From: Lentilactobacillus parabuchneri DSM 5707 = NBRC 107865
GTDB lineage: Bacteria; Bacillota; Bacilli; Lactobacillales; Lactobacillaceae
Length of the DNA: 41,462 nt
Reading direction: 5' to 3'
NCBI RefSeq assembly: GCF_001435315.1
Contig: NZ_AZGK01000015.1
Span: 1-41,462, forward strand
Below are positions 1 through 41,462 of this stretch, piece by piece. A program made the translations under genes and the position numbers. A model generated the notes under the pieces. It had not been told where the DNA came from and made no database searches. It worked only from the letters and a program-made list of their open reading frames with translations. Every line of letters begins with the position of its first letter. Positions within the stretch are counted from its first letter, which is position 1.

Positions 1-140
1 GGGTTAGGCTGCCTTTGAGGACAGCTCCGATAACCCTGATCCCTTCTGCATAAGTCAAAAAAATCATCGATGAACAAGAACCGTTCATCAATGATTTTTC
101 TAACTTATGCTCCGGGATCAACCCGGGTTTCGTCGCTCAC
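1..140 (-). repeat. Structured intergenic element, copy 1
   Basis: Read on the minus strand, this copy starts with TGAGCGACGA directly at the gnd TAG stop codon. It ends with CGGAGCTGTCCT and GCAGCCTAACCC, which recur in the copy at 20421-20552. Between these boxes are an outer stem (AACCC, GGGT bulge, TGATCCC against GGGATCAGGGTT) and an inner hairpin at about 48-110. The inner hairpin has GCATAAG against CTTATGC at its base and GATGAAC against GTTCATC near the loop. The arms differ from the other copies but remain complementary. The window edge may cut the distal end. The long hairpin may also terminate gnd transcription. Family membership is seen in the sequence; its function is unknown. 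Confidence 0.8.
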
Positions 141-1573
141 TATTGTTCTTCATACCAAGTATAATGGAAGCTTCCTGGGCGGTCTACACGTTCGTACGTG
201 TGGGCACCGAAGTAGTCACGTTGTGCTTGGAGCAAGTTTGCTGGGACAACTTCTGAACGATATGAATCGTAGTATGATACGGCTGCGGCCAATGATGGTA
301 CTGGGACGCCGGCCTTCGTTGCCAATGCGACAACATCACGTGCTGATTCTTGATACTTCTTGCAGATGTCAGTGAAGTAAGGATCCAACAGCAAGTTTTG
401 CAACTCTGGATTCTTATCATAGGCATCCGTAATGTTTTGCAGGAATCGTGCACGAATGATACATCCGGCGCGCCAAATCTTAGCCATTTCACCTAACTTA
501 ATGTTCCAGTCATATTGATCTGAAGCAGCCTTTAATTGGTCAAATCCTTGAGCGTAACTCATAACCTTACCAAAGTAGAGGGCTTCACGAACCTTTTCAA
601 CAATTTCTTTCTTGTCGAAATCAATGTCAGCTTTAGGCTTTGGAAGAACTTTAGATGCAGCAACCCGGTCCTTCTTGAACATTGAAATGAATCGTGCGTA
701 AACGGCTTCAGTGATAACTGATTGATCGATCCCAATTTCAAGGGCATCTTGTGAGCTCCACTTACCAGTTCCTTTGTTGGCACCACGGTCCAAAATCATA
801 TCAACGATTGGCTTGCTCTTATCGTCGCCAATATCATCTTTATGAGTCAAAATATCAGCAGTGATTTCGATTAAGTAACTGTCGAGTTCACCCTTGTTCC
901 AATCCTTGAAGATGTCAGCTAATTCATCAACTGAGTAGCCGGCAAGGTTTCTTAAAATGTTGTAACTTTCGTCAATTAACTCTTCATCACCATATTCGAT
1001 TCCGTTGTGGACCATCTTAACATAGTGACCAGCACCATTCGGGCCGATGTAAGTGACACATGGCTCGCCGTCAGCAGGTGCCTTTGCGGCAATCTTGGTT
1101 AAAATTGGTTCAACCAAATCATAAGCTTCTTTTTGACCACCTGGCATCAGTGATGGGCCTTGAAGAGCACCTAATTCACCACCGGAAACACCCATGCCGA
1201 TAAAGTTAATACCGGACTTATCCAACTTGGCATTTCGAGCCATTGTATCGTGGAAGTTTGTGTTACCACCATCGATAAGGACATCGCCCTTATCAAGGAG
1301 TGGCAGTAATTCGTCAATGACAGCGTCAGTTGGCTTTCCAGCCTTAACCATCAAGATGATTCGACGAGGTGTTTCAAGTGAGTTCACAAAATCTTCAATC
1401 TTGTAACTTGGAACCAACTTCTTGTCGCCGTGATCCTTCATAACTTCTTCGGTCTTTGCGCCAGTTCTGTTGAAAATACCAACAGTGTAACCGCGACTTT
1501 CAATGTTAAGGGCTAAGTTCTTGCCCATAACAGCCATACCTACAACACCGATGTTTGCTTTTTGATCAGACAT
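140..1573 (-). CDS. gnd: 6-phosphogluconate dehydrogenase, decarboxylating
   Basis: This cytoplasmic enzyme oxidises 6-phosphogluconate to ribulose 5-phosphate and CO2 with NAD(P)+, supplying pentose phosphate to phosphoketolase. The 477-residue length is normal for the family. The N-terminal Rossmann motif is seen as [13 protein letters not shown]. The substrate and catalytic signatures [19 protein letters not shown] and [19 protein letters not shown] follow, then the all-helical C-terminal dimer domain. The ATG follows an AAGGATG ribosome site. The gene sits downstream of zwf in the same direction, but a terminator at 1851-1886 separates them, so it probably has its own promoter. The structured repeat at 1-140 begins at its TAG stop. 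Confidence 0.98.
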
Positions 1574-1760
1574 TTCAAAACCATCCTTTTCTTTTAAGAA
1601 TTACTACACGCTTAGTGTACCATCTCACAAGAAGAAAGTGAAACAAAAACCTGTTAGAACGGTAAACTTAATTCCTTGAAAAAGAGATTGTGAAAATGAA
1701 TCGTCATTTTTTAGGAAACGCTTTCACGTTGTGGAATCGGCATCGCCTGATTGCTGGCTA
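1574..1760 (-). promoter_or_regulatory. gnd upstream region with a cre-like box
   Basis: This gene-free stretch should hold the gnd promoter. Reading the minus strand, TTTCAC and TACACT are possible -35 and -10 boxes with 18-base spacing, near 1652-1617. Further upstream, AGGAAACGCTTTCA at 1713-1726 resembles the CcpA cre consensus TGWAANCGNTNWCA with two mismatches. Both calls are weak. I see no convincing coding sequence here; the short open frame at 1731-1913 runs through the zwf terminator and has no supporting features. Confidence 0.35.
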
Positions 1761-1850
1761 ATTAGAAATAGAGTTTTCAAGAAGGTTACAAGGATCATTT
1801 TCAGCAAAATGGTAATTATTTTCAAACATGGCCAACAGAATATGCAACAA

Positions 1851-1886
1851 AAAAATGGTCAAAGCAAAACTGCTTTGACCATTTTT
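1851..1886. terminator. Rho-independent terminator, zwf/gnd intergenic
   Basis: A perfect 16-base inverted repeat (AAAAATGGTCAAAGCA against TGCTTTGACCATTTTT) encloses a four-base loop and is flanked by A and T runs. It lies 11 bases past the zwf stop codon. On the minus strand it ends in a U run and would terminate zwf ahead of gnd. Confidence 0.9.
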
Positions 1887-1896
1887 GAGGGTGAAC

Positions 1897-3375
1897 CTAT
1901 TTGTTTAATTTAAATACCCATTCACGGTGATCACGGGCAAGTAACTCATCAGCAGATACTGGACCCATTGAGCCAGGAATGTAGTTAGGGAACATTGGTT
2001 GTTGAATATCCCATACACGGCGGATTTGATCAACAAACTTCCATGCGTTGGCAACTTCTGGCCAGCTGGCAAAGTTTGTCCCGTCGCCCTTTAAAACGTC
2101 GTGGATTAAACGTTCGTAAGGTTGTGGAGTTTCCTTGGTTCTCTTTGAATCTTCAAGGTATTGCAACTGAACGGGTTCAGTGTGGAATCCTTGTTCGCTG
2201 TTCTTAGCGTTGACCATCAGTGAGAAGCCTTGGTTAGGCTCAATGAAGATGGTCAAAACGTTGGCGTTCAGTGGGGTGCTGCCGCTTTGTGGGAAGGCGA
2301 AGATATCAACCAACGGCTTCTTAAAGACAACGTCAACACGGGTAAACTTATCAGCCAGCTTCTTACCAGTTCTGATGTAGAATGGTGTGCCTGACCAACG
2401 ATAGTTATCAAACATTAATTTACCGGCAACGAAGGTTTCAGTGTTTGAATCCTTTGGAACACCGTCTTCTTCACGGTATTCTTTGTCGTTACCAACGGCA
2501 GCGTATTGGCCGCGGACAAAGTTGCTTGATGCTTCAGCAACGTTGTAAACACGGAGACTACGTAATGCCTTAACTTTTTCAGCACGGATATCGGTATCCT
2601 TAAAGGCAACCGGTTGTTCCATTGCCAGCAAACTGACAATCTGCATAATGTGGTTTTGAACCATATCACGCAAAGCACCTGAGTTGTCGTAGTAACCGGC
2701 ACGTTCTTCAACGCCAAGCTTTTCAGCCAGGGTAACTTGAATATTGTCGATATAACGGTTGTTCCACAGGGCTTCGAAAATCGTGTTTCCAAAACGAATT
2801 GCTTCGATGTTTTGGATCATTTCCTTACCTAAGTAGTGGTCGATTCGGAAAATTTGGTTTTCTTCAAACGCAGCACTTAAGTCGTCGTTCAATTGTTTTG
2901 CGGATTCGAAATCACGTCCGAATGGCTTTTCAATGACAAGGCGGTTAAATCCATTGCCTTCTGAAAGAAGGTGCTGTGCTTTGAGGTTCTTGGCAACTGT
3001 TCCGAAGAAGTTGGGTGCCATTGAAATGTAGAATACACGATTCCCATTCAATTGGTACTTCTTGTCCAGTTCATTTGCTTTATCTTTTAGAACAGAATAG
3101 TGTTCAAGATCAGTTACATCATGAGTCACAAAGTAGAAATGGCTCACAAAATCAGCAATTTGCTTTTTATTGGTAGATTCCTTAGAAACGGATTTTGAAA
3201 CCATCTCACGGAACTTTTCATCATCAAACTTGTAACGGGAAGTCCCAATCACAGCAAAGTGATCACGGATGTTTCCCTTCTCGAAAAGCTTTAACATTGC
3301 AGGATAAAGTTTACGAGTGGCAAGGTCACCAGTTGCTCCAAAGAGCATAATCAAAGAACGTCTTTCAGTTGGCAA
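1897..3375 (-). CDS. zwf: Glucose-6-phosphate 1-dehydrogenase
   Basis: It oxidises glucose 6-phosphate to 6-phosphogluconolactone, the entry step of the oxidative phosphoketolase route. The nucleotide-binding motif LFGATGDLA is near the N-terminus, and the catalytic segment RIDHYLGKEM is present. The EKPFGRD stretch and C-terminal YIPGSMGP also fit the family. I chose the TTG start at 3375 because GGAGTG lies six bases upstream; this gives 492 residues and the standard N-terminus. An upstream ATG in frame at 3453 would add 26 residues with no ribosome site. It has its own promoter and terminator. Identification is secure; the exact start is inferred. Confidence 0.97.
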   Translation of the reverse strand: MPTERRSLIMLFGATGDLATRKLYPAMLKLFEKGNIRDHFAVIGTSRYKFDDEKFREMVSKSVSKESTNKKQIADFVSHFYFVTHDVTDLEHYSVLKDKANELDKKYQLNGNRVFYISMAPNFFGTVAKNLKAQHLLSEGNGFNRLVIEKPFGRDFESAKQLNDDLSAAFEENQIFRIDHYLGKEMIQNIEAIRFGNTIFEALWNNRYIDNIQVTLAEKLGVEERAGYYDNSGALRDMVQNHIMQIVSLLAMEQPVAFKDTDIRAEKVKALRSLRVYNVAEASSNFVRGQYAAVGNDKEYREEDGVPKDSNTETFVAGKLMFDNYRWSGTPFYIRTGKKLADKFTRVDVVFKKPLVDIFAFPQSGSTPLNANVLTIFIEPNQGFSLMVNAKNSEQGFHTEPVQLQYLEDSKRTKETPQPYERLIHDVLKGDGTNFASWPEVANAWKFVDQIRRVWDIQQPMFPNYIPGSMGPVSADELLARDHREWVFKLNK

Positions 3376-3439
3376 AATGTTCACTCCTATCAAAAAATTA
3401 ACTAAGTAATTTGGTATATGTCTATACCAGTTCTTCCAC

Positions 3440-3501
3440 ATTATATAACACATAAGAGTCTAACAAAAGCGAATTACAAATGTAAATGAATAAAATTTAC
3501 A
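3440..3501 (-). promoter_or_regulatory. zwf promoter with upstream inverted repeat
   Basis: On the minus strand a TATAAT -10 occupies 3445-3440, with a weak -35 (TTTGTT or TTGTTA, spacing 15-17) near 3467-3461. Immediately upstream is a perfect 7-base inverted repeat, TGTAAAT and ATTTACA with a 7-base spacer, at 3481-3501. That position would suit a regulator binding just upstream of the -35 box. The -10 is clear; the operator is inferred from symmetry and place only. Confidence 0.5.
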
Positions 3502-3653
3502 GGCATATCGTTTTCATAATTGGACAGCTAAATTGTATGACTATTCCGTGACACCTTTCTTAAGAAAAGCATAAATGAATGCCGTTTTGTCGGCTTTTAT
3601 AGCGATAATCATTTATAATAAGTCTTGCAAAATAAAGGTTAGGAGCAATATTA

Positions 3654-4391
3654 ATGAAGAAATTTAAGTTTATCGCGTTCTTCGCTGTCCTGGCATCATT
3701 TTTAATCGGGTTCAGTGTCAACGCATCCGCAAGTTCTCCGTCATTATCAGTCAATAATGTTTACACCACATCAAAGGCGGTTACCGGTACTGCTACCAAA
3801 GGTGTGTCAATTATCGTTCGGAACACCAACAAAACAACCATTGCCAGCACGAAAGCTGACAGTACGACCGGTAAATTCAGTGCCGAACTGCACACAAGCG
3901 TTAAAGCCAACCAAAAGCTTTACGTTTATGCCCGCAAATCAGCAACGTCATACTTTTATCGAATTATGACTGTGAAGACACCAAAGTCTGCCACAACTAC
4001 AACTACAACGACAACAACTTCAAGCAGTTCAAAATCTTCAAGTAGCAAGATTAAGATTTCTGAACCAACTGGTCGTTGGCAATCTGGTAACAACAACGGT
4101 TATAGCGTTGTGACCAACTTCAGCCAAAAGAGCGGCTTAAACCAAGGCCTCTACAAGAACGGTAAATTCCAAAAGAAATTAATCAATTGGGCAAGTTACA
4201 AGGTAACCACCTACAGCAAGACGTTCTGGGGAATCACTTACCGCGAACGCGGCGCTAAGACTTACCACAAGTTCTATTTGAGATTTACTGACAACACACA
4301 CTTCATCATTGTCAACAAAGCCAACCATGCAATCAAAGTGCAGTATGACAACACACCACTTCACTATTATAAGTTTGCTTTGGTAAAATAA
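3654..4391 (+). CDS. Secreted protein with Ig-like domain and Thr/Ser linker
   Basis: I do not recognise a specific family for this 245-residue protein. It has a typical signal peptide (KKFKF, hydrophobic core, cut likely after SVNASA). Residues of about 30-110 read like a small bacterial Ig-type domain (VTGTATKGVSIIVRN, STKADSTTGKFSAEL, LYVYARK). A run of nine Thr then a Ser/Lys-rich linker spans about 113-133, followed by a roughly 110-residue C-terminal domain rich in Tyr, Lys and Asn. There is no LPxTG or transmembrane anchor, so it is probably released or held by charge. The ATG follows TAGGAGC; a TATAAT at 3614-3619 may be its -10. A terminator follows at 4407-4450. Confidence 0.8.
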   Translation: MKKFKFIAFFAVLASFLIGFSVNASASSPSLSVNNVYTTSKAVTGTATKGVSIIVRNTNKTTIASTKADSTTGKFSAELHTSVKANQKLYVYARKSATSYFYRIMTVKTPKSATTTTTTTTTSSSSKSSSSKIKISEPTGRWQSGNNNGYSVVTNFSQKSGLNQGLYKNGKFQKKLINWASYKVTTYSKTFWGITYRERGAKTYHKFYLRFTDNTHFIIVNKANHAIKVQYDNTPLHYYKFALVK

Positions 4392-4406
4392 ATTTGATGA
4401 TTAGAC

Positions 4407-4450
4407 AGCCGGTGTAAAAGGTCGATTGACTTTTTACACCGGCTTTTTTT
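4407..4450 (+). terminator. Rho-independent terminator
   Basis: AGCCGGTGTAAAAGGTC pairs with the sequence ending TTTTTACACCGGC and is followed by a run of T. It ends the transcript of the secreted protein gene 16 bases past its stop codon. Confidence 0.92.
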
Positions 4451-4528
4451 GCCGTCAAAGCCCCCGCGAATCAGGGGCTAAATATGATATGATAAATTGA
4501 GATTGTTTGACGTTTGGGAGGCGTGATG

Positions 4529-5140
4529 ATGGATGAAACACAACGAATGTTGGCAGGAAAGCTGACGGATCCCAGAGACCCGGTACTTATGAAACGACAG
4601 CACCTGGCTCACCGGTTATCGAAGATGTATAGCGATACTTTTGATGATGAACATGAAAGGCGTGCCGAGATTCTTCGGCAGTTGTTGCCCGATGCTTCTG
4701 AGCATATCTATTTTCAAGGACCAATCTTTTTTGACTATGGGGATCATACGACCATTGGTGAGCACTTTTATGGCAATACCAACATTATGGTGCTGGATAC
4801 CGGCCGAGTTACGATTGGCGATAATGTCATGTTTGGGCCTAATGTGACGTTGGTGACACCGATGCACCCGCTCAAATATCAAGACCGCAATTTTGTCGCT
4901 GATAATTCGCTGCCGGGGAAAGAATATGCCAAGCCAATTACGATTGAAAGCAACTGCTGGCTTGCCAGCAACGTCACGGTGATTGGCGGGGTGACCATCG
5001 GAAATGGCAGCGTGATTGGTGCCGGCAGCGTTGTTACACGAGATATTCCGGCCAATTCGTTGGCAGTTGGCAATCCGTGCAAAGTGATTCGGCAAATAAC
5101 TGATCAAGACGATATCCGATTGAAAAAAGAATTGTTTTAG
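4529..5140 (+). CDS. Hexapeptide-repeat O-acetyltransferase (maltose/galactoside type)
   Basis: This is a left-handed beta-helix acetyltransferase of the LacA/Maa/NodL group, which moves acetyl from acetyl-CoA to a sugar or glycoside. The N-terminal maltose-acetyltransferase helix (RMLAGKLTDPRDP) is followed by hexapeptide turns (VTIGDNVMFGPNVTLVTPMHP, then TVIGGVTIGNGSVIGAGSVVTRDIP). His in LVTPMHP is the expected catalytic residue. I start it at the second of two adjacent ATGs because GGGAGG lies about seven bases upstream; starting at 4526 would add one Met. Length of 203 residues is usual. The substrate cannot be told from sequence. It may share a transcript with the MFS gene 92 bases downstream. 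Confidence 0.9.
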   Translation: MDETQRMLAGKLTDPRDPVLMKRQHLAHRLSKMYSDTFDDEHERRAEILRQLLPDASEHIYFQGPIFFDYGDHTTIGEHFYGNTNIMVLDTGRVTIGDNVMFGPNVTLVTPMHPLKYQDRNFVADNSLPGKEYAKPITIESNCWLASNVTVIGGVTIGNGSVIGAGSVVTRDIPANSLAVGNPCKVIRQITDQDDIRLKKELF

Positions 5141-5232
5141 ATTATCTTTGATAACAATGTTGTTTTGGCCGATAGTATGCGAAAATAGTGCTAGAGAAAT
5201 TTTGGATAACTCACTTAGAAGGGACTGATTAA

Positions 5233-6408
5233 TTGATTAAACAACGAAGCGAAATTCGATTTAACTCCGTCATTGTGTATTCCCTGGTCTTAAACGCCGG
5301 TGCGGCATTCATGTGGCCGCTTGTCACGGTGTATCTGCACAACTATTTACATAAAACGTTGACCCTCGCAGGGCTGACGCTGTTGGCAATGTCATGTTTC
5401 ATGATGTTGGGGAACTACCTTGGCGGCTATCTGTTTGATCACTGGTCTCCGTACAAGACAACGATTATCAGTGCGTTGATTTCAACTTCTGCGATCGTCA
5501 CGTTAATCTTTTTCCATGGATGGCCGATATTTTCAATTATGCTGCTGTTTGTGGGCTTCGGCGACGGTGCTTGTATGACGTTGCTGAATTCTTATGCGGC
5601 CAGCATTAAGACCCGTTCGACCAGATCGATATTTAACGTTTTGTACATTGGTCAAAACGTCGGGATTGTGATTGGGACACTGATGGTCGGTTTTTTACTC
5701 AAGCATGGTGTCACCTTGGTCTTTATTGCGACCTCGGTCTTTTATGCAGCACTGATGATCATTACGATAATCGAATTCAATGTCAAAGTTGATCGCAGGG
5801 CACCTAGCAAGCCAGTTACACCTGGCGCCCCAGTAGAAACAAATGTCGGTGGGATGATCCTCTCGATTTGTGGTGTCGTCCTTGCAGTTTACCTAGCATA
5901 CGCACTTTGGGAGAGCGTGATTCCCGTTCACATGACTAACCTTCATATCCCATTTGAAAACTATAGCCTGCTGTGGACTTTAAATGGCCTGATGATCGTG
6001 ATCGGCCAGCCATTTGTGAATCGAATTGGGACTCATTTCAAGTTGAGTACGCAAACCTATGTCGGTGTGTTCATCTTTGCCGCATCATTTATCTGGCTGA
6101 TTTTTGCCCGTGACTATTCAGCGTTTGTGATGGTCATGGTCGTCACGACCATTGGTGAGATGATCGGTTTCCCTGGAATTCCGGCTTGGATTGACAGCCT
6201 GTCAACACCGCAACAGCGGGGCAAGTTCCAAGGCCTCTACAACCTGTTTATGTCCTGTGGGCGAGCGGTAGGACCACTGATTGGTGGAATTGTGCTGGAT
6301 TATGCTTCATACCGGGAGCTGTTCTCACTTGCTGCTGGATTGATTATTATATTTGCGGTCATTCTTTGGGCGATGAATAAACGCCGAGTGCTGATGATGA
6401 CAAAATAA
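5233..6408 (+). CDS. MFS transporter, 12 TM, multidrug-type
   Basis: A 391-residue major facilitator protein with about 12 hydrophobic segments in two halves, joined by a loop near residues 185-205. A motif-A-like segment, GGYLFDHWSPYKT, lies between helices 2 and 3, as in drug/proton antiporters. The TTG start at 5233 follows AAGGG and puts the first helix about ten residues in; no nearby ATG would keep that helix. It may be cotranscribed with the acetyltransferase upstream. The substrate is unknown; a multidrug or sugar efflux role is possible. A shared bidirectional terminator follows. Confidence 0.88.
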   Translation: MIKQRSEIRFNSVIVYSLVLNAGAAFMWPLVTVYLHNYLHKTLTLAGLTLLAMSCFMMLGNYLGGYLFDHWSPYKTTIISALISTSAIVTLIFFHGWPIFSIMLLFVGFGDGACMTLLNSYAASIKTRSTRSIFNVLYIGQNVGIVIGTLMVGFLLKHGVTLVFIATSVFYAALMIITIIEFNVKVDRRAPSKPVTPGAPVETNVGGMILSICGVVLAVYLAYALWESVIPVHMTNLHIPFENYSLLWTLNGLMIVIGQPFVNRIGTHFKLSTQTYVGVFIFAASFIWLIFARDYSAFVMVMVVTTIGEMIGFPGIPAWIDSLSTPQQRGKFQGLYNLFMSCGRAVGPLIGGIVLDYASYRELFSLAAGLIIIFAVILWAMNKRRVLMMTK

Positions 6409-6425
6409 CATTTGTTAACTAAATA

Positions 6426-6465
6426 AGGGAGCTGAAACAAAACACGCGTTTTGTTTCAGCTCCCT
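6426..6465. terminator. Bidirectional terminator between MFS and nrdI-like genes
   Basis: A 17-base perfect inverted repeat (AGGGAGCTGAAACAAAA against TTTTGTTTCAGCTCCCT) around a CACGCG loop sits between two convergent genes, 17 bases from each stop codon. It probably serves both. Confidence 0.9.
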
Positions 6466-6481
6466 ATTTGTTTAATGCGAA

Positions 6482-6931
6482 TTAGCTTTCGGCTAATAAC
6501 TTGTAAATTCGTTCCACGTCTCGGCCTGTTCCCCGCAGTTCGTAGTCCGCTAGAAATGGGACGTTAAATTGGGAGGCGTAGCGTTTGGCAGTTAAACAAT
6601 ACTGTTCGTTAAAGTTTTTGTTACCGCTGCCGATGATGCCGTGGCAAAGCTCAGCGTTCTTGTCATAGGCAATGTATTCGCCCAAGGCGTTGGTCATCAG
6701 CTCCGTCACGCCATTATCAATTCCGTTGCCACCGTTCAAATAGGTAGGAACAAACGCAAAGTATGGGTCGCTTTCATCGGCGAAATCAGTCTGCTCACTG
6801 ATTTCTTTAGACTCAACCAGTGGGTTTGCGGGGTCTTGATCGTGCATGCCGGTTGCGTAGCTGGCAAGATTTTTAACAAATGAGCGGGTATTTCCCTCAA
6901 TGGAAATAAATAAGATTTTAATCGGACTCAA
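6482..6931 (-). CDS. nrdI: NrdI-like flavodoxin
   Basis: NrdI proteins are small flavodoxins that activate the dimanganese cofactor of class Ib ribonucleotide reductase. Here the FMN phosphate loop reads SIEGNTRSF, followed by VPTYLNGGNGIDNG, IIGSGNKNFNEQYCLTAK and the C-terminal YELRGTGRDVERI, all in family order. Length of 149 residues fits. The TTG start follows GGAGG by six bases. No nrdE, nrdF or nrdH is adjacent, so this is a stand-alone copy. It may serve a reductase encoded elsewhere, or be a diverged NrdI-type flavodoxin with another partner. The family call is firm and the exact role is inferred. Confidence 0.85.
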   Translation of the reverse strand: MSPIKILFISIEGNTRSFVKNLASYATGMHDQDPANPLVESKEISEQTDFADESDPYFAFVPTYLNGGNGIDNGVTELMTNALGEYIAYDKNAELCHGIIGSGNKNFNEQYCLTAKRYASQFNVPFLADYELRGTGRDVERIYKLLAES

Positions 6932-7021
6932 AATGGGCCTCCTATATGGTTTGATGATGATCTGTGATTTCTTAACTACTTATCACTCTACCGATTGTCG
7001 GCGGTGGAAGCAACCTCAATT

Positions 7022-10000
7022 TTACGTTTTCATGTGGCCGTGTTTGGGTTCGGCTTTTTTGGGGATGAATCTTGTGAATAACCCAAAGCCAATTAAGATG
7101 ATGAAGACAAGCCAACTAACTGCTGAGATGAGCTTGCCGACCTTAATTCCCGGTGTGGTGTAGTTGAGCTTGATTTGGTGGGTTCCAGCAGGCAGGTTCG
7201 CCCCGACAAAGCCCTTATTGACGACAAATGTTTTGGCAGACTGGCCATCAATGGTTAACTTCCAGCCAGTTGAATATGGAATGGAGGTCACCATCGTCGT
7301 TGAGTTGACGTTGCTGGTGGTGCCGCTGACATGATTGCCGTTAACCTTTAAATTGGCAGGCTTTGTTGCCTTGAGCTTTTGCATCTGGGTGTCATAGGAC
7401 TTCCCGTATGGCATCGCAATCAGCTTGGCTGACTTGAACTTGATGTTTTTAACCTGGTTGAATTTGAGGTCGATGTTCTTCCGTTGATGCGTGGAGTAGC
7501 CTAAGTTCAAAACGATGCTGTGAATCTGCCGATAATTGGATAGGTTATTGTTATCGTATTGGTTGTAACCATTTTGATAATCCTTGGCAAATGCGCTAAA
7601 CATATAGCCGCCAAAAGTTGGCTTTAGAATACTTTGTCTGTAGGTGTCCATCTTACCCATTCTGGAATACAGCTTATTTTGTAATAGGAACTGGTTAGCC
7701 ATCCACTGTCGGCGTTGGGCAGGTGTGCCGTCTTGTTGCTGGATGCCAGAGAGTACCAAGAACAATTCAGTGTTCTTAGTCTTTTTTGGCTGCTTAACGT
7801 GAAGGGTGTAATCAATTGGGTTACCGGTGACGTCAGACGTCATTTCTCGAAGACCATTGATGTTCTTGTAATGGTTAGTTTCAATAATTGACCGGTTGGC
7901 AGCCAAAAGATCCTTTGTCCGCTGCAAGTTAGCACCCAAGCTGACTTGTTCGTGGGGTTGGTCAACCAACTTATCTGAGTTGGATTTGTTGATAATTCCC
8001 AGACGATATTTGGTCAATTGACGGCCGTTGTAGACGATTTTTGACGTGTCCATTTTAACTTGGTAACCGATATTTTTACTTGGTGAGGTATATTTCAGTG
8101 GGTGGGTATTTTCCTTGGTTGAGTTGACCACCGCGCCTTGGGTCATGACGCGTTCACGGTCGACTTTGCTCAATTGATTATAGGTAGTGGGTGAAACTGT
8201 CTTTGATTGGGTATAGATCAACGGAAGGGCATCGTTTGACTTGTAAATAGTGGTGCCATACATATTTTCAATTGCCTGAACGGCGTTAGTCCGAGCCTTG
8301 GCAGGAAAGACCTTAATGTCGCCATTCTTATCACGAACGGGCTTATACCCGTATGGCATGACTGGCGGATTCTTAGTGTTGGCCTTGGCAAACATATATT
8401 TAACCCCAAGCAGGTTATTAAAGGCAGTTCGATAATCTCCCTGAGCAATTGGCGTATTCATCGAAAATTGGCTGTTGCCAACGGATTGAGAGAATTTACC
8501 AAGATAGCCGTTTTGAAGAGTTAGGTAAACAGATGTGTCGTTTAAGCCACTATTGATGGGAAAGTCGGTATTAGTATTTGAGTAATTGGCAAGGTTTTGA
8601 ATGTGGGTATTGTAATGGTACTTTGGCCCCATTGAGACACGGAAAAATCCAGGCAATTTATCCAAATATTTTTGAGCACCGTTAAAGTAATCCTGACTAA
8701 AACGAGTTGCTAAGCCACGGTTTAACTGTTGCAGTGCTAGCTTACTTGAGTGGGGACTGTAAATGCCGATGATATTGGCTGATATGTTCAGCAAAAAGAT
8801 CGTTGAAATCAATGTGAGTTTGGTTGCTTGAGACCAGTTGAAGATTAGGCTGCCCAGTACCGCAATCAGGGTTAACAATAAGAAGCCATAAACCACAAAG
8901 TCATGGGGCTGCAGATCCATTAAGAAGCCACCAAAAACCCAGACCAACGTAATTAAGCCGATTGAAGCTCCTGCAAACCAGGCCACATCGTTTTTCGTAA
9001 AGCTGCCAATGTGGTCAACGAAGATCATGGTCGCGAAGCCAAACAGGATGGTAACCAGAAAGACCCACCGGTTTGAAGGCGTCGAAATGGCGTTCATAAC
9101 CGCGCCGACGGCTGGTAGCAGAATCCCCACCAACATGGTGATTAACGCCACGTTGGGCCAGAAGTAACGCTTAAAGTGCCGCAGCATGTAGACCAGTCCC
9201 AGAAACGACAATCCGGAAATGCCAATCACCAACCAGAAATTCATTGCGCGCCCCGTTGGCAGAATAGCGCTTGGAATATCCAGGTAATATTGCAATGGGA
9301 AGAGCGTCATCCCGTTGGCAAAGTTGTCAGTAATTCGCGTTGATCCGGTTGCCAAGATAATGGTCGGAATGAAAACAATTGCTGCCATACCGAGTCCGAT
9401 AACCGCCGAAATTATCAGTTTACCAAATGAAATGAGCGGCTCAAAATTTGGCCGTTTCCACATGCTGAGCATTCTGATGATCACGTAAGCAACAGAGCCT
9501 AAGCCCAAAATCCAGGCAAAATAAAAGTTACTTAAGAATACCAAAAAGACAGCAAAGATCAGCGGCAACCACGACTTATTGTGAAGAACGCGGTCAATTC
9601 CGTAACAGAGTAATGGATAAAAGATCAATGGCAGGATAAAGAATGGGTGGTGCAGTGCAGTTGCTAAGGCGTAACCGCTAAATGCATATGCGATCGCCCC
9701 AATCACCCGGCTGATTTTCTTGAAATGGTAGCTGGATGAAAAAAGCATGAATGCCAAGCCAGAGAAATACATCCGCAAAAATACCAGGAATGCGAAGACA
9801 TTTTCAATTTGACTCTTTGGAAATAACACCACCAGGTAATTAAACGGATCGCCAATGACGTAATAGGCGAGGTTGGTCAATTGATCCGACCCCAGACTGA
9901 TGTTCCAAGCCCAGTGGGTAAAGCCACCACTCGGATTTTTCAAAAAGGAAACAATCATGTGCCTGAGCTGAAGTAAGATGGGGTAATGCTGAGCCATTCC

Positions 10001-10123
10001 GTCCAGTTCCCAAATCATTGATCGTCCTGTTAAGAATAAGCAACCGACTAAAACACAAATCAAAGCGGTGAATAACACCGTATATGTGATCCAAGCTGGT
10101 GTTTTTTGCCATAGCTTTTTCAC
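7022..10123 (-). CDS. YfhO-family membrane glycosyltransferase-like protein
   Basis: A 1033-residue integral membrane protein. Roughly the first 450 residues form a dozen hydrophobic helices, the middle 500 are extracytoplasmic, and one helix (LISAVSWLVFIILIGFGLF) plus a Lys/His-rich tail close the protein. This is the layout of the YfhO family of GT-C-like enzymes. Family members in Bacillus and Listeria are linked to adding sugars to lipoteichoic acid from a lipid carrier. The first outer loop holds ELDGMAQHYP with acidic D41, as in GT-C enzymes. The GTG start follows AAGGAGGAT. No CsbB-like lipid-sugar synthase lies nearby, so its donor must come from elsewhere. Confidence 0.88.
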   Translation of the reverse strand: MKKLWQKTPAWITYTVLFTALICVLVGCLFLTGRSMIWELDGMAQHYPILLQLRHMIVSFLKNPSGGFTHWAWNISLGSDQLTNLAYYVIGDPFNYLVVLFPKSQIENVFAFLVFLRMYFSGLAFMLFSSSYHFKKISRVIGAIAYAFSGYALATALHHPFFILPLIFYPLLCYGIDRVLHNKSWLPLIFAVFLVFLSNFYFAWILGLGSVAYVIIRMLSMWKRPNFEPLISFGKLIISAVIGLGMAAIVFIPTIILATGSTRITDNFANGMTLFPLQYYLDIPSAILPTGRAMNFWLVIGISGLSFLGLVYMLRHFKRYFWPNVALITMLVGILLPAVGAVMNAISTPSNRWVFLVTILFGFATMIFVDHIGSFTKNDVAWFAGASIGLITLVWVFGGFLMDLQPHDFVVYGFLLLTLIAVLGSLIFNWSQATKLTLISTIFLLNISANIIGIYSPHSSKLALQQLNRGLATRFSQDYFNGAQKYLDKLPGFFRVSMGPKYHYNTHIQNLANYSNTNTDFPINSGLNDTSVYLTLQNGYLGKFSQSVGNSQFSMNTPIAQGDYRTAFNNLLGVKYMFAKANTKNPPVMPYGYKPVRDKNGDIKVFPAKARTNAVQAIENMYGTTIYKSNDALPLIYTQSKTVSPTTYNQLSKVDRERVMTQGAVVNSTKENTHPLKYTSPSKNIGYQVKMDTSKIVYNGRQLTKYRLGIINKSNSDKLVDQPHEQVSLGANLQRTKDLLAANRSIIETNHYKNINGLREMTSDVTGNPIDYTLHVKQPKKTKNTELFLVLSGIQQQDGTPAQRRQWMANQFLLQNKLYSRMGKMDTYRQSILKPTFGGYMFSAFAKDYQNGYNQYDNNNLSNYRQIHSIVLNLGYSTHQRKNIDLKFNQVKNIKFKSAKLIAMPYGKSYDTQMQKLKATKPANLKVNGNHVSGTTSNVNSTTMVTSIPYSTGWKLTIDGQSAKTFVVNKGFVGANLPAGTHQIKLNYTTPGIKVGKLISAVSWLVFIILIGFGLFTRFIPKKAEPKHGHMKT

Positions 10124-10173
10124 TTGTTGGATCCTCCTTAAATCTTTATAACGTTAAACTTGTCCTAATATGT

Positions 10174-10213
10174 AAAAAGACTGTTTCCAAAACAAATGTC
10201 TTGTCACAGTCTT
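10174..10213 (-). terminator. Rho-independent terminator after the CorC-type gene
   Basis: On the minus strand AAGACTGT pairs with ACAGTCTT around a long loop and is followed by a U run. It lies just past the stop codon at 10230 and separates that gene from the YfhO-type gene. Confidence 0.75.
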
Positions 10214-10229
10214 ATTGAAGTTTCAAAAA

Positions 10230-11618
10230 TTAATTTGATGAATCGTCTTGATCGTCATCGTTGTGTGGGACCGCTTTATGCTTGGTCACCTCGAACCAAT
10301 TGATGAACGAGTTTTCGTAATCAACGATTTTAAAATCAAAGTTTTCAAAGGAAATCACATCGCCGGCTTTGATGGCGGGATAATTGTCCAAGAAATATCC
10401 GGCTAACGTCACGGCATCGGAATTAGTGAATTCTGGGAAGTCAGCGTCAAAGTAGCGCTCAAAATCATGAGTGGTTAACTTACCGTTGACTTGGAAAGTA
10501 CCGTTTGGCTGTTTGAAGATATAATCGGTAATTGATGGGTCGATTTCATCTCGAACAGTCCCAAACAACTCTTCATAAATATCTTTATCAGTGATAATTC
10601 CAGAGGTACCACCATATTCGTCAACAACTACAACGATTGGGGTTCGCTTCTTAATCATCTGATGGAGCACATCAGTGATTGGCGTCATTTCTGGCGTCGT
10701 TGAAATGTCCCGAAGCAAGCGATCAATCTTGATGGTGGGGTCGACTTGTGATTGGCGAATCAAGTCGTAATTATAGACATACCCAAGGATCTTGTCCTTA
10801 TTATTATCAGCCACAACCGGAAGACGGCTGAACTTCTGCTGCAAGTAAACCTGAACGGCTTCCTTCACAGTGGTGGTGATATCAATGACCACCAGTTGGG
10901 TTCGGTCAATCATGATATCTTTGGCAACCTTGTCGTTTAACTGGAAGGCTCGCTGCATGTACAAATAGTCGTTTTGTTCCAAGGCACCACTCTTAACGGC
11001 GTTTCTTGACAAATTGAGGATTTCAGCCTGTGAGAACGACTCATCATTTTCATTAGCTACCTTTAGGCCCATCATCTTGACGATTCCGTTAGCTGAAATG
11101 TTGAGCAGCCATACGAACGGGTAGAAGATCACGTGAAAATAGTGCAATGGTGTGCTGATAAACGACAACACTTGCATGGGCATATCAATACTGATGTTTT
11201 TAGGGACGATTTCAGTTAAAACAACTTCCAAATACGTCAGAATGATAATTCCAAGCACGGCCCCGACTGCATGGGCGGCTGTCGGATCGATTGGAGAATT
11301 GTGAATCTCCATGACGTCCACTAGAATCGTTACCACAAAAGACTCACCAAGATAACCTAAAATAATTCCCGCAAGGCTGACACCAACTTGAGTCGTTGAG
11401 AGATATTCATTTAAGTTGGTGACCATGTGAATTTCCCGGTTCAGCTTTTTGCTTCCCTTGGTATTTTTACCCTTAGCTTCCTCAAGATTTTTCTTTCTTT
11501 CCTCAAGGGCACTGGCACGAGTTTGAACTAATGCAAATTCGCTGGCCACAAAGAATGCCGCAAAGAAAAACGTTACTATAACAATAATTAGATTAGTCAG
11601 TATCTGGCTATCGTCCAA
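10230..11618 (-). CDS. CNNM/CorC (HlyC)-type membrane protein with CBS pair
   Basis: This is a 462-residue DUF21-CBS-CBS-CorC_HlyC protein, a family tied to magnesium or cobalt homeostasis, often as an exporter, and long mislabelled hemolysin. Three to four helices occupy about residues 8-190, with the DUF21 core LSTTQVGVSLAGIILGYLGE. The CBS pair spans about 215-335 (MIDRTQLVVIDI, FSRLPVV, TPIVVVVDEYGGTSGIIT). The C-terminal CorC_HlyC domain follows (FQVNGKLTTHDFERYF, VTLAGYFLD). The tail is rich in Asp and His. The TTG start is preceded by GAGGA with eight-base spacing. It is probably a single-gene transcript. Confidence 0.92.
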   Translation of the reverse strand: MDDSQILTNLIIVIVTFFFAAFFVASEFALVQTRASALEERKKNLEEAKGKNTKGSKKLNREIHMVTNLNEYLSTTQVGVSLAGIILGYLGESFVVTILVDVMEIHNSPIDPTAAHAVGAVLGIIILTYLEVVLTEIVPKNISIDMPMQVLSFISTPLHYFHVIFYPFVWLLNISANGIVKMMGLKVANENDESFSQAEILNLSRNAVKSGALEQNDYLYMQRAFQLNDKVAKDIMIDRTQLVVIDITTTVKEAVQVYLQQKFSRLPVVADNNKDKILGYVYNYDLIRQSQVDPTIKIDRLLRDISTTPEMTPITDVLHQMIKKRTPIVVVVDEYGGTSGIITDKDIYEELFGTVRDEIDPSITDYIFKQPNGTFQVNGKLTTHDFERYFDADFPEFTNSDAVTLAGYFLDNYPAIKAGDVISFENFDFKIVDYENSFINWFEVTKHKAVPHNDDDQDDSSN

Positions 11619-11821
11619 AATTCAATTCCTCATTTCAAAAATGGTCTAGAGTTAAAAAATAACCTGAATCTGTAAACTTCAGATTACAACTAATTATACG
11701 CCGGTACAAGAGATTTTTTAAGTCATTTGAAATTATTCGTCCATTCAGCAGGCTTTTTTCTTAACTTTTCATGCAAATCAGTGCTAGCATTAAGGTAGAT
11801 CAAAATAAAGGGGATGTTATC

Positions 11822-12187
11822 ATGGCTGAGAAGGTAAGAGAAAGTGCTGCCGAAAAGAAAGCCGATGCTGAAGAGCGATATAATGATAAAGACCTCAAAT
11901 ACACCGACGAACAAATTAAAAAAGCAGTTGATCTGATTAATGAAAAGGGTTATGTCACCAAAAAAGATATTCCAGAAATGGATGACGATGACTGGTCAAA
12001 GGGATTCGCCCAAAAAATTGATGGCGTATTTAAGAACAGTGACAAAGATCCTTACATCTATTATGAAAAATTTGACTATGCTGGTGGCGACATTGACACA
12101 ATCATTTGGAACATGGATGTGCTTAAGACTCGTGACGAAGCTTTAAAGAAGCTGGCAGAAGTCTTGGATGAAAAAATTGTCCGTTAA
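11822..12187 (+). CDS. Conserved-looking acidic cytoplasmic protein, unknown function
   Basis: I do not recognise a family. The ATG at 11822 follows AAGGGGATG; an in-frame upstream ATG at 11771 has no ribosome site. The product is 121 residues, highly charged and without signal peptide or membrane helix. Residues 1-30 look like a charged helix (AEKVRESAAEKKADAEERY). The middle contains IPEMDDDDWSKGFAQKIDGVF, and the end is helical (TRDEALKKLAEVLDEKIVR). It stands alone between divergent and convergent neighbours and is followed by a strong terminator. Base use resembles its neighbours, so it seems native. Confidence 0.8.
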   Translation: MAEKVRESAAEKKADAEERYNDKDLKYTDEQIKKAVDLINEKGYVTKKDIPEMDDDDWSKGFAQKIDGVFKNSDKDPYIYYEKFDYAGGDIDTIIWNMDVLKTRDEALKKLAEVLDEKIVR

Positions 12188-12251
12188 TCCTTAGACAGTT
12201 GAACATTGGCGATCAAACAATCCAGTTAAGATTGCGGGCATTGCCAAGAAT

Positions 12252-12303
12252 AAACAGGATAAAAGACGACCACTTTGGTGGTTGGTCTTTTACCCTGTTT
12301 TTT
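12252..12303. terminator. Bidirectional Rho-independent terminator
   Basis: AAACAGG and TAAAAGACGACCAC pair with GTGGTTGGTCTTTTA and CCTGTTT around TTTG, ending in a T run. It lies between the convergent acidic-protein and AEC-transporter genes and probably serves both. Confidence 0.92.
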
Positions 12304-12311
12304 GATTTATT

Positions 12312-13244
12312 TTAAAGTGCCATCATCAGCGCAAACACCAGCGGAATTGTCGCCAAGCTCAAAATCGTTGACAGGCTCATCAGTGCGACTGCCGGACTGG
12401 TATCGCCATAGGCCTGCAGCGTGAATAAAACGACTAATCCTGCTGCGGGGCAAGCTGCCATGAGGACGGTTGTATAAAGCGCGACCCCGGAGACACCCAG
12501 TGCTTGAAGAACGAAAATTGACAAAATTGGGAATAATAGATTTCTGAAGAAAAGTGCCAGCCACAAGTGCCAGTCGATTAATTGCCGGCTGATGCGAATG
12601 TTGCCCAGACTATTGCCGATGACAATCATCGACAATGGCGTATTGATTGAACTGACGTAGTGGATGACCCGATCAACGGGGGCTGGCATGTGAAACGAAA
12701 CCAGAAAAATCAATAATCCTAGAAAAATGGCAATAATATTTGGATTCATGATAATCTCACGGAAATTTTGCCAGTGATCGGTGGTTTGCTTGGGATTCTT
12801 AAACAAAGAAACGCCGTGGGTCCAGCTAAATACGTTGAATCCGGCCAAGGACGCCACTGCGAAGAAAACGCCGGTGTTGCCAAAAAGGGCACTGGTTAGC
12901 GGGATGCCCATGAAGCCGGCATTTGAATAGATGCTGCCATACTGGGTAATTCTTTGGAGGTTAATGTTACTTAATCGGCCAAACGTAAATTTGGCGACAA
13001 TAATTTCAATTATGTAAAAAACAACGATACCGATTACGACCAGCATCAATTGTTTCAGACGACTTGGAGAATAAGATCGCTCAAATGCCCCAATGATGAG
13101 GCAGGGTGAGACGATATACAATAAAATATTTGTCAGGTCATTTGATGTTTGGGGATGCATGAACCCCAGCTTATTAATCAGAACACCGATTAGCATGAGA
13201 ACAAACATCAAAACAATTTGGCTGGTTAGTTGTCCTAGGTCCAT
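12312..13244 (-). CDS. AEC family transporter (auxin efflux carrier/malate permease type)
   Basis: A 310-residue membrane protein with about ten hydrophobic helices split into two five-helix halves, typical of the AEC family. Members in lactic acid bacteria move malate or other organic acids. It begins with a helix (LTSQIVLMFVLMLIGVLINKLGFM). Conserved-looking polar breaks include YGSIYSNAGFMGIPL in helix 4 and GNSLGNIRI before the second half. The ATG follows AAGGGAG. The aldo/keto reductase gene lies 48 bases upstream in the same direction with no terminator seen, so the two are probably cotranscribed. The substrate is not determined. Confidence 0.88.
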   Translation of the reverse strand: MDLGQLTSQIVLMFVLMLIGVLINKLGFMHPQTSNDLTNILLYIVSPCLIIGAFERSYSPSRLKQLMLVVIGIVVFYIIEIIVAKFTFGRLSNINLQRITQYGSIYSNAGFMGIPLTSALFGNTGVFFAVASLAGFNVFSWTHGVSLFKNPKQTTDHWQNFREIIMNPNIIAIFLGLLIFLVSFHMPAPVDRVIHYVSSINTPLSMIVIGNSLGNIRISRQLIDWHLWLALFFRNLLFPILSIFVLQALGVSGVALYTTVLMAACPAAGLVVLFTLQAYGDTSPAVALMSLSTILSLATIPLVFALMMAL

Positions 13245-13292
13245 AGGGTCACTCCCTTCAAAATCAATTAGTTTTAGCCTATGCCGTTGCTT

Positions 13293-14132
13293 TTAGTACT
13301 GCTTGCCCAATTCATACACGAGCTCAGGCTCATTTCCAGTCCGTTGGAACTTGTTCATGACGTTAAGCATACTCATTTCGTCATCACTCAATTCAAAGTC
13401 CAACTCGGTATTTTCTTTAATTCTCTCTGGCGTTTGCGACTTTGGAATAATGGAGATGCCTCTTTGAATGTCCCATCTTAGGATGATTTGTGCTGGCGTT
13501 TTACCGTGATGTTTGGCCATTTTTGCAAGCATCGGGTTGTCTAAGACGGCACCTCTGCCTAATGGACTCCAAGCCTGAGTGACGATTGACATTTTTTTGT
13601 CAAACGCAATCATTGGTTGTTGGGTCAAATAAGGATGAGTTTCGATCTGGTTGACCACCGGCATTTCATCTGCCTGGGTTTTTAACAGTTCCAGTTGAGA
13701 TTGCGTAAAGTTGCTGACCCCAATTGATTTGGCTTTTCCCTGTTTCTTAAGTTCCTCTAAGGCATGCCAAGTCTCAAAAAAGTGTTCGGCAACCGGCCAG
13801 TGGACCAATAGCAGGTCAACGTAATCGGTCCCTAACTGCTGCAGGGAAAAATCGGTACTATTAATGGTGAGATCGTGGCCCTGGTTCATCTCGGTGACTT
13901 TGTCGATAATGAAGACATCGTCACGGTTGGCAACGTTTCGAATGGCGTCACCCAGCATTTTTTCGTTGCGATAGTATTGAGCGGTGTCGAACATTCGGTA
14001 GCCGCTTTCGTAGGCCGTCGCAATGGTTTTGTTCATCAGGTCGGGATTGTCCAATTTGTAGGTGCCAAATCCCATCATCGGCATCTCGTGGCCATCCGCC
14101 AATTTATAAGTACTCTTATCTACTTGAAACAT
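13293..14132 (-). CDS. Aldo/keto reductase (AKR5-like 2,5-diketo-gluconate reductase type)
   Basis: This NADPH-dependent oxidoreductase reduces small aldehydes or ketones and folds as a TIM barrel. The catalytic tetrad is visible: D49 and Y54 in MFDTAQYYRNE, K78 in VFIIDKV and H111 in LLLVHWP. IGVSNF, and SIIPKSQTPERIKEN for the cofactor phosphate, are also present. Length of 279 residues is normal. The ATG follows GAGGGGG. It is probably the first gene of a pair with the AEC transporter, suggesting it might act on the transported acid's precursor or product, but that is conjecture. Confidence 0.93.
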   Translation of the reverse strand: MFQVDKSTYKLADGHEMPMMGFGTYKLDNPDLMNKTIATAYESGYRMFDTAQYYRNEKMLGDAIRNVANRDDVFIIDKVTEMNQGHDLTINSTDFSLQQLGTDYVDLLLVHWPVAEHFFETWHALEELKKQGKAKSIGVSNFTQSQLELLKTQADEMPVVNQIETHPYLTQQPMIAFDKKMSIVTQAWSPLGRGAVLDNPMLAKMAKHHGKTPAQIILRWDIQRGISIIPKSQTPERIKENTELDFELSDDEMSMLNVMNKFQRTGNEPELVYELGKQY

Positions 14133-14305
14133 TTCGGTACCCCCTCGGAGTTATTTAGATCCATTTTAGCATATGCCGTGTTGATAAAATCGTTTGAATT
14201 TTAGTTAAAATCAATAAGAATCGTATAAAATTGGGATTGGTAACACAAATCAATGTGATTTTTCCGGTATATTTTGTACAATTGTCGTAAGTGAGGTGTT
14301 AACTG

Positions 14306-16675
14306 ATGGCAGATGGCAACATTTCCAACGTGAATCCCGATTTTGGGCTGACTGATGCGCAAGTTCAGGCCCAAATTAAGAGTGGTCATAAAAATACCGC
14401 GGAGCAATCCCTGACACGAAGCGTGCGAGAGATCTTGCGGGATAATATTTTTACGCTCTTTAATTTAATTAACGTGGTTCTTGGAGCGTTAGTCTTTTAT
14501 ACTGGCAGCTACAAAAACCTGCTATTTTTGGGGATTGCCTTTTTTAACACCGCAATTGGAATCATTCAAGAAATCCGGTCGAAACGCCAAGTCGACAAAA
14601 TGGTGCTGCTGGCCGAAGGTAAAATTAATGTGGTTCGAAATGGCGAAGATGTCCAGCTGCGGCCAGAAGACATTGTCTTGGGCGATATCATTCAGTTGGG
14701 GCGTGGCGACCAAATCCCGGTCGATGGTGAAGTTGTTCGCTCACGGGGAATCGAAGTCGACGAGTCGCCGATTACCGGTGAGTCGTCAACGATCTCAAAA
14801 GCGATTGGTGATCCGTTGACATCCGGGACTTATTTAATTGGCGGGTCAGGTAAAATGCTGGTCACAAAGGTCGGCGCGGATACGTTTGTTAACCATTTAT
14901 CCAATGAAGCTAAACAGGGCAAAGATACGTCAAGTATTCTGCTGAACACCATTAACCGAATCATTAAGGTGTTGACCTACGTCATTATTCCTTTGGGGAT
15001 TATCTTATTTGTTGCCAAATTATATGGTGGAACTGGAATTAACCGGGCGATTTTAGGCTCGGCAGCTGCCATGATTGGGATGATTCCGGAAGGCTTGGTG
15101 TTGTTAACATCCATGACACTGGCCGTTTCTGCTATGCATTTGGCCCGAAAAAAGACCTTGGTTAGAGATTTGCCCGCTATTGAAACATTAGCTCGGGTTG
15201 ACGTGATTTGTCTGGATAAGACGGGGACAATTACCAGCGGCGACTTGAAGTTCGTCAAAGCCATTCCGATGATGAAGGATGTCCCGGCTGCCGAAGTTGA
15301 AAAAGTTGTCGCCGGAATCACTTATGGGACAGGTGACGGCAACGAAACGGCCAACGCAATCAAAGACGCGATTGACGATCCACAACTTAAAACCGAAAAG
15401 ATTATCCCGTTTTCATCAGAAAGAAAGTGGAGTGGCGTCGGATTTAGCGACGGTCACGACTATGTGTTTGGCGCGCCGCAATTTATCTTTAAAGAATTGT
15501 CTCCGTCAGTTCGGGCCCAAATTACCCAGAACGCCGAGTTAGGTTACCGGGTGCTGGCAGTTGCCCAGGTGGATAATCTGGATCCCAGAAAGCCGCTTAA
15601 TTCACCAAAACTGATTGGCCTTATTTTAATTTCAGATGTGATTCGACCTAATGCGGCGAACACGTTCCAATATTTCCACAATCAAGATGTCGACATTAAG
15701 GTGATTTCAGGAGATGACCCGACGACAGTCTCAACAATTGCCACTCAGGCTGGAATTAATCGCGCGCAAAACAGTATTGATATGACCACCGTTCAAGATG
15801 ATGATGATTTCGGCGAGATTGCGGCTCAAAACACTGTCTTTGGTCGTGTTACACCTGACCAAAAGAAGCGGCTGATTAGTGGGCTTCAAGAACGGAAGCA
15901 CACGGTCGCAATGACTGGAGACGGGGTTAATGATTTGTTGGCGCTGCGACAAGCTGACTGTGGGATTGCCATGGCTTCTGGAAGTGAAAGTACTAAAAGT
16001 ATCGCTGATTTTGTTTTAATCAATTCCAACTTTGATGCCATGATCGACGTTTTGAAAGAAGGACGTCGGGTTATCAATAACATCGAGCGGGTTGCGTCAA
16101 TGTATCTAATTAAGACCATGTATTCGGTTGCCCTCTCGTTTATCTTTGTTTTCTTTGCGATGGGTTATCCATTTGAACCCATCCAATTGACACCAATTAC
16201 GTCGTTGATGGTGGGAATTCCATCGTTCTTCTTGGCGTTGGAACCCAACTTTAATAAAATTACCAATCAGTTTATGAAACAGGTGCTGGTTATTTCGACG
16301 CCTGCAGCAGTCTGCATTGTTGGCTATATCATGATAATTGAAGTCATTGGTTTGGTCTTTGGATTAAAATACGAGTTCACCTCGACACTGTGTGTTCTTT
16401 TGACTGGCGCAATCTGCTGGTTGGCACTTTTGATGGTTTCAAGACCGATGAACCGGCTAAAAATTGGCATGGACGTCTTGGTACTAGCGGCGTTTTTATT
16501 GATCATCATTTTCTTTAATAACGTCTTTTCATTGGTCTCTTTCTTCAATAAGGATATCTGGCTTTACGCAGTCCCACTGATTGCGACCGCTTATCCGTTG
16601 TATATTTTTATGCAGGGTGTGATTGCTCGAGTATTGGATCGGCGAGAGAAAAAGCGACAGGCCAGTGTGAAATAA
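14306..16675 (+). CDS. Cation P-type ATPase, CtpE-like (probable Ca2+ transport)
   Basis: A 789-residue P-type ATPase pumping a cation across the membrane. TGES lies in the actuator domain, DKTGTITSGD carries the phosphorylated aspartate (D304) and TGDGVNDLLAL forms the hinge. The membrane helix before the P domain holds MIGMIPEGLVLLTS; PEGL rather than CPC argues against a heavy-metal pump. That motif and overall order resemble mycobacterial CtpE, a calcium transporter. The N-terminus is short with no metal-binding domain, and six helices follow the P domain. The ATG follows GAGGTG. Ion choice is inferred from family resemblance. Confidence 0.9.
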   Translation: MADGNISNVNPDFGLTDAQVQAQIKSGHKNTAEQSLTRSVREILRDNIFTLFNLINVVLGALVFYTGSYKNLLFLGIAFFNTAIGIIQEIRSKRQVDKMVLLAEGKINVVRNGEDVQLRPEDIVLGDIIQLGRGDQIPVDGEVVRSRGIEVDESPITGESSTISKAIGDPLTSGTYLIGGSGKMLVTKVGADTFVNHLSNEAKQGKDTSSILLNTINRIIKVLTYVIIPLGIILFVAKLYGGTGINRAILGSAAAMIGMIPEGLVLLTSMTLAVSAMHLARKKTLVRDLPAIETLARVDVICLDKTGTITSGDLKFVKAIPMMKDVPAAEVEKVVAGITYGTGDGNETANAIKDAIDDPQLKTEKIIPFSSERKWSGVGFSDGHDYVFGAPQFIFKELSPSVRAQITQNAELGYRVLAVAQVDNLDPRKPLNSPKLIGLILISDVIRPNAANTFQYFHNQDVDIKVISGDDPTTVSTIATQAGINRAQNSIDMTTVQDDDDFGEIAAQNTVFGRVTPDQKKRLISGLQERKHTVAMTGDGVNDLLALRQADCGIAMASGSESTKSIADFVLINSNFDAMIDVLKEGRRVINNIERVASMYLIKTMYSVALSFIFVFFAMGYPFEPIQLTPITSLMVGIPSFFLALEPNFNKITNQFMKQVLVISTPAAVCIVGYIMIIEVIGLVFGLKYEFTSTLCVLLTGAICWLALLMVSRPMNRLKIGMDVLVLAAFLLIIIFFNNVFSLVSFFNKDIWLYAVPLIATAYPLYIFMQGVIARVLDRREKKRQASVK

Positions 16676-16690
16676 TTGAATGAAGGTTTT

Positions 16691-16724
16691 AACGACTTGG
16701 ACGGGTGGTTCGGGTCGTTTTTTT
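16691..16724 (+). terminator. Rho-independent terminator after the P-type ATPase
   Basis: AACGACTTG pairs imperfectly with CGGGTCGTT across a G-rich loop and is followed by seven T. It lies 15 bases past the ATPase stop codon. Confidence 0.8.
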
Positions 16725-16762
16725 GGTCGTGGGTTTTGGAGAGGGGGTTGAGGTTGGATTGT

Positions 16763-16923
16763 CTATAGTCGAAAAACGTGTTCCGACGACCGTAAACATA
16801 GTGCAGCGTCTAGTCCTGTGGACGACGCAACTGATGCTAACGTGTAAGAAAAAAATGATTTAAATCCAAATTCGGGATTTCAATCATTTTTCCCTTACAC
16901 ACCGCATCACCCGTTGCTCGTCA
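16763..16923 (-). repeat. Structured intergenic element, copy 2 (reverse, long form)
   Basis: Read on the minus strand, this copy runs GACGAGCAACGGGTGATGCGG, then a hairpin with GTGTAAG and CTTACAC at its base, then GTTAGCATCAGTTGCGTCG. It continues with a small hairpin, GTCC-ACA-GGAC, and a distal module, CTAGACGCTGC then CGGTCGTCGGA. The first part matches the copy at 20421-20552; the distal module matches the copy at 28190-28292. Together these suggest a full-length form of about 160 bases. It lies antisense between the ATPase and DUF1836 genes, unlike copies that follow a stop codon. The rest of this 315-base spacer holds a terminator and a promoter. Confidence 0.8.
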
Positions 16924-16961
16924 CACTCTAGATTTCATCTAGACCCTCACACTAGATAACG

Positions 16962-16985
16962 TGGTATAATAGATACAAAGGAGTG
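16962..16985 (+). promoter_or_regulatory. Extended -10 promoter and ribosome site of the DUF1836 gene
   Basis: TGGTATAAT at 16962-16970 is an extended -10 box; no good -35 is present. The AAAGGAGTG ribosome site at 16978-16986 follows almost at once, so the leader would be very short. Just upstream is a small hairpin, TCTAGA-TTTCA-TCTAGA, at 16927-16943. Confidence 0.7.
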
Positions 16986-16990
16986 ATAAC

Positions 16991-17518
16991 ATGAACAATA
17001 ACGAAGAACAATACGAACAGTGGGAGCAAAAGCTCAAAATGGTGGAGTTGCCACTGTGGGCAGATTTACCCAAATTTGAATTGTACATGGATCAACTCGT
17101 CGCTCTGGTTAACGAGACGCTGGGGCCCATTGGGATTGATAGAGTCACTCCTGCGATGATCAATAATTACGTTAAAAATAAGGCGATCATGGCGCCGGTT
17201 AAGAAAAAGTATCAAACCATGCAGGTGGCCGACGTGATTTTGATTAGCTTGCTTAAACCAGCATTTTCGCTAGAGACAATTCGCCACGGCATCGATCAGG
17301 TCACCGCCAACATTTATCCGCAGCAGGCCTACGACACGTTCATCAAACGCTTATTATTTTCATTTAAGAATATGGACAGCCGAAACAGCCGGGCACTGGA
17401 AGAGAAAAATCTAAATGACAAATTCATGCAGGTGGCCGTTAACGTCATTATTGACCGGATTCAGTCAGAAAAGCTCCTGCAGATCATTCAAAAGCCGTTG
17501 ACTAAAATCACCAAGTAA
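16991..17518 (+). CDS. DUF1836 domain protein, probable regulator
   Basis: A 175-residue cytoplasmic protein of the DUF1836 family, whose members carry a MerR-like helix-turn-helix and are thought to regulate genes. The family pattern is visible: LPLWADLPKFELYMDQLV, then VTPAMINNYVKNKAIMAPVKKKYQ and VADVILISLLKPAFSLETI. The C-terminal 60 residues are helical and charged. It is transcribed alone from an extended -10 promoter and ends in a terminator. Its position just before adhE may be coincidence, as adhE has its own promoter. Targets are unknown. Confidence 0.88.
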   Translation: MNNNEEQYEQWEQKLKMVELPLWADLPKFELYMDQLVALVNETLGPIGIDRVTPAMINNYVKNKAIMAPVKKKYQTMQVADVILISLLKPAFSLETIRHGIDQVTANIYPQQAYDTFIKRLLFSFKNMDSRNSRALEEKNLNDKFMQVAVNVIIDRIQSEKLLQIIQKPLTKITK

Positions 17519-17554
17519 AAGTTGAATGTCGTGAAATGATTCACATATAAATAA

Positions 17555-17721
17555 TGGAACCGCTTTCATATAAAAAGGGCTTGTTTAACAAGTCCTTTTT
17601 ATTTTGTTTGCTGCTACATCAGCCTGCAATCGCTTACAAAAAATAAATTGTGATTTTTTGAACAAAACTATTTACATTTGAAAAATACGTGATATGATTA
17701 ATCTTGTGAAATTGATAACAA
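17555..17721 (+). promoter_or_regulatory. adhE control region: promoter, two Rex-like boxes, possible cre
   Basis: TTTACA (17671-17676) and TATGAT (17693-17698) with 16-base spacing form the likely promoter. Two 18-base boxes resemble the Rex operator: TTGTGATTTTTTGAACAA at 17648-17665, just upstream of the -35, and TTGTGAAATTGATAACAA at 17704-17721, over the start of transcription. Rex represses adhE-type genes when NADH is low in many Firmicutes. TGGAACCGCTTTCA at 17555-17568 matches cre with one mismatch, but lies upstream of a terminator and far from the promoter. The Rex sites are a strong motif match; binding itself is inferred. Confidence 0.65.
17572..17600 (+). terminator. Rho-independent terminator after the DUF1836 gene
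   Basis: AAAAAGGGCTTG pairs with CAAGTCCTTTTT around TTTAA and is followed by more T. A near-consensus cre box overlaps the space just upstream at 17555-17568. Confidence 0.88.
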
Positions 17722-17758
17722 ACAAACAACCTACAAACTTTTCATTGGAGGAAAATCA

Positions 17759-20377
17759 ATGATTGATAATAAAGCAAAAGAAACAAAGCAAAAGAAGGAC
17801 GTCACAACTGACGTTGATACTGTCATTAATGGATTGGTTTCAAAGGCCCAAAAGGCACTTGAAATTATGGACTCATTTGACCAGAAAAAAGTTGACCACA
17901 TTACCCACCAAATGGTAATGGCCGGCCAAGACAAGCATATGGATCTTGCCATCATGGCTTATGAAGAAACCGGCCGTGGTGTTGCTGAAGACAAGGCAAT
18001 TAAGAATATGTACGCCACTGAAGAAGTTTGGCACAGTATTCGCGACCACAAGACTGTTGGTGTGATCAAGGATGACAAAGAACGTCAACTGATTACGGTT
18101 GCTGAACCTCTGGGTGTTCTGGCTGGAATTACCCCAGTTACCAACCCAACCTCAACGACGTTGTTCAAATCAATTATTTCAATGAAGACTCGAAACCCAA
18201 TTATCTTCAGTTTCCATCCACAAGCATTGAAGTCATCAATCGCTGCTGCAAAAATTGTTCGTGACGCTGCGATTGCTGCCGGTGCTCCTGAAGGTTGTAT
18301 TCAATGGATTGAAGAACCAAGTATTGAAGCAACCACTAAATTGATCAACCACCCAGGTGTCGCAAGTACGCTTGCTACTGGTGGCCCAGGCATGGTTAAA
18401 GCTGCTTACTCAACTGGAAAGCCTGCTTTAGGTGTTGGTCCGGGTAACGGTCCTGTCTATATCGAAAAGACTGCAAACATCCTGCGTGCCGTAAACGATT
18501 TGGTTCTCTCAAAGACCTTTGATAACGGAATGATTTGTGCCACTGAAAATAGTGCGGTTATTGATACTGATATCTACGCTGAAGTTAAGAAGGAATTAGT
18601 TAAGAACGGTGTCTTCTTTGTCGAAAAGAAGGACCAGGACAAGTTGGCAGAAGCAATGTTCAACCCTAAGACCGGTGGTGTTAAAGGTCCTATCGCTGGT
18701 AAATCAGCCAAAGGGATCGCTAAATTAGCCGGCATCAAAGTTCCTGACAACACTAAAGTATTAGCCGCTGAAATTACTGGCGTTGGTCCTAAGTACCCAT
18801 TGTCAGCTGAAAAGCTCAGCCCGGTCATCAGCATTTACAAGGCTAAGAACCATGAAGAAGGATTCAAGATCTGTGACGAATTACTTCACTTCGGTGGAAT
18901 GGGTCACACGGCCGGCATCCAAACTTTGGACGACGACTTGGCACTTGAATTTGGTAAACAAATGAAAGCAGCCCGTGTTCTGGTCAACACGCCAGGTGGC
19001 TTTGGTGGTATCGGTAACCTTTACAACGAAATGACACCATCATTGACATTAGGTACCGGTTCATGGGGAGCCAACTCGATTTCTCATAACGTTACCGACT
19101 ATGACCTGTTGAACGTCAAAACTATCGCAAAGAGACGAAATAATATGCAATGGATTAAGTTACCACGAGTTTACTTTGAAAAGACTTCTGTTCGTTACCT
19201 CATGGATATGCCTGGCATTAACAAGGTATTCATCGTAACCAGCCCAGAAATGGTTGAGTTCGGTTACGTTGACAAGGTGCTTGACGAATTGAAGCGTCGT
19301 CCTAATGAAATCGAATATTCACTGTTCTCAGGTGTTGAACCTGATCCAACCACTGATACGGTTGAAAAAGGGGTTCGTCAAATGAACGCGTTCAAGCCTG
19401 ATACAATCATCGCCTTGGGTGGTGGTTCTCCATTGGACGCTGCCAAGAACATGTGGTTATTCTACGAAGACCCTAAGACCAGCTTCTTCGGTGCTAAGCA
19501 GAAATTCATCGATATCAGAAAGCGGGCATATCGCTTCAACAAGCCTAAGAAGGCTCAAATGATTGCGATCCCAACAACTTCAGGAACTGGTTCGGAAGTG
19601 ACACCATTTGCTGTTATCACCGACTCAAAGACGCATGTTAAGTACCCATTGGCTGACTACGCTTTGACACCTGATGTTGCGATTGTTGACCCACAATTTG
19701 TTGAAACTGTACCAAAGGGTAACATTGCTGCTTCTGGTTTGGATACGTTATGCCACGGAATCGAATCATTCGTTTCGACAATGGCATCTGATTACACCCG
19801 TCCATTGTCACTGCAAGCAATCAAGTTGGTATTTGACAACCTGGCTGACTCATACAATGGCAACATGCACGCTAAAGAAGAAATGCATAACGCTGCAACC
19901 TTAGCCGGAATGGCATTTGGTAATGCCTTCTTAGGAATTAACCATTCAGTTGCTCATAAGCTTGGTGGCGAATTCGGCTTGACCCATGGGATCGCGATTG
20001 CAATCACGATGCCACATGTGATTCGTTACAATGCCAAATTACCAGAAAAGATCGCCGTATGGCCTAAGTATGAGTACTTCCGTGCCAACAAGGACTATGC
20101 AGAAATTGCCCGTTACGTTGGAATTCAAGGTAAGAACGACGATGAATTGATCGAAGGATTAGTTCAAAGAATTATCAAGTTAGCTCATGAAGTTGGCGTA
20201 ACCTTAAGCTTGAAGGCTTGGGGCGTTGACAAGGCGAAGTTCGATGCAGCAGTTGATCGTCTTGCAGTATTAGCATACGAAGACCAATGCACGACAGCCA
20301 ACCCAAAGGAACCTTTGATTGCCGATTTGAAGCAAATTATGATTGACGATTATGAAGGAACGAATGTAGAAAAATAG
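17759..20377 (+). CDS. adhE: Bifunctional acetaldehyde-CoA/alcohol dehydrogenase
   Basis: The 872-residue AdhE converts acetyl-CoA to acetaldehyde and then ethanol, regenerating two NAD+. It balances the NADH made by zwf and gnd in a heterofermenter. The N-terminal aldehyde dehydrogenase half contains the catalytic Cys260 in NGMICATENSAV and PGFGGIGNLYNE near the linker. The iron-dependent alcohol dehydrogenase half shows ALGGGSPLDAAK, PTTSGTGSEVTPFAVI, and metal ligands in DTLCHGIESF and NHSVAHKLGGEFGLTHG. The ATG follows GGAGG. AdhE normally forms filaments called spirosomes. No terminator is obvious; the structured repeat downstream may serve. Confidence 0.98.
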   Translation: MIDNKAKETKQKKDVTTDVDTVINGLVSKAQKALEIMDSFDQKKVDHITHQMVMAGQDKHMDLAIMAYEETGRGVAEDKAIKNMYATEEVWHSIRDHKTVGVIKDDKERQLITVAEPLGVLAGITPVTNPTSTTLFKSIISMKTRNPIIFSFHPQALKSSIAAAKIVRDAAIAAGAPEGCIQWIEEPSIEATTKLINHPGVASTLATGGPGMVKAAYSTGKPALGVGPGNGPVYIEKTANILRAVNDLVLSKTFDNGMICATENSAVIDTDIYAEVKKELVKNGVFFVEKKDQDKLAEAMFNPKTGGVKGPIAGKSAKGIAKLAGIKVPDNTKVLAAEITGVGPKYPLSAEKLSPVISIYKAKNHEEGFKICDELLHFGGMGHTAGIQTLDDDLALEFGKQMKAARVLVNTPGGFGGIGNLYNEMTPSLTLGTGSWGANSISHNVTDYDLLNVKTIAKRRNNMQWIKLPRVYFEKTSVRYLMDMPGINKVFIVTSPEMVEFGYVDKVLDELKRRPNEIEYSLFSGVEPDPTTDTVEKGVRQMNAFKPDTIIALGGGSPLDAAKNMWLFYEDPKTSFFGAKQKFIDIRKRAYRFNKPKKAQMIAIPTTSGTGSEVTPFAVITDSKTHVKYPLADYALTPDVAIVDPQFVETVPKGNIAASGLDTLCHGIESFVSTMASDYTRPLSLQAIKLVFDNLADSYNGNMHAKEEMHNAATLAGMAFGNAFLGINHSVAHKLGGEFGLTHGIAIAITMPHVIRYNAKLPEKIAVWPKYEYFRANKDYAEIARYVGIQGKNDDELIEGLVQRIIKLAHEVGVTLSLKAWGVDKAKFDAAVDRLAVLAYEDQCTTANPKEPLIADLKQIMIDDYEGTNVEK

Positions 20378-20420
20378 TGAGCGGAACAAACCGTTTAGCT
20401 TCTGAGTATTAATGGAATAA

Positions 20421-20552
20421 GTGAGCGACGAGCAACGGGTGATGCGGTGTGTAAGCTTAAAATGATTAAAATCCCGAATTTGGATTTAAATCATTTTAGG
20501 CTTACACGTTAGCATCAGTTGCGTCGGAGCTGTCCTAAAAAGCAGCCTAACC
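20421..20552 (+). repeat. Structured intergenic element, copy 3
   Basis: GTGAGCGACGAGCAACGGGT at 20421-20440 opens this copy. A hairpin follows at about 20447-20517, with GTGTAAGC and AAAATGATT arms pairing to AATCATTTT and GCTTACAC. Then come TTAGCATCAGTTGCGTCGG and a small hairpin, GCTGT-CCTAAAA-AGCAGC, ending in CTAACCC. The outer arms GACG-CAAC-TGATGC and GCATCAGTTGCGTC pair, leaving AG and GGG bulged. A fragment of the opening box, TGAGCGGAAC, also sits directly at the adhE stop codon at 20375-20386, about 45 bases upstream. It may act as the adhE transcript end. Confidence 0.85.
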
Positions 20553-20589
20553 CGGGAGAGGTACTTAACTATCCAAAGAAATTTGTAGC

Positions 20590-20720
20590 ATTGGCAACAC
20601 GATAAATGAGAACCGCCAGATCACCAATAGCCCAGTTACGCAATTACTCGCGTGGCTGGGCTATTGAGCTTTATTTGGGGAGTGCCGGTTTGTGCAGCTG
20701 TCCTAAAACAGCATTTTACT
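20590..20720 (+). repeat. Partial or diverged intergenic element with long hairpin
   Basis: A hairpin at 20625-20666 pairs CAATAGCCCAG with CTGGGCTATTG, with ACGC and GCGT pairing further in. It is followed by GCAGCTGTCCTAAAACAGC at 20693-20711, which matches the small 3' hairpin of the copy at 20421-20552 with a perfect GCTGT/ACAGC stem. AACCG near 20611 and CGGTT near 20686 could close an outer stem. The opening GAGCGACGAGC box is missing. I regard it as a diverged or partial family member. It ends just before the promoter of the riboswitch gene. Confidence 0.5.
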
Positions 20721-20759
20721 AACACTTTTTCAAAAGCTCCAAGATCGGTCAACTTTCTA

Positions 20760-20768
20760 TGCTATAAT
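20760..20768 (+). promoter_or_regulatory. Extended -10 promoter of the cobalamin riboswitch operon
   Basis: TGCTATAAT at 20760-20768 is a consensus extended -10 element. No good -35 lies 17 bases upstream. Transcription would start near 20775, a few bases before the P1 stem of the aptamer. Confidence 0.75.
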
Positions 20769-20783
20769 TTTCCATGTTAAGAA

Positions 20784-21066
20784 GCATAATAAAACGGAAA
20801 AAGGTGCAAATCCTTTACAGCCCCTTCGCTACTGTAAGATTGACGAAGCTGTCACAACTCACTGGGTCACCCTGGAAAGAGGACAGTTGTAGGACGAGAT
20901 CAAGTCAGGATACGTTTGTTATGCCGATTGCAAAGCTTCTTAGGGTCGGCTTTGTCAATTAATAGCGTATCTCTCGGATATTTTGTGTACCCAAAATAAG
21001 TGTCTGAATTTAGGTTATTAGTGATTGAGAAACGGCCCTGGCTAGCGAAACTAGCCGGGCTTTTTT
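20784..21066 (+). ncRNA. Cobalamin riboswitch with terminator expression platform
   Basis: The conserved B12 aptamer blocks occur in order: GGTGCAAATCC (20803-20813), CAGCCCCTTCGCTACTGTAA (20818-20837), TCACTGGG, CCTGGAAAGA, GGACGAGAT and AAGTCAGGATACG (20902-20914). A P1 stem closes it: GCATAATAAAACG (20784-20796) pairs with CGTTTGTTATGC (20913-20924). About 110 bases further on, GCCCTGGCTAG and CTAGCCGGGC form a hairpin followed by six T (21035-21066). That layout fits the usual OFF switch, where bound cobalamin favours termination before the coding region. The class is recognised with high confidence; direction of control is inferred from the terminator. Confidence 0.97.
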
Positions 21067-21128
21067 GTTGTGTTCATTTTTTGTTGAGGGCGTCATCACG
21101 ATTTAATTATTTGGAGGAGAGCATACGC

Positions 21129-23396
21129 ATGAAGAAAAAGCAGTTTGTTTATTGGATATCACTCATATTAGGGTTGACCTTATTATTTGCCGGAGGAAGT
21201 AACGTTGCCAGAGCAGATACTTCGGCCGACGTTGATTCAGCCATTGCATCCGGCGTCAAACTGACCGCGCAAAAAGAGACGTTAGATGCGTGGGATGCCG
21301 CCATTTTGGCCACCAGTGACAATGGCATTACCGATGCCCAGGCACAAAACGCCTATAACGACATTGTTACCACGAACTATTTTCTGAGCGGGGAGGATCA
21401 TGGCTATGCCGGCGTTTCAAACGTTGCGGGCGTCATTGGTCTTCGTGCTTTGGGAAAAGATCCGGCCAACATCAATAAAAAGGATTTGGTGGGGCAGGTT
21501 ATTAACGATCCACTGGCACAAAAGGAGAAGCCGGATTTATATACTTTGGTTAACGACCTGGAAGCTTTAAGTACTGGAAGTTACGGCAAAGCAAGTGAAA
21601 AAGCGCGGGCAAGTTTGACGACCAAACTCTTGGCTGCTCGGGACTCAGCATCAGGTATCTGGAAGTCTGCGTGGGGTGATGTTGATCCTACTGGACGAGC
21701 CCTACAGGCACTCTCAATGAATACGGATCAGCCAGGGGTTCCCGCGGCAATCTCAAAAGCGGTAGCCGAAGTTGAAAATCACTATTACCAACCAAACGGT
21801 GGCTTTGGCAATCAAGATAATAAGGAGGATCAGTATAACAACATTACGATGGTCGACGGACTGGCAGCCGCGGGCGTCGATGTTTATACGTCATTAAACA
21901 ATAAGGCGGATTACAAAGCCCCCGTTCAACGTTTATTGGATCAAAAAGACGTTGATGCGGACAGTAATTCGATGCTGCTTCAGCAAGCCACCTATACTTT
22001 GGAACAAGCCAAATTTACCAAAGATGGTGGTCAGGGGTGGATCTTTAATTTTGAACAGAACCCGACCTTCAGGCCACGAGAACTTGCTAAATTAAATCAG
22101 GCGGCCACGGCTCAAAAACAAGTAATTAACGGCGATACGGTAGGCTCCGCAACTGATAAGGCAACCGCGATCAGTCAGGTTAACCAGATTCTAGAAAGTT
22201 CAATCACAAAGATTAATGCTGATACCTCGGCTGAAGAAGCAATTGCCGACAGAGCGGTGGGGATTGCGGCAATCAACAATGTGAAAATTGTTGATTCAAA
22301 CGCCAATTCGACAAGTACAACACCGACCACGATCAACAATAATTACACGACGATTATTAGTAGTGGGGCAAATTCATCGAGTTCAGCCTCAAGCGCAAGT
22401 TCGCAAGTAGCGCCAACCCCTCAAAAGAAGCATCAAAGTATCAAGGGATCGGTTGTCTATGGGTTGACGAAGGTTAAGCTGTACAAAACGACTCACTTTA
22501 CCAAGTCCAATCTCATACGGACCTATCAGAAGCAACCTCGAACCAAGCGGCCGATGTTTCTCGTCATCAGCCAAACGATCAATCAAAACAGCCAGCCGAT
22601 TTATAAGCTGAAAAACCTCGGGAGTGGTAAGACCGGCTACGCATTAGCAGGGGCAACCCATTTCTCAAGGGCTTACTATTCTGCTAAAGTTATCCAGGTT
22701 AAAGTGATCAATCCTAAAGGAATCAATGAGTATGGAAAAGTCAAACTGACCGATAGGAAGCATCATGTAAAGAAAAATGCGCTTCTAGCAGTTAAACAAG
22801 TTGTTAAGTACGGGCGCACAACTCGTCTGCGGTTGGCCAATGGCTGTTACGTCTCCGCCAACAAAAAAATGGTATTTGCCACTCGGATTGCAAAAGCGGT
22901 TGTTCAAAACACTGATGCCACGGCAACACCGACTGTCCCCACTTCATCTGCAACCAGTTCATCTTCTACGACGACCCAAGAGCAAACGACGCCAACGACA
23001 TCCAATGGGACCGCCACACTGCCAAACAATGTGCCGACTAATCCGGCTGGAAATGCCAATGCCAATTCTGGTTCTAACACGGACTCCAGCACTGAGACGG
23101 TAACATTGACGATTAACGCCAATGGCTCAGTAATTGCAAGTGGCAGCGTCACGGTGGCCAAAGGTAAAACAGCGCTGGACGCGTTAAATGCCCTGGCTTC
23201 ACAACACAACTTATCGATTACAATCAGTGGATCCGGCAGTACAGCTTACGTTAAAGGGATTAATGGATATAATGCCGGGCCAGCGGGAACCATGACCGGC
23301 TGGTTATACGCAGTCAATGGCAACCAACCGAACGTGTCCATTGGTGCGTATACTGTCAAAAATGGTGATCAAATTTCGCTGACTTACAACAAATAA
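21129..23396 (+). CDS. Exported transcobalamin-like protein with wall-binding repeats and DUF4430
   Basis: A 755-residue exported protein, probably capturing cobalamin at the cell surface. A signal peptide ends near NVARA-DT (about 29). Residues 35-330 are helical with prenyltransferase-like repeat segments (DPTGRALQALSM, YNNITMVDGLAAAGVD, GGFGNQ). A charged helical stretch near 335-400 and a Ser/Thr linker follow. Two SH3-like or DUF5776/SLAP-like units at about 435-600 have the Tyr/Lys-rich look of wall-binding repeats. After another Ser/Thr/Asn linker, the last 95 residues match the DUF4430 transcobalamin-C pattern (GKTALDALNAL, GWLYAVNG, YTVKNGDQISLTYNK). The ATG follows GGAGGAGA and lies 62 bases past the riboswitch terminator. 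There is no LPxTG motif. Confidence 0.9.
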   Translation: MKKKQFVYWISLILGLTLLFAGGSNVARADTSADVDSAIASGVKLTAQKETLDAWDAAILATSDNGITDAQAQNAYNDIVTTNYFLSGEDHGYAGVSNVAGVIGLRALGKDPANINKKDLVGQVINDPLAQKEKPDLYTLVNDLEALSTGSYGKASEKARASLTTKLLAARDSASGIWKSAWGDVDPTGRALQALSMNTDQPGVPAAISKAVAEVENHYYQPNGGFGNQDNKEDQYNNITMVDGLAAAGVDVYTSLNNKADYKAPVQRLLDQKDVDADSNSMLLQQATYTLEQAKFTKDGGQGWIFNFEQNPTFRPRELAKLNQAATAQKQVINGDTVGSATDKATAISQVNQILESSITKINADTSAEEAIADRAVGIAAINNVKIVDSNANSTSTTPTTINNNYTTIISSGANSSSSASSASSQVAPTPQKKHQSIKGSVVYGLTKVKLYKTTHFTKSNLIRTYQKQPRTKRPMFLVISQTINQNSQPIYKLKNLGSGKTGYALAGATHFSRAYYSAKVIQVKVINPKGINEYGKVKLTDRKHHVKKNALLAVKQVVKYGRTTRLRLANGCYVSANKKMVFATRIAKAVVQNTDATATPTVPTSSATSSSSTTTQEQTTPTTSNGTATLPNNVPTNPAGNANANSGSNTDSSTETVTLTINANGSVIASGSVTVAKGKTALDALNALASQHNLSITISGSGSTAYVKGINGYNAGPAGTMTGWLYAVNGNQPNVSIGAYTVKNGDQISLTYNK

Positions 23397-23423
23397 TGAC
23401 GTATTTTGAGGAGGTTCTTTCAT

Positions 23424-24470
23424 ATGAATCAACTGATTAAAAAAATCCTGGTGGCATCAACCGCTGCGTTGATGGCCGTTACTTTTGCGACAACGACTAA
23501 CGCAGCATCTGTGCACACGGCTACAGCCACGACGATCCACACCCAGACAAAACGGACCTATAACTATGCCAAAAAGATGTTGATCAAAAATCGAACCGGC
23601 TTGTCCGGTAAGACCAGTGCCATTTTTAGCAAGAAAGCTTATCCGGATACTGGTGCATCTTCTGGTTACTCCGATTTTTTACTTGGTCTCAAAGGAAACC
23701 ATTATCGTTTCACCACCAAGCAAAGAACTTTATTACGTAAGAACTTGGTGATTAAGCGAAATACGCCGGCCGCTTCGTTAGCCAATGCCGTAATGGCGGT
23801 GTCGGCGATGGGGATGAACGCGAAAAAATACAAGCCATATCACCAAAAACACGGAATCAATCTGGTGGCCAGGCTGTATCGCGCACGCATTTCCAACCAA
23901 ACAGCCAGCTCACAAGCTCAGGTGCTGATTGCCGTTTCGATGAGCAGTAAATTTAAACGGCCAAGCAACGCCAAATTTAGCAAGACCAGTCTGAGCTCGC
24001 GGTTGGTGAATGCGCAATTGACAAATTCGGGGTGGACGTACAATAACGCTCAGGGAACCAAGGACGCCGACACGACCAGCATGGTCTTAACAGCCCTTTC
24101 TCGGAGTGGTTCCAGTAGCAACCATGTTCGCTCAAGTATTCAAAGCGGCCAAAAATTCCTATTCAGTATTTCCCAACCCAACGGCGCTTTTGGCTACACA
24201 TTCAATGGCAAAACGACGGCTAACGCGAATTCGACAGCCGAAGCGATCATCGCCTTAGCAAACGATTCAACGACTCAAAAATACGTGAACACGACACCCA
24301 TCAAGGCGAACCAAACAGCGACGCCACTGCTCGCAATGCTGACGTACGTTAATCGATCCGGCTCAATCAAGCACGCCACCAGCCAACTGTATGGTGTCGG
24401 CCAGGTTAATTTGGCGATAGCGGCATATAAGGCTGCAGTGAAGCACCAATCTGTTTACGGGATAAATTAA
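23424..24470 (+). CDS. Exported alpha/alpha-barrel-like repeat protein, partner of the DUF4430 protein
   Basis: A 348-residue secreted protein with a signal peptide cut near TTNAAS (about 30). The rest is alpha-helical and holds prenyltransferase/squalene-cyclase-like repeats: LVNAQLTNSGWTYN then DADTTSMVLTALSRSG, and GQKFLFSISQPNGAFGYTF then ANSTAEAIIALAND. This is the pattern of the alpha6/alpha6 barrel that forms the N-terminal half of transcobalamin and intrinsic factor. There is no DUF4430, wall-binding repeat or LPxTG. It starts 27 bases after the upstream gene, with GAGGAGG before the ATG, so both are under the riboswitch. I infer a cobalamin-binding role; it could also be a structural partner of its neighbour. 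Confidence 0.82.
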   Translation: MNQLIKKILVASTAALMAVTFATTTNAASVHTATATTIHTQTKRTYNYAKKMLIKNRTGLSGKTSAIFSKKAYPDTGASSGYSDFLLGLKGNHYRFTTKQRTLLRKNLVIKRNTPAASLANAVMAVSAMGMNAKKYKPYHQKHGINLVARLYRARISNQTASSQAQVLIAVSMSSKFKRPSNAKFSKTSLSSRLVNAQLTNSGWTYNNAQGTKDADTTSMVLTALSRSGSSSNHVRSSIQSGQKFLFSISQPNGAFGYTFNGKTTANANSTAEAIIALANDSTTQKYVNTTPIKANQTATPLLAMLTYVNRSGSIKHATSQLYGVGQVNLAIAAYKAAVKHQSVYGIN

Positions 24471-24572
24471 ACAGTGTGACCGAATAGCAATTAGCTTCCA
24501 GAATATAATTGCTTAAACAACCGAAAGATGGGACTGGACGCACAATTTAACAAGATAATATTTGCATAAAAA

Positions 24573-24612
24573 AGGTCAGAGCAAAACATCTAGTTTTGTC
24601 CTGGCCTATTGT
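24573..24612. terminator. Terminator after the riboswitch operon
   Basis: AGGTCAGAGCAAAAC pairs with GTTTTGTCCTGGCCT around ATCTA, with A and T runs on either side. It separates the two cobalamin-regulated genes from the membrane-protein gene at 24694. Confidence 0.85.
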
Positions 24613-24693
24613 TTGTTTAAATGTTCACAGACCTCTACAATTATTCTAATGAAAGGTATACTAATACTTAAATACCAAAAGAAGGTAACTCAA

Positions 24694-25299
24694 ATGTCAA
24701 CTAAACCAGCCAATTTTAAAACACAATTATTGACGCTTTTAACAGTCTACCGCCAGAATTTTTTTGTCGTCGTTTGGGCTGTTGCTTCCATCGTCGTCTT
24801 TATTGGGATGTCACTCCAATATGGGTTTGACTACGTTGGTCAGGTGAAAAGTGTGGGTTCGTTTTTCAGCGTTATTGGTCCACTGGCTTTTGAAGAACTG
24901 AGAAAAGATTTTCAATTATTGCTGCCAATTTTGATACTATCGATTATGCCAACATCGATTTTATCATCGCTTTGGTTGAGTATCATTGGGGCTTTTATCA
25001 TGGGCGGCACCGCACAAAGTATTTTTGCGGCAGCTCAGTCATCACTTGGGACGTTGAAATGGCTGATTGTCGTGATTTACGTTGGCTACTTTATTTTGAT
25101 GGTGCTACTTGAATTGTTGTTATTTGTGATGTTAACAGAGATAGGCCAATATTACGTCCAAAACCGCAGCCATGTGCACTGGTGGACGTTTGCGCTGACA
25201 TGGCTCAAAGCAATCAAGCATGCTTACTTATTACACTGGCAACTGTTCTGGAGCCTCATTCTCGGTAAGCTGGCGTTATATATTCTCTCAGTTATCTAA
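24694..25299 (+). CDS. Four-helix membrane protein of unknown function
   Basis: I do not recognise this 201-residue protein. The ATG at 24694 follows AAGAAGG by eight bases. An earlier in-frame start at 24562 runs through the upstream terminator and is unlikely. It has about four hydrophobic segments: FFVVVWAVASIVVFIGMSL near residue 22, a long pair around 75-110, WLIVVIYVGYFILMVLLELLLF, and a C-terminal LFWSLILGKLALYILSVI. No catalytic motif is visible. The HD-hydrolase gene starts 14 bases downstream, so the two are probably one transcript. It is separated from the riboswitch genes by a terminator. Confidence 0.8.
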   Translation: MSTKPANFKTQLLTLLTVYRQNFFVVVWAVASIVVFIGMSLQYGFDYVGQVKSVGSFFSVIGPLAFEELRKDFQLLLPILILSIMPTSILSSLWLSIIGAFIMGGTAQSIFAAAQSSLGTLKWLIVVIYVGYFILMVLLELLLFVMLTEIGQYYVQNRSHVHWWTFALTWLKAIKHAYLLHWQLFWSLILGKLALYILSVI

Positions 25300-25312
25300 A
25301 AAGGAGCGGCAT

Positions 25313-25954
25313 ATGATTAATGGACTCAGACAAATCCGCGGGTTCGTCCAAAAAGAACTCGGGTACGAAACGACCGGACACGATTACACTCATATTGAGC
25401 GGGTCGTCAGTCTGGCCAAATTAATTTTAAAAGGCGAAGACGCTGATGAATCGTTGGTAGTTATCGCCGCGTATCTTCATGATGTCAGTGACGACAAGGT
25501 CACTACCAACCCTGAAGCGAAACGACAGGCGATTGTCGACCAGCTCAAAGCAGTTGGCTACGATGATGCCTTTATCACCAACGTGTTTGCGATCATTGAT
25601 AATATGTCGTATAGCGCCAATCTTAAGGCGCACCACAAGTTGTCAATTGAGGGCCAAATTGTCCAAGACGCTGATCGCTTGGATGCAATTGGCGCAATCG
25701 GTATCGCGCGGACATTTTACTTTGGCGGCCACTTCGGTGAAATCATGTATAATCCACGAATCATGCCACGGACGGGGATGGACAAGTCCGAGTATCGAAA
25801 ACGCGGAACGGTGATTAACCATTTTTATGAAAAATTATTCAAGTTAAAAGATCAAATGAATACACCCACAGCTAAAAAAATCGCCGAGCATCGCCAACAA
25901 GTCATGCAGGACTTTGTCAGTGAATTTGTCGACGAGTGGAATGGGTCTAAATAA
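25313..25954 (+). CDS. HD-domain phosphohydrolase
   Basis: A 213-residue cytoplasmic HD-superfamily metal-dependent phosphohydrolase of the YedJ/YpgQ type. The metal ligands are visible in order: H in HDYTHIERV, HD in AAYLHDVSDD, and D in IVQDADRLDAIGAIGIART. Relatives hydrolyse nucleotides or other phosphate esters; the substrate is not clear here. I chose the ATG at 25313 because GGAG lies seven bases upstream; a longer reading frame begins inside the previous gene. It follows the membrane-protein gene by 14 bases. Its 3' end overlaps the convergent M50-type protease gene by eight bases. Confidence 0.92.
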   Translation: MINGLRQIRGFVQKELGYETTGHDYTHIERVVSLAKLILKGEDADESLVVIAAYLHDVSDDKVTTNPEAKRQAIVDQLKAVGYDDAFITNVFAIIDNMSYSANLKAHHKLSIEGQIVQDADRLDAIGAIGIARTFYFGGHFGEIMYNPRIMPRTGMDKSEYRKRGTVINHFYEKLFKLKDQMNTPTAKKIAEHRQQVMQDFVSEFVDEWNGSK

Positions 25955-26681
25955 CCCGAAAGATGACGTTCATCAGTGTTGAAATCACGAGATTAAAAAT
26001 CGAGATCACCACAATTATCGTTGTGAAGTGGCCAAGCAGGGCGAAGAACCCCGCTGAAAATGGCGTGATTGAAATGATGATTGTGACTGCCACCAGGAAT
26101 AAAATGGCCTGCCAGAAGCCCTGTTTAGAATTTTCAAAATCAGCTGAGCTCAGGTCAAATCCACCGATACAAATGTTGGCCGCAATGACCAAGAAGATCA
26201 GTAAAGAAAGCCAGTTGACCGACGGCATCAGCCAGCCGATTTGCCCGAAGGACTGCTGAGTCGAAACAATCAAAGACTGGTAAACTTCGGGGATGAAGGA
26301 CCGAGCTAATAAGAGTGTCGTTAAACAACAGCCAAAGATTGGTGCCACCCTGATAAACAGGTTGCCCATATTCTGGTAGATGTTTTGCTTTCGCCACGTG
26401 TGGTGGACGTAACCCAGTGTTTCATTTTCAGCGGTGGGGATGCGAATTAAGCGAAACTGGTCGACGTGGTGGCCGAAAACAAGTGCTACGATCAGGTGGC
26501 TGGCTTCATGAACGATGATGCCAAGAAAGCCAAATACCAACTGGCCTTTAACGCCAAAGCGATTGGCAATTTGTTGTTTTGTGTTGCGGTTGATTGCTGA
26601 AAGTAGGTAGATAAAAAGAAATGGTACCCCGATGAGTAATCCGAGTACCAAACCAATGTTTGTCAAAATATCTTTGAGCAT
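25947..26681 (-). CDS. M50-like membrane zinc metalloprotease
   Basis: A 244-residue membrane protein whose second hydrophobic region holds HEASH, the HExxH zinc motif, in GIIVHEASHLIVALVFGHHVD. The motif lies inside the membrane segment, as in M50 site-2 proteases. A likely C-terminal zinc ligand is D in NICIGGFDLSSAD. About five to six helices are seen. It starts four bases after the YbaK-type deacylase stop codon, so they form an operon. The substrate is unknown, as it lacks a PDZ domain. The last codons overlap the convergent HD gene. Confidence 0.82.
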   Translation of the reverse strand: MLKDILTNIGLVLGLLIGVPFLFIYLLSAINRNTKQQIANRFGVKGQLVFGFLGIIVHEASHLIVALVFGHHVDQFRLIRIPTAENETLGYVHHTWRKQNIYQNMGNLFIRVAPIFGCCLTTLLLARSFIPEVYQSLIVSTQQSFGQIGWLMPSVNWLSLLIFLVIAANICIGGFDLSSADFENSKQGFWQAILFLVAVTIIISITPFSAGFFALLGHFTTIIVVISIFNLVISTLMNVIFRVI

Positions 26682-26685
26682 CTTG

Positions 26686-27186
26686 TCATTCCTTTATGTC
26701 GGCGAATTTTCCACCGATTAAATCGACCATTTGTTGGGCATCGACTTTAACTGACCGGCCGATTTGACCAGACGATACGATAATGTCGCCCATATCTTTT
26801 GCCTCTTGGTCAACGTAAATGGGGTAATGAAATTTTTCCCAAATGCCAATGGGGGTGTTGGCACCGTGTTGGTAGCCGGTCGTCTTTAATAAATCCTTCA
26901 ATGGCACCATGTTGACTTTTTTGTTGCCGGACACTTTGGCCAGCTTCTTTTCGTCCAAGTGTTCGTCAACTGGGACGACACCAACAACAGGACCGGTATT
27001 TTTTCCAGTCAGTACCAGCGTTTTGAAAATTTGGTGTTCGTCTTGGTCAACGTGATCAACGGTAATTTGTTCAACATCACCCTCTTTGTGAGTTGGAAAT
27101 TCCATTTGGACAAAGGGGATTTTGTGCTTATCTAAAATTTGTTCCACTAGCGTTTTATGAACTTGATTCTTCTTCTTTTTTGACAT
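26686..27186 (-). CDS. YbaK/EbsC-type aminoacyl-tRNA deacylase
   Basis: This 166-residue protein belongs to the YbaK/ProX editing family, which removes wrong amino acids (notably Cys from tRNA-Pro) in trans. The pattern is visible: VDQDEHQIFKTLVLTG, VVGVVPVDEHLDEKKLAKVSGNKKVNM, TGYQHGANTPIG and DIIVSSGQIGRSVKVD. The ATG at 27186 follows TGAGGTG by seven bases; a frame opening at 27243 would add 19 residues without a ribosome site. It is the first gene of a two-gene unit with the M50-type protease. Confidence 0.93.
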   Translation of the reverse strand: MSKKKKNQVHKTLVEQILDKHKIPFVQMEFPTHKEGDVEQITVDHVDQDEHQIFKTLVLTGKNTGPVVGVVPVDEHLDEKKLAKVSGNKKVNMVPLKDLLKTTGYQHGANTPIGIWEKFHYPIYVDQEAKDMGDIIVSSGQIGRSVKVDAQQMVDLIGGKFADIKE

Positions 27187-27309
27187 GTCATAACACCTCA
27201 GAGATATTTTATCACAACCTGGGACATGATTCCGGCTGAACAAAGAGAATGATAATCTGTTATACTTTATTAATAATAGATCAAGTTAACGATTTTATAA
27301 GGAGCACAA

Positions 27310-28041
27310 ATGGCTGATTTAGTATATCGCAACATCATGAAGGATTTGAAGGAACGCATCCAGGCAAACGAGTTTGCCTCAAAGAAACTGCCGGATGAAC
27401 GAAGCCTGAGCGAATCTTATGGTGTTAGCCGAAGTTCAATTAAACGCGCGTTGAATGTTTTGGCAAATCAGGGAATTATTTTCAAAAAGCGGGGATCCGG
27501 AACATTCATTAACCCGCTGTATCAGAAGAATCAAACCATTTTTCAATACGAGGGATCCAATTTAGGGGTTACAGATAGTTTTAAGAGTGATGGCCAAACG
27601 CCACAAATTAAGCTGTTGGACTTCAAGGTTGTGCCGGCAAGTGAAGAATTGCAGACCGAATTATTTTTAAATCCGGGTGAATTTGTGTACGAAATTAAAC
27701 GGTTGCGGTCGTTTGATGACAAGCCGTTTATGATTGAGTTGGGATATATTCCAATCAGGGTCGCACCTGAGCTAAATGCGCAAAGAGTAGAAGGCTCGAT
27801 CTTCAACTATTTTGAGGACGCAACTGGAAATTCGGTTACCAAGTCGTTCATGACAATAACGGCGGATCCCTCAACAAAAGAGGACCAGGAGTTGTTGGGA
27901 TTGAAGCCGGTGGAACCGGTCGGTGTGATGGAAGGTATTTTCTTCCTGGATGACGGAACACCGTTTGAAGTCTCAAATATGCGGATTCACTATAAATATT
28001 TGAATTATAATACGTTTGTGAATTTGGATGAAGATAAGTAG
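27310..28041 (+). CDS. GntR-family regulator with UTRA effector domain
   Basis: A 243-residue DNA-binding regulator. The N-terminal winged helix occupies about residues 5-70, with the recognition region LSESYGVSRSSIKRALNVL and the wing GIIFKKRGSGTFI. The C-terminal UTRA domain (about 95-235) binds a small effector, often a sugar phosphate (GEFVYEIKRLRSFDDKPFMIEL, FEVSNMRIHYKYLNY). The ATG follows AAGGAG. TGTTATACT at 27258-27266 is a possible extended -10. No sugar-uptake operon adjoins it, so its targets may be distant. The TAG stop is the first point of a structured repeat. Confidence 0.93.
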   Translation: MADLVYRNIMKDLKERIQANEFASKKLPDERSLSESYGVSRSSIKRALNVLANQGIIFKKRGSGTFINPLYQKNQTIFQYEGSNLGVTDSFKSDGQTPQIKLLDFKVVPASEELQTELFLNPGEFVYEIKRLRSFDDKPFMIELGYIPIRVAPELNAQRVEGSIFNYFEDATGNSVTKSFMTITADPSTKEDQELLGLKPVEPVGVMEGIFFLDDGTPFEVSNMRIHYKYLNYNTFVNLDEDK

Positions 28042-28170
28042 AGAGCGACGAGCAACGGGTTGATGCGGTTTCTAAGAAGAGATGGATTAAAACCCAGGGT
28101 TTGGGTTTTGATTCATCTCTTCTTAGAAGTTAGCATCAGTTGCGTCGGAGCTCATTTCGGCTAGGTAAAA
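28041..28170 (+). repeat. Structured intergenic element, copy 4
   Basis: GAGAGCGACGAGCAACGGGT begins on the last base of the gntR stop codon. A nearly perfect hairpin of about 26 pairs spans 28071-28127 (TCTAAGAAGAGATG, ATTAAAACCCA and their complements). Then come TTAGCATCAGTTGCGTCGG, as in the other copies, and a small hairpin GGAGCT-CATTTC-GGCTAGG. The outer boxes are almost identical to the copy at 20421-20552, but the hairpin arms differ completely and still pair. It could double as the gntR terminator. Confidence 0.88.
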
Positions 28171-28189
28171 AGTAACACCCTCTTGAACC

Positions 28190-28292
28190 GGGTTTGAAGC
28201 AGTGGTCCCTTGGAAGTTAGCGTCAGGCCCGTCGCCAAGTAGGCTAGACGCTGCGCGCTGCTTGCGGTCGTCAGAGCTCATTTCAGCTAGAT
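28190..28292 (+). repeat. Structured intergenic element, copy 5 (3' part)
   Basis: This tandem partner follows the copy at 28041-28170. It contains GTTAGCGTCAG, a small stem GCC-AAGTA-GGC, CTAGACGCTGC, GCGGTCGTCAGAGC and ATTTCAGCTAG. The order matches the distal half of the reverse copy at 16763-16923, where the stem is GTCC-ACA-GGAC. The 5' box is not recognisable. AGCGTC and GACGCT also pair. It ends about 10 bases before the ribosome site of the next small gene. Confidence 0.75.
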
Positions 28293-28317
28293 AAAAAATA
28301 TAAAAGGAGCACCTCCC

Positions 28318-28503
28318 ATGGGTTTTTATATTATGTTCGTCCTCGCCATTTTTGGCATTTTCATTCTCGTTTATGGATTTAAGCAAAAGGAGCGTCCGGC
28401 CGTCCGCAATATTTTTGTCGGCGTTGGCGTTATGATCTTAATATTTGCGATTTTAGCCGCAACTCCCTGGGGAGCTGATATCTTGTTGAATATGTTTCAT
28501 TAA
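28318..28503 (+). CDS. Small two-helix membrane protein, unknown function
   Basis: A 61-residue protein made of two hydrophobic helices (FYIMFVLAIFGIFILVYGF and IFVGVGVMILIFAILAATPW) joined by a basic loop with KQKERPAVR. The AAAGGAG ribosome site lies ten bases upstream of ATG. I do not recognise a family. Coding is supported by the ribosome site, the clean membrane pattern and a terminator just after it. It sits directly downstream of two structured repeats and the gntR gene; no separate promoter is clear, so it may depend on read-through. Confidence 0.7.
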   Translation: MGFYIMFVLAIFGIFILVYGFKQKERPAVRNIFVGVGVMILIFAILAATPWGADILLNMFH

Positions 28504-28528
28504 TTTCATTTAGGTTCGCAATTAAGTT

Positions 28529-28564
28529 GCAGTGGGTCGAATAACGGCTCACTGCTTTTATTTT
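28529..28564 (+). terminator. Rho-independent terminator
   Basis: GCAGTGGGTC pairs with GGCTCACTGC around an A-rich loop, followed by a T-rich tail. It ends the small membrane-protein transcript. Confidence 0.8.
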
Positions 28565-28626
28565 AAGCATCATTTCAACTACCTTCTCAAAAAACGCTTA
28601 TTCTATAGATGAAATGGGGTGAGAAG

Positions 28627-30042
28627 ATGGTTGAGAAGCACGCAAATCAAAATCGGTGGTGGATTTTTACCGCAGTCGTCCTATTATCGTTCATGTCGAC
28701 GTTGACCAGCAGTATTGTCAACATTGCATTACCGGTCATGTCGCGGGCAATGGACGTGCCAACGTCACAGATTACCTGGGTGGCATCAAGTTACCTGATC
28801 GTGACCTGTATGTTCTTGCTGCCGTTTGGTAAGATGGGTGACTTGTTCGGCAAAGCACGGGTCTTTAAAATCGGCACCGTCATTTTTACAATTGCGTCAT
28901 TATTATGTGGCTTCAACCTCGGCTTTGGCTGGATTTTACTGATGCGAGCCGTTCAGGCAATCGGTGCCAGTATGACGCTGAGCACCAACGCCGGAATTAT
29001 TACCGAGACCTTTTCTAAGCAGCAACGGGGACTTGCTCTAGGCAGCTTCGGTTCAGTAGTTGCCTTGGGCAGCATCGCCGGTCCCGGCCTTGGTGGCCTG
29101 ATTTTGACTTATCTTCCCTGGAATTACATATTTTGGGTTAACGTACCGGTCGGATTGGTGGCAATCGTTCTTGGTCAACTGGTGTTGTCTAAAAATGAGG
29201 TCAAATCCAAGGGAAACGTTGACTTTATCGGCATGCTGATTTTAATCATCACGGCTGCCAGTTTATTTGTCGGACTCATTTTGGGTCAACAAGTCGGCTT
29301 TTCCAGTTTTACTTTTGTGGGGTTGATGATTGCAACGCTGATTTTGCTTGTGGCATTCAGGCATATTGAAATGCGTGCAGAAAATCCCGTCATGAATTTT
29401 CACTTGTTTCATAACAGTGATTTTTCCCTTAGTTTACTTGCGACGGTACTCGTTTACGGGATTAATTTTGTCGTTAATATCATCGAACCGATTTATTTGG
29501 AACAGAATCGACTCATTAGTACCGATCTGGCAGGACTAATTTTAATCAGCTTTCCAATCATTCAAATTGTCGTCTCACCGTTTGCCGGATGGCTCAGTGA
29601 CAAATTTGGCTCCCACGTCATCGCGGCCATTTCGCTAGCGATGTTGATTATCAGCCAAGTCGGGCTGGCCAGTGTTAATCACGCCACTTCGCTAATAGTG
29701 CTGTGCATTTGGCTGGGCTTTGTTGGTTTGGGAAATGGGTTGTTTCAAGCACCGACAAACGTTTTGGTCATGAACGCAGTTGCCAAGGACCAGTTGGGAA
29801 TTGCCAGCGGGTTGCTGGGCTTTTCGAGAAACACCGGTATGACACTTGGCTCGATTTTTGCCAATATTTTACTATTTGGTGGGATTAGCATGAATCTTGG
29901 ACGACCAGTCAACGATTATCCGGTTGCGCAGCCAGGGGCATTTATTTTTGGCATGCGGTTTACTTTTATTGTGACAACTGCTGTATTGGCGGCCTTATTC
30001 ATCGCTCAAGTCATCGTTAATTGGCATCGACAAAATCGTTAA
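28627..30042 (+). CDS. MFS exporter, DHA2 type, 14 TM
   Basis: A 471-residue drug/proton antiporter of the DHA2 (EmrB/QacA-like) group. Motif A is seen as GKMGDLFGKARVFKIG and motif C as GSIAGPGLGGLI, both in family position. Fourteen hydrophobic segments can be counted. I chose ATG at 28627 because GGGGTGAGA lies upstream; an ATG six codons earlier lacks a ribosome site. It stands alone after a terminator. The substrate is unknown. The nearby GntR gene is too distant and of the wrong effector type to be its obvious regulator. Confidence 0.92.
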   Translation: MVEKHANQNRWWIFTAVVLLSFMSTLTSSIVNIALPVMSRAMDVPTSQITWVASSYLIVTCMFLLPFGKMGDLFGKARVFKIGTVIFTIASLLCGFNLGFGWILLMRAVQAIGASMTLSTNAGIITETFSKQQRGLALGSFGSVVALGSIAGPGLGGLILTYLPWNYIFWVNVPVGLVAIVLGQLVLSKNEVKSKGNVDFIGMLILIITAASLFVGLILGQQVGFSSFTFVGLMIATLILLVAFRHIEMRAENPVMNFHLFHNSDFSLSLLATVLVYGINFVVNIIEPIYLEQNRLISTDLAGLILISFPIIQIVVSPFAGWLSDKFGSHVIAAISLAMLIISQVGLASVNHATSLIVLCIWLGFVGLGNGLFQAPTNVLVMNAVAKDQLGIASGLLGFSRNTGMTLGSIFANILLFGGISMNLGRPVNDYPVAQPGAFIFGMRFTFIVTTAVLAALFIAQVIVNWHRQNR

Positions 30043-30172
30043 GTAAAAATTGAGAAAATTTTGTTACAAAATATTAATAATAGTGGACGAACCTTTTATA
30101 AGCGTCCATAATAGCTAATAAGTATAGAATTTTCTGTCACTAAATATTGGACCGTATCAATTTTCTAAAAGG

Positions 30173-30238
30173 TTGACTTTTTGAAAATATCGTTTAGTAT
30201 TAGTGATGTAAATTGATCAAGAATTCATTGGTGAATTT
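30173..30238 (+). promoter_or_regulatory. xfp promoter and leader inverted repeat
   Basis: TTGACT (30173-30178) and TAGTAT (30195-30200), with 16-base spacing, are a plausible promoter for the phosphoketolase gene. GAATTCA-TTGG-TGAATTT at 30221-30238 is an inverted repeat just downstream of the start and could be an operator. The rest of the 250-base spacer is AT-rich, with a small palindrome TTTTGT-T-ACAAAA near 30059. No cre box is evident. Confidence 0.5.
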
Positions 30239-30293
30239 TACGAACATTCTATACAGAAGCTTTGTTGTTAAATCGAAGAAGGAGTGTTAATTA

Positions 30294-32681
30294 ATGACAG
30301 TAGATTACGATTCCAAAGAATATTTGGAACTTGTTGACAAGTACTGGCGTGCCGCTAATTACCTTTCAGTAGGTCAATTGTTCTTGCGCGACAACCCATT
30401 GCTTAAGAGACCCCTCGAAGCCAAAGACGTTAAAGTTAAGCCTATTGGTCACTGGGGAACTATCGTATCCCAAAACCTTATCTATGCAGAATTGAACCGT
30501 GTTATTAACAAATACGATTTGAACATGTTCTACATTGAAGGATCAGGTCATGGTGGACAAGTTATGGTTTCCAACTCATATCTTGACGGTAGTTATTCAG
30601 ATATCTATCCAAACATCAGCCAAGACGAAAAAGGTATGGCTAAATTGTTCAAGCAATTCTCATTCCCAGGTGGAGTTGCTTCTCATGCCGCACCAGAAAC
30701 ACCAGGTTCAATCCATGAGGGTGGAGAACTTGGATACTCACTTTCACATGGTACCGGTGCTATCTTAGACAACCCAGATGTAATCGCTGCTGTTGAAATT
30801 GGTGATGGCGAATCAGAAACCGGCCCATTGGCTGCATCATGGTTCTCTGACAAGTTCATCAACCCAATTACCGACGGTGCTGTTCTTCCTATCATTAACA
30901 TGAACGGCTTCAAGATTTCTAACCCTACTATCCTTTCACGTATGAGTGACGAAGATTTAACTAGTTACTTCAAAGGAATGGGCTGGGATCCATACTTCGT
31001 TGAAGCTACTGCTGATACGGATCATGCCAAGGTTGAAGCAGAATTTGCCAAGACTCTTGACCATGTGATCGAAGAAATCAAGTCAATTCAAAAGAATGCT
31101 CGTGAAAACGAAACTCCAGATAATGTTAAATTGCCTAACTGGCCAATGATTATCTTCCGTTCACCTAAAGGTTGGACTGGTCCTAAGAAGGATCTCGATG
31201 GTAACCCTATCGAAGGTTCATTCCGTGCTCACCAAGTTCCAATTCCTGTTGCTGCAGGCTCAATGGAACATAAAGACTTGCTCATTGACTGGTTGAAGTC
31301 ATACAAGCCAGAAGAATTGTTCGATGAAAACGGAACTGTTCTTCCAGAAATTCGTGAAGTTGCTCCTAAGGGCGACAAGCGAATGGCTGTTAACCCAATC
31401 ACCAATGGTGGTATCAAGCCAGAACCATTGAAGTTCCCTAACATCCGCGACTTCGAAGTTAAATTTGATCGTGGTGTTACTCAAAAGCAAGATATGATCG
31501 AATGGTCAAACTGGTTGGAAAAGGTTGCTGAACTTAACCCAACCAGCTTCCGTGGATTCGGCCCTGACGAAACTAAGTCAAACCGTCTTTACAGCTTGCT
31601 TGATGATTCAAAGCGTCAATGGATGGAAGATATTCACGAACCATTTGATGAAGATCTTTCAAACCACGGCCGTGTTATCGATTCACAACTTTCAGAACAC
31701 CAAGCAGAAGGTTGGCTTGAAGGCTATGTATTGACTGGTCGTCATGGATTCTTTGCTACTTACGAATCATTTGGACGTGTTGTTGACTCAATGTTGACTC
31801 AACACATGAAGTGGTTGCGTAAGGCTTCAGAACAATACTGGAGAAAGCAATATCCTTCATTGAACTTTGTTGATACTTCAACAGTATTCCAGCAAGATCA
31901 CAATGGTTATACCCACCAAGATCCAGGTATGTTAACTCATTTAGCTGAGAAGAAGCCTGAATTTATCCGTGAGTATCTTCCAGCAGATGCCAACACATTG
32001 TTAGCAGTTGGTGATGTTGCATTCAGAACTTACGAAAAGATCAACTTAATCGTTACTTCAAAGCACCCACGTCGTCAATGGTACACAATGGATGAAGCAC
32101 AAAACCTCGTTAAGAATGGTCTTGGCTACATCGATTGGGCATCAACTGACCAAGGTCAAGAACCAGATGTTGTCTTTGCTGCCGCAGGTTCAGAACCTAA
32201 CTTGGAAGCATTGGCTGCTATCTCAATCTTGAACAAGGAATTCCCAGAAATGAAGATTCGTTACATCAACGTTGTTGATTTATTGAAGCTTCGTTCACCT
32301 AAGGTTGACCCTCGTGGTTTGAGCGACGAAGACTTTGACAACTTGTTCACTACTGACAAGCCAGTTATCTTCGCATTCCATGGCTTCGAAGGACTTATCA
32401 AGGATATCTTCTTCGATCGTCATAACCACAACCTTCACGTTCATGGTTACCGTGAGAATGGTGATATCACAACACCATTTGACATGCGTGTCTTGAACCA
32501 ATTGGATCGCTTCAGCCTTGCTAAGGAAGCTGTTCAAGATATTCCAGCTTACACTGTTAAGGCCGGTTACTTCATCCAACGTATGAACGACACTATCGAC
32601 AAGCATAATGCCTACATTCGTCAAGAAGGAACTGATCTTCCAGAAGTTGTTGACTGGAAGTGGGAAGGTCTCAAGAAGTAA
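30294..32681 (+). CDS. xfp: Phosphoketolase (xylulose 5-phosphate/fructose 6-phosphate)
   Basis: This thiamine-diphosphate enzyme splits xylulose 5-phosphate with phosphate into acetyl phosphate and glyceraldehyde 3-phosphate. It is the defining step of heterolactic fermentation. The 795-residue length is typical. Signatures include IEGSGHGGQ, the thiamine-binding [30 protein letters not shown] and [11 protein letters not shown]. The ATG follows GAAGGAG. Codon use looks biased towards highly expressed genes (many GAA, GGT, AAG). It has its own promoter and a strong terminator. Together with zwf, gnd and adhE it outlines the pathway from glucose 6-phosphate to ethanol. Confidence 0.98.
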
Positions 32682-32711
32682 TTTAATTACTGTTAATTGA
32701 TGACTAATAGC

Positions 32712-32752
32712 AAAAGGAGCTCAAAATCAGAAATGATTTTGAGCTCCTTTTT
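32712..32752. terminator. Bidirectional terminator between xfp and the subtilase gene
   Basis: AAAAGGAGCTCAAAATCA pairs perfectly with TGATTTTGAGCTCCTTTT around GAAA. It lies between convergent stop codons and probably serves both genes. Confidence 0.93.
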
Positions 32753-32768
32753 CGTATTCAATTTATGA

Positions 32769-35700
32769 TCATTGACGAATGACGGTAATGGTCTTTGTAG
32801 TGGTGTTGCCTGTTTCATCGACCGCGGAAACCGTGAAAATATTTTGGCCGTTTTTCAAATTATAAGTTTGGCTGAATTGATGGGCAGCATGTGGATTCGG
32901 GTTAGCGCCAAGGTCTTGGTGATTAACCCAGCCGGCGTTGTTTTGCTCATGGAAAAGATTATCGCCATTAATAAACAGGCGATAGCCGTCGACATTGTCA
33001 TTTACTGAACCGCTAATTGTAATCTGATCCTCAGTTGTGTCCATCTGGTAATGATTTCCAGTTTGCTGCACACCAGGATTTAATGATAGATTCAGGGACG
33101 GGACCGTGGTATCCGTAATGACCACGAGCGTGCCACGGACAGTTGTCACTTTGTTTTTCGTTGATTTCTTTAAAATGTAGCCAATTCCACGCTGAGTTGT
33201 AGGGGCGACTGGCATTTCAAATTTAAACTGCCCGGACTTTTGAATTTTTACCCGATCGCCGGGACTATGTTGATCCGGACTCTTTAAAATAATCAACTTG
33301 TCCTTTGAGTTGTTGACCTTTCCGGCAATCGTTAACTGATGGGTAGCCGGATCATACACGCTGCTGGCCGCGTTTATCAAGGTTAAGTCATTGTCGTTAA
33401 GCCCTTTAAACGTAATCCCTTTGGTTGGGGGAAAACGAGTGGTGACTGCAAACTTGGCATGACTCATCATCGTTTGCAAGTCATCGGTTTTAACAGTCCA
33501 AACGATTTTTGACGTACCGGTTGGCGATTTCTTGATCGTTTTATACTGACTTGGAACAAGCTTAATGGTTTTATGGGTCTGATTGCCGGCAACATCTGCC
33601 AGTTGAAGTTGGAGTTTCCCCTTAGCTTGCTTGAGTGCCCGCTGTTTGGCGGCAGATAACTTATAAGTTAAGTTGCCAGTATTTGATTGGCCATCGTTGT
33701 TTAAGCTTACACCGACCGTTTTTTGGCCAATTTTGACGGCTAGTGTCGACAGCTCTGTGAAGCCGGCACCGACATCCGAGTAACTGACGGACAGTCGGCC
33801 GTTTTGATATTTGGTCTGGGTAATTGCCGGTGCGACCGTATCGACCTTGACAGGCAAGCTATAAGATTGCTTCTTTTCGGCGCCATCGTTATAGTTGGTT
33901 GTTTGCAAAACATAGTGGTACTGGCCGTCTGGAACAACTTTCATCCTACCGGTTGATTGATCATATGCCATGCCATTCCAGTTGAGTGCCAATGGATTGA
34001 GCCGCATTGACGGCGATAGAGTCAGATCATCCACGTAGGCTGCGCCATTTTCCTGAAATGACTTCTGGGTGTTGGTTTCCTGGTCAATTATTCGGACAAC
34101 GTGACCATTAGAATCAGTGATTTCAGCCGCCACGGCTTGGAGATTTTGAAATGCGAAGACATACGGACTGATCGCATCGGAACGGCCATCACCATTAGGT
34201 GAAAAGGCCACCTTATCGCTTTGAATTTTCTTAACGACTGAATCCCGCAAGGCATCCGGATCGGAGAGGGTGTTCAGCCAACTGGCCAGTGATGTCCGAT
34301 CGCTCAATCCCAGTGGCATGTCCTTATTATCAAGTAAATAGCCGCCGTTAAAGATGCTGCCAGACTGGTTAGCAGGTTTGTCGAGAGCCGGTTCCTCAGT
34401 TGGATCGCCGTAGTAGCCAAAATAGGGGACCGTCAAATTTTGACTGGGATCTGAATTAGTCAAACTAACGTAACCTTCTGCCACACTGTCGTGCGCCGCC
34501 TGGCCGGCAAGGTTTAGTGTCAGGTTAACCCTTGAAGCTTTTCCCGGCGCAACGGTAATGTCCGATTGATCGGACTGAAGAGACGCACCAACAATGGCTG
34601 TATCATGGACACGGCCGACACCGTGTTGATTGGAGTCACGGACTTCAGTAAACGGACCGCTGCTGGTATTCACGTGGTAGGTTTCAGGTTTGTCGCCGTG
34701 ATTGGCGACGTTAACGGCAAATCTAGTCGTTTCTCCAATGGCTTTAAGTGAAACCGATCCTTGATTGGTTGTGGGGTCGGTTGCCAGCGCGTTTAAGTTC
34801 GCCGCATTGGTGACGTTCACCTGGCCGGCACCCTGTCTTCGAGGTGATATTAGTTCCCCAGAGTAATGATCGTCATTCATTGGTGAAGCGGAATTCATTA
34901 ACGCAACTTTAACTGCGTTCACCAAGTCGGCACCGGTTAAATTGGGCTGGGTTTGCTTCAACTTCTGCATGATCAGTGCGGCGGCACCAGCGATGTATGG
35001 GGACGAAAACGACGTCCCTGTGTTTGTCGTGAAACGATTATTTTCATCAAGAACGGCAATGTGTTGGCCCGGTGCACTCACATCGGGTTTTAAATTGAAG
35101 TCCGGGGTTGGTCCCCACGCCGAGAATGAATCCATTTCACTGTTATTGCCTTGTTTGGTATTTTCGTCACCAACCGTTATTGCAGAAGGTGAAACGGCCG
35201 GATTACTGATAGTTCCGGAGTTGGCTGGTTCATATACTGTGACATCAGAAGCGGACTGCTCGTTATAGTCGTTTTCGATACTTCCTGAATGACCGAAGTT
35301 GCTACCGGCGATGGCCACAAAGACACCATGATTAGTTGCGTATTGAACTGCTGCTTGCTCTTGATCGGTCATGGATTCAGCAGCGACACCGATTCCAAGC
35401 GACAAATTAATGACATTAGCACCAAGTTTAACGGCGTCGTAAATCCCTTGAGCGACGTCGTTTGGAGACTCGTCAGAAAAGCCGCCATATAGTTTCATGT
35501 TAAGCAGCTGGGCTTCCGGGGCGACGCCTTGAACGTATTTTGAATTCGGTTGACGATCGACACCATTTGCGGCAGCAACGCCGGCAACCATCAAGCCGTG
35601 AAAGCCGGAAACCTTGTCTGCTTGGGCATCGTCGTTGTTGTGATTGACATAATCGTAAGCAAATGGAATTTTCGGACTGACATATTTGCCATAACCGAGC

Positions 35701-36017
35701 TTGTCAATCAATTGCTGGGCATCTGTCTTGGAAATTTTTGCCGTGGCATTATTTGACAGCTTAAACTCATGGTTATTTTGAATACCGCTGTCTAGGATGG
35801 CAATGACCATTCCCTGGCCTTTATATCCTTGAGACCACAGCTTGGGGACGTTTCCCTTATTAAGCGCATTTTGATTGGCCGGCTTTGAGGCAGCTTCTTT
35901 AATTGCGGCAATTTGGCTGTTTGTTTGGGCGTGGACCGGTGTTTCTAATTGGTTTGAAATGAGGCTCACGGCAAGACTAAGCACCAGTAGGCTGATGAGT
36001 TTATAAGCGTTCTTCAT
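32769..36017 (-). CDS. Exported subtilisin-like serine protease
   Basis: A 1082-residue S8 protease with an N-terminal signal peptide (KNAYKLISLLVLSLAVSL, cut near VHAQT). The catalytic triad is D76 in AILDSG, H140 in GFHGLMVAG and S336 in GTSFSSPYIAG, with oxyanion N240 in AGSN. It resembles lactocepin/C5a-peptidase proteases and carries Fn3-like and Ig-like beta domains from about 400 to the end. Spacing between the oxyanion Asn and Ser leaves no room for the PA domain usual in lactocepins. No LPxTG or wall-binding repeat is seen, so it is probably released. The ATG at 36017 follows GGAGGGGGAG. It is the last gene of a run with the amidase and pseudouridine synthase. Confidence 0.93.
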   Translation of the reverse strand: MKNAYKLISLLVLSLAVSLISNQLETPVHAQTNSQIAAIKEAASKPANQNALNKGNVPKLWSQGYKGQGMVIAILDSGIQNNHEFKLSNNATAKISKTDAQQLIDKLGYGKYVSPKIPFAYDYVNHNNDDAQADKVSGFHGLMVAGVAAANGVDRQPNSKYVQGVAPEAQLLNMKLYGGFSDESPNDVAQGIYDAVKLGANVINLSLGIGVAAESMTDQEQAAVQYATNHGVFVAIAGSNFGHSGSIENDYNEQSASDVTVYEPANSGTISNPAVSPSAITVGDENTKQGNNSEMDSFSAWGPTPDFNLKPDVSAPGQHIAVLDENNRFTTNTGTSFSSPYIAGAAALIMQKLKQTQPNLTGADLVNAVKVALMNSASPMNDDHYSGELISPRRQGAGQVNVTNAANLNALATDPTTNQGSVSLKAIGETTRFAVNVANHGDKPETYHVNTSSGPFTEVRDSNQHGVGRVHDTAIVGASLQSDQSDITVAPGKASRVNLTLNLAGQAAHDSVAEGYVSLTNSDPSQNLTVPYFGYYGDPTEEPALDKPANQSGSIFNGGYLLDNKDMPLGLSDRTSLASWLNTLSDPDALRDSVVKKIQSDKVAFSPNGDGRSDAISPYVFAFQNLQAVAAEITDSNGHVVRIIDQETNTQKSFQENGAAYVDDLTLSPSMRLNPLALNWNGMAYDQSTGRMKVVPDGQYHYVLQTTNYNDGAEKKQSYSLPVKVDTVAPAITQTKYQNGRLSVSYSDVGAGFTELSTLAVKIGQKTVGVSLNNDGQSNTGNLTYKLSAAKQRALKQAKGKLQLQLADVAGNQTHKTIKLVPSQYKTIKKSPTGTSKIVWTVKTDDLQTMMSHAKFAVTTRFPPTKGITFKGLNDNDLTLINAASSVYDPATHQLTIAGKVNNSKDKLIILKSPDQHSPGDRVKIQKSGQFKFEMPVAPTTQRGIGYILKKSTKNKVTTVRGTLVVITDTTVPSLNLSLNPGVQQTGNHYQMDTTEDQITISGSVNDNVDGYRLFINGDNLFHEQNNAGWVNHQDLGANPNPHAAHQFSQTYNLKNGQNIFTVSAVDETGNTTTKTITVIRQ

Positions 36018-36052
36018 CGAATCTCCCCCTCCGTGGTGCTTATGAAACAAGG

Positions 36053-37519
36053 CTACTTCAAAAATTTGAATTTGTGCTCGTCTTCAAAGAATTTACCCAT
36101 CTGTAATAGCAGGTCTTCCCGTCCTTTGCGCGCGATAAATTGAATGCCCAGTGGGAGTCCATTGTCCCCAACGTAGGTTGGCAGGCTAATTGCGGGTTGG
36201 CCGCTGATATTGGCAAGTTGAGTAAATGGGGATAGCGTTAATGCCGGCAACCATTGATCCCAAATCAGCTGCATTTGGTCTTCCGGATTCAAATCTTCAA
36301 TGTGTTTCATTTTTTCAAGATTCTCTGCCGATACCAATGGTTGGTCAATTCGCGGTGCTTGATGAGCGGTGGTTGGGGTGAGGTAAAGATCGAACTCCTG
36401 TTGAAAGGCGTCCATGTCACTGGAAATATTGTCCCAGAAAGCCAGTGCTTGGCTGTACTGAACGGCAGTTATCGAGCGGCCGGCATATCCGAGCGCCCAC
36501 GATAATGGCTCAACATTTTTCTTAATCACTTGATCGTTGAGATGCATATTGGCAAACATCGTGGCAGTTTCCCCAGCGTTCATTAAGTAGTAACTTTTCA
36601 TTAAGCCAATTCCGTCGATTGGGGCGTCTGCAGCAACCATGTTATAGCCCTCGCTGCTCAAGAAATCAACGGCGTCTTGGACGGCTTGTTTGGCTTCGTC
36701 TGAGACCGGCGTTCCAACAGGCGACTCGGTTGAGTAGGCGATTGTCAAAGTCTTTGGCAGACTATTCAGGGTTGCTGTGAAGCTTTCTGAAGGCAATGGC
36801 ACCTGGAATGGGGCGGCCATTTGCACAGTTGAGATGGCATCAAGCAAGCGAGCAGTATCGTTCATATCACGCGTAATTGCAAAATTAATTGAAGCGCCTT
36901 GCCAACCGCGCCACTCACCAGGGCCGGCAAATACACGCCCACGAGTTGGTTTTAAGCCAATGGTACCGGAAAATGATGACGGGATTCGAATCGATCCGCC
37001 ACCATCATTACCACCGGCGATGGGCAGCCAACCGGCACCGACAGCTGCGGCAGAACCACCAGATGAACCGCCTGGTTGATAATCGGTGTTCCAAGGATTG
37101 TGCGCATCTCCATACAGTTTTGAATCGGTGACGTTTTTAAAGCCAAATTCAGGTGCGTTGGTTTCTCCAGCCGGAATCAGGCCGGCGTGGAGGAAGGAAT
37201 GGACAAAATTATTGGTAGCCGGAGCTTTGTAGTCCTCAAGTAATTTGGAACTGGCGGTATCCGGTGCTTCCTTGAAGGATTGGCCCAATCCCTTCAATAG
37301 AATTGGGATACCTGCAAATGGTTGGCCGGTATCGTAAAAGTCCTTTGCCATCTTGAGGGCACGATCCGGCCACAGAGTGGTAACGGCATTGAGCTTTGGA
37401 TTCTCTGATTTAACGGTGTCGATCAATTCTTGGGTTAGATCAACGCGGTTTAATTTGCCCTGCCGGATTAGTTCGGATAATTCGGTGGCGGAATGACTTG
37501 ATAAGTTAGTTTTTGACAT
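36053..37519 (-). CDS. Amidase signature family protein
   Basis: A 488-residue amidase of the Ser-cisSer-Lys class. Lys76 lies in IPILLKGLG, the cis-Ser in PGGSSGGSAAAVGAG and the nucleophile in GGGSIRIPSS (about S176), followed by GTIGLKPTRGRV. Family members hydrolyse amides, or act as the GatA subunit; absence of gatB and gatC nearby argues for a free amidase. The ATG at 37519 follows AAGGGAG. It sits 35 bases upstream of the subtilase gene and 24 downstream of the pseudouridine synthase, suggesting one transcript. The substrate is unknown; a role in peptide or amide use beside the protease is possible. Confidence 0.93.
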   Translation of the reverse strand: MSKTNLSSHSATELSELIRQGKLNRVDLTQELIDTVKSENPKLNAVTTLWPDRALKMAKDFYDTGQPFAGIPILLKGLGQSFKEAPDTASSKLLEDYKAPATNNFVHSFLHAGLIPAGETNAPEFGFKNVTDSKLYGDAHNPWNTDYQPGGSSGGSAAAVGAGWLPIAGGNDGGGSIRIPSSFSGTIGLKPTRGRVFAGPGEWRGWQGASINFAITRDMNDTARLLDAISTVQMAAPFQVPLPSESFTATLNSLPKTLTIAYSTESPVGTPVSDEAKQAVQDAVDFLSSEGYNMVAADAPIDGIGLMKSYYLMNAGETATMFANMHLNDQVIKKNVEPLSWALGYAGRSITAVQYSQALAFWDNISSDMDAFQQEFDLYLTPTTAHQAPRIDQPLVSAENLEKMKHIEDLNPEDQMQLIWDQWLPALTLSPFTQLANISGQPAISLPTYVGDNGLPLGIQFIARKGREDLLLQMGKFFEDEHKFKFLK

Positions 37520-37543
37520 AGTAAACTCCCTTCGCAATACCCG

Positions 37544-38458
37544 TTATGATTTTGCCAACTTCTGTTCGAAGTCACGAAAATGTTTTGGAACGGGTGCTTC
37601 AACTAATTGACGTTCTTTAGTAAACGGCAACGGTAGGTCGACCTTCCAGGAATGTAGCAATAAGAAAGGGCTACCATTACTTGAATTATACAGCGGATCG
37701 CCGACCAATGGGTGGCCGATGGCGGCAAAATGAACCCGAATTTGGTGGGTTCTGCCGGTTTCAAGCTGGACCTCCAACAGGGTGTAACCTGCAAGGCGTT
37801 TGATGACCCGATAGTGGGTAACTGCCTTAGCAGCTTGTGGGCCGTTTATTTTGCGTTTTCGCTTATCAGCTGGATCCAGGCCAATCGGAAGGTCAATCGT
37901 TCCCGCATCTGGTAGGTCTGAACCAGATACCCAGGCCAAATAAGTTCGGCGAATCTGTTTATTGGCAATGTTGGCCACCAGGATTGGAACGACTGCCGGA
38001 TTTTTGCCGAAAATGATCGCCCCGCTGGTTTCTTGATCCAAGCGGTGAATCATGTATGGCAATGTCGCTTCGGTTGCCAAATAAGCGGCCAGGTGATTGA
38101 TCGTTGCGCCAACTTCTCCCGGCTGATTGGGATGGGTCTTGTCACCCCGGCGCTTGTTGACCACGACCAGGTTGTCATCTTCGTACAAAATCTCAACGGT
38201 TGCCGCTGAGTCGGCGAGCACATTTGGAAACGGGTTGGCGAAATCGGCCGGCGTGAAGGTTAAATGGATGTGATCGCCTGCTTTGACCGGGAAATTGACT
38301 GGTTGATAACGATCGTTGACCAAGACACGCTTGGCATGGCGAACACTATAAACCAAGTGTTTTGGCAGCTGCCAGTATTGACTTAAGAAGGCCTTCAACG
38401 ATTGGCCGTTCATTATTTCCGGCACCACTTCGTTAAAGGACCATTGTTGATTTTTCAT
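37544..38458 (-). CDS. RluA-family pseudouridine synthase
   Basis: A 304-residue enzyme converting uridine to pseudouridine in rRNA or tRNA. The catalytic Asp is in IHRLDQETSGAIIF (RLD motif), with ETGRTHQIRVH and GHPLVGDPLY further on, all standard for RluA/RluC/RluD. The N-terminal 80 residues form a short S4-like region (LKAFLSQYWQLPKHLVYSV, VLVNDRYQPVNFPVKAGD). The ATG follows GAGGAAA. It appears to be the first gene of a three-gene minus-strand unit. Which uridine it modifies cannot be told. Confidence 0.94.
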   Translation of the reverse strand: MKNQQWSFNEVVPEIMNGQSLKAFLSQYWQLPKHLVYSVRHAKRVLVNDRYQPVNFPVKAGDHIHLTFTPADFANPFPNVLADSAATVEILYEDDNLVVVNKRRGDKTHPNQPGEVGATINHLAAYLATEATLPYMIHRLDQETSGAIIFGKNPAVVPILVANIANKQIRRTYLAWVSGSDLPDAGTIDLPIGLDPADKRKRKINGPQAAKAVTHYRVIKRLAGYTLLEVQLETGRTHQIRVHFAAIGHPLVGDPLYNSSNGSPFLLLHSWKVDLPLPFTKERQLVEAPVPKHFRDFEQKLAKS

Positions 38459-38494
38459 TTGCTTTCCTCAAAATGAATTCTAAAAAAATCGATT

Positions 38495-38530
38495 AAAAAA
38501 GAGCGCCGGCAAAAGTGCCACCGCCCTTCA
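38495..38530 (-). terminator. Rho-independent terminator after the usp gene
   Basis: On the minus strand GGGCGGTGGC pairs (nine of ten, counting wobbles) with GCCGGCGCTC around ACTTTT, then six U. It lies just past the usp stop codon and before the pseudouridine-synthase gene. Confidence 0.88.
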
Positions 38531-38537
38531 TCTGAAA

Positions 38538-39008
38538 TTAGTTTGATTGTTTCGTCTTATCTTTTGGTCGAACGATTAAGACATCACACTTAGCGGTTCG
38601 AGTGACGTAACTGGTTACCGAACCAATAATAAGTCGTTCCACGGCACTTAACCCGGTTGAACCAATGACGATGACATCGTTGTTGTGATCCTTAGGAAAT
38701 TCTCTGGCAATGATTGGCTTGGGATTGCCAAATCGGATGTGGATGTCGACGCTTTTAACGCCCGCATCTTCAGCCTGCTTTTGGTATTTCTTCAGCTGCT
38801 CATCGGTATTTTCAGTTAACTTGAAAACAACATCGCCACTTACAGCACTTCCATAAGTTTGGTTAAATTGGTTTACTTCCAAGATGTTTAAAATATCCAG
38901 ATGTGCATCATTGTCTTTGGCAACTTCAATTGCTCGATTTAACACTTTATCAGTTGTTTTTGAACCATCAACCGGTACTAAGACGTTTTCATATTTTTGC
39001 TGTTGCAT
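38538..39008 (-). CDS. Universal stress protein, UspA family
   Basis: A 156-residue single-domain Usp protein. It begins NVLVPVDGS and ends with the ATP-binding signature GSTGLSAVERLIIGSVT, then CDVLIVRP, so it is likely an ATP-binding type. The ATG at 39008 is preferred: CGGGGTG forms the ribosome site six bases upstream, while a GTG three codons earlier overlaps that site. Minus-strand TGGTATAGT near 39052-39044 is an extended -10. It is transcribed alone, divergent from lplA. Confidence 0.93.
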   Translation of the reverse strand: MQQQKYENVLVPVDGSKTTDKVLNRAIEVAKDNDAHLDILNILEVNQFNQTYGSAVSGDVVFKLTENTDEQLKKYQKQAEDAGVKSVDIHIRFGNPKPIIAREFPKDHNNDVIVIGSTGLSAVERLIIGSVTSYVTRTAKCDVLIVRPKDKTKQSN

Positions 39009-39102
39009 GTCAATCACCCCGTATTCGTATTGTCCTTACTTAAACTATACCATTCTCAGCGAGGGATGTAATCAATTAAAATTTTCAAAATTTTGTTTGT
39101 GA

Positions 39103-39131
39103 TTGTAATCGCTTTCCTAACGTGCTAATAT
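39103..39131 (+). promoter_or_regulatory. lplA promoter overlapped by a cre-like box
   Basis: TTGTAA (39103-39108) and TAATAT (39126-39131), with 17-base spacing and a TG one base before the -10, form a good promoter. TGTAATCGCTTTCC at 39104-39117 matches the CcpA cre consensus TGWAANCGNTNWCA except at the last base and lies over the -35. CcpA binding there would repress lplA when preferred sugars are present. The motif is seen; control is inferred. Confidence 0.65.
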
Positions 39132-39168
39132 TCAGTTGATCAAATAAATGAAAAGGGGCTTTTATTTT

Positions 39169-40179
39169 ATGGACTACTATGTCATGAAATCAAATGATAT
39201 CAGACGCAACTTGGCTACTGAACAGTATTTGATGAACGAAATTAAGTTTGATGAACCACTGCTTTTATTCTACATCGAAGGACCATGTATCATTGTTGGC
39301 CGTAATCAAAATACACTTGAAGAAATTAATAAAAAATACGTTGATGAGCACGGAATCGTCGTAACTCGTCGACTTTCCGGCGGTGGCGCTGTTTACCAAG
39401 ACCTGGGCAATCTTTGCTTCAGCTTCGTGGTTGACAGCGACAGCGAGGAGTTTGGTGACTTCAAGTCATTTGTACAACCAATCGTTGATGCACTGCACGA
39501 TATGGGCGCTAAGTCCGTTGAAGTCAGTGGTCGAAACGACATCTTGGTTGACGGTAAGAAGTTCTCTGGTAATGCAATGTATACTAAGGGTCCCAAGACA
39601 TTCTCTCATGGGACGTTGATGTTGGATGTTGATTTGTCAGTCATTCCAAATGCTTTGAACGTTCCAGAAGATAAGATTAAGTCAAAGGGGATCAAGTCAG
39701 TCAGCTCTCGGGTAACTAACTTGAAGCCATACTTGGCTCCTAAGTATCAAAACCTGACCACCCCAGAATTCCGTGATCGTTTATTGAAGGAACTCTTCCA
39801 CGTTGAAGATTTGGATCAGATTAAGGATAAGGAATATCACTTAACTGATGATGACAAGAAGGGAATTGACAAGATCTTTGACGATTACTACAACAACTGG
39901 GATTGGGTATACGGTAATTCACCAGAATTTACCGTTAAGAAGCGTCAACACTTTACCAACGGAACCATTGATGCCCGTCTTCAAGTCGACGACGGTAAGG
40001 TCTCCAATGTTAAATTCTTTGGTGACTACTTTGGTTCCAAAGACACCACTGACCTGGTTGAAAAGTTAAAGGGTGTTCGTTTTGAACGCAAAGACTTTGA
40101 AGATGCCTTGAAAGACGTTGATTTAAACGATTACTTCACCGGAATTCCTCGTGAAGAAATCTTTGATATGCTTTTCTAA
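39169..40179 (+). CDS. lplA: Lipoate-protein ligase A
   Basis: It activates free lipoate with ATP and attaches it to a lysine of 2-oxoacid dehydrogenase E2 or of GcvH-type proteins. The 336 residues comprise the catalytic BPL/LplA domain and a C-terminal accessory domain (from about 245). Signatures include RRLSGGGAVYQDLGNLCFSF, KFSGNAMY with the conserved Lys, and FSHGTLMLDVDL. The ATG at 39169 follows AAAGGGG; a start seven codons earlier overlaps that site. It stands alone with its own promoter and a terminator at 40216-40250. No lipoyl-accepting enzyme is encoded in this window. Confidence 0.95.
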   Translation: MDYYVMKSNDIRRNLATEQYLMNEIKFDEPLLLFYIEGPCIIVGRNQNTLEEINKKYVDEHGIVVTRRLSGGGAVYQDLGNLCFSFVVDSDSEEFGDFKSFVQPIVDALHDMGAKSVEVSGRNDILVDGKKFSGNAMYTKGPKTFSHGTLMLDVDLSVIPNALNVPEDKIKSKGIKSVSSRVTNLKPYLAPKYQNLTTPEFRDRLLKELFHVEDLDQIKDKEYHLTDDDKKGIDKIFDDYYNNWDWVYGNSPEFTVKKRQHFTNGTIDARLQVDDGKVSNVKFFGDYFGSKDTTDLVEKLKGVRFERKDFEDALKDVDLNDYFTGIPREEIFDMLF

Positions 40180-40215
40180 ACCGGTTAAATACGGTAAACT
40201 GAAACTGTTAATAAT

Positions 40216-40250
40216 AAAGATAAATTCCATTTTAGAATTTATCTTTTTTT
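40216..40250 (+). terminator. Rho-independent terminator after lplA
   Basis: AAAGATAAATTC pairs with GAATTTATCTTT around CATTTTA and continues into a T run. Confidence 0.9.
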
Positions 40251-40277
40251 GTTGGAATCTGGAGGGTAAATCGTTAT

Positions 40278-40715
40278 ATGAAAAAAGAAGAGAAGCAGGC
40301 CATCTTCTGGGCAATTGTTTCGCTGCTGGTATTTTTGGCGACAACTTGGCTGATGACCTTTAGCTTCGTGAAGCTCAATACGCCGGCAAAAGCGTCTGAA
40401 GCATTGCAGGTCACTTGGATCGCGGTGGCATTTTACGCCACAACTTTAATTTTGGCGGCATTAAGAGTTAAGATCAGCTACTATTTATTGGCAGTCGTGA
40501 TTGCTATCTACTCGGTTGGTTTTGTGGGGATGATTTCCACCATGTTTATCAATAGTGATGCCAATATTTTCGTTAAATTGTTAGTCGCTGCTGTGGCGGC
40601 CTTTGGTATCGTGGTGAACGTCTACTGGTACATCATCGCGTTTCGATTGCGGGCCACTTTGCAGCATGATACGTTTCAACGGCGGATTAATCGACAAAAA
40701 GGATTAAAAAGATAG
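40278..40715 (+). CDS. Four-helix membrane protein of unknown function
   Basis: A 145-residue protein with four hydrophobic segments: AIFWAIVSLLVFLATTWLMTF, IAVAFYATTLILAAL, YYLLAVVIAIYSVGFVGMI and LLVAAVAAFGIVVNVYWYIIAF. The C-terminus is basic (RRINRQKGLKR) and probably cytoplasmic. I do not recognise a family. The ATG follows GGAGGG by 11 bases, slightly long. The next gene starts 10 bases after its stop codon, so they are probably cotranscribed. Confidence 0.78.
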   Translation: MKKEEKQAIFWAIVSLLVFLATTWLMTFSFVKLNTPAKASEALQVTWIAVAFYATTLILAALRVKISYYLLAVVIAIYSVGFVGMISTMFINSDANIFVKLLVAAVAAFGIVVNVYWYIIAFRLRATLQHDTFQRRINRQKGLKR

Positions 40716-40725
40716 GTGAAAAATT

Positions 40726-41196
40726 TTGGAAAAAGATACAGTAAGTTTCATTGATGATCTCGTCAACGAAAAAATAACCGGAAAGACGTTTACCAAGAAG
40801 TTGGCCGACATCATTGCAGAACCTGAAAAATCAATGCAGCCGGTGTATGACTACGTGGAAGAACAACTGAATTTGGGAAAACTTGGCTACGCAGAACTTA
40901 AAGCGTCCGATGAAGATGTTTCATTGAGATTGGAAACCAATTTGATCAACTTACCATTCCAAGATGCCAAAATTATCAGCAAGATGCTTCAAGATGAAGA
41001 AACGTTACCGGTTAACGTTTATCTGGTGATTGTTTCGCCACTCGTTAACCAATCGGGATTGCGAATTGACGAGGTTGCCAGCGCAGATGACTATGTCGGC
41101 AACGTCGCCAATTACTTGGATATGATGAACAACTGGGTTTCTGAGCATTTAGCCGCCGTTAAGGAAAATCTTGAAAAGCAGTCTGAAGAAAAATAG
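40726..41196 (+). CDS. Acidic cytoplasmic protein of unknown function
   Basis: A 156-residue, acidic protein without signal or membrane helix. The TTG start follows AGGTGA. It opens with a helical segment (SFIDDLVNEKITGKTFTKKL), has a beta-like centre (LRLETNLINLPF, VNVYLVIVSPL) and ends in a charged helix. I do not recognise a family. It is probably translated from the same mRNA as the preceding membrane protein. A candidate structured RNA with its own promoter begins just past its stop codon. Confidence 0.75.
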   Translation: MEKDTVSFIDDLVNEKITGKTFTKKLADIIAEPEKSMQPVYDYVEEQLNLGKLGYAELKASDEDVSLRLETNLINLPFQDAKIISKMLQDEETLPVNVYLVIVSPLVNQSGLRIDEVASADDYVGNVANYLDMMNNWVSEHLAAVKENLEKQSEEK

Positions 41197-41212
41197 TCGA
41201 GTGAAAGCGGCC

Positions 41213-41241
41213 TTGATGTTTTCATTAAAACGTGCAATAAT
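41213..41241 (+). promoter_or_regulatory. Promoter of the candidate structured RNA
   Basis: TTGATG (41213-41218) and AATAAT (41236-41241), separated by 17 bases, lie in the non-coding space after the last gene. They would start a transcript near 41248. Confidence 0.6.
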
Positions 41242-41247
41242 ACTTGT

Positions 41248-41444
41248 ATGCGATGAGTCGAGAAATCACACAGCATTTATGCTGTCGCGCAAGCGATTTA
41301 TGTGAATTCGAGCGGGACACATTTTAAGGCACAGATTTGCTGGTGTTTGACTTTAGCGGATTGTGGAATCCAAGAAGTCCATCTACTTATGGTAGGTGCC
41401 GTAATAAAGAGGCCAACTGAAGAAATTCAGTTGGCCTCTTTTTC
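41248..41444 (+). ncRNA. Candidate structured RNA of about 197 nt with terminator
   Basis: No open frame covers this stretch, but it folds well by eye. The first half is closed by TCGAGAAATCACA and TGTGAATTCGA, and holds hairpins CAGCA-TTTA-TGCTG and TCGC-GCAA-GCGA, the latter with a GNRA tetraloop. The second half is closed by GGCAC (41329-41333) and GTGCC (41396-41400), and holds GGATT-GTGG-AATCC and CTAC-TTATG-GTAG. A strong terminator follows (AGAGGCCAACTGAA, GAAA, its complement, T run; 41408-41444). A promoter precedes it. It could be a free small RNA or a leader of a gene beyond the window. I cannot assign a known class. Confidence 0.6.
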
Positions 41445-41462
41445 TACGTTTAGTCAAGTAAA

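Follow-up and report, generated by a model that had tools for sequence, protein, structure and literature searches.

The closest described relatives of the locus studied here were predicted by Burroughs et al. 2007 (PMC1796856), who, in the accessible parts of that paper, proposed that DUF4430/toroid proteins encoded beside CbiO/CbiQ genes scavenge vitamin B12, and the general idea is therefore already in print and not new. This SLBB/toroid group shares with the present locus its domains, secretion, a second paralogous surface protein, ECF genes and the proposed B12-scavenging role, and its members generally, if not strictly, share a predicted operon with CbiO/CbiQ-like genes; the word "riboswitch" does not occur in the text of PMC1796856. 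In animals, transcobalamin, intrinsic factor and haptocorrin are exported proteins in which a toroid is followed by a DUF4430 beta-grasp domain. At the membrane, ECF-CbrT of Lactobacillus delbrueckii (structure 6FNP) is a cobalamin transporter by experiment, which has served to complement an E. coli strain without btuF, btuC and metE, with the gene order nrdJ-cbrS-cbrT-pduO, and the accessible parts of the paper (PMC5997447) hold no discussion of an external binding protein for CbrT that we could find. BtuG of Bacteroides, a surface lipoprotein interacting with BtuB, likewise captures B12 at the surface for an importer, but it belongs to a Gram-negative cell and is not described as a toroid/DUF4430 pair in the accessible parts of PMC6143338. 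Furthermore, the accessible parts of PMC3766115 count 26 orthologs of B12-transport genes controlled by cobalamin riboswitches, and the link between riboswitch and DUF4430 may already be in print in its supplements.

We analysed a window of 41,462 nucleotides from Lentilactobacillus parabuchneri DSM 5707 = NBRC 107865 (GCF_001435315.1, NZ_AZGK01000015.1, positions 1-41,462, forward strand) and followed up its positions 20760..24470. Here, two exported proteins built like human transcobalamin and intrinsic factor, P1 and P2, appear to be switched on at low vitamin B12, and their purpose is probably extracellular B12 capture and subsequent transfer to a dedicated importer encoded elsewhere in the genome. 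Measured against the open-access literature, what is added here is control by a riboswitch, the connection to CbrT, a client enzyme and the division over two loci.

Leader and exported proteins

A covariance-model search of the window gave a full-length match to RF00174 above the gathering score, and no other match at E<=0.001 turned up in the strain's genome of 2.57 Mb; since the match begins at 20740, the aptamer starts 20 bases ahead of position 20760. Downstream, the leader contains an expression platform made of a terminator and a competing antiterminator, a conserved pair overlapping at 21037-21039. Across nine homologous leaders 97.4% of the antiterminator cells are paired, versus 18.6-50.2% in slid controls, helix 1 is paired in all nine, two pairs are changed on both sides and the covariation score was matched by 0/500 shuffles. 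The terminator stem is paired in eight of the nine leaders (its 3' half is an alignment gap in G278a), far above slid controls (8.1-55.6%), and one pair is changed on both sides; among these nine leaders its covariation showed no excess over column shuffles, 58/500 of which reach the same score. From this anatomy we infer B12-responsive control of P1-P2.

Features of the followed-up region (positions in the window)
Feature	Position	Strand	Basis
Cobalamin riboswitch aptamer RF00174	20740..20935	+	68.7 bits, gathering score 31.5, E 4.8e-15, model 1-189 of 189
Antiterminator hairpin	20942..21039	+	main arms 20942-20969 and 21011-21039; minimum-energy fold of 20936-21128
Intrinsic terminator	21037..21066	+	terminator scan; stem 21037-21059, then T run (CTTTTTT)
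P1, exported 755-aa protein, alpha/alpha toroid + DUF1542 + DUF5776 + DUF4430	21129..23396	+	ORF, Pfam, AlphaFold2, fold searches
P1 signal peptide, residues 1-29	21129..21215	+	by eye, cleavage at VARA-DT
P1 alpha/alpha toroid, residues 30-312	21216..22064	+	AlphaFold2; Foldseek rank 1 transcobalamin 7qbe_C
P1 DUF1542 helical segment, residues 320-387	22086..22289	+	Pfam 25.3 bits, cut-off 24.3, borderline
P1 DUF5776, residues 516-582	22674..22874	+	Pfam 61.4 bits, cut-off 27
P1 DUF4430, transcobalamin C-terminal-like beta-grasp, residues 679-754	23163..23390	+	Pfam 55.8 bits, cut-off 23.8, E 6.4e-15
P2, exported 348-aa alpha/alpha toroid protein	23424..24470	+	ORF, model, fold searches
Hairpin 3' of P2	24573..24607	+	fold z-score -2.5 for 24480-24640

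The genes for P1 and P2 are separated by 27 bases and both proteins start with a signal peptide, as read by eye; P1 fits the group of Burroughs et al. as a secreted DUF4430 protein with a toroid, and its DUF5776 possibly mediates attachment to the cell wall. No Pfam family and no anchor domain scored over cut-off in P2, whose mature form is very basic (pI 10.6, net charge +35); the NCBIfam model SCO2321_fam matches P2 and its relatives far under its curated cut-off. The hairpin behind P2, absent from the terminator-scan calls, is a possible transcription end. An earlier note on this DNA had claimed a cobalamin aptamer and a terminator followed by two exported proteins, the first ending in DUF4430 and the second with helical repeats alone, and had denied a transporter or B12-synthesis gene directly behind the riboswitch: all of these points agree with the table, P2 models as a toroid, and inspection of the window ORF lists by eye revealed no such gene there.

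In structure prediction and fold searches, alpha/alpha toroids account for the P1 helical region and for the greater part of P2, with an AlphaFold2 pLDDT for the P1 toroid of mostly 75-95 per ten-residue block and dips at residues 61-70, 271-280 and 301-310. In Foldseek searches of the PDB, transcobalamin provided the best matches to P1 (8 of the 10 top rows, with weak E-values) and appeared at rank 14 for P2 (E 1.1e-4), and the best PDB match of the DUF4430 family profile A5 was haptocorrin (4kki, E 0.0091). Terpene cyclases have the same toroid and rank above transcobalamin in structural Z and also in sequence profiles, being the top VIA matches as well as the top matches of the toroid-domain profiles. 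Sequence profiles revealed no relation between the toroids of P1 and P2 and transcobalamin, of which the toroid-domain searches of the PDB returned no row up to E 10; single sequences of P1 and P2 found no PDB match up to E 1, and the eukaryotic cobalamin-binding Pfam family no match in either at E<=1, a search in which HMMER filters drop most weak matches. Calmodulin rows obtained with toroid profile A1 look like chance. Thus the transcobalamin-like barrel proposed earlier holds in that the predicted folds include the toroid of transcobalamin and intrinsic factor, but terpene cyclases match equally well or better by some measures. The proposed transcobalamin-like architecture of P1 needs a correction: toroid and DUF4430 are both present, but about 366 residues with DUF1542 and DUF5776 separate these domains (30-312 and 679-754), which in the animal carriers are directly joined. 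P2 differs from those carriers in being a toroid only.

Importer locus, client enzyme and recurrence

The ECF-type importer that had been suspected elsewhere in the genome was located on another contig, C34 (locus L066), where genes for an ECF T component, a fused ATPase, an S component, a P2 paralogue (53% identical to P2) and a DUF4430 protein follow consecutively. A profile of 12 such S components had 6fnp_A as its best PDB match (E 7.3e-18; next 0.2), and the S component of this genome is likewise closest in the PDB to 6FNP. The T component, which matches no Pfam family, was assigned through similarity to its Latilactobacillus counterpart, so that a CbrT-type S component, T and ATPases are all present at this locus. 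Judged by the CbrT-like S component, the transporter would carry cobalamin. It differs from ECF-CbrT, as described in the accessible parts of PMC5997447, in its dedicated T and fused ATPase genes and its added toroid proteins, and, unlike the usual arrangement in the Burroughs group, P1 and P2 are encoded away from the transporter, behind a cobalamin riboswitch of their own. In L. kefiri (L058/L080), riboswitch, P1, P2, DUF4430 and divergent ECF genes all lie on one 9.5 kb contig. Two species of Latilactobacillus carry a riboswitch amid pdu genes, and two or three genes behind it comes a set on one strand that encodes a protein with two toroids, DUF4430 and the ECF components T, A and S; the one toroid protein examined (L056) scores above the LPXTG anchor cut-off. 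A related lactobacillus (L111) has the row nrdJ-like, DUF4430, CbrT-like and pduO-like (nrdJ and pduO by eye), corresponding to the order nrdJ-cbrS-cbrT-pduO given in the accessible text of PMC5997447.

As a client enzyme, the L. parabuchneri genome encodes an adenosylcobalamin-dependent RTPR (856 bits against a cut-off of 340), with PduO behind it; this class II ribonucleotide reductase was first noticed as a sub-threshold PF02867 match. CbiC, one marker of B12 synthesis, was not found in this genome, in agreement with the hosts of the Burroughs group, which according to the accessible parts of PMC1796856 usually lack key B12 synthesis enzymes. Given the adenosylcobalamin-dependent reductase and the adenosyltransferase together with the missing CbiC, the organism is probably a B12 scavenger. 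Diol dehydratase (PF02286), considered as a client, is absent from the genome; the B12-binding domain PF02310 was found in 0/24 genomes of the genus, and QueG in 8 of the 24, this strain being without it.

To the question of whether DUF4430 genes recur behind cobalamin riboswitches, raised in the earlier note, both the family sample and the phylum gave a positive answer. Our 301 Lactobacillaceae genomes yielded 130 DUF4430, 57 S (some of them pieces of one broken gene), 24 riboswitch and 28 PduC rows. All nine over-cut-off riboswitch places of the host genus sit ahead of a P1 homologue; a tenth, under cut-off (G249, 26.2 bits), has an iron-dependent alcohol dehydrogenase downstream instead. 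DUF4430 was present in 51/51 genomes with a CbrT-like S component versus 32/250 others, and 53 of the 57 S matches have a DUF4430 no more than 6 kb away; because the sampled genomes are related, Fisher values on these counts are not independent evidence. In the family, 7 of 18 over-cut-off riboswitch places are not ahead of DUF4430, among them L002, ahead of a CbiA-type gene (Pfam), and L004, similar by eye. Neighbours of the remaining ones resemble pdu/cob-type genes by eye.

The phylum survey covered 219 genomes with 142 DUF4430 rows and at least 150 riboswitches. For 21 of the 150 riboswitches listed (17 genomes; two tandem pairs counted singly), a DUF4430 on the same strand lies no more than 6 kb downstream; two have it upstream and none on the other strand. 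Twenty stretches were fetched, of which 14 had been chosen for DUF4430 behind a listed riboswitch and therefore illustrate locus content, not frequency: ten of these carry the complete set of toroid, DUF4430, T, fused ATPase and CbrT-like S, whereas L110 has no S match, L116 has no toroid match, and DUF4430 alone was seen in L102 and in L107, which is a 6 kb piece. Sets of riboswitch, toroid/DUF4430 and ECF genes thus recur in this phylum.

Proposed mechanism and its alternatives

The earlier interpretation is supported wherever it was testable, that is in the folds, DUF4430, the importer elsewhere and the recurrence behind riboswitches, and we consider it highly probable that the region serves a B12 scavenger as a capture module under repression by B12, with proteins that would bind corrinoids. 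At low intracellular cobalamin the antiterminator (20942-20969 with 21011-21039) would form and allow read-through into P1 and P2, while cobalamin bound to the aptamer would let the terminator (21037-21059) form and turn both off. Once exported, the toroids and the DUF4430 domain of P1 would act as the two halves of transcobalamin or intrinsic factor and grip the corrinoid between toroid and beta-grasp domain, be it inside P1, between P1 and P2 or with a separate DUF4430 protein. P1 is probably seated in the cell wall through DUF5776. B12 might be handed on first to two products of the ECF locus, the membrane-anchored DUF4430 protein and the P2 paralogue, and from these to the CbrT-type S component for passage through the ECF transporter. 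Inside the cell the adenosyltransferase would convert it to adenosylcobalamin for the class II ribonucleotide reductase.

The prominence of terpene cyclases in the VIA and profile searches, together with a D-x-D-x-T stretch kept in P1 alignments at the position of the cyclase Asp-rich motif, suits toroids that are class II terpene-cyclase-like enzymes or else glycan-binding adhesins, with a link to B12 that is regulatory only. This we regard as very improbable, since P1 and P2 are both exported, the P1 rows of the alignment have another residue in place of the motif's final Asp, and DUF4430 and CbrT-type ECF genes accompany toroids in several families. There is similarly little to be said for an inherited or degenerate riboswitch that has lost control of P1-P2: several positions of the aptamer closing stem are non-standard pairs in the Rfam alignment, but aptamer core, antiterminator and terminator are all preserved in the nine leaders.

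Two further alternatives concern ligand and role. Fermented-food habitats may contain several cobamides. According to the accessible parts of PMC5997447, ECF-CbrT also mediates cobinamide uptake; the module could accordingly capture corrinoids generally (cobinamide, pseudo-B12, other cobamides) and not cobalamin itself, by an otherwise unchanged mechanism. Our results fit either range of ligands, with the missing CbiC as a possible point against this somewhat unlikely reading, which is a variant of our preferred explanation and not exclusive of it. That P1 and P2 are secreted stores or shuttles and not relays, with P2 diffusing off and returning loaded like animal intrinsic factor, accords with the lack of an anchor domain in P2 and is nevertheless improbable, as the strongly basic P2 would favour retention in the wall and its paralogue is encoded inside the ECF gene row.

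Beyond the capture module itself, we tentatively suggest that toroid and DUF4430 modules are exchangeable parts of a multi-subunit, riboswitch-controlled "bacterial transcobalamin" relay by which many members of the phylum bring B12 from the cell wall to CbrT, the modules being fused or split over two or three proteins, with the corrinoid gripped between different polypeptides and handed on. If so, this relay would be the surviving form of the machinery from which animals acquired intrinsic factor. For B12 uptake in lactobacilli, the membrane step (ECF-CbrT) has been characterised and extracellular capture has not, as far as the accessible open-access literature goes. With a riboswitch-controlled surface pair, a likely importer and a client enzyme, the 2007 prediction becomes directly testable and bacterial relatives of intrinsic factor become available for study, which would bear on the competition for B12 in fermented foods and the gut.

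Riboswitch leader and the exported protein pair

The cobalamin riboswitch of the window, the only copy that the 2.57 Mb assembly of the source genome yielded, opens a leader running directly into the gene of P1, an exported 755-aa protein, which is followed by that of P2, an exported 348-aa alpha/alpha toroid protein. Alignment of nine homologous leaders showed strong conservation of the aptamer core, followed by a long antiterminator and an alternative terminator. Antiterminator pairs were intact in 97.4% of cells (18.6-50.2% in controls with pairing partners slid by 1-3 columns) and none of 500 shuffles reached their covariation score. Terminator pairs were intact in all 72 cells that were counted (100%; slid controls 8.1-55.6%), the G278a leader having no letters for the 3' half of the terminator, and their covariation score showed no excess over column shuffles (58 of 500 reached it). 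The natural reading of the leader would be an OFF switch acting through transcription attenuation; PMC11477304 describes cobalamin riboswitches as OFF switches. In addition, base pairing is possible between the CUUCUU motif 3' of the aptamer and the ribosome-binding site of P1, with 6/6 pairs intact in eight of the nine leaders and 5/6 in the ninth, possibly providing a second, translational layer of control.

Features of the window with their positions and strands.
Feature	Position	Strand	Remark
Cobalamin riboswitch aptamer	20740-20935	+	RF00174 match
CUUCUU motif	20936-20941		3' of aptamer
Long antiterminator	20942-20969 with 21011-21039		alternative to terminator
Terminator	21037-21059 and T run		alternative to antiterminator
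P1 ribosome-binding site	21114-21119		can pair with CUUCUU
P1 gene	21129-23396	+	directly follows riboswitch leader
P2 gene	23424-24470	+	27 bases separate P1 and P2
Ref68 / Lacto-3 small RNA (RF02840)	41249-41371	+	76.9 bits against 44

Reading by eye places a signal peptide at the start of both P1 and P2. Behind its helical region P1 carries, according to Pfam, a borderline DUF1542, then DUF5776 and, at the C-terminus, DUF4430; in P2 nothing reached a Pfam cut-off. P2 is strongly basic (pI 10.6, charge +35) and the P1 toroid acidic (pI 4.5); as a guess, the two proteins might pair, or P2 might stick to the wall. Approximately 366 residues separate the toroid of P1 from its DUF4430, thus a single-chain grip would require linkers folding back. 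The two domains are fused in P1 and in a 523-aa protein of stretch L103 from the phylum, and are separate neighbours in the importer locus of the source genome and in Secundilactobacillus, which suggests that they could act in trans, with ligand binding itself putative. In the L103 protein, the toroid (6-314) precedes DUF4430 (339-419), which is the animal order, with ~25 residues between them according to our own profiles; its DUF4430 has a Pfam score of 17.1, below the cut-off of 23.8.

Probable ECF importer and likely B12 requirement of the host

Contig C34 of the source genome carries in a row genes for the ECF T component, a fused ATPase, the S component, a protein paralogous to P2 (53% identity) and a 231-aa DUF4430 protein with a hydrophobic stretch at its N-terminal end. 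The best PDB match of the S-component profile (n=12) was 6fnp_A (E 7.3e-18; next PDB row 0.2), a 182-aa chain labelled merely 'Membrane protein', which we take as CbrT because PMC5997447 deposits ECF-CbrT as 6FNP and reports cobalamin and cobinamide uptake. The same paper gives the L. delbrueckii gene order nrdJ-cbrS-cbrT-pduO. In stretch L111 (2854-6604), an nrdJ-like frame, a 132-aa DUF4430 protein, a CbrT-like S and a PduO-like frame are consecutive (nrdJ and PduO by eye), and this matching order suggests that CbrS may be a small DUF4430 protein. Short DUF4430 proteins adjoin the CbrT-like S in both L111 and L112, and no riboswitch was found within these stretches.

In the source genome, the gene of an adenosylcobalamin-dependent ribonucleoside-triphosphate reductase (TIGR02505, 856 bits) precedes that of a PduO-type adenosyltransferase, and there were no matches for diol dehydratase (PF02286), B12-binding (PF02310), QueG (PF08331) or CbiC (PF02570). 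CbiC is absent from six of the seven genus genomes with an above-cut-off riboswitch and present in G180. Judging from these marker genes, the host is likely a B12 auxotroph needing the vitamin for its class II reductase. A TPP riboswitch (L097, 2809-2907, minus strand) lies ~1.2 kb upstream of the reductase gene, on the opposite strand.

Distribution in Lactobacillaceae and across the phylum

Among 301 Lactobacillaceae genomes, RF00174 matched in 18 (14 above the cut-off) at 24 places (18 above), DUF4430 was present in 83 and the S profile (1e-20) in 51. All 51 S genomes had DUF4430, vs 32 of the 250 others, and it lay within 6 kb of 53/57 S matches. DUF4430 was found within 6 kb downstream on the same strand at 11 of the 18 above-cut-off riboswitch places, and all nine DUF4430 frames of at least 700 aa were behind a riboswitch. 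The majority of S/DUF4430 loci of the family are without a riboswitch, with RF00174 matching in just 12 of the 51 genomes that have S, and in G249 among these only below the cut-off.

In L. kefiri (L080 and L058, one contig), a riboswitch with P1, P2 and DUF4430 homologues faces the ECF genes T, A and S, which run divergently, all within 9.5 kb. The P1-P2-DUF4430 locus of Lactobacillus kefiranofaciens (L081) shares 99.5% DNA identity over 4.5 kb with contig C30 of G278 and 97.8% over 4.3 kb with L. kefiri, reflecting either recent transfer between kefir bacteria or a contaminated assembly. In Latilactobacillus (L. graminis and L. fuchuensis; G143, G166), the riboswitch lies amid pdu genes (by eye), and two to three genes further, on the same strand, are a two-toroid protein, a DUF4430 protein and ECF T, A and S; of the two two-toroid proteins, that of L056, the one scanned for this anchor, scored above the LPXTG cut-off. 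DUF4430, toroid and ECF genes form one row at five of six Secundilactobacillus loci, with S detected in four of the five (once as two pieces); the sixth, L082, has the toroid gene alone.

Across 219 genomes of the phylum, cobalamin riboswitches were found in 205 and DUF4430 in 65. Among the 150 riboswitch matches listed, DUF4430 lay within 6 kb downstream on the same strand at 21 (17 genomes), upstream at two and on the opposite strand at none. We selected 14 stretches in which a listed riboswitch precedes DUF4430; Rfam confirmed it at 11, while L105, L109 and L116 rest on the initial phylum-wide listing. With our own profiles (E<=0.01), ten (L098-L101, L103-L106, L108, L109) carry the whole set of toroid, DUF4430, T, fused ATPase and CbrT-like S; L110 had no S match, L116 no toroid match, and DUF4430 was the sole match in L102 and in L107, a piece of 6 kb. 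Three further stretches, chosen for the top DUF4430 scores in the phylum regardless of neighbours (L113-L115), all have a cobalamin riboswitch upstream on the same strand; the whole set is present in L113 and L115, and S and ATPase were seen in L114. L113 also encodes (2741-7540) a protein of 1599 aa that combines S-layer homology domains with two copies each of DUF4430 and the toroid region.

Relation to predicted B12 scavenging systems

Burroughs et al. 2007 (PMC1796856) proposed a B12-scavenging role for transcobalamin-like SLBB proteins that Gram-positives secrete. These are frequently joined to an alpha/alpha toroid and as a rule lie in operons with CbiO and CbiQ genes, and the authors further proposed that animals acquired their transcobalamin-like proteins from such bacteria. 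We equate this SLBB domain with DUF4430, since each is the transcobalamin C-terminal domain, and the P1-P2 system belongs to the kind predicted there. The present analysis adds the riboswitch and attenuator, the CbrT identity of S, a client enzyme and the separate regulation of surface pair and importer; in the open-access papers searched, we found none linking DUF4430 to cobalamin riboswitches. Burroughs et al. also describe, in Lactobacillus, regulators of the AraC type whose sensor domain is transcobalamin-like. Half of the Lactobacillaceae DUF4430 frames of 360-425 aa (13/26) lie within 8 kb of PduC and these frames may be such regulators, in which case they would be B12-sensing transcription factors.
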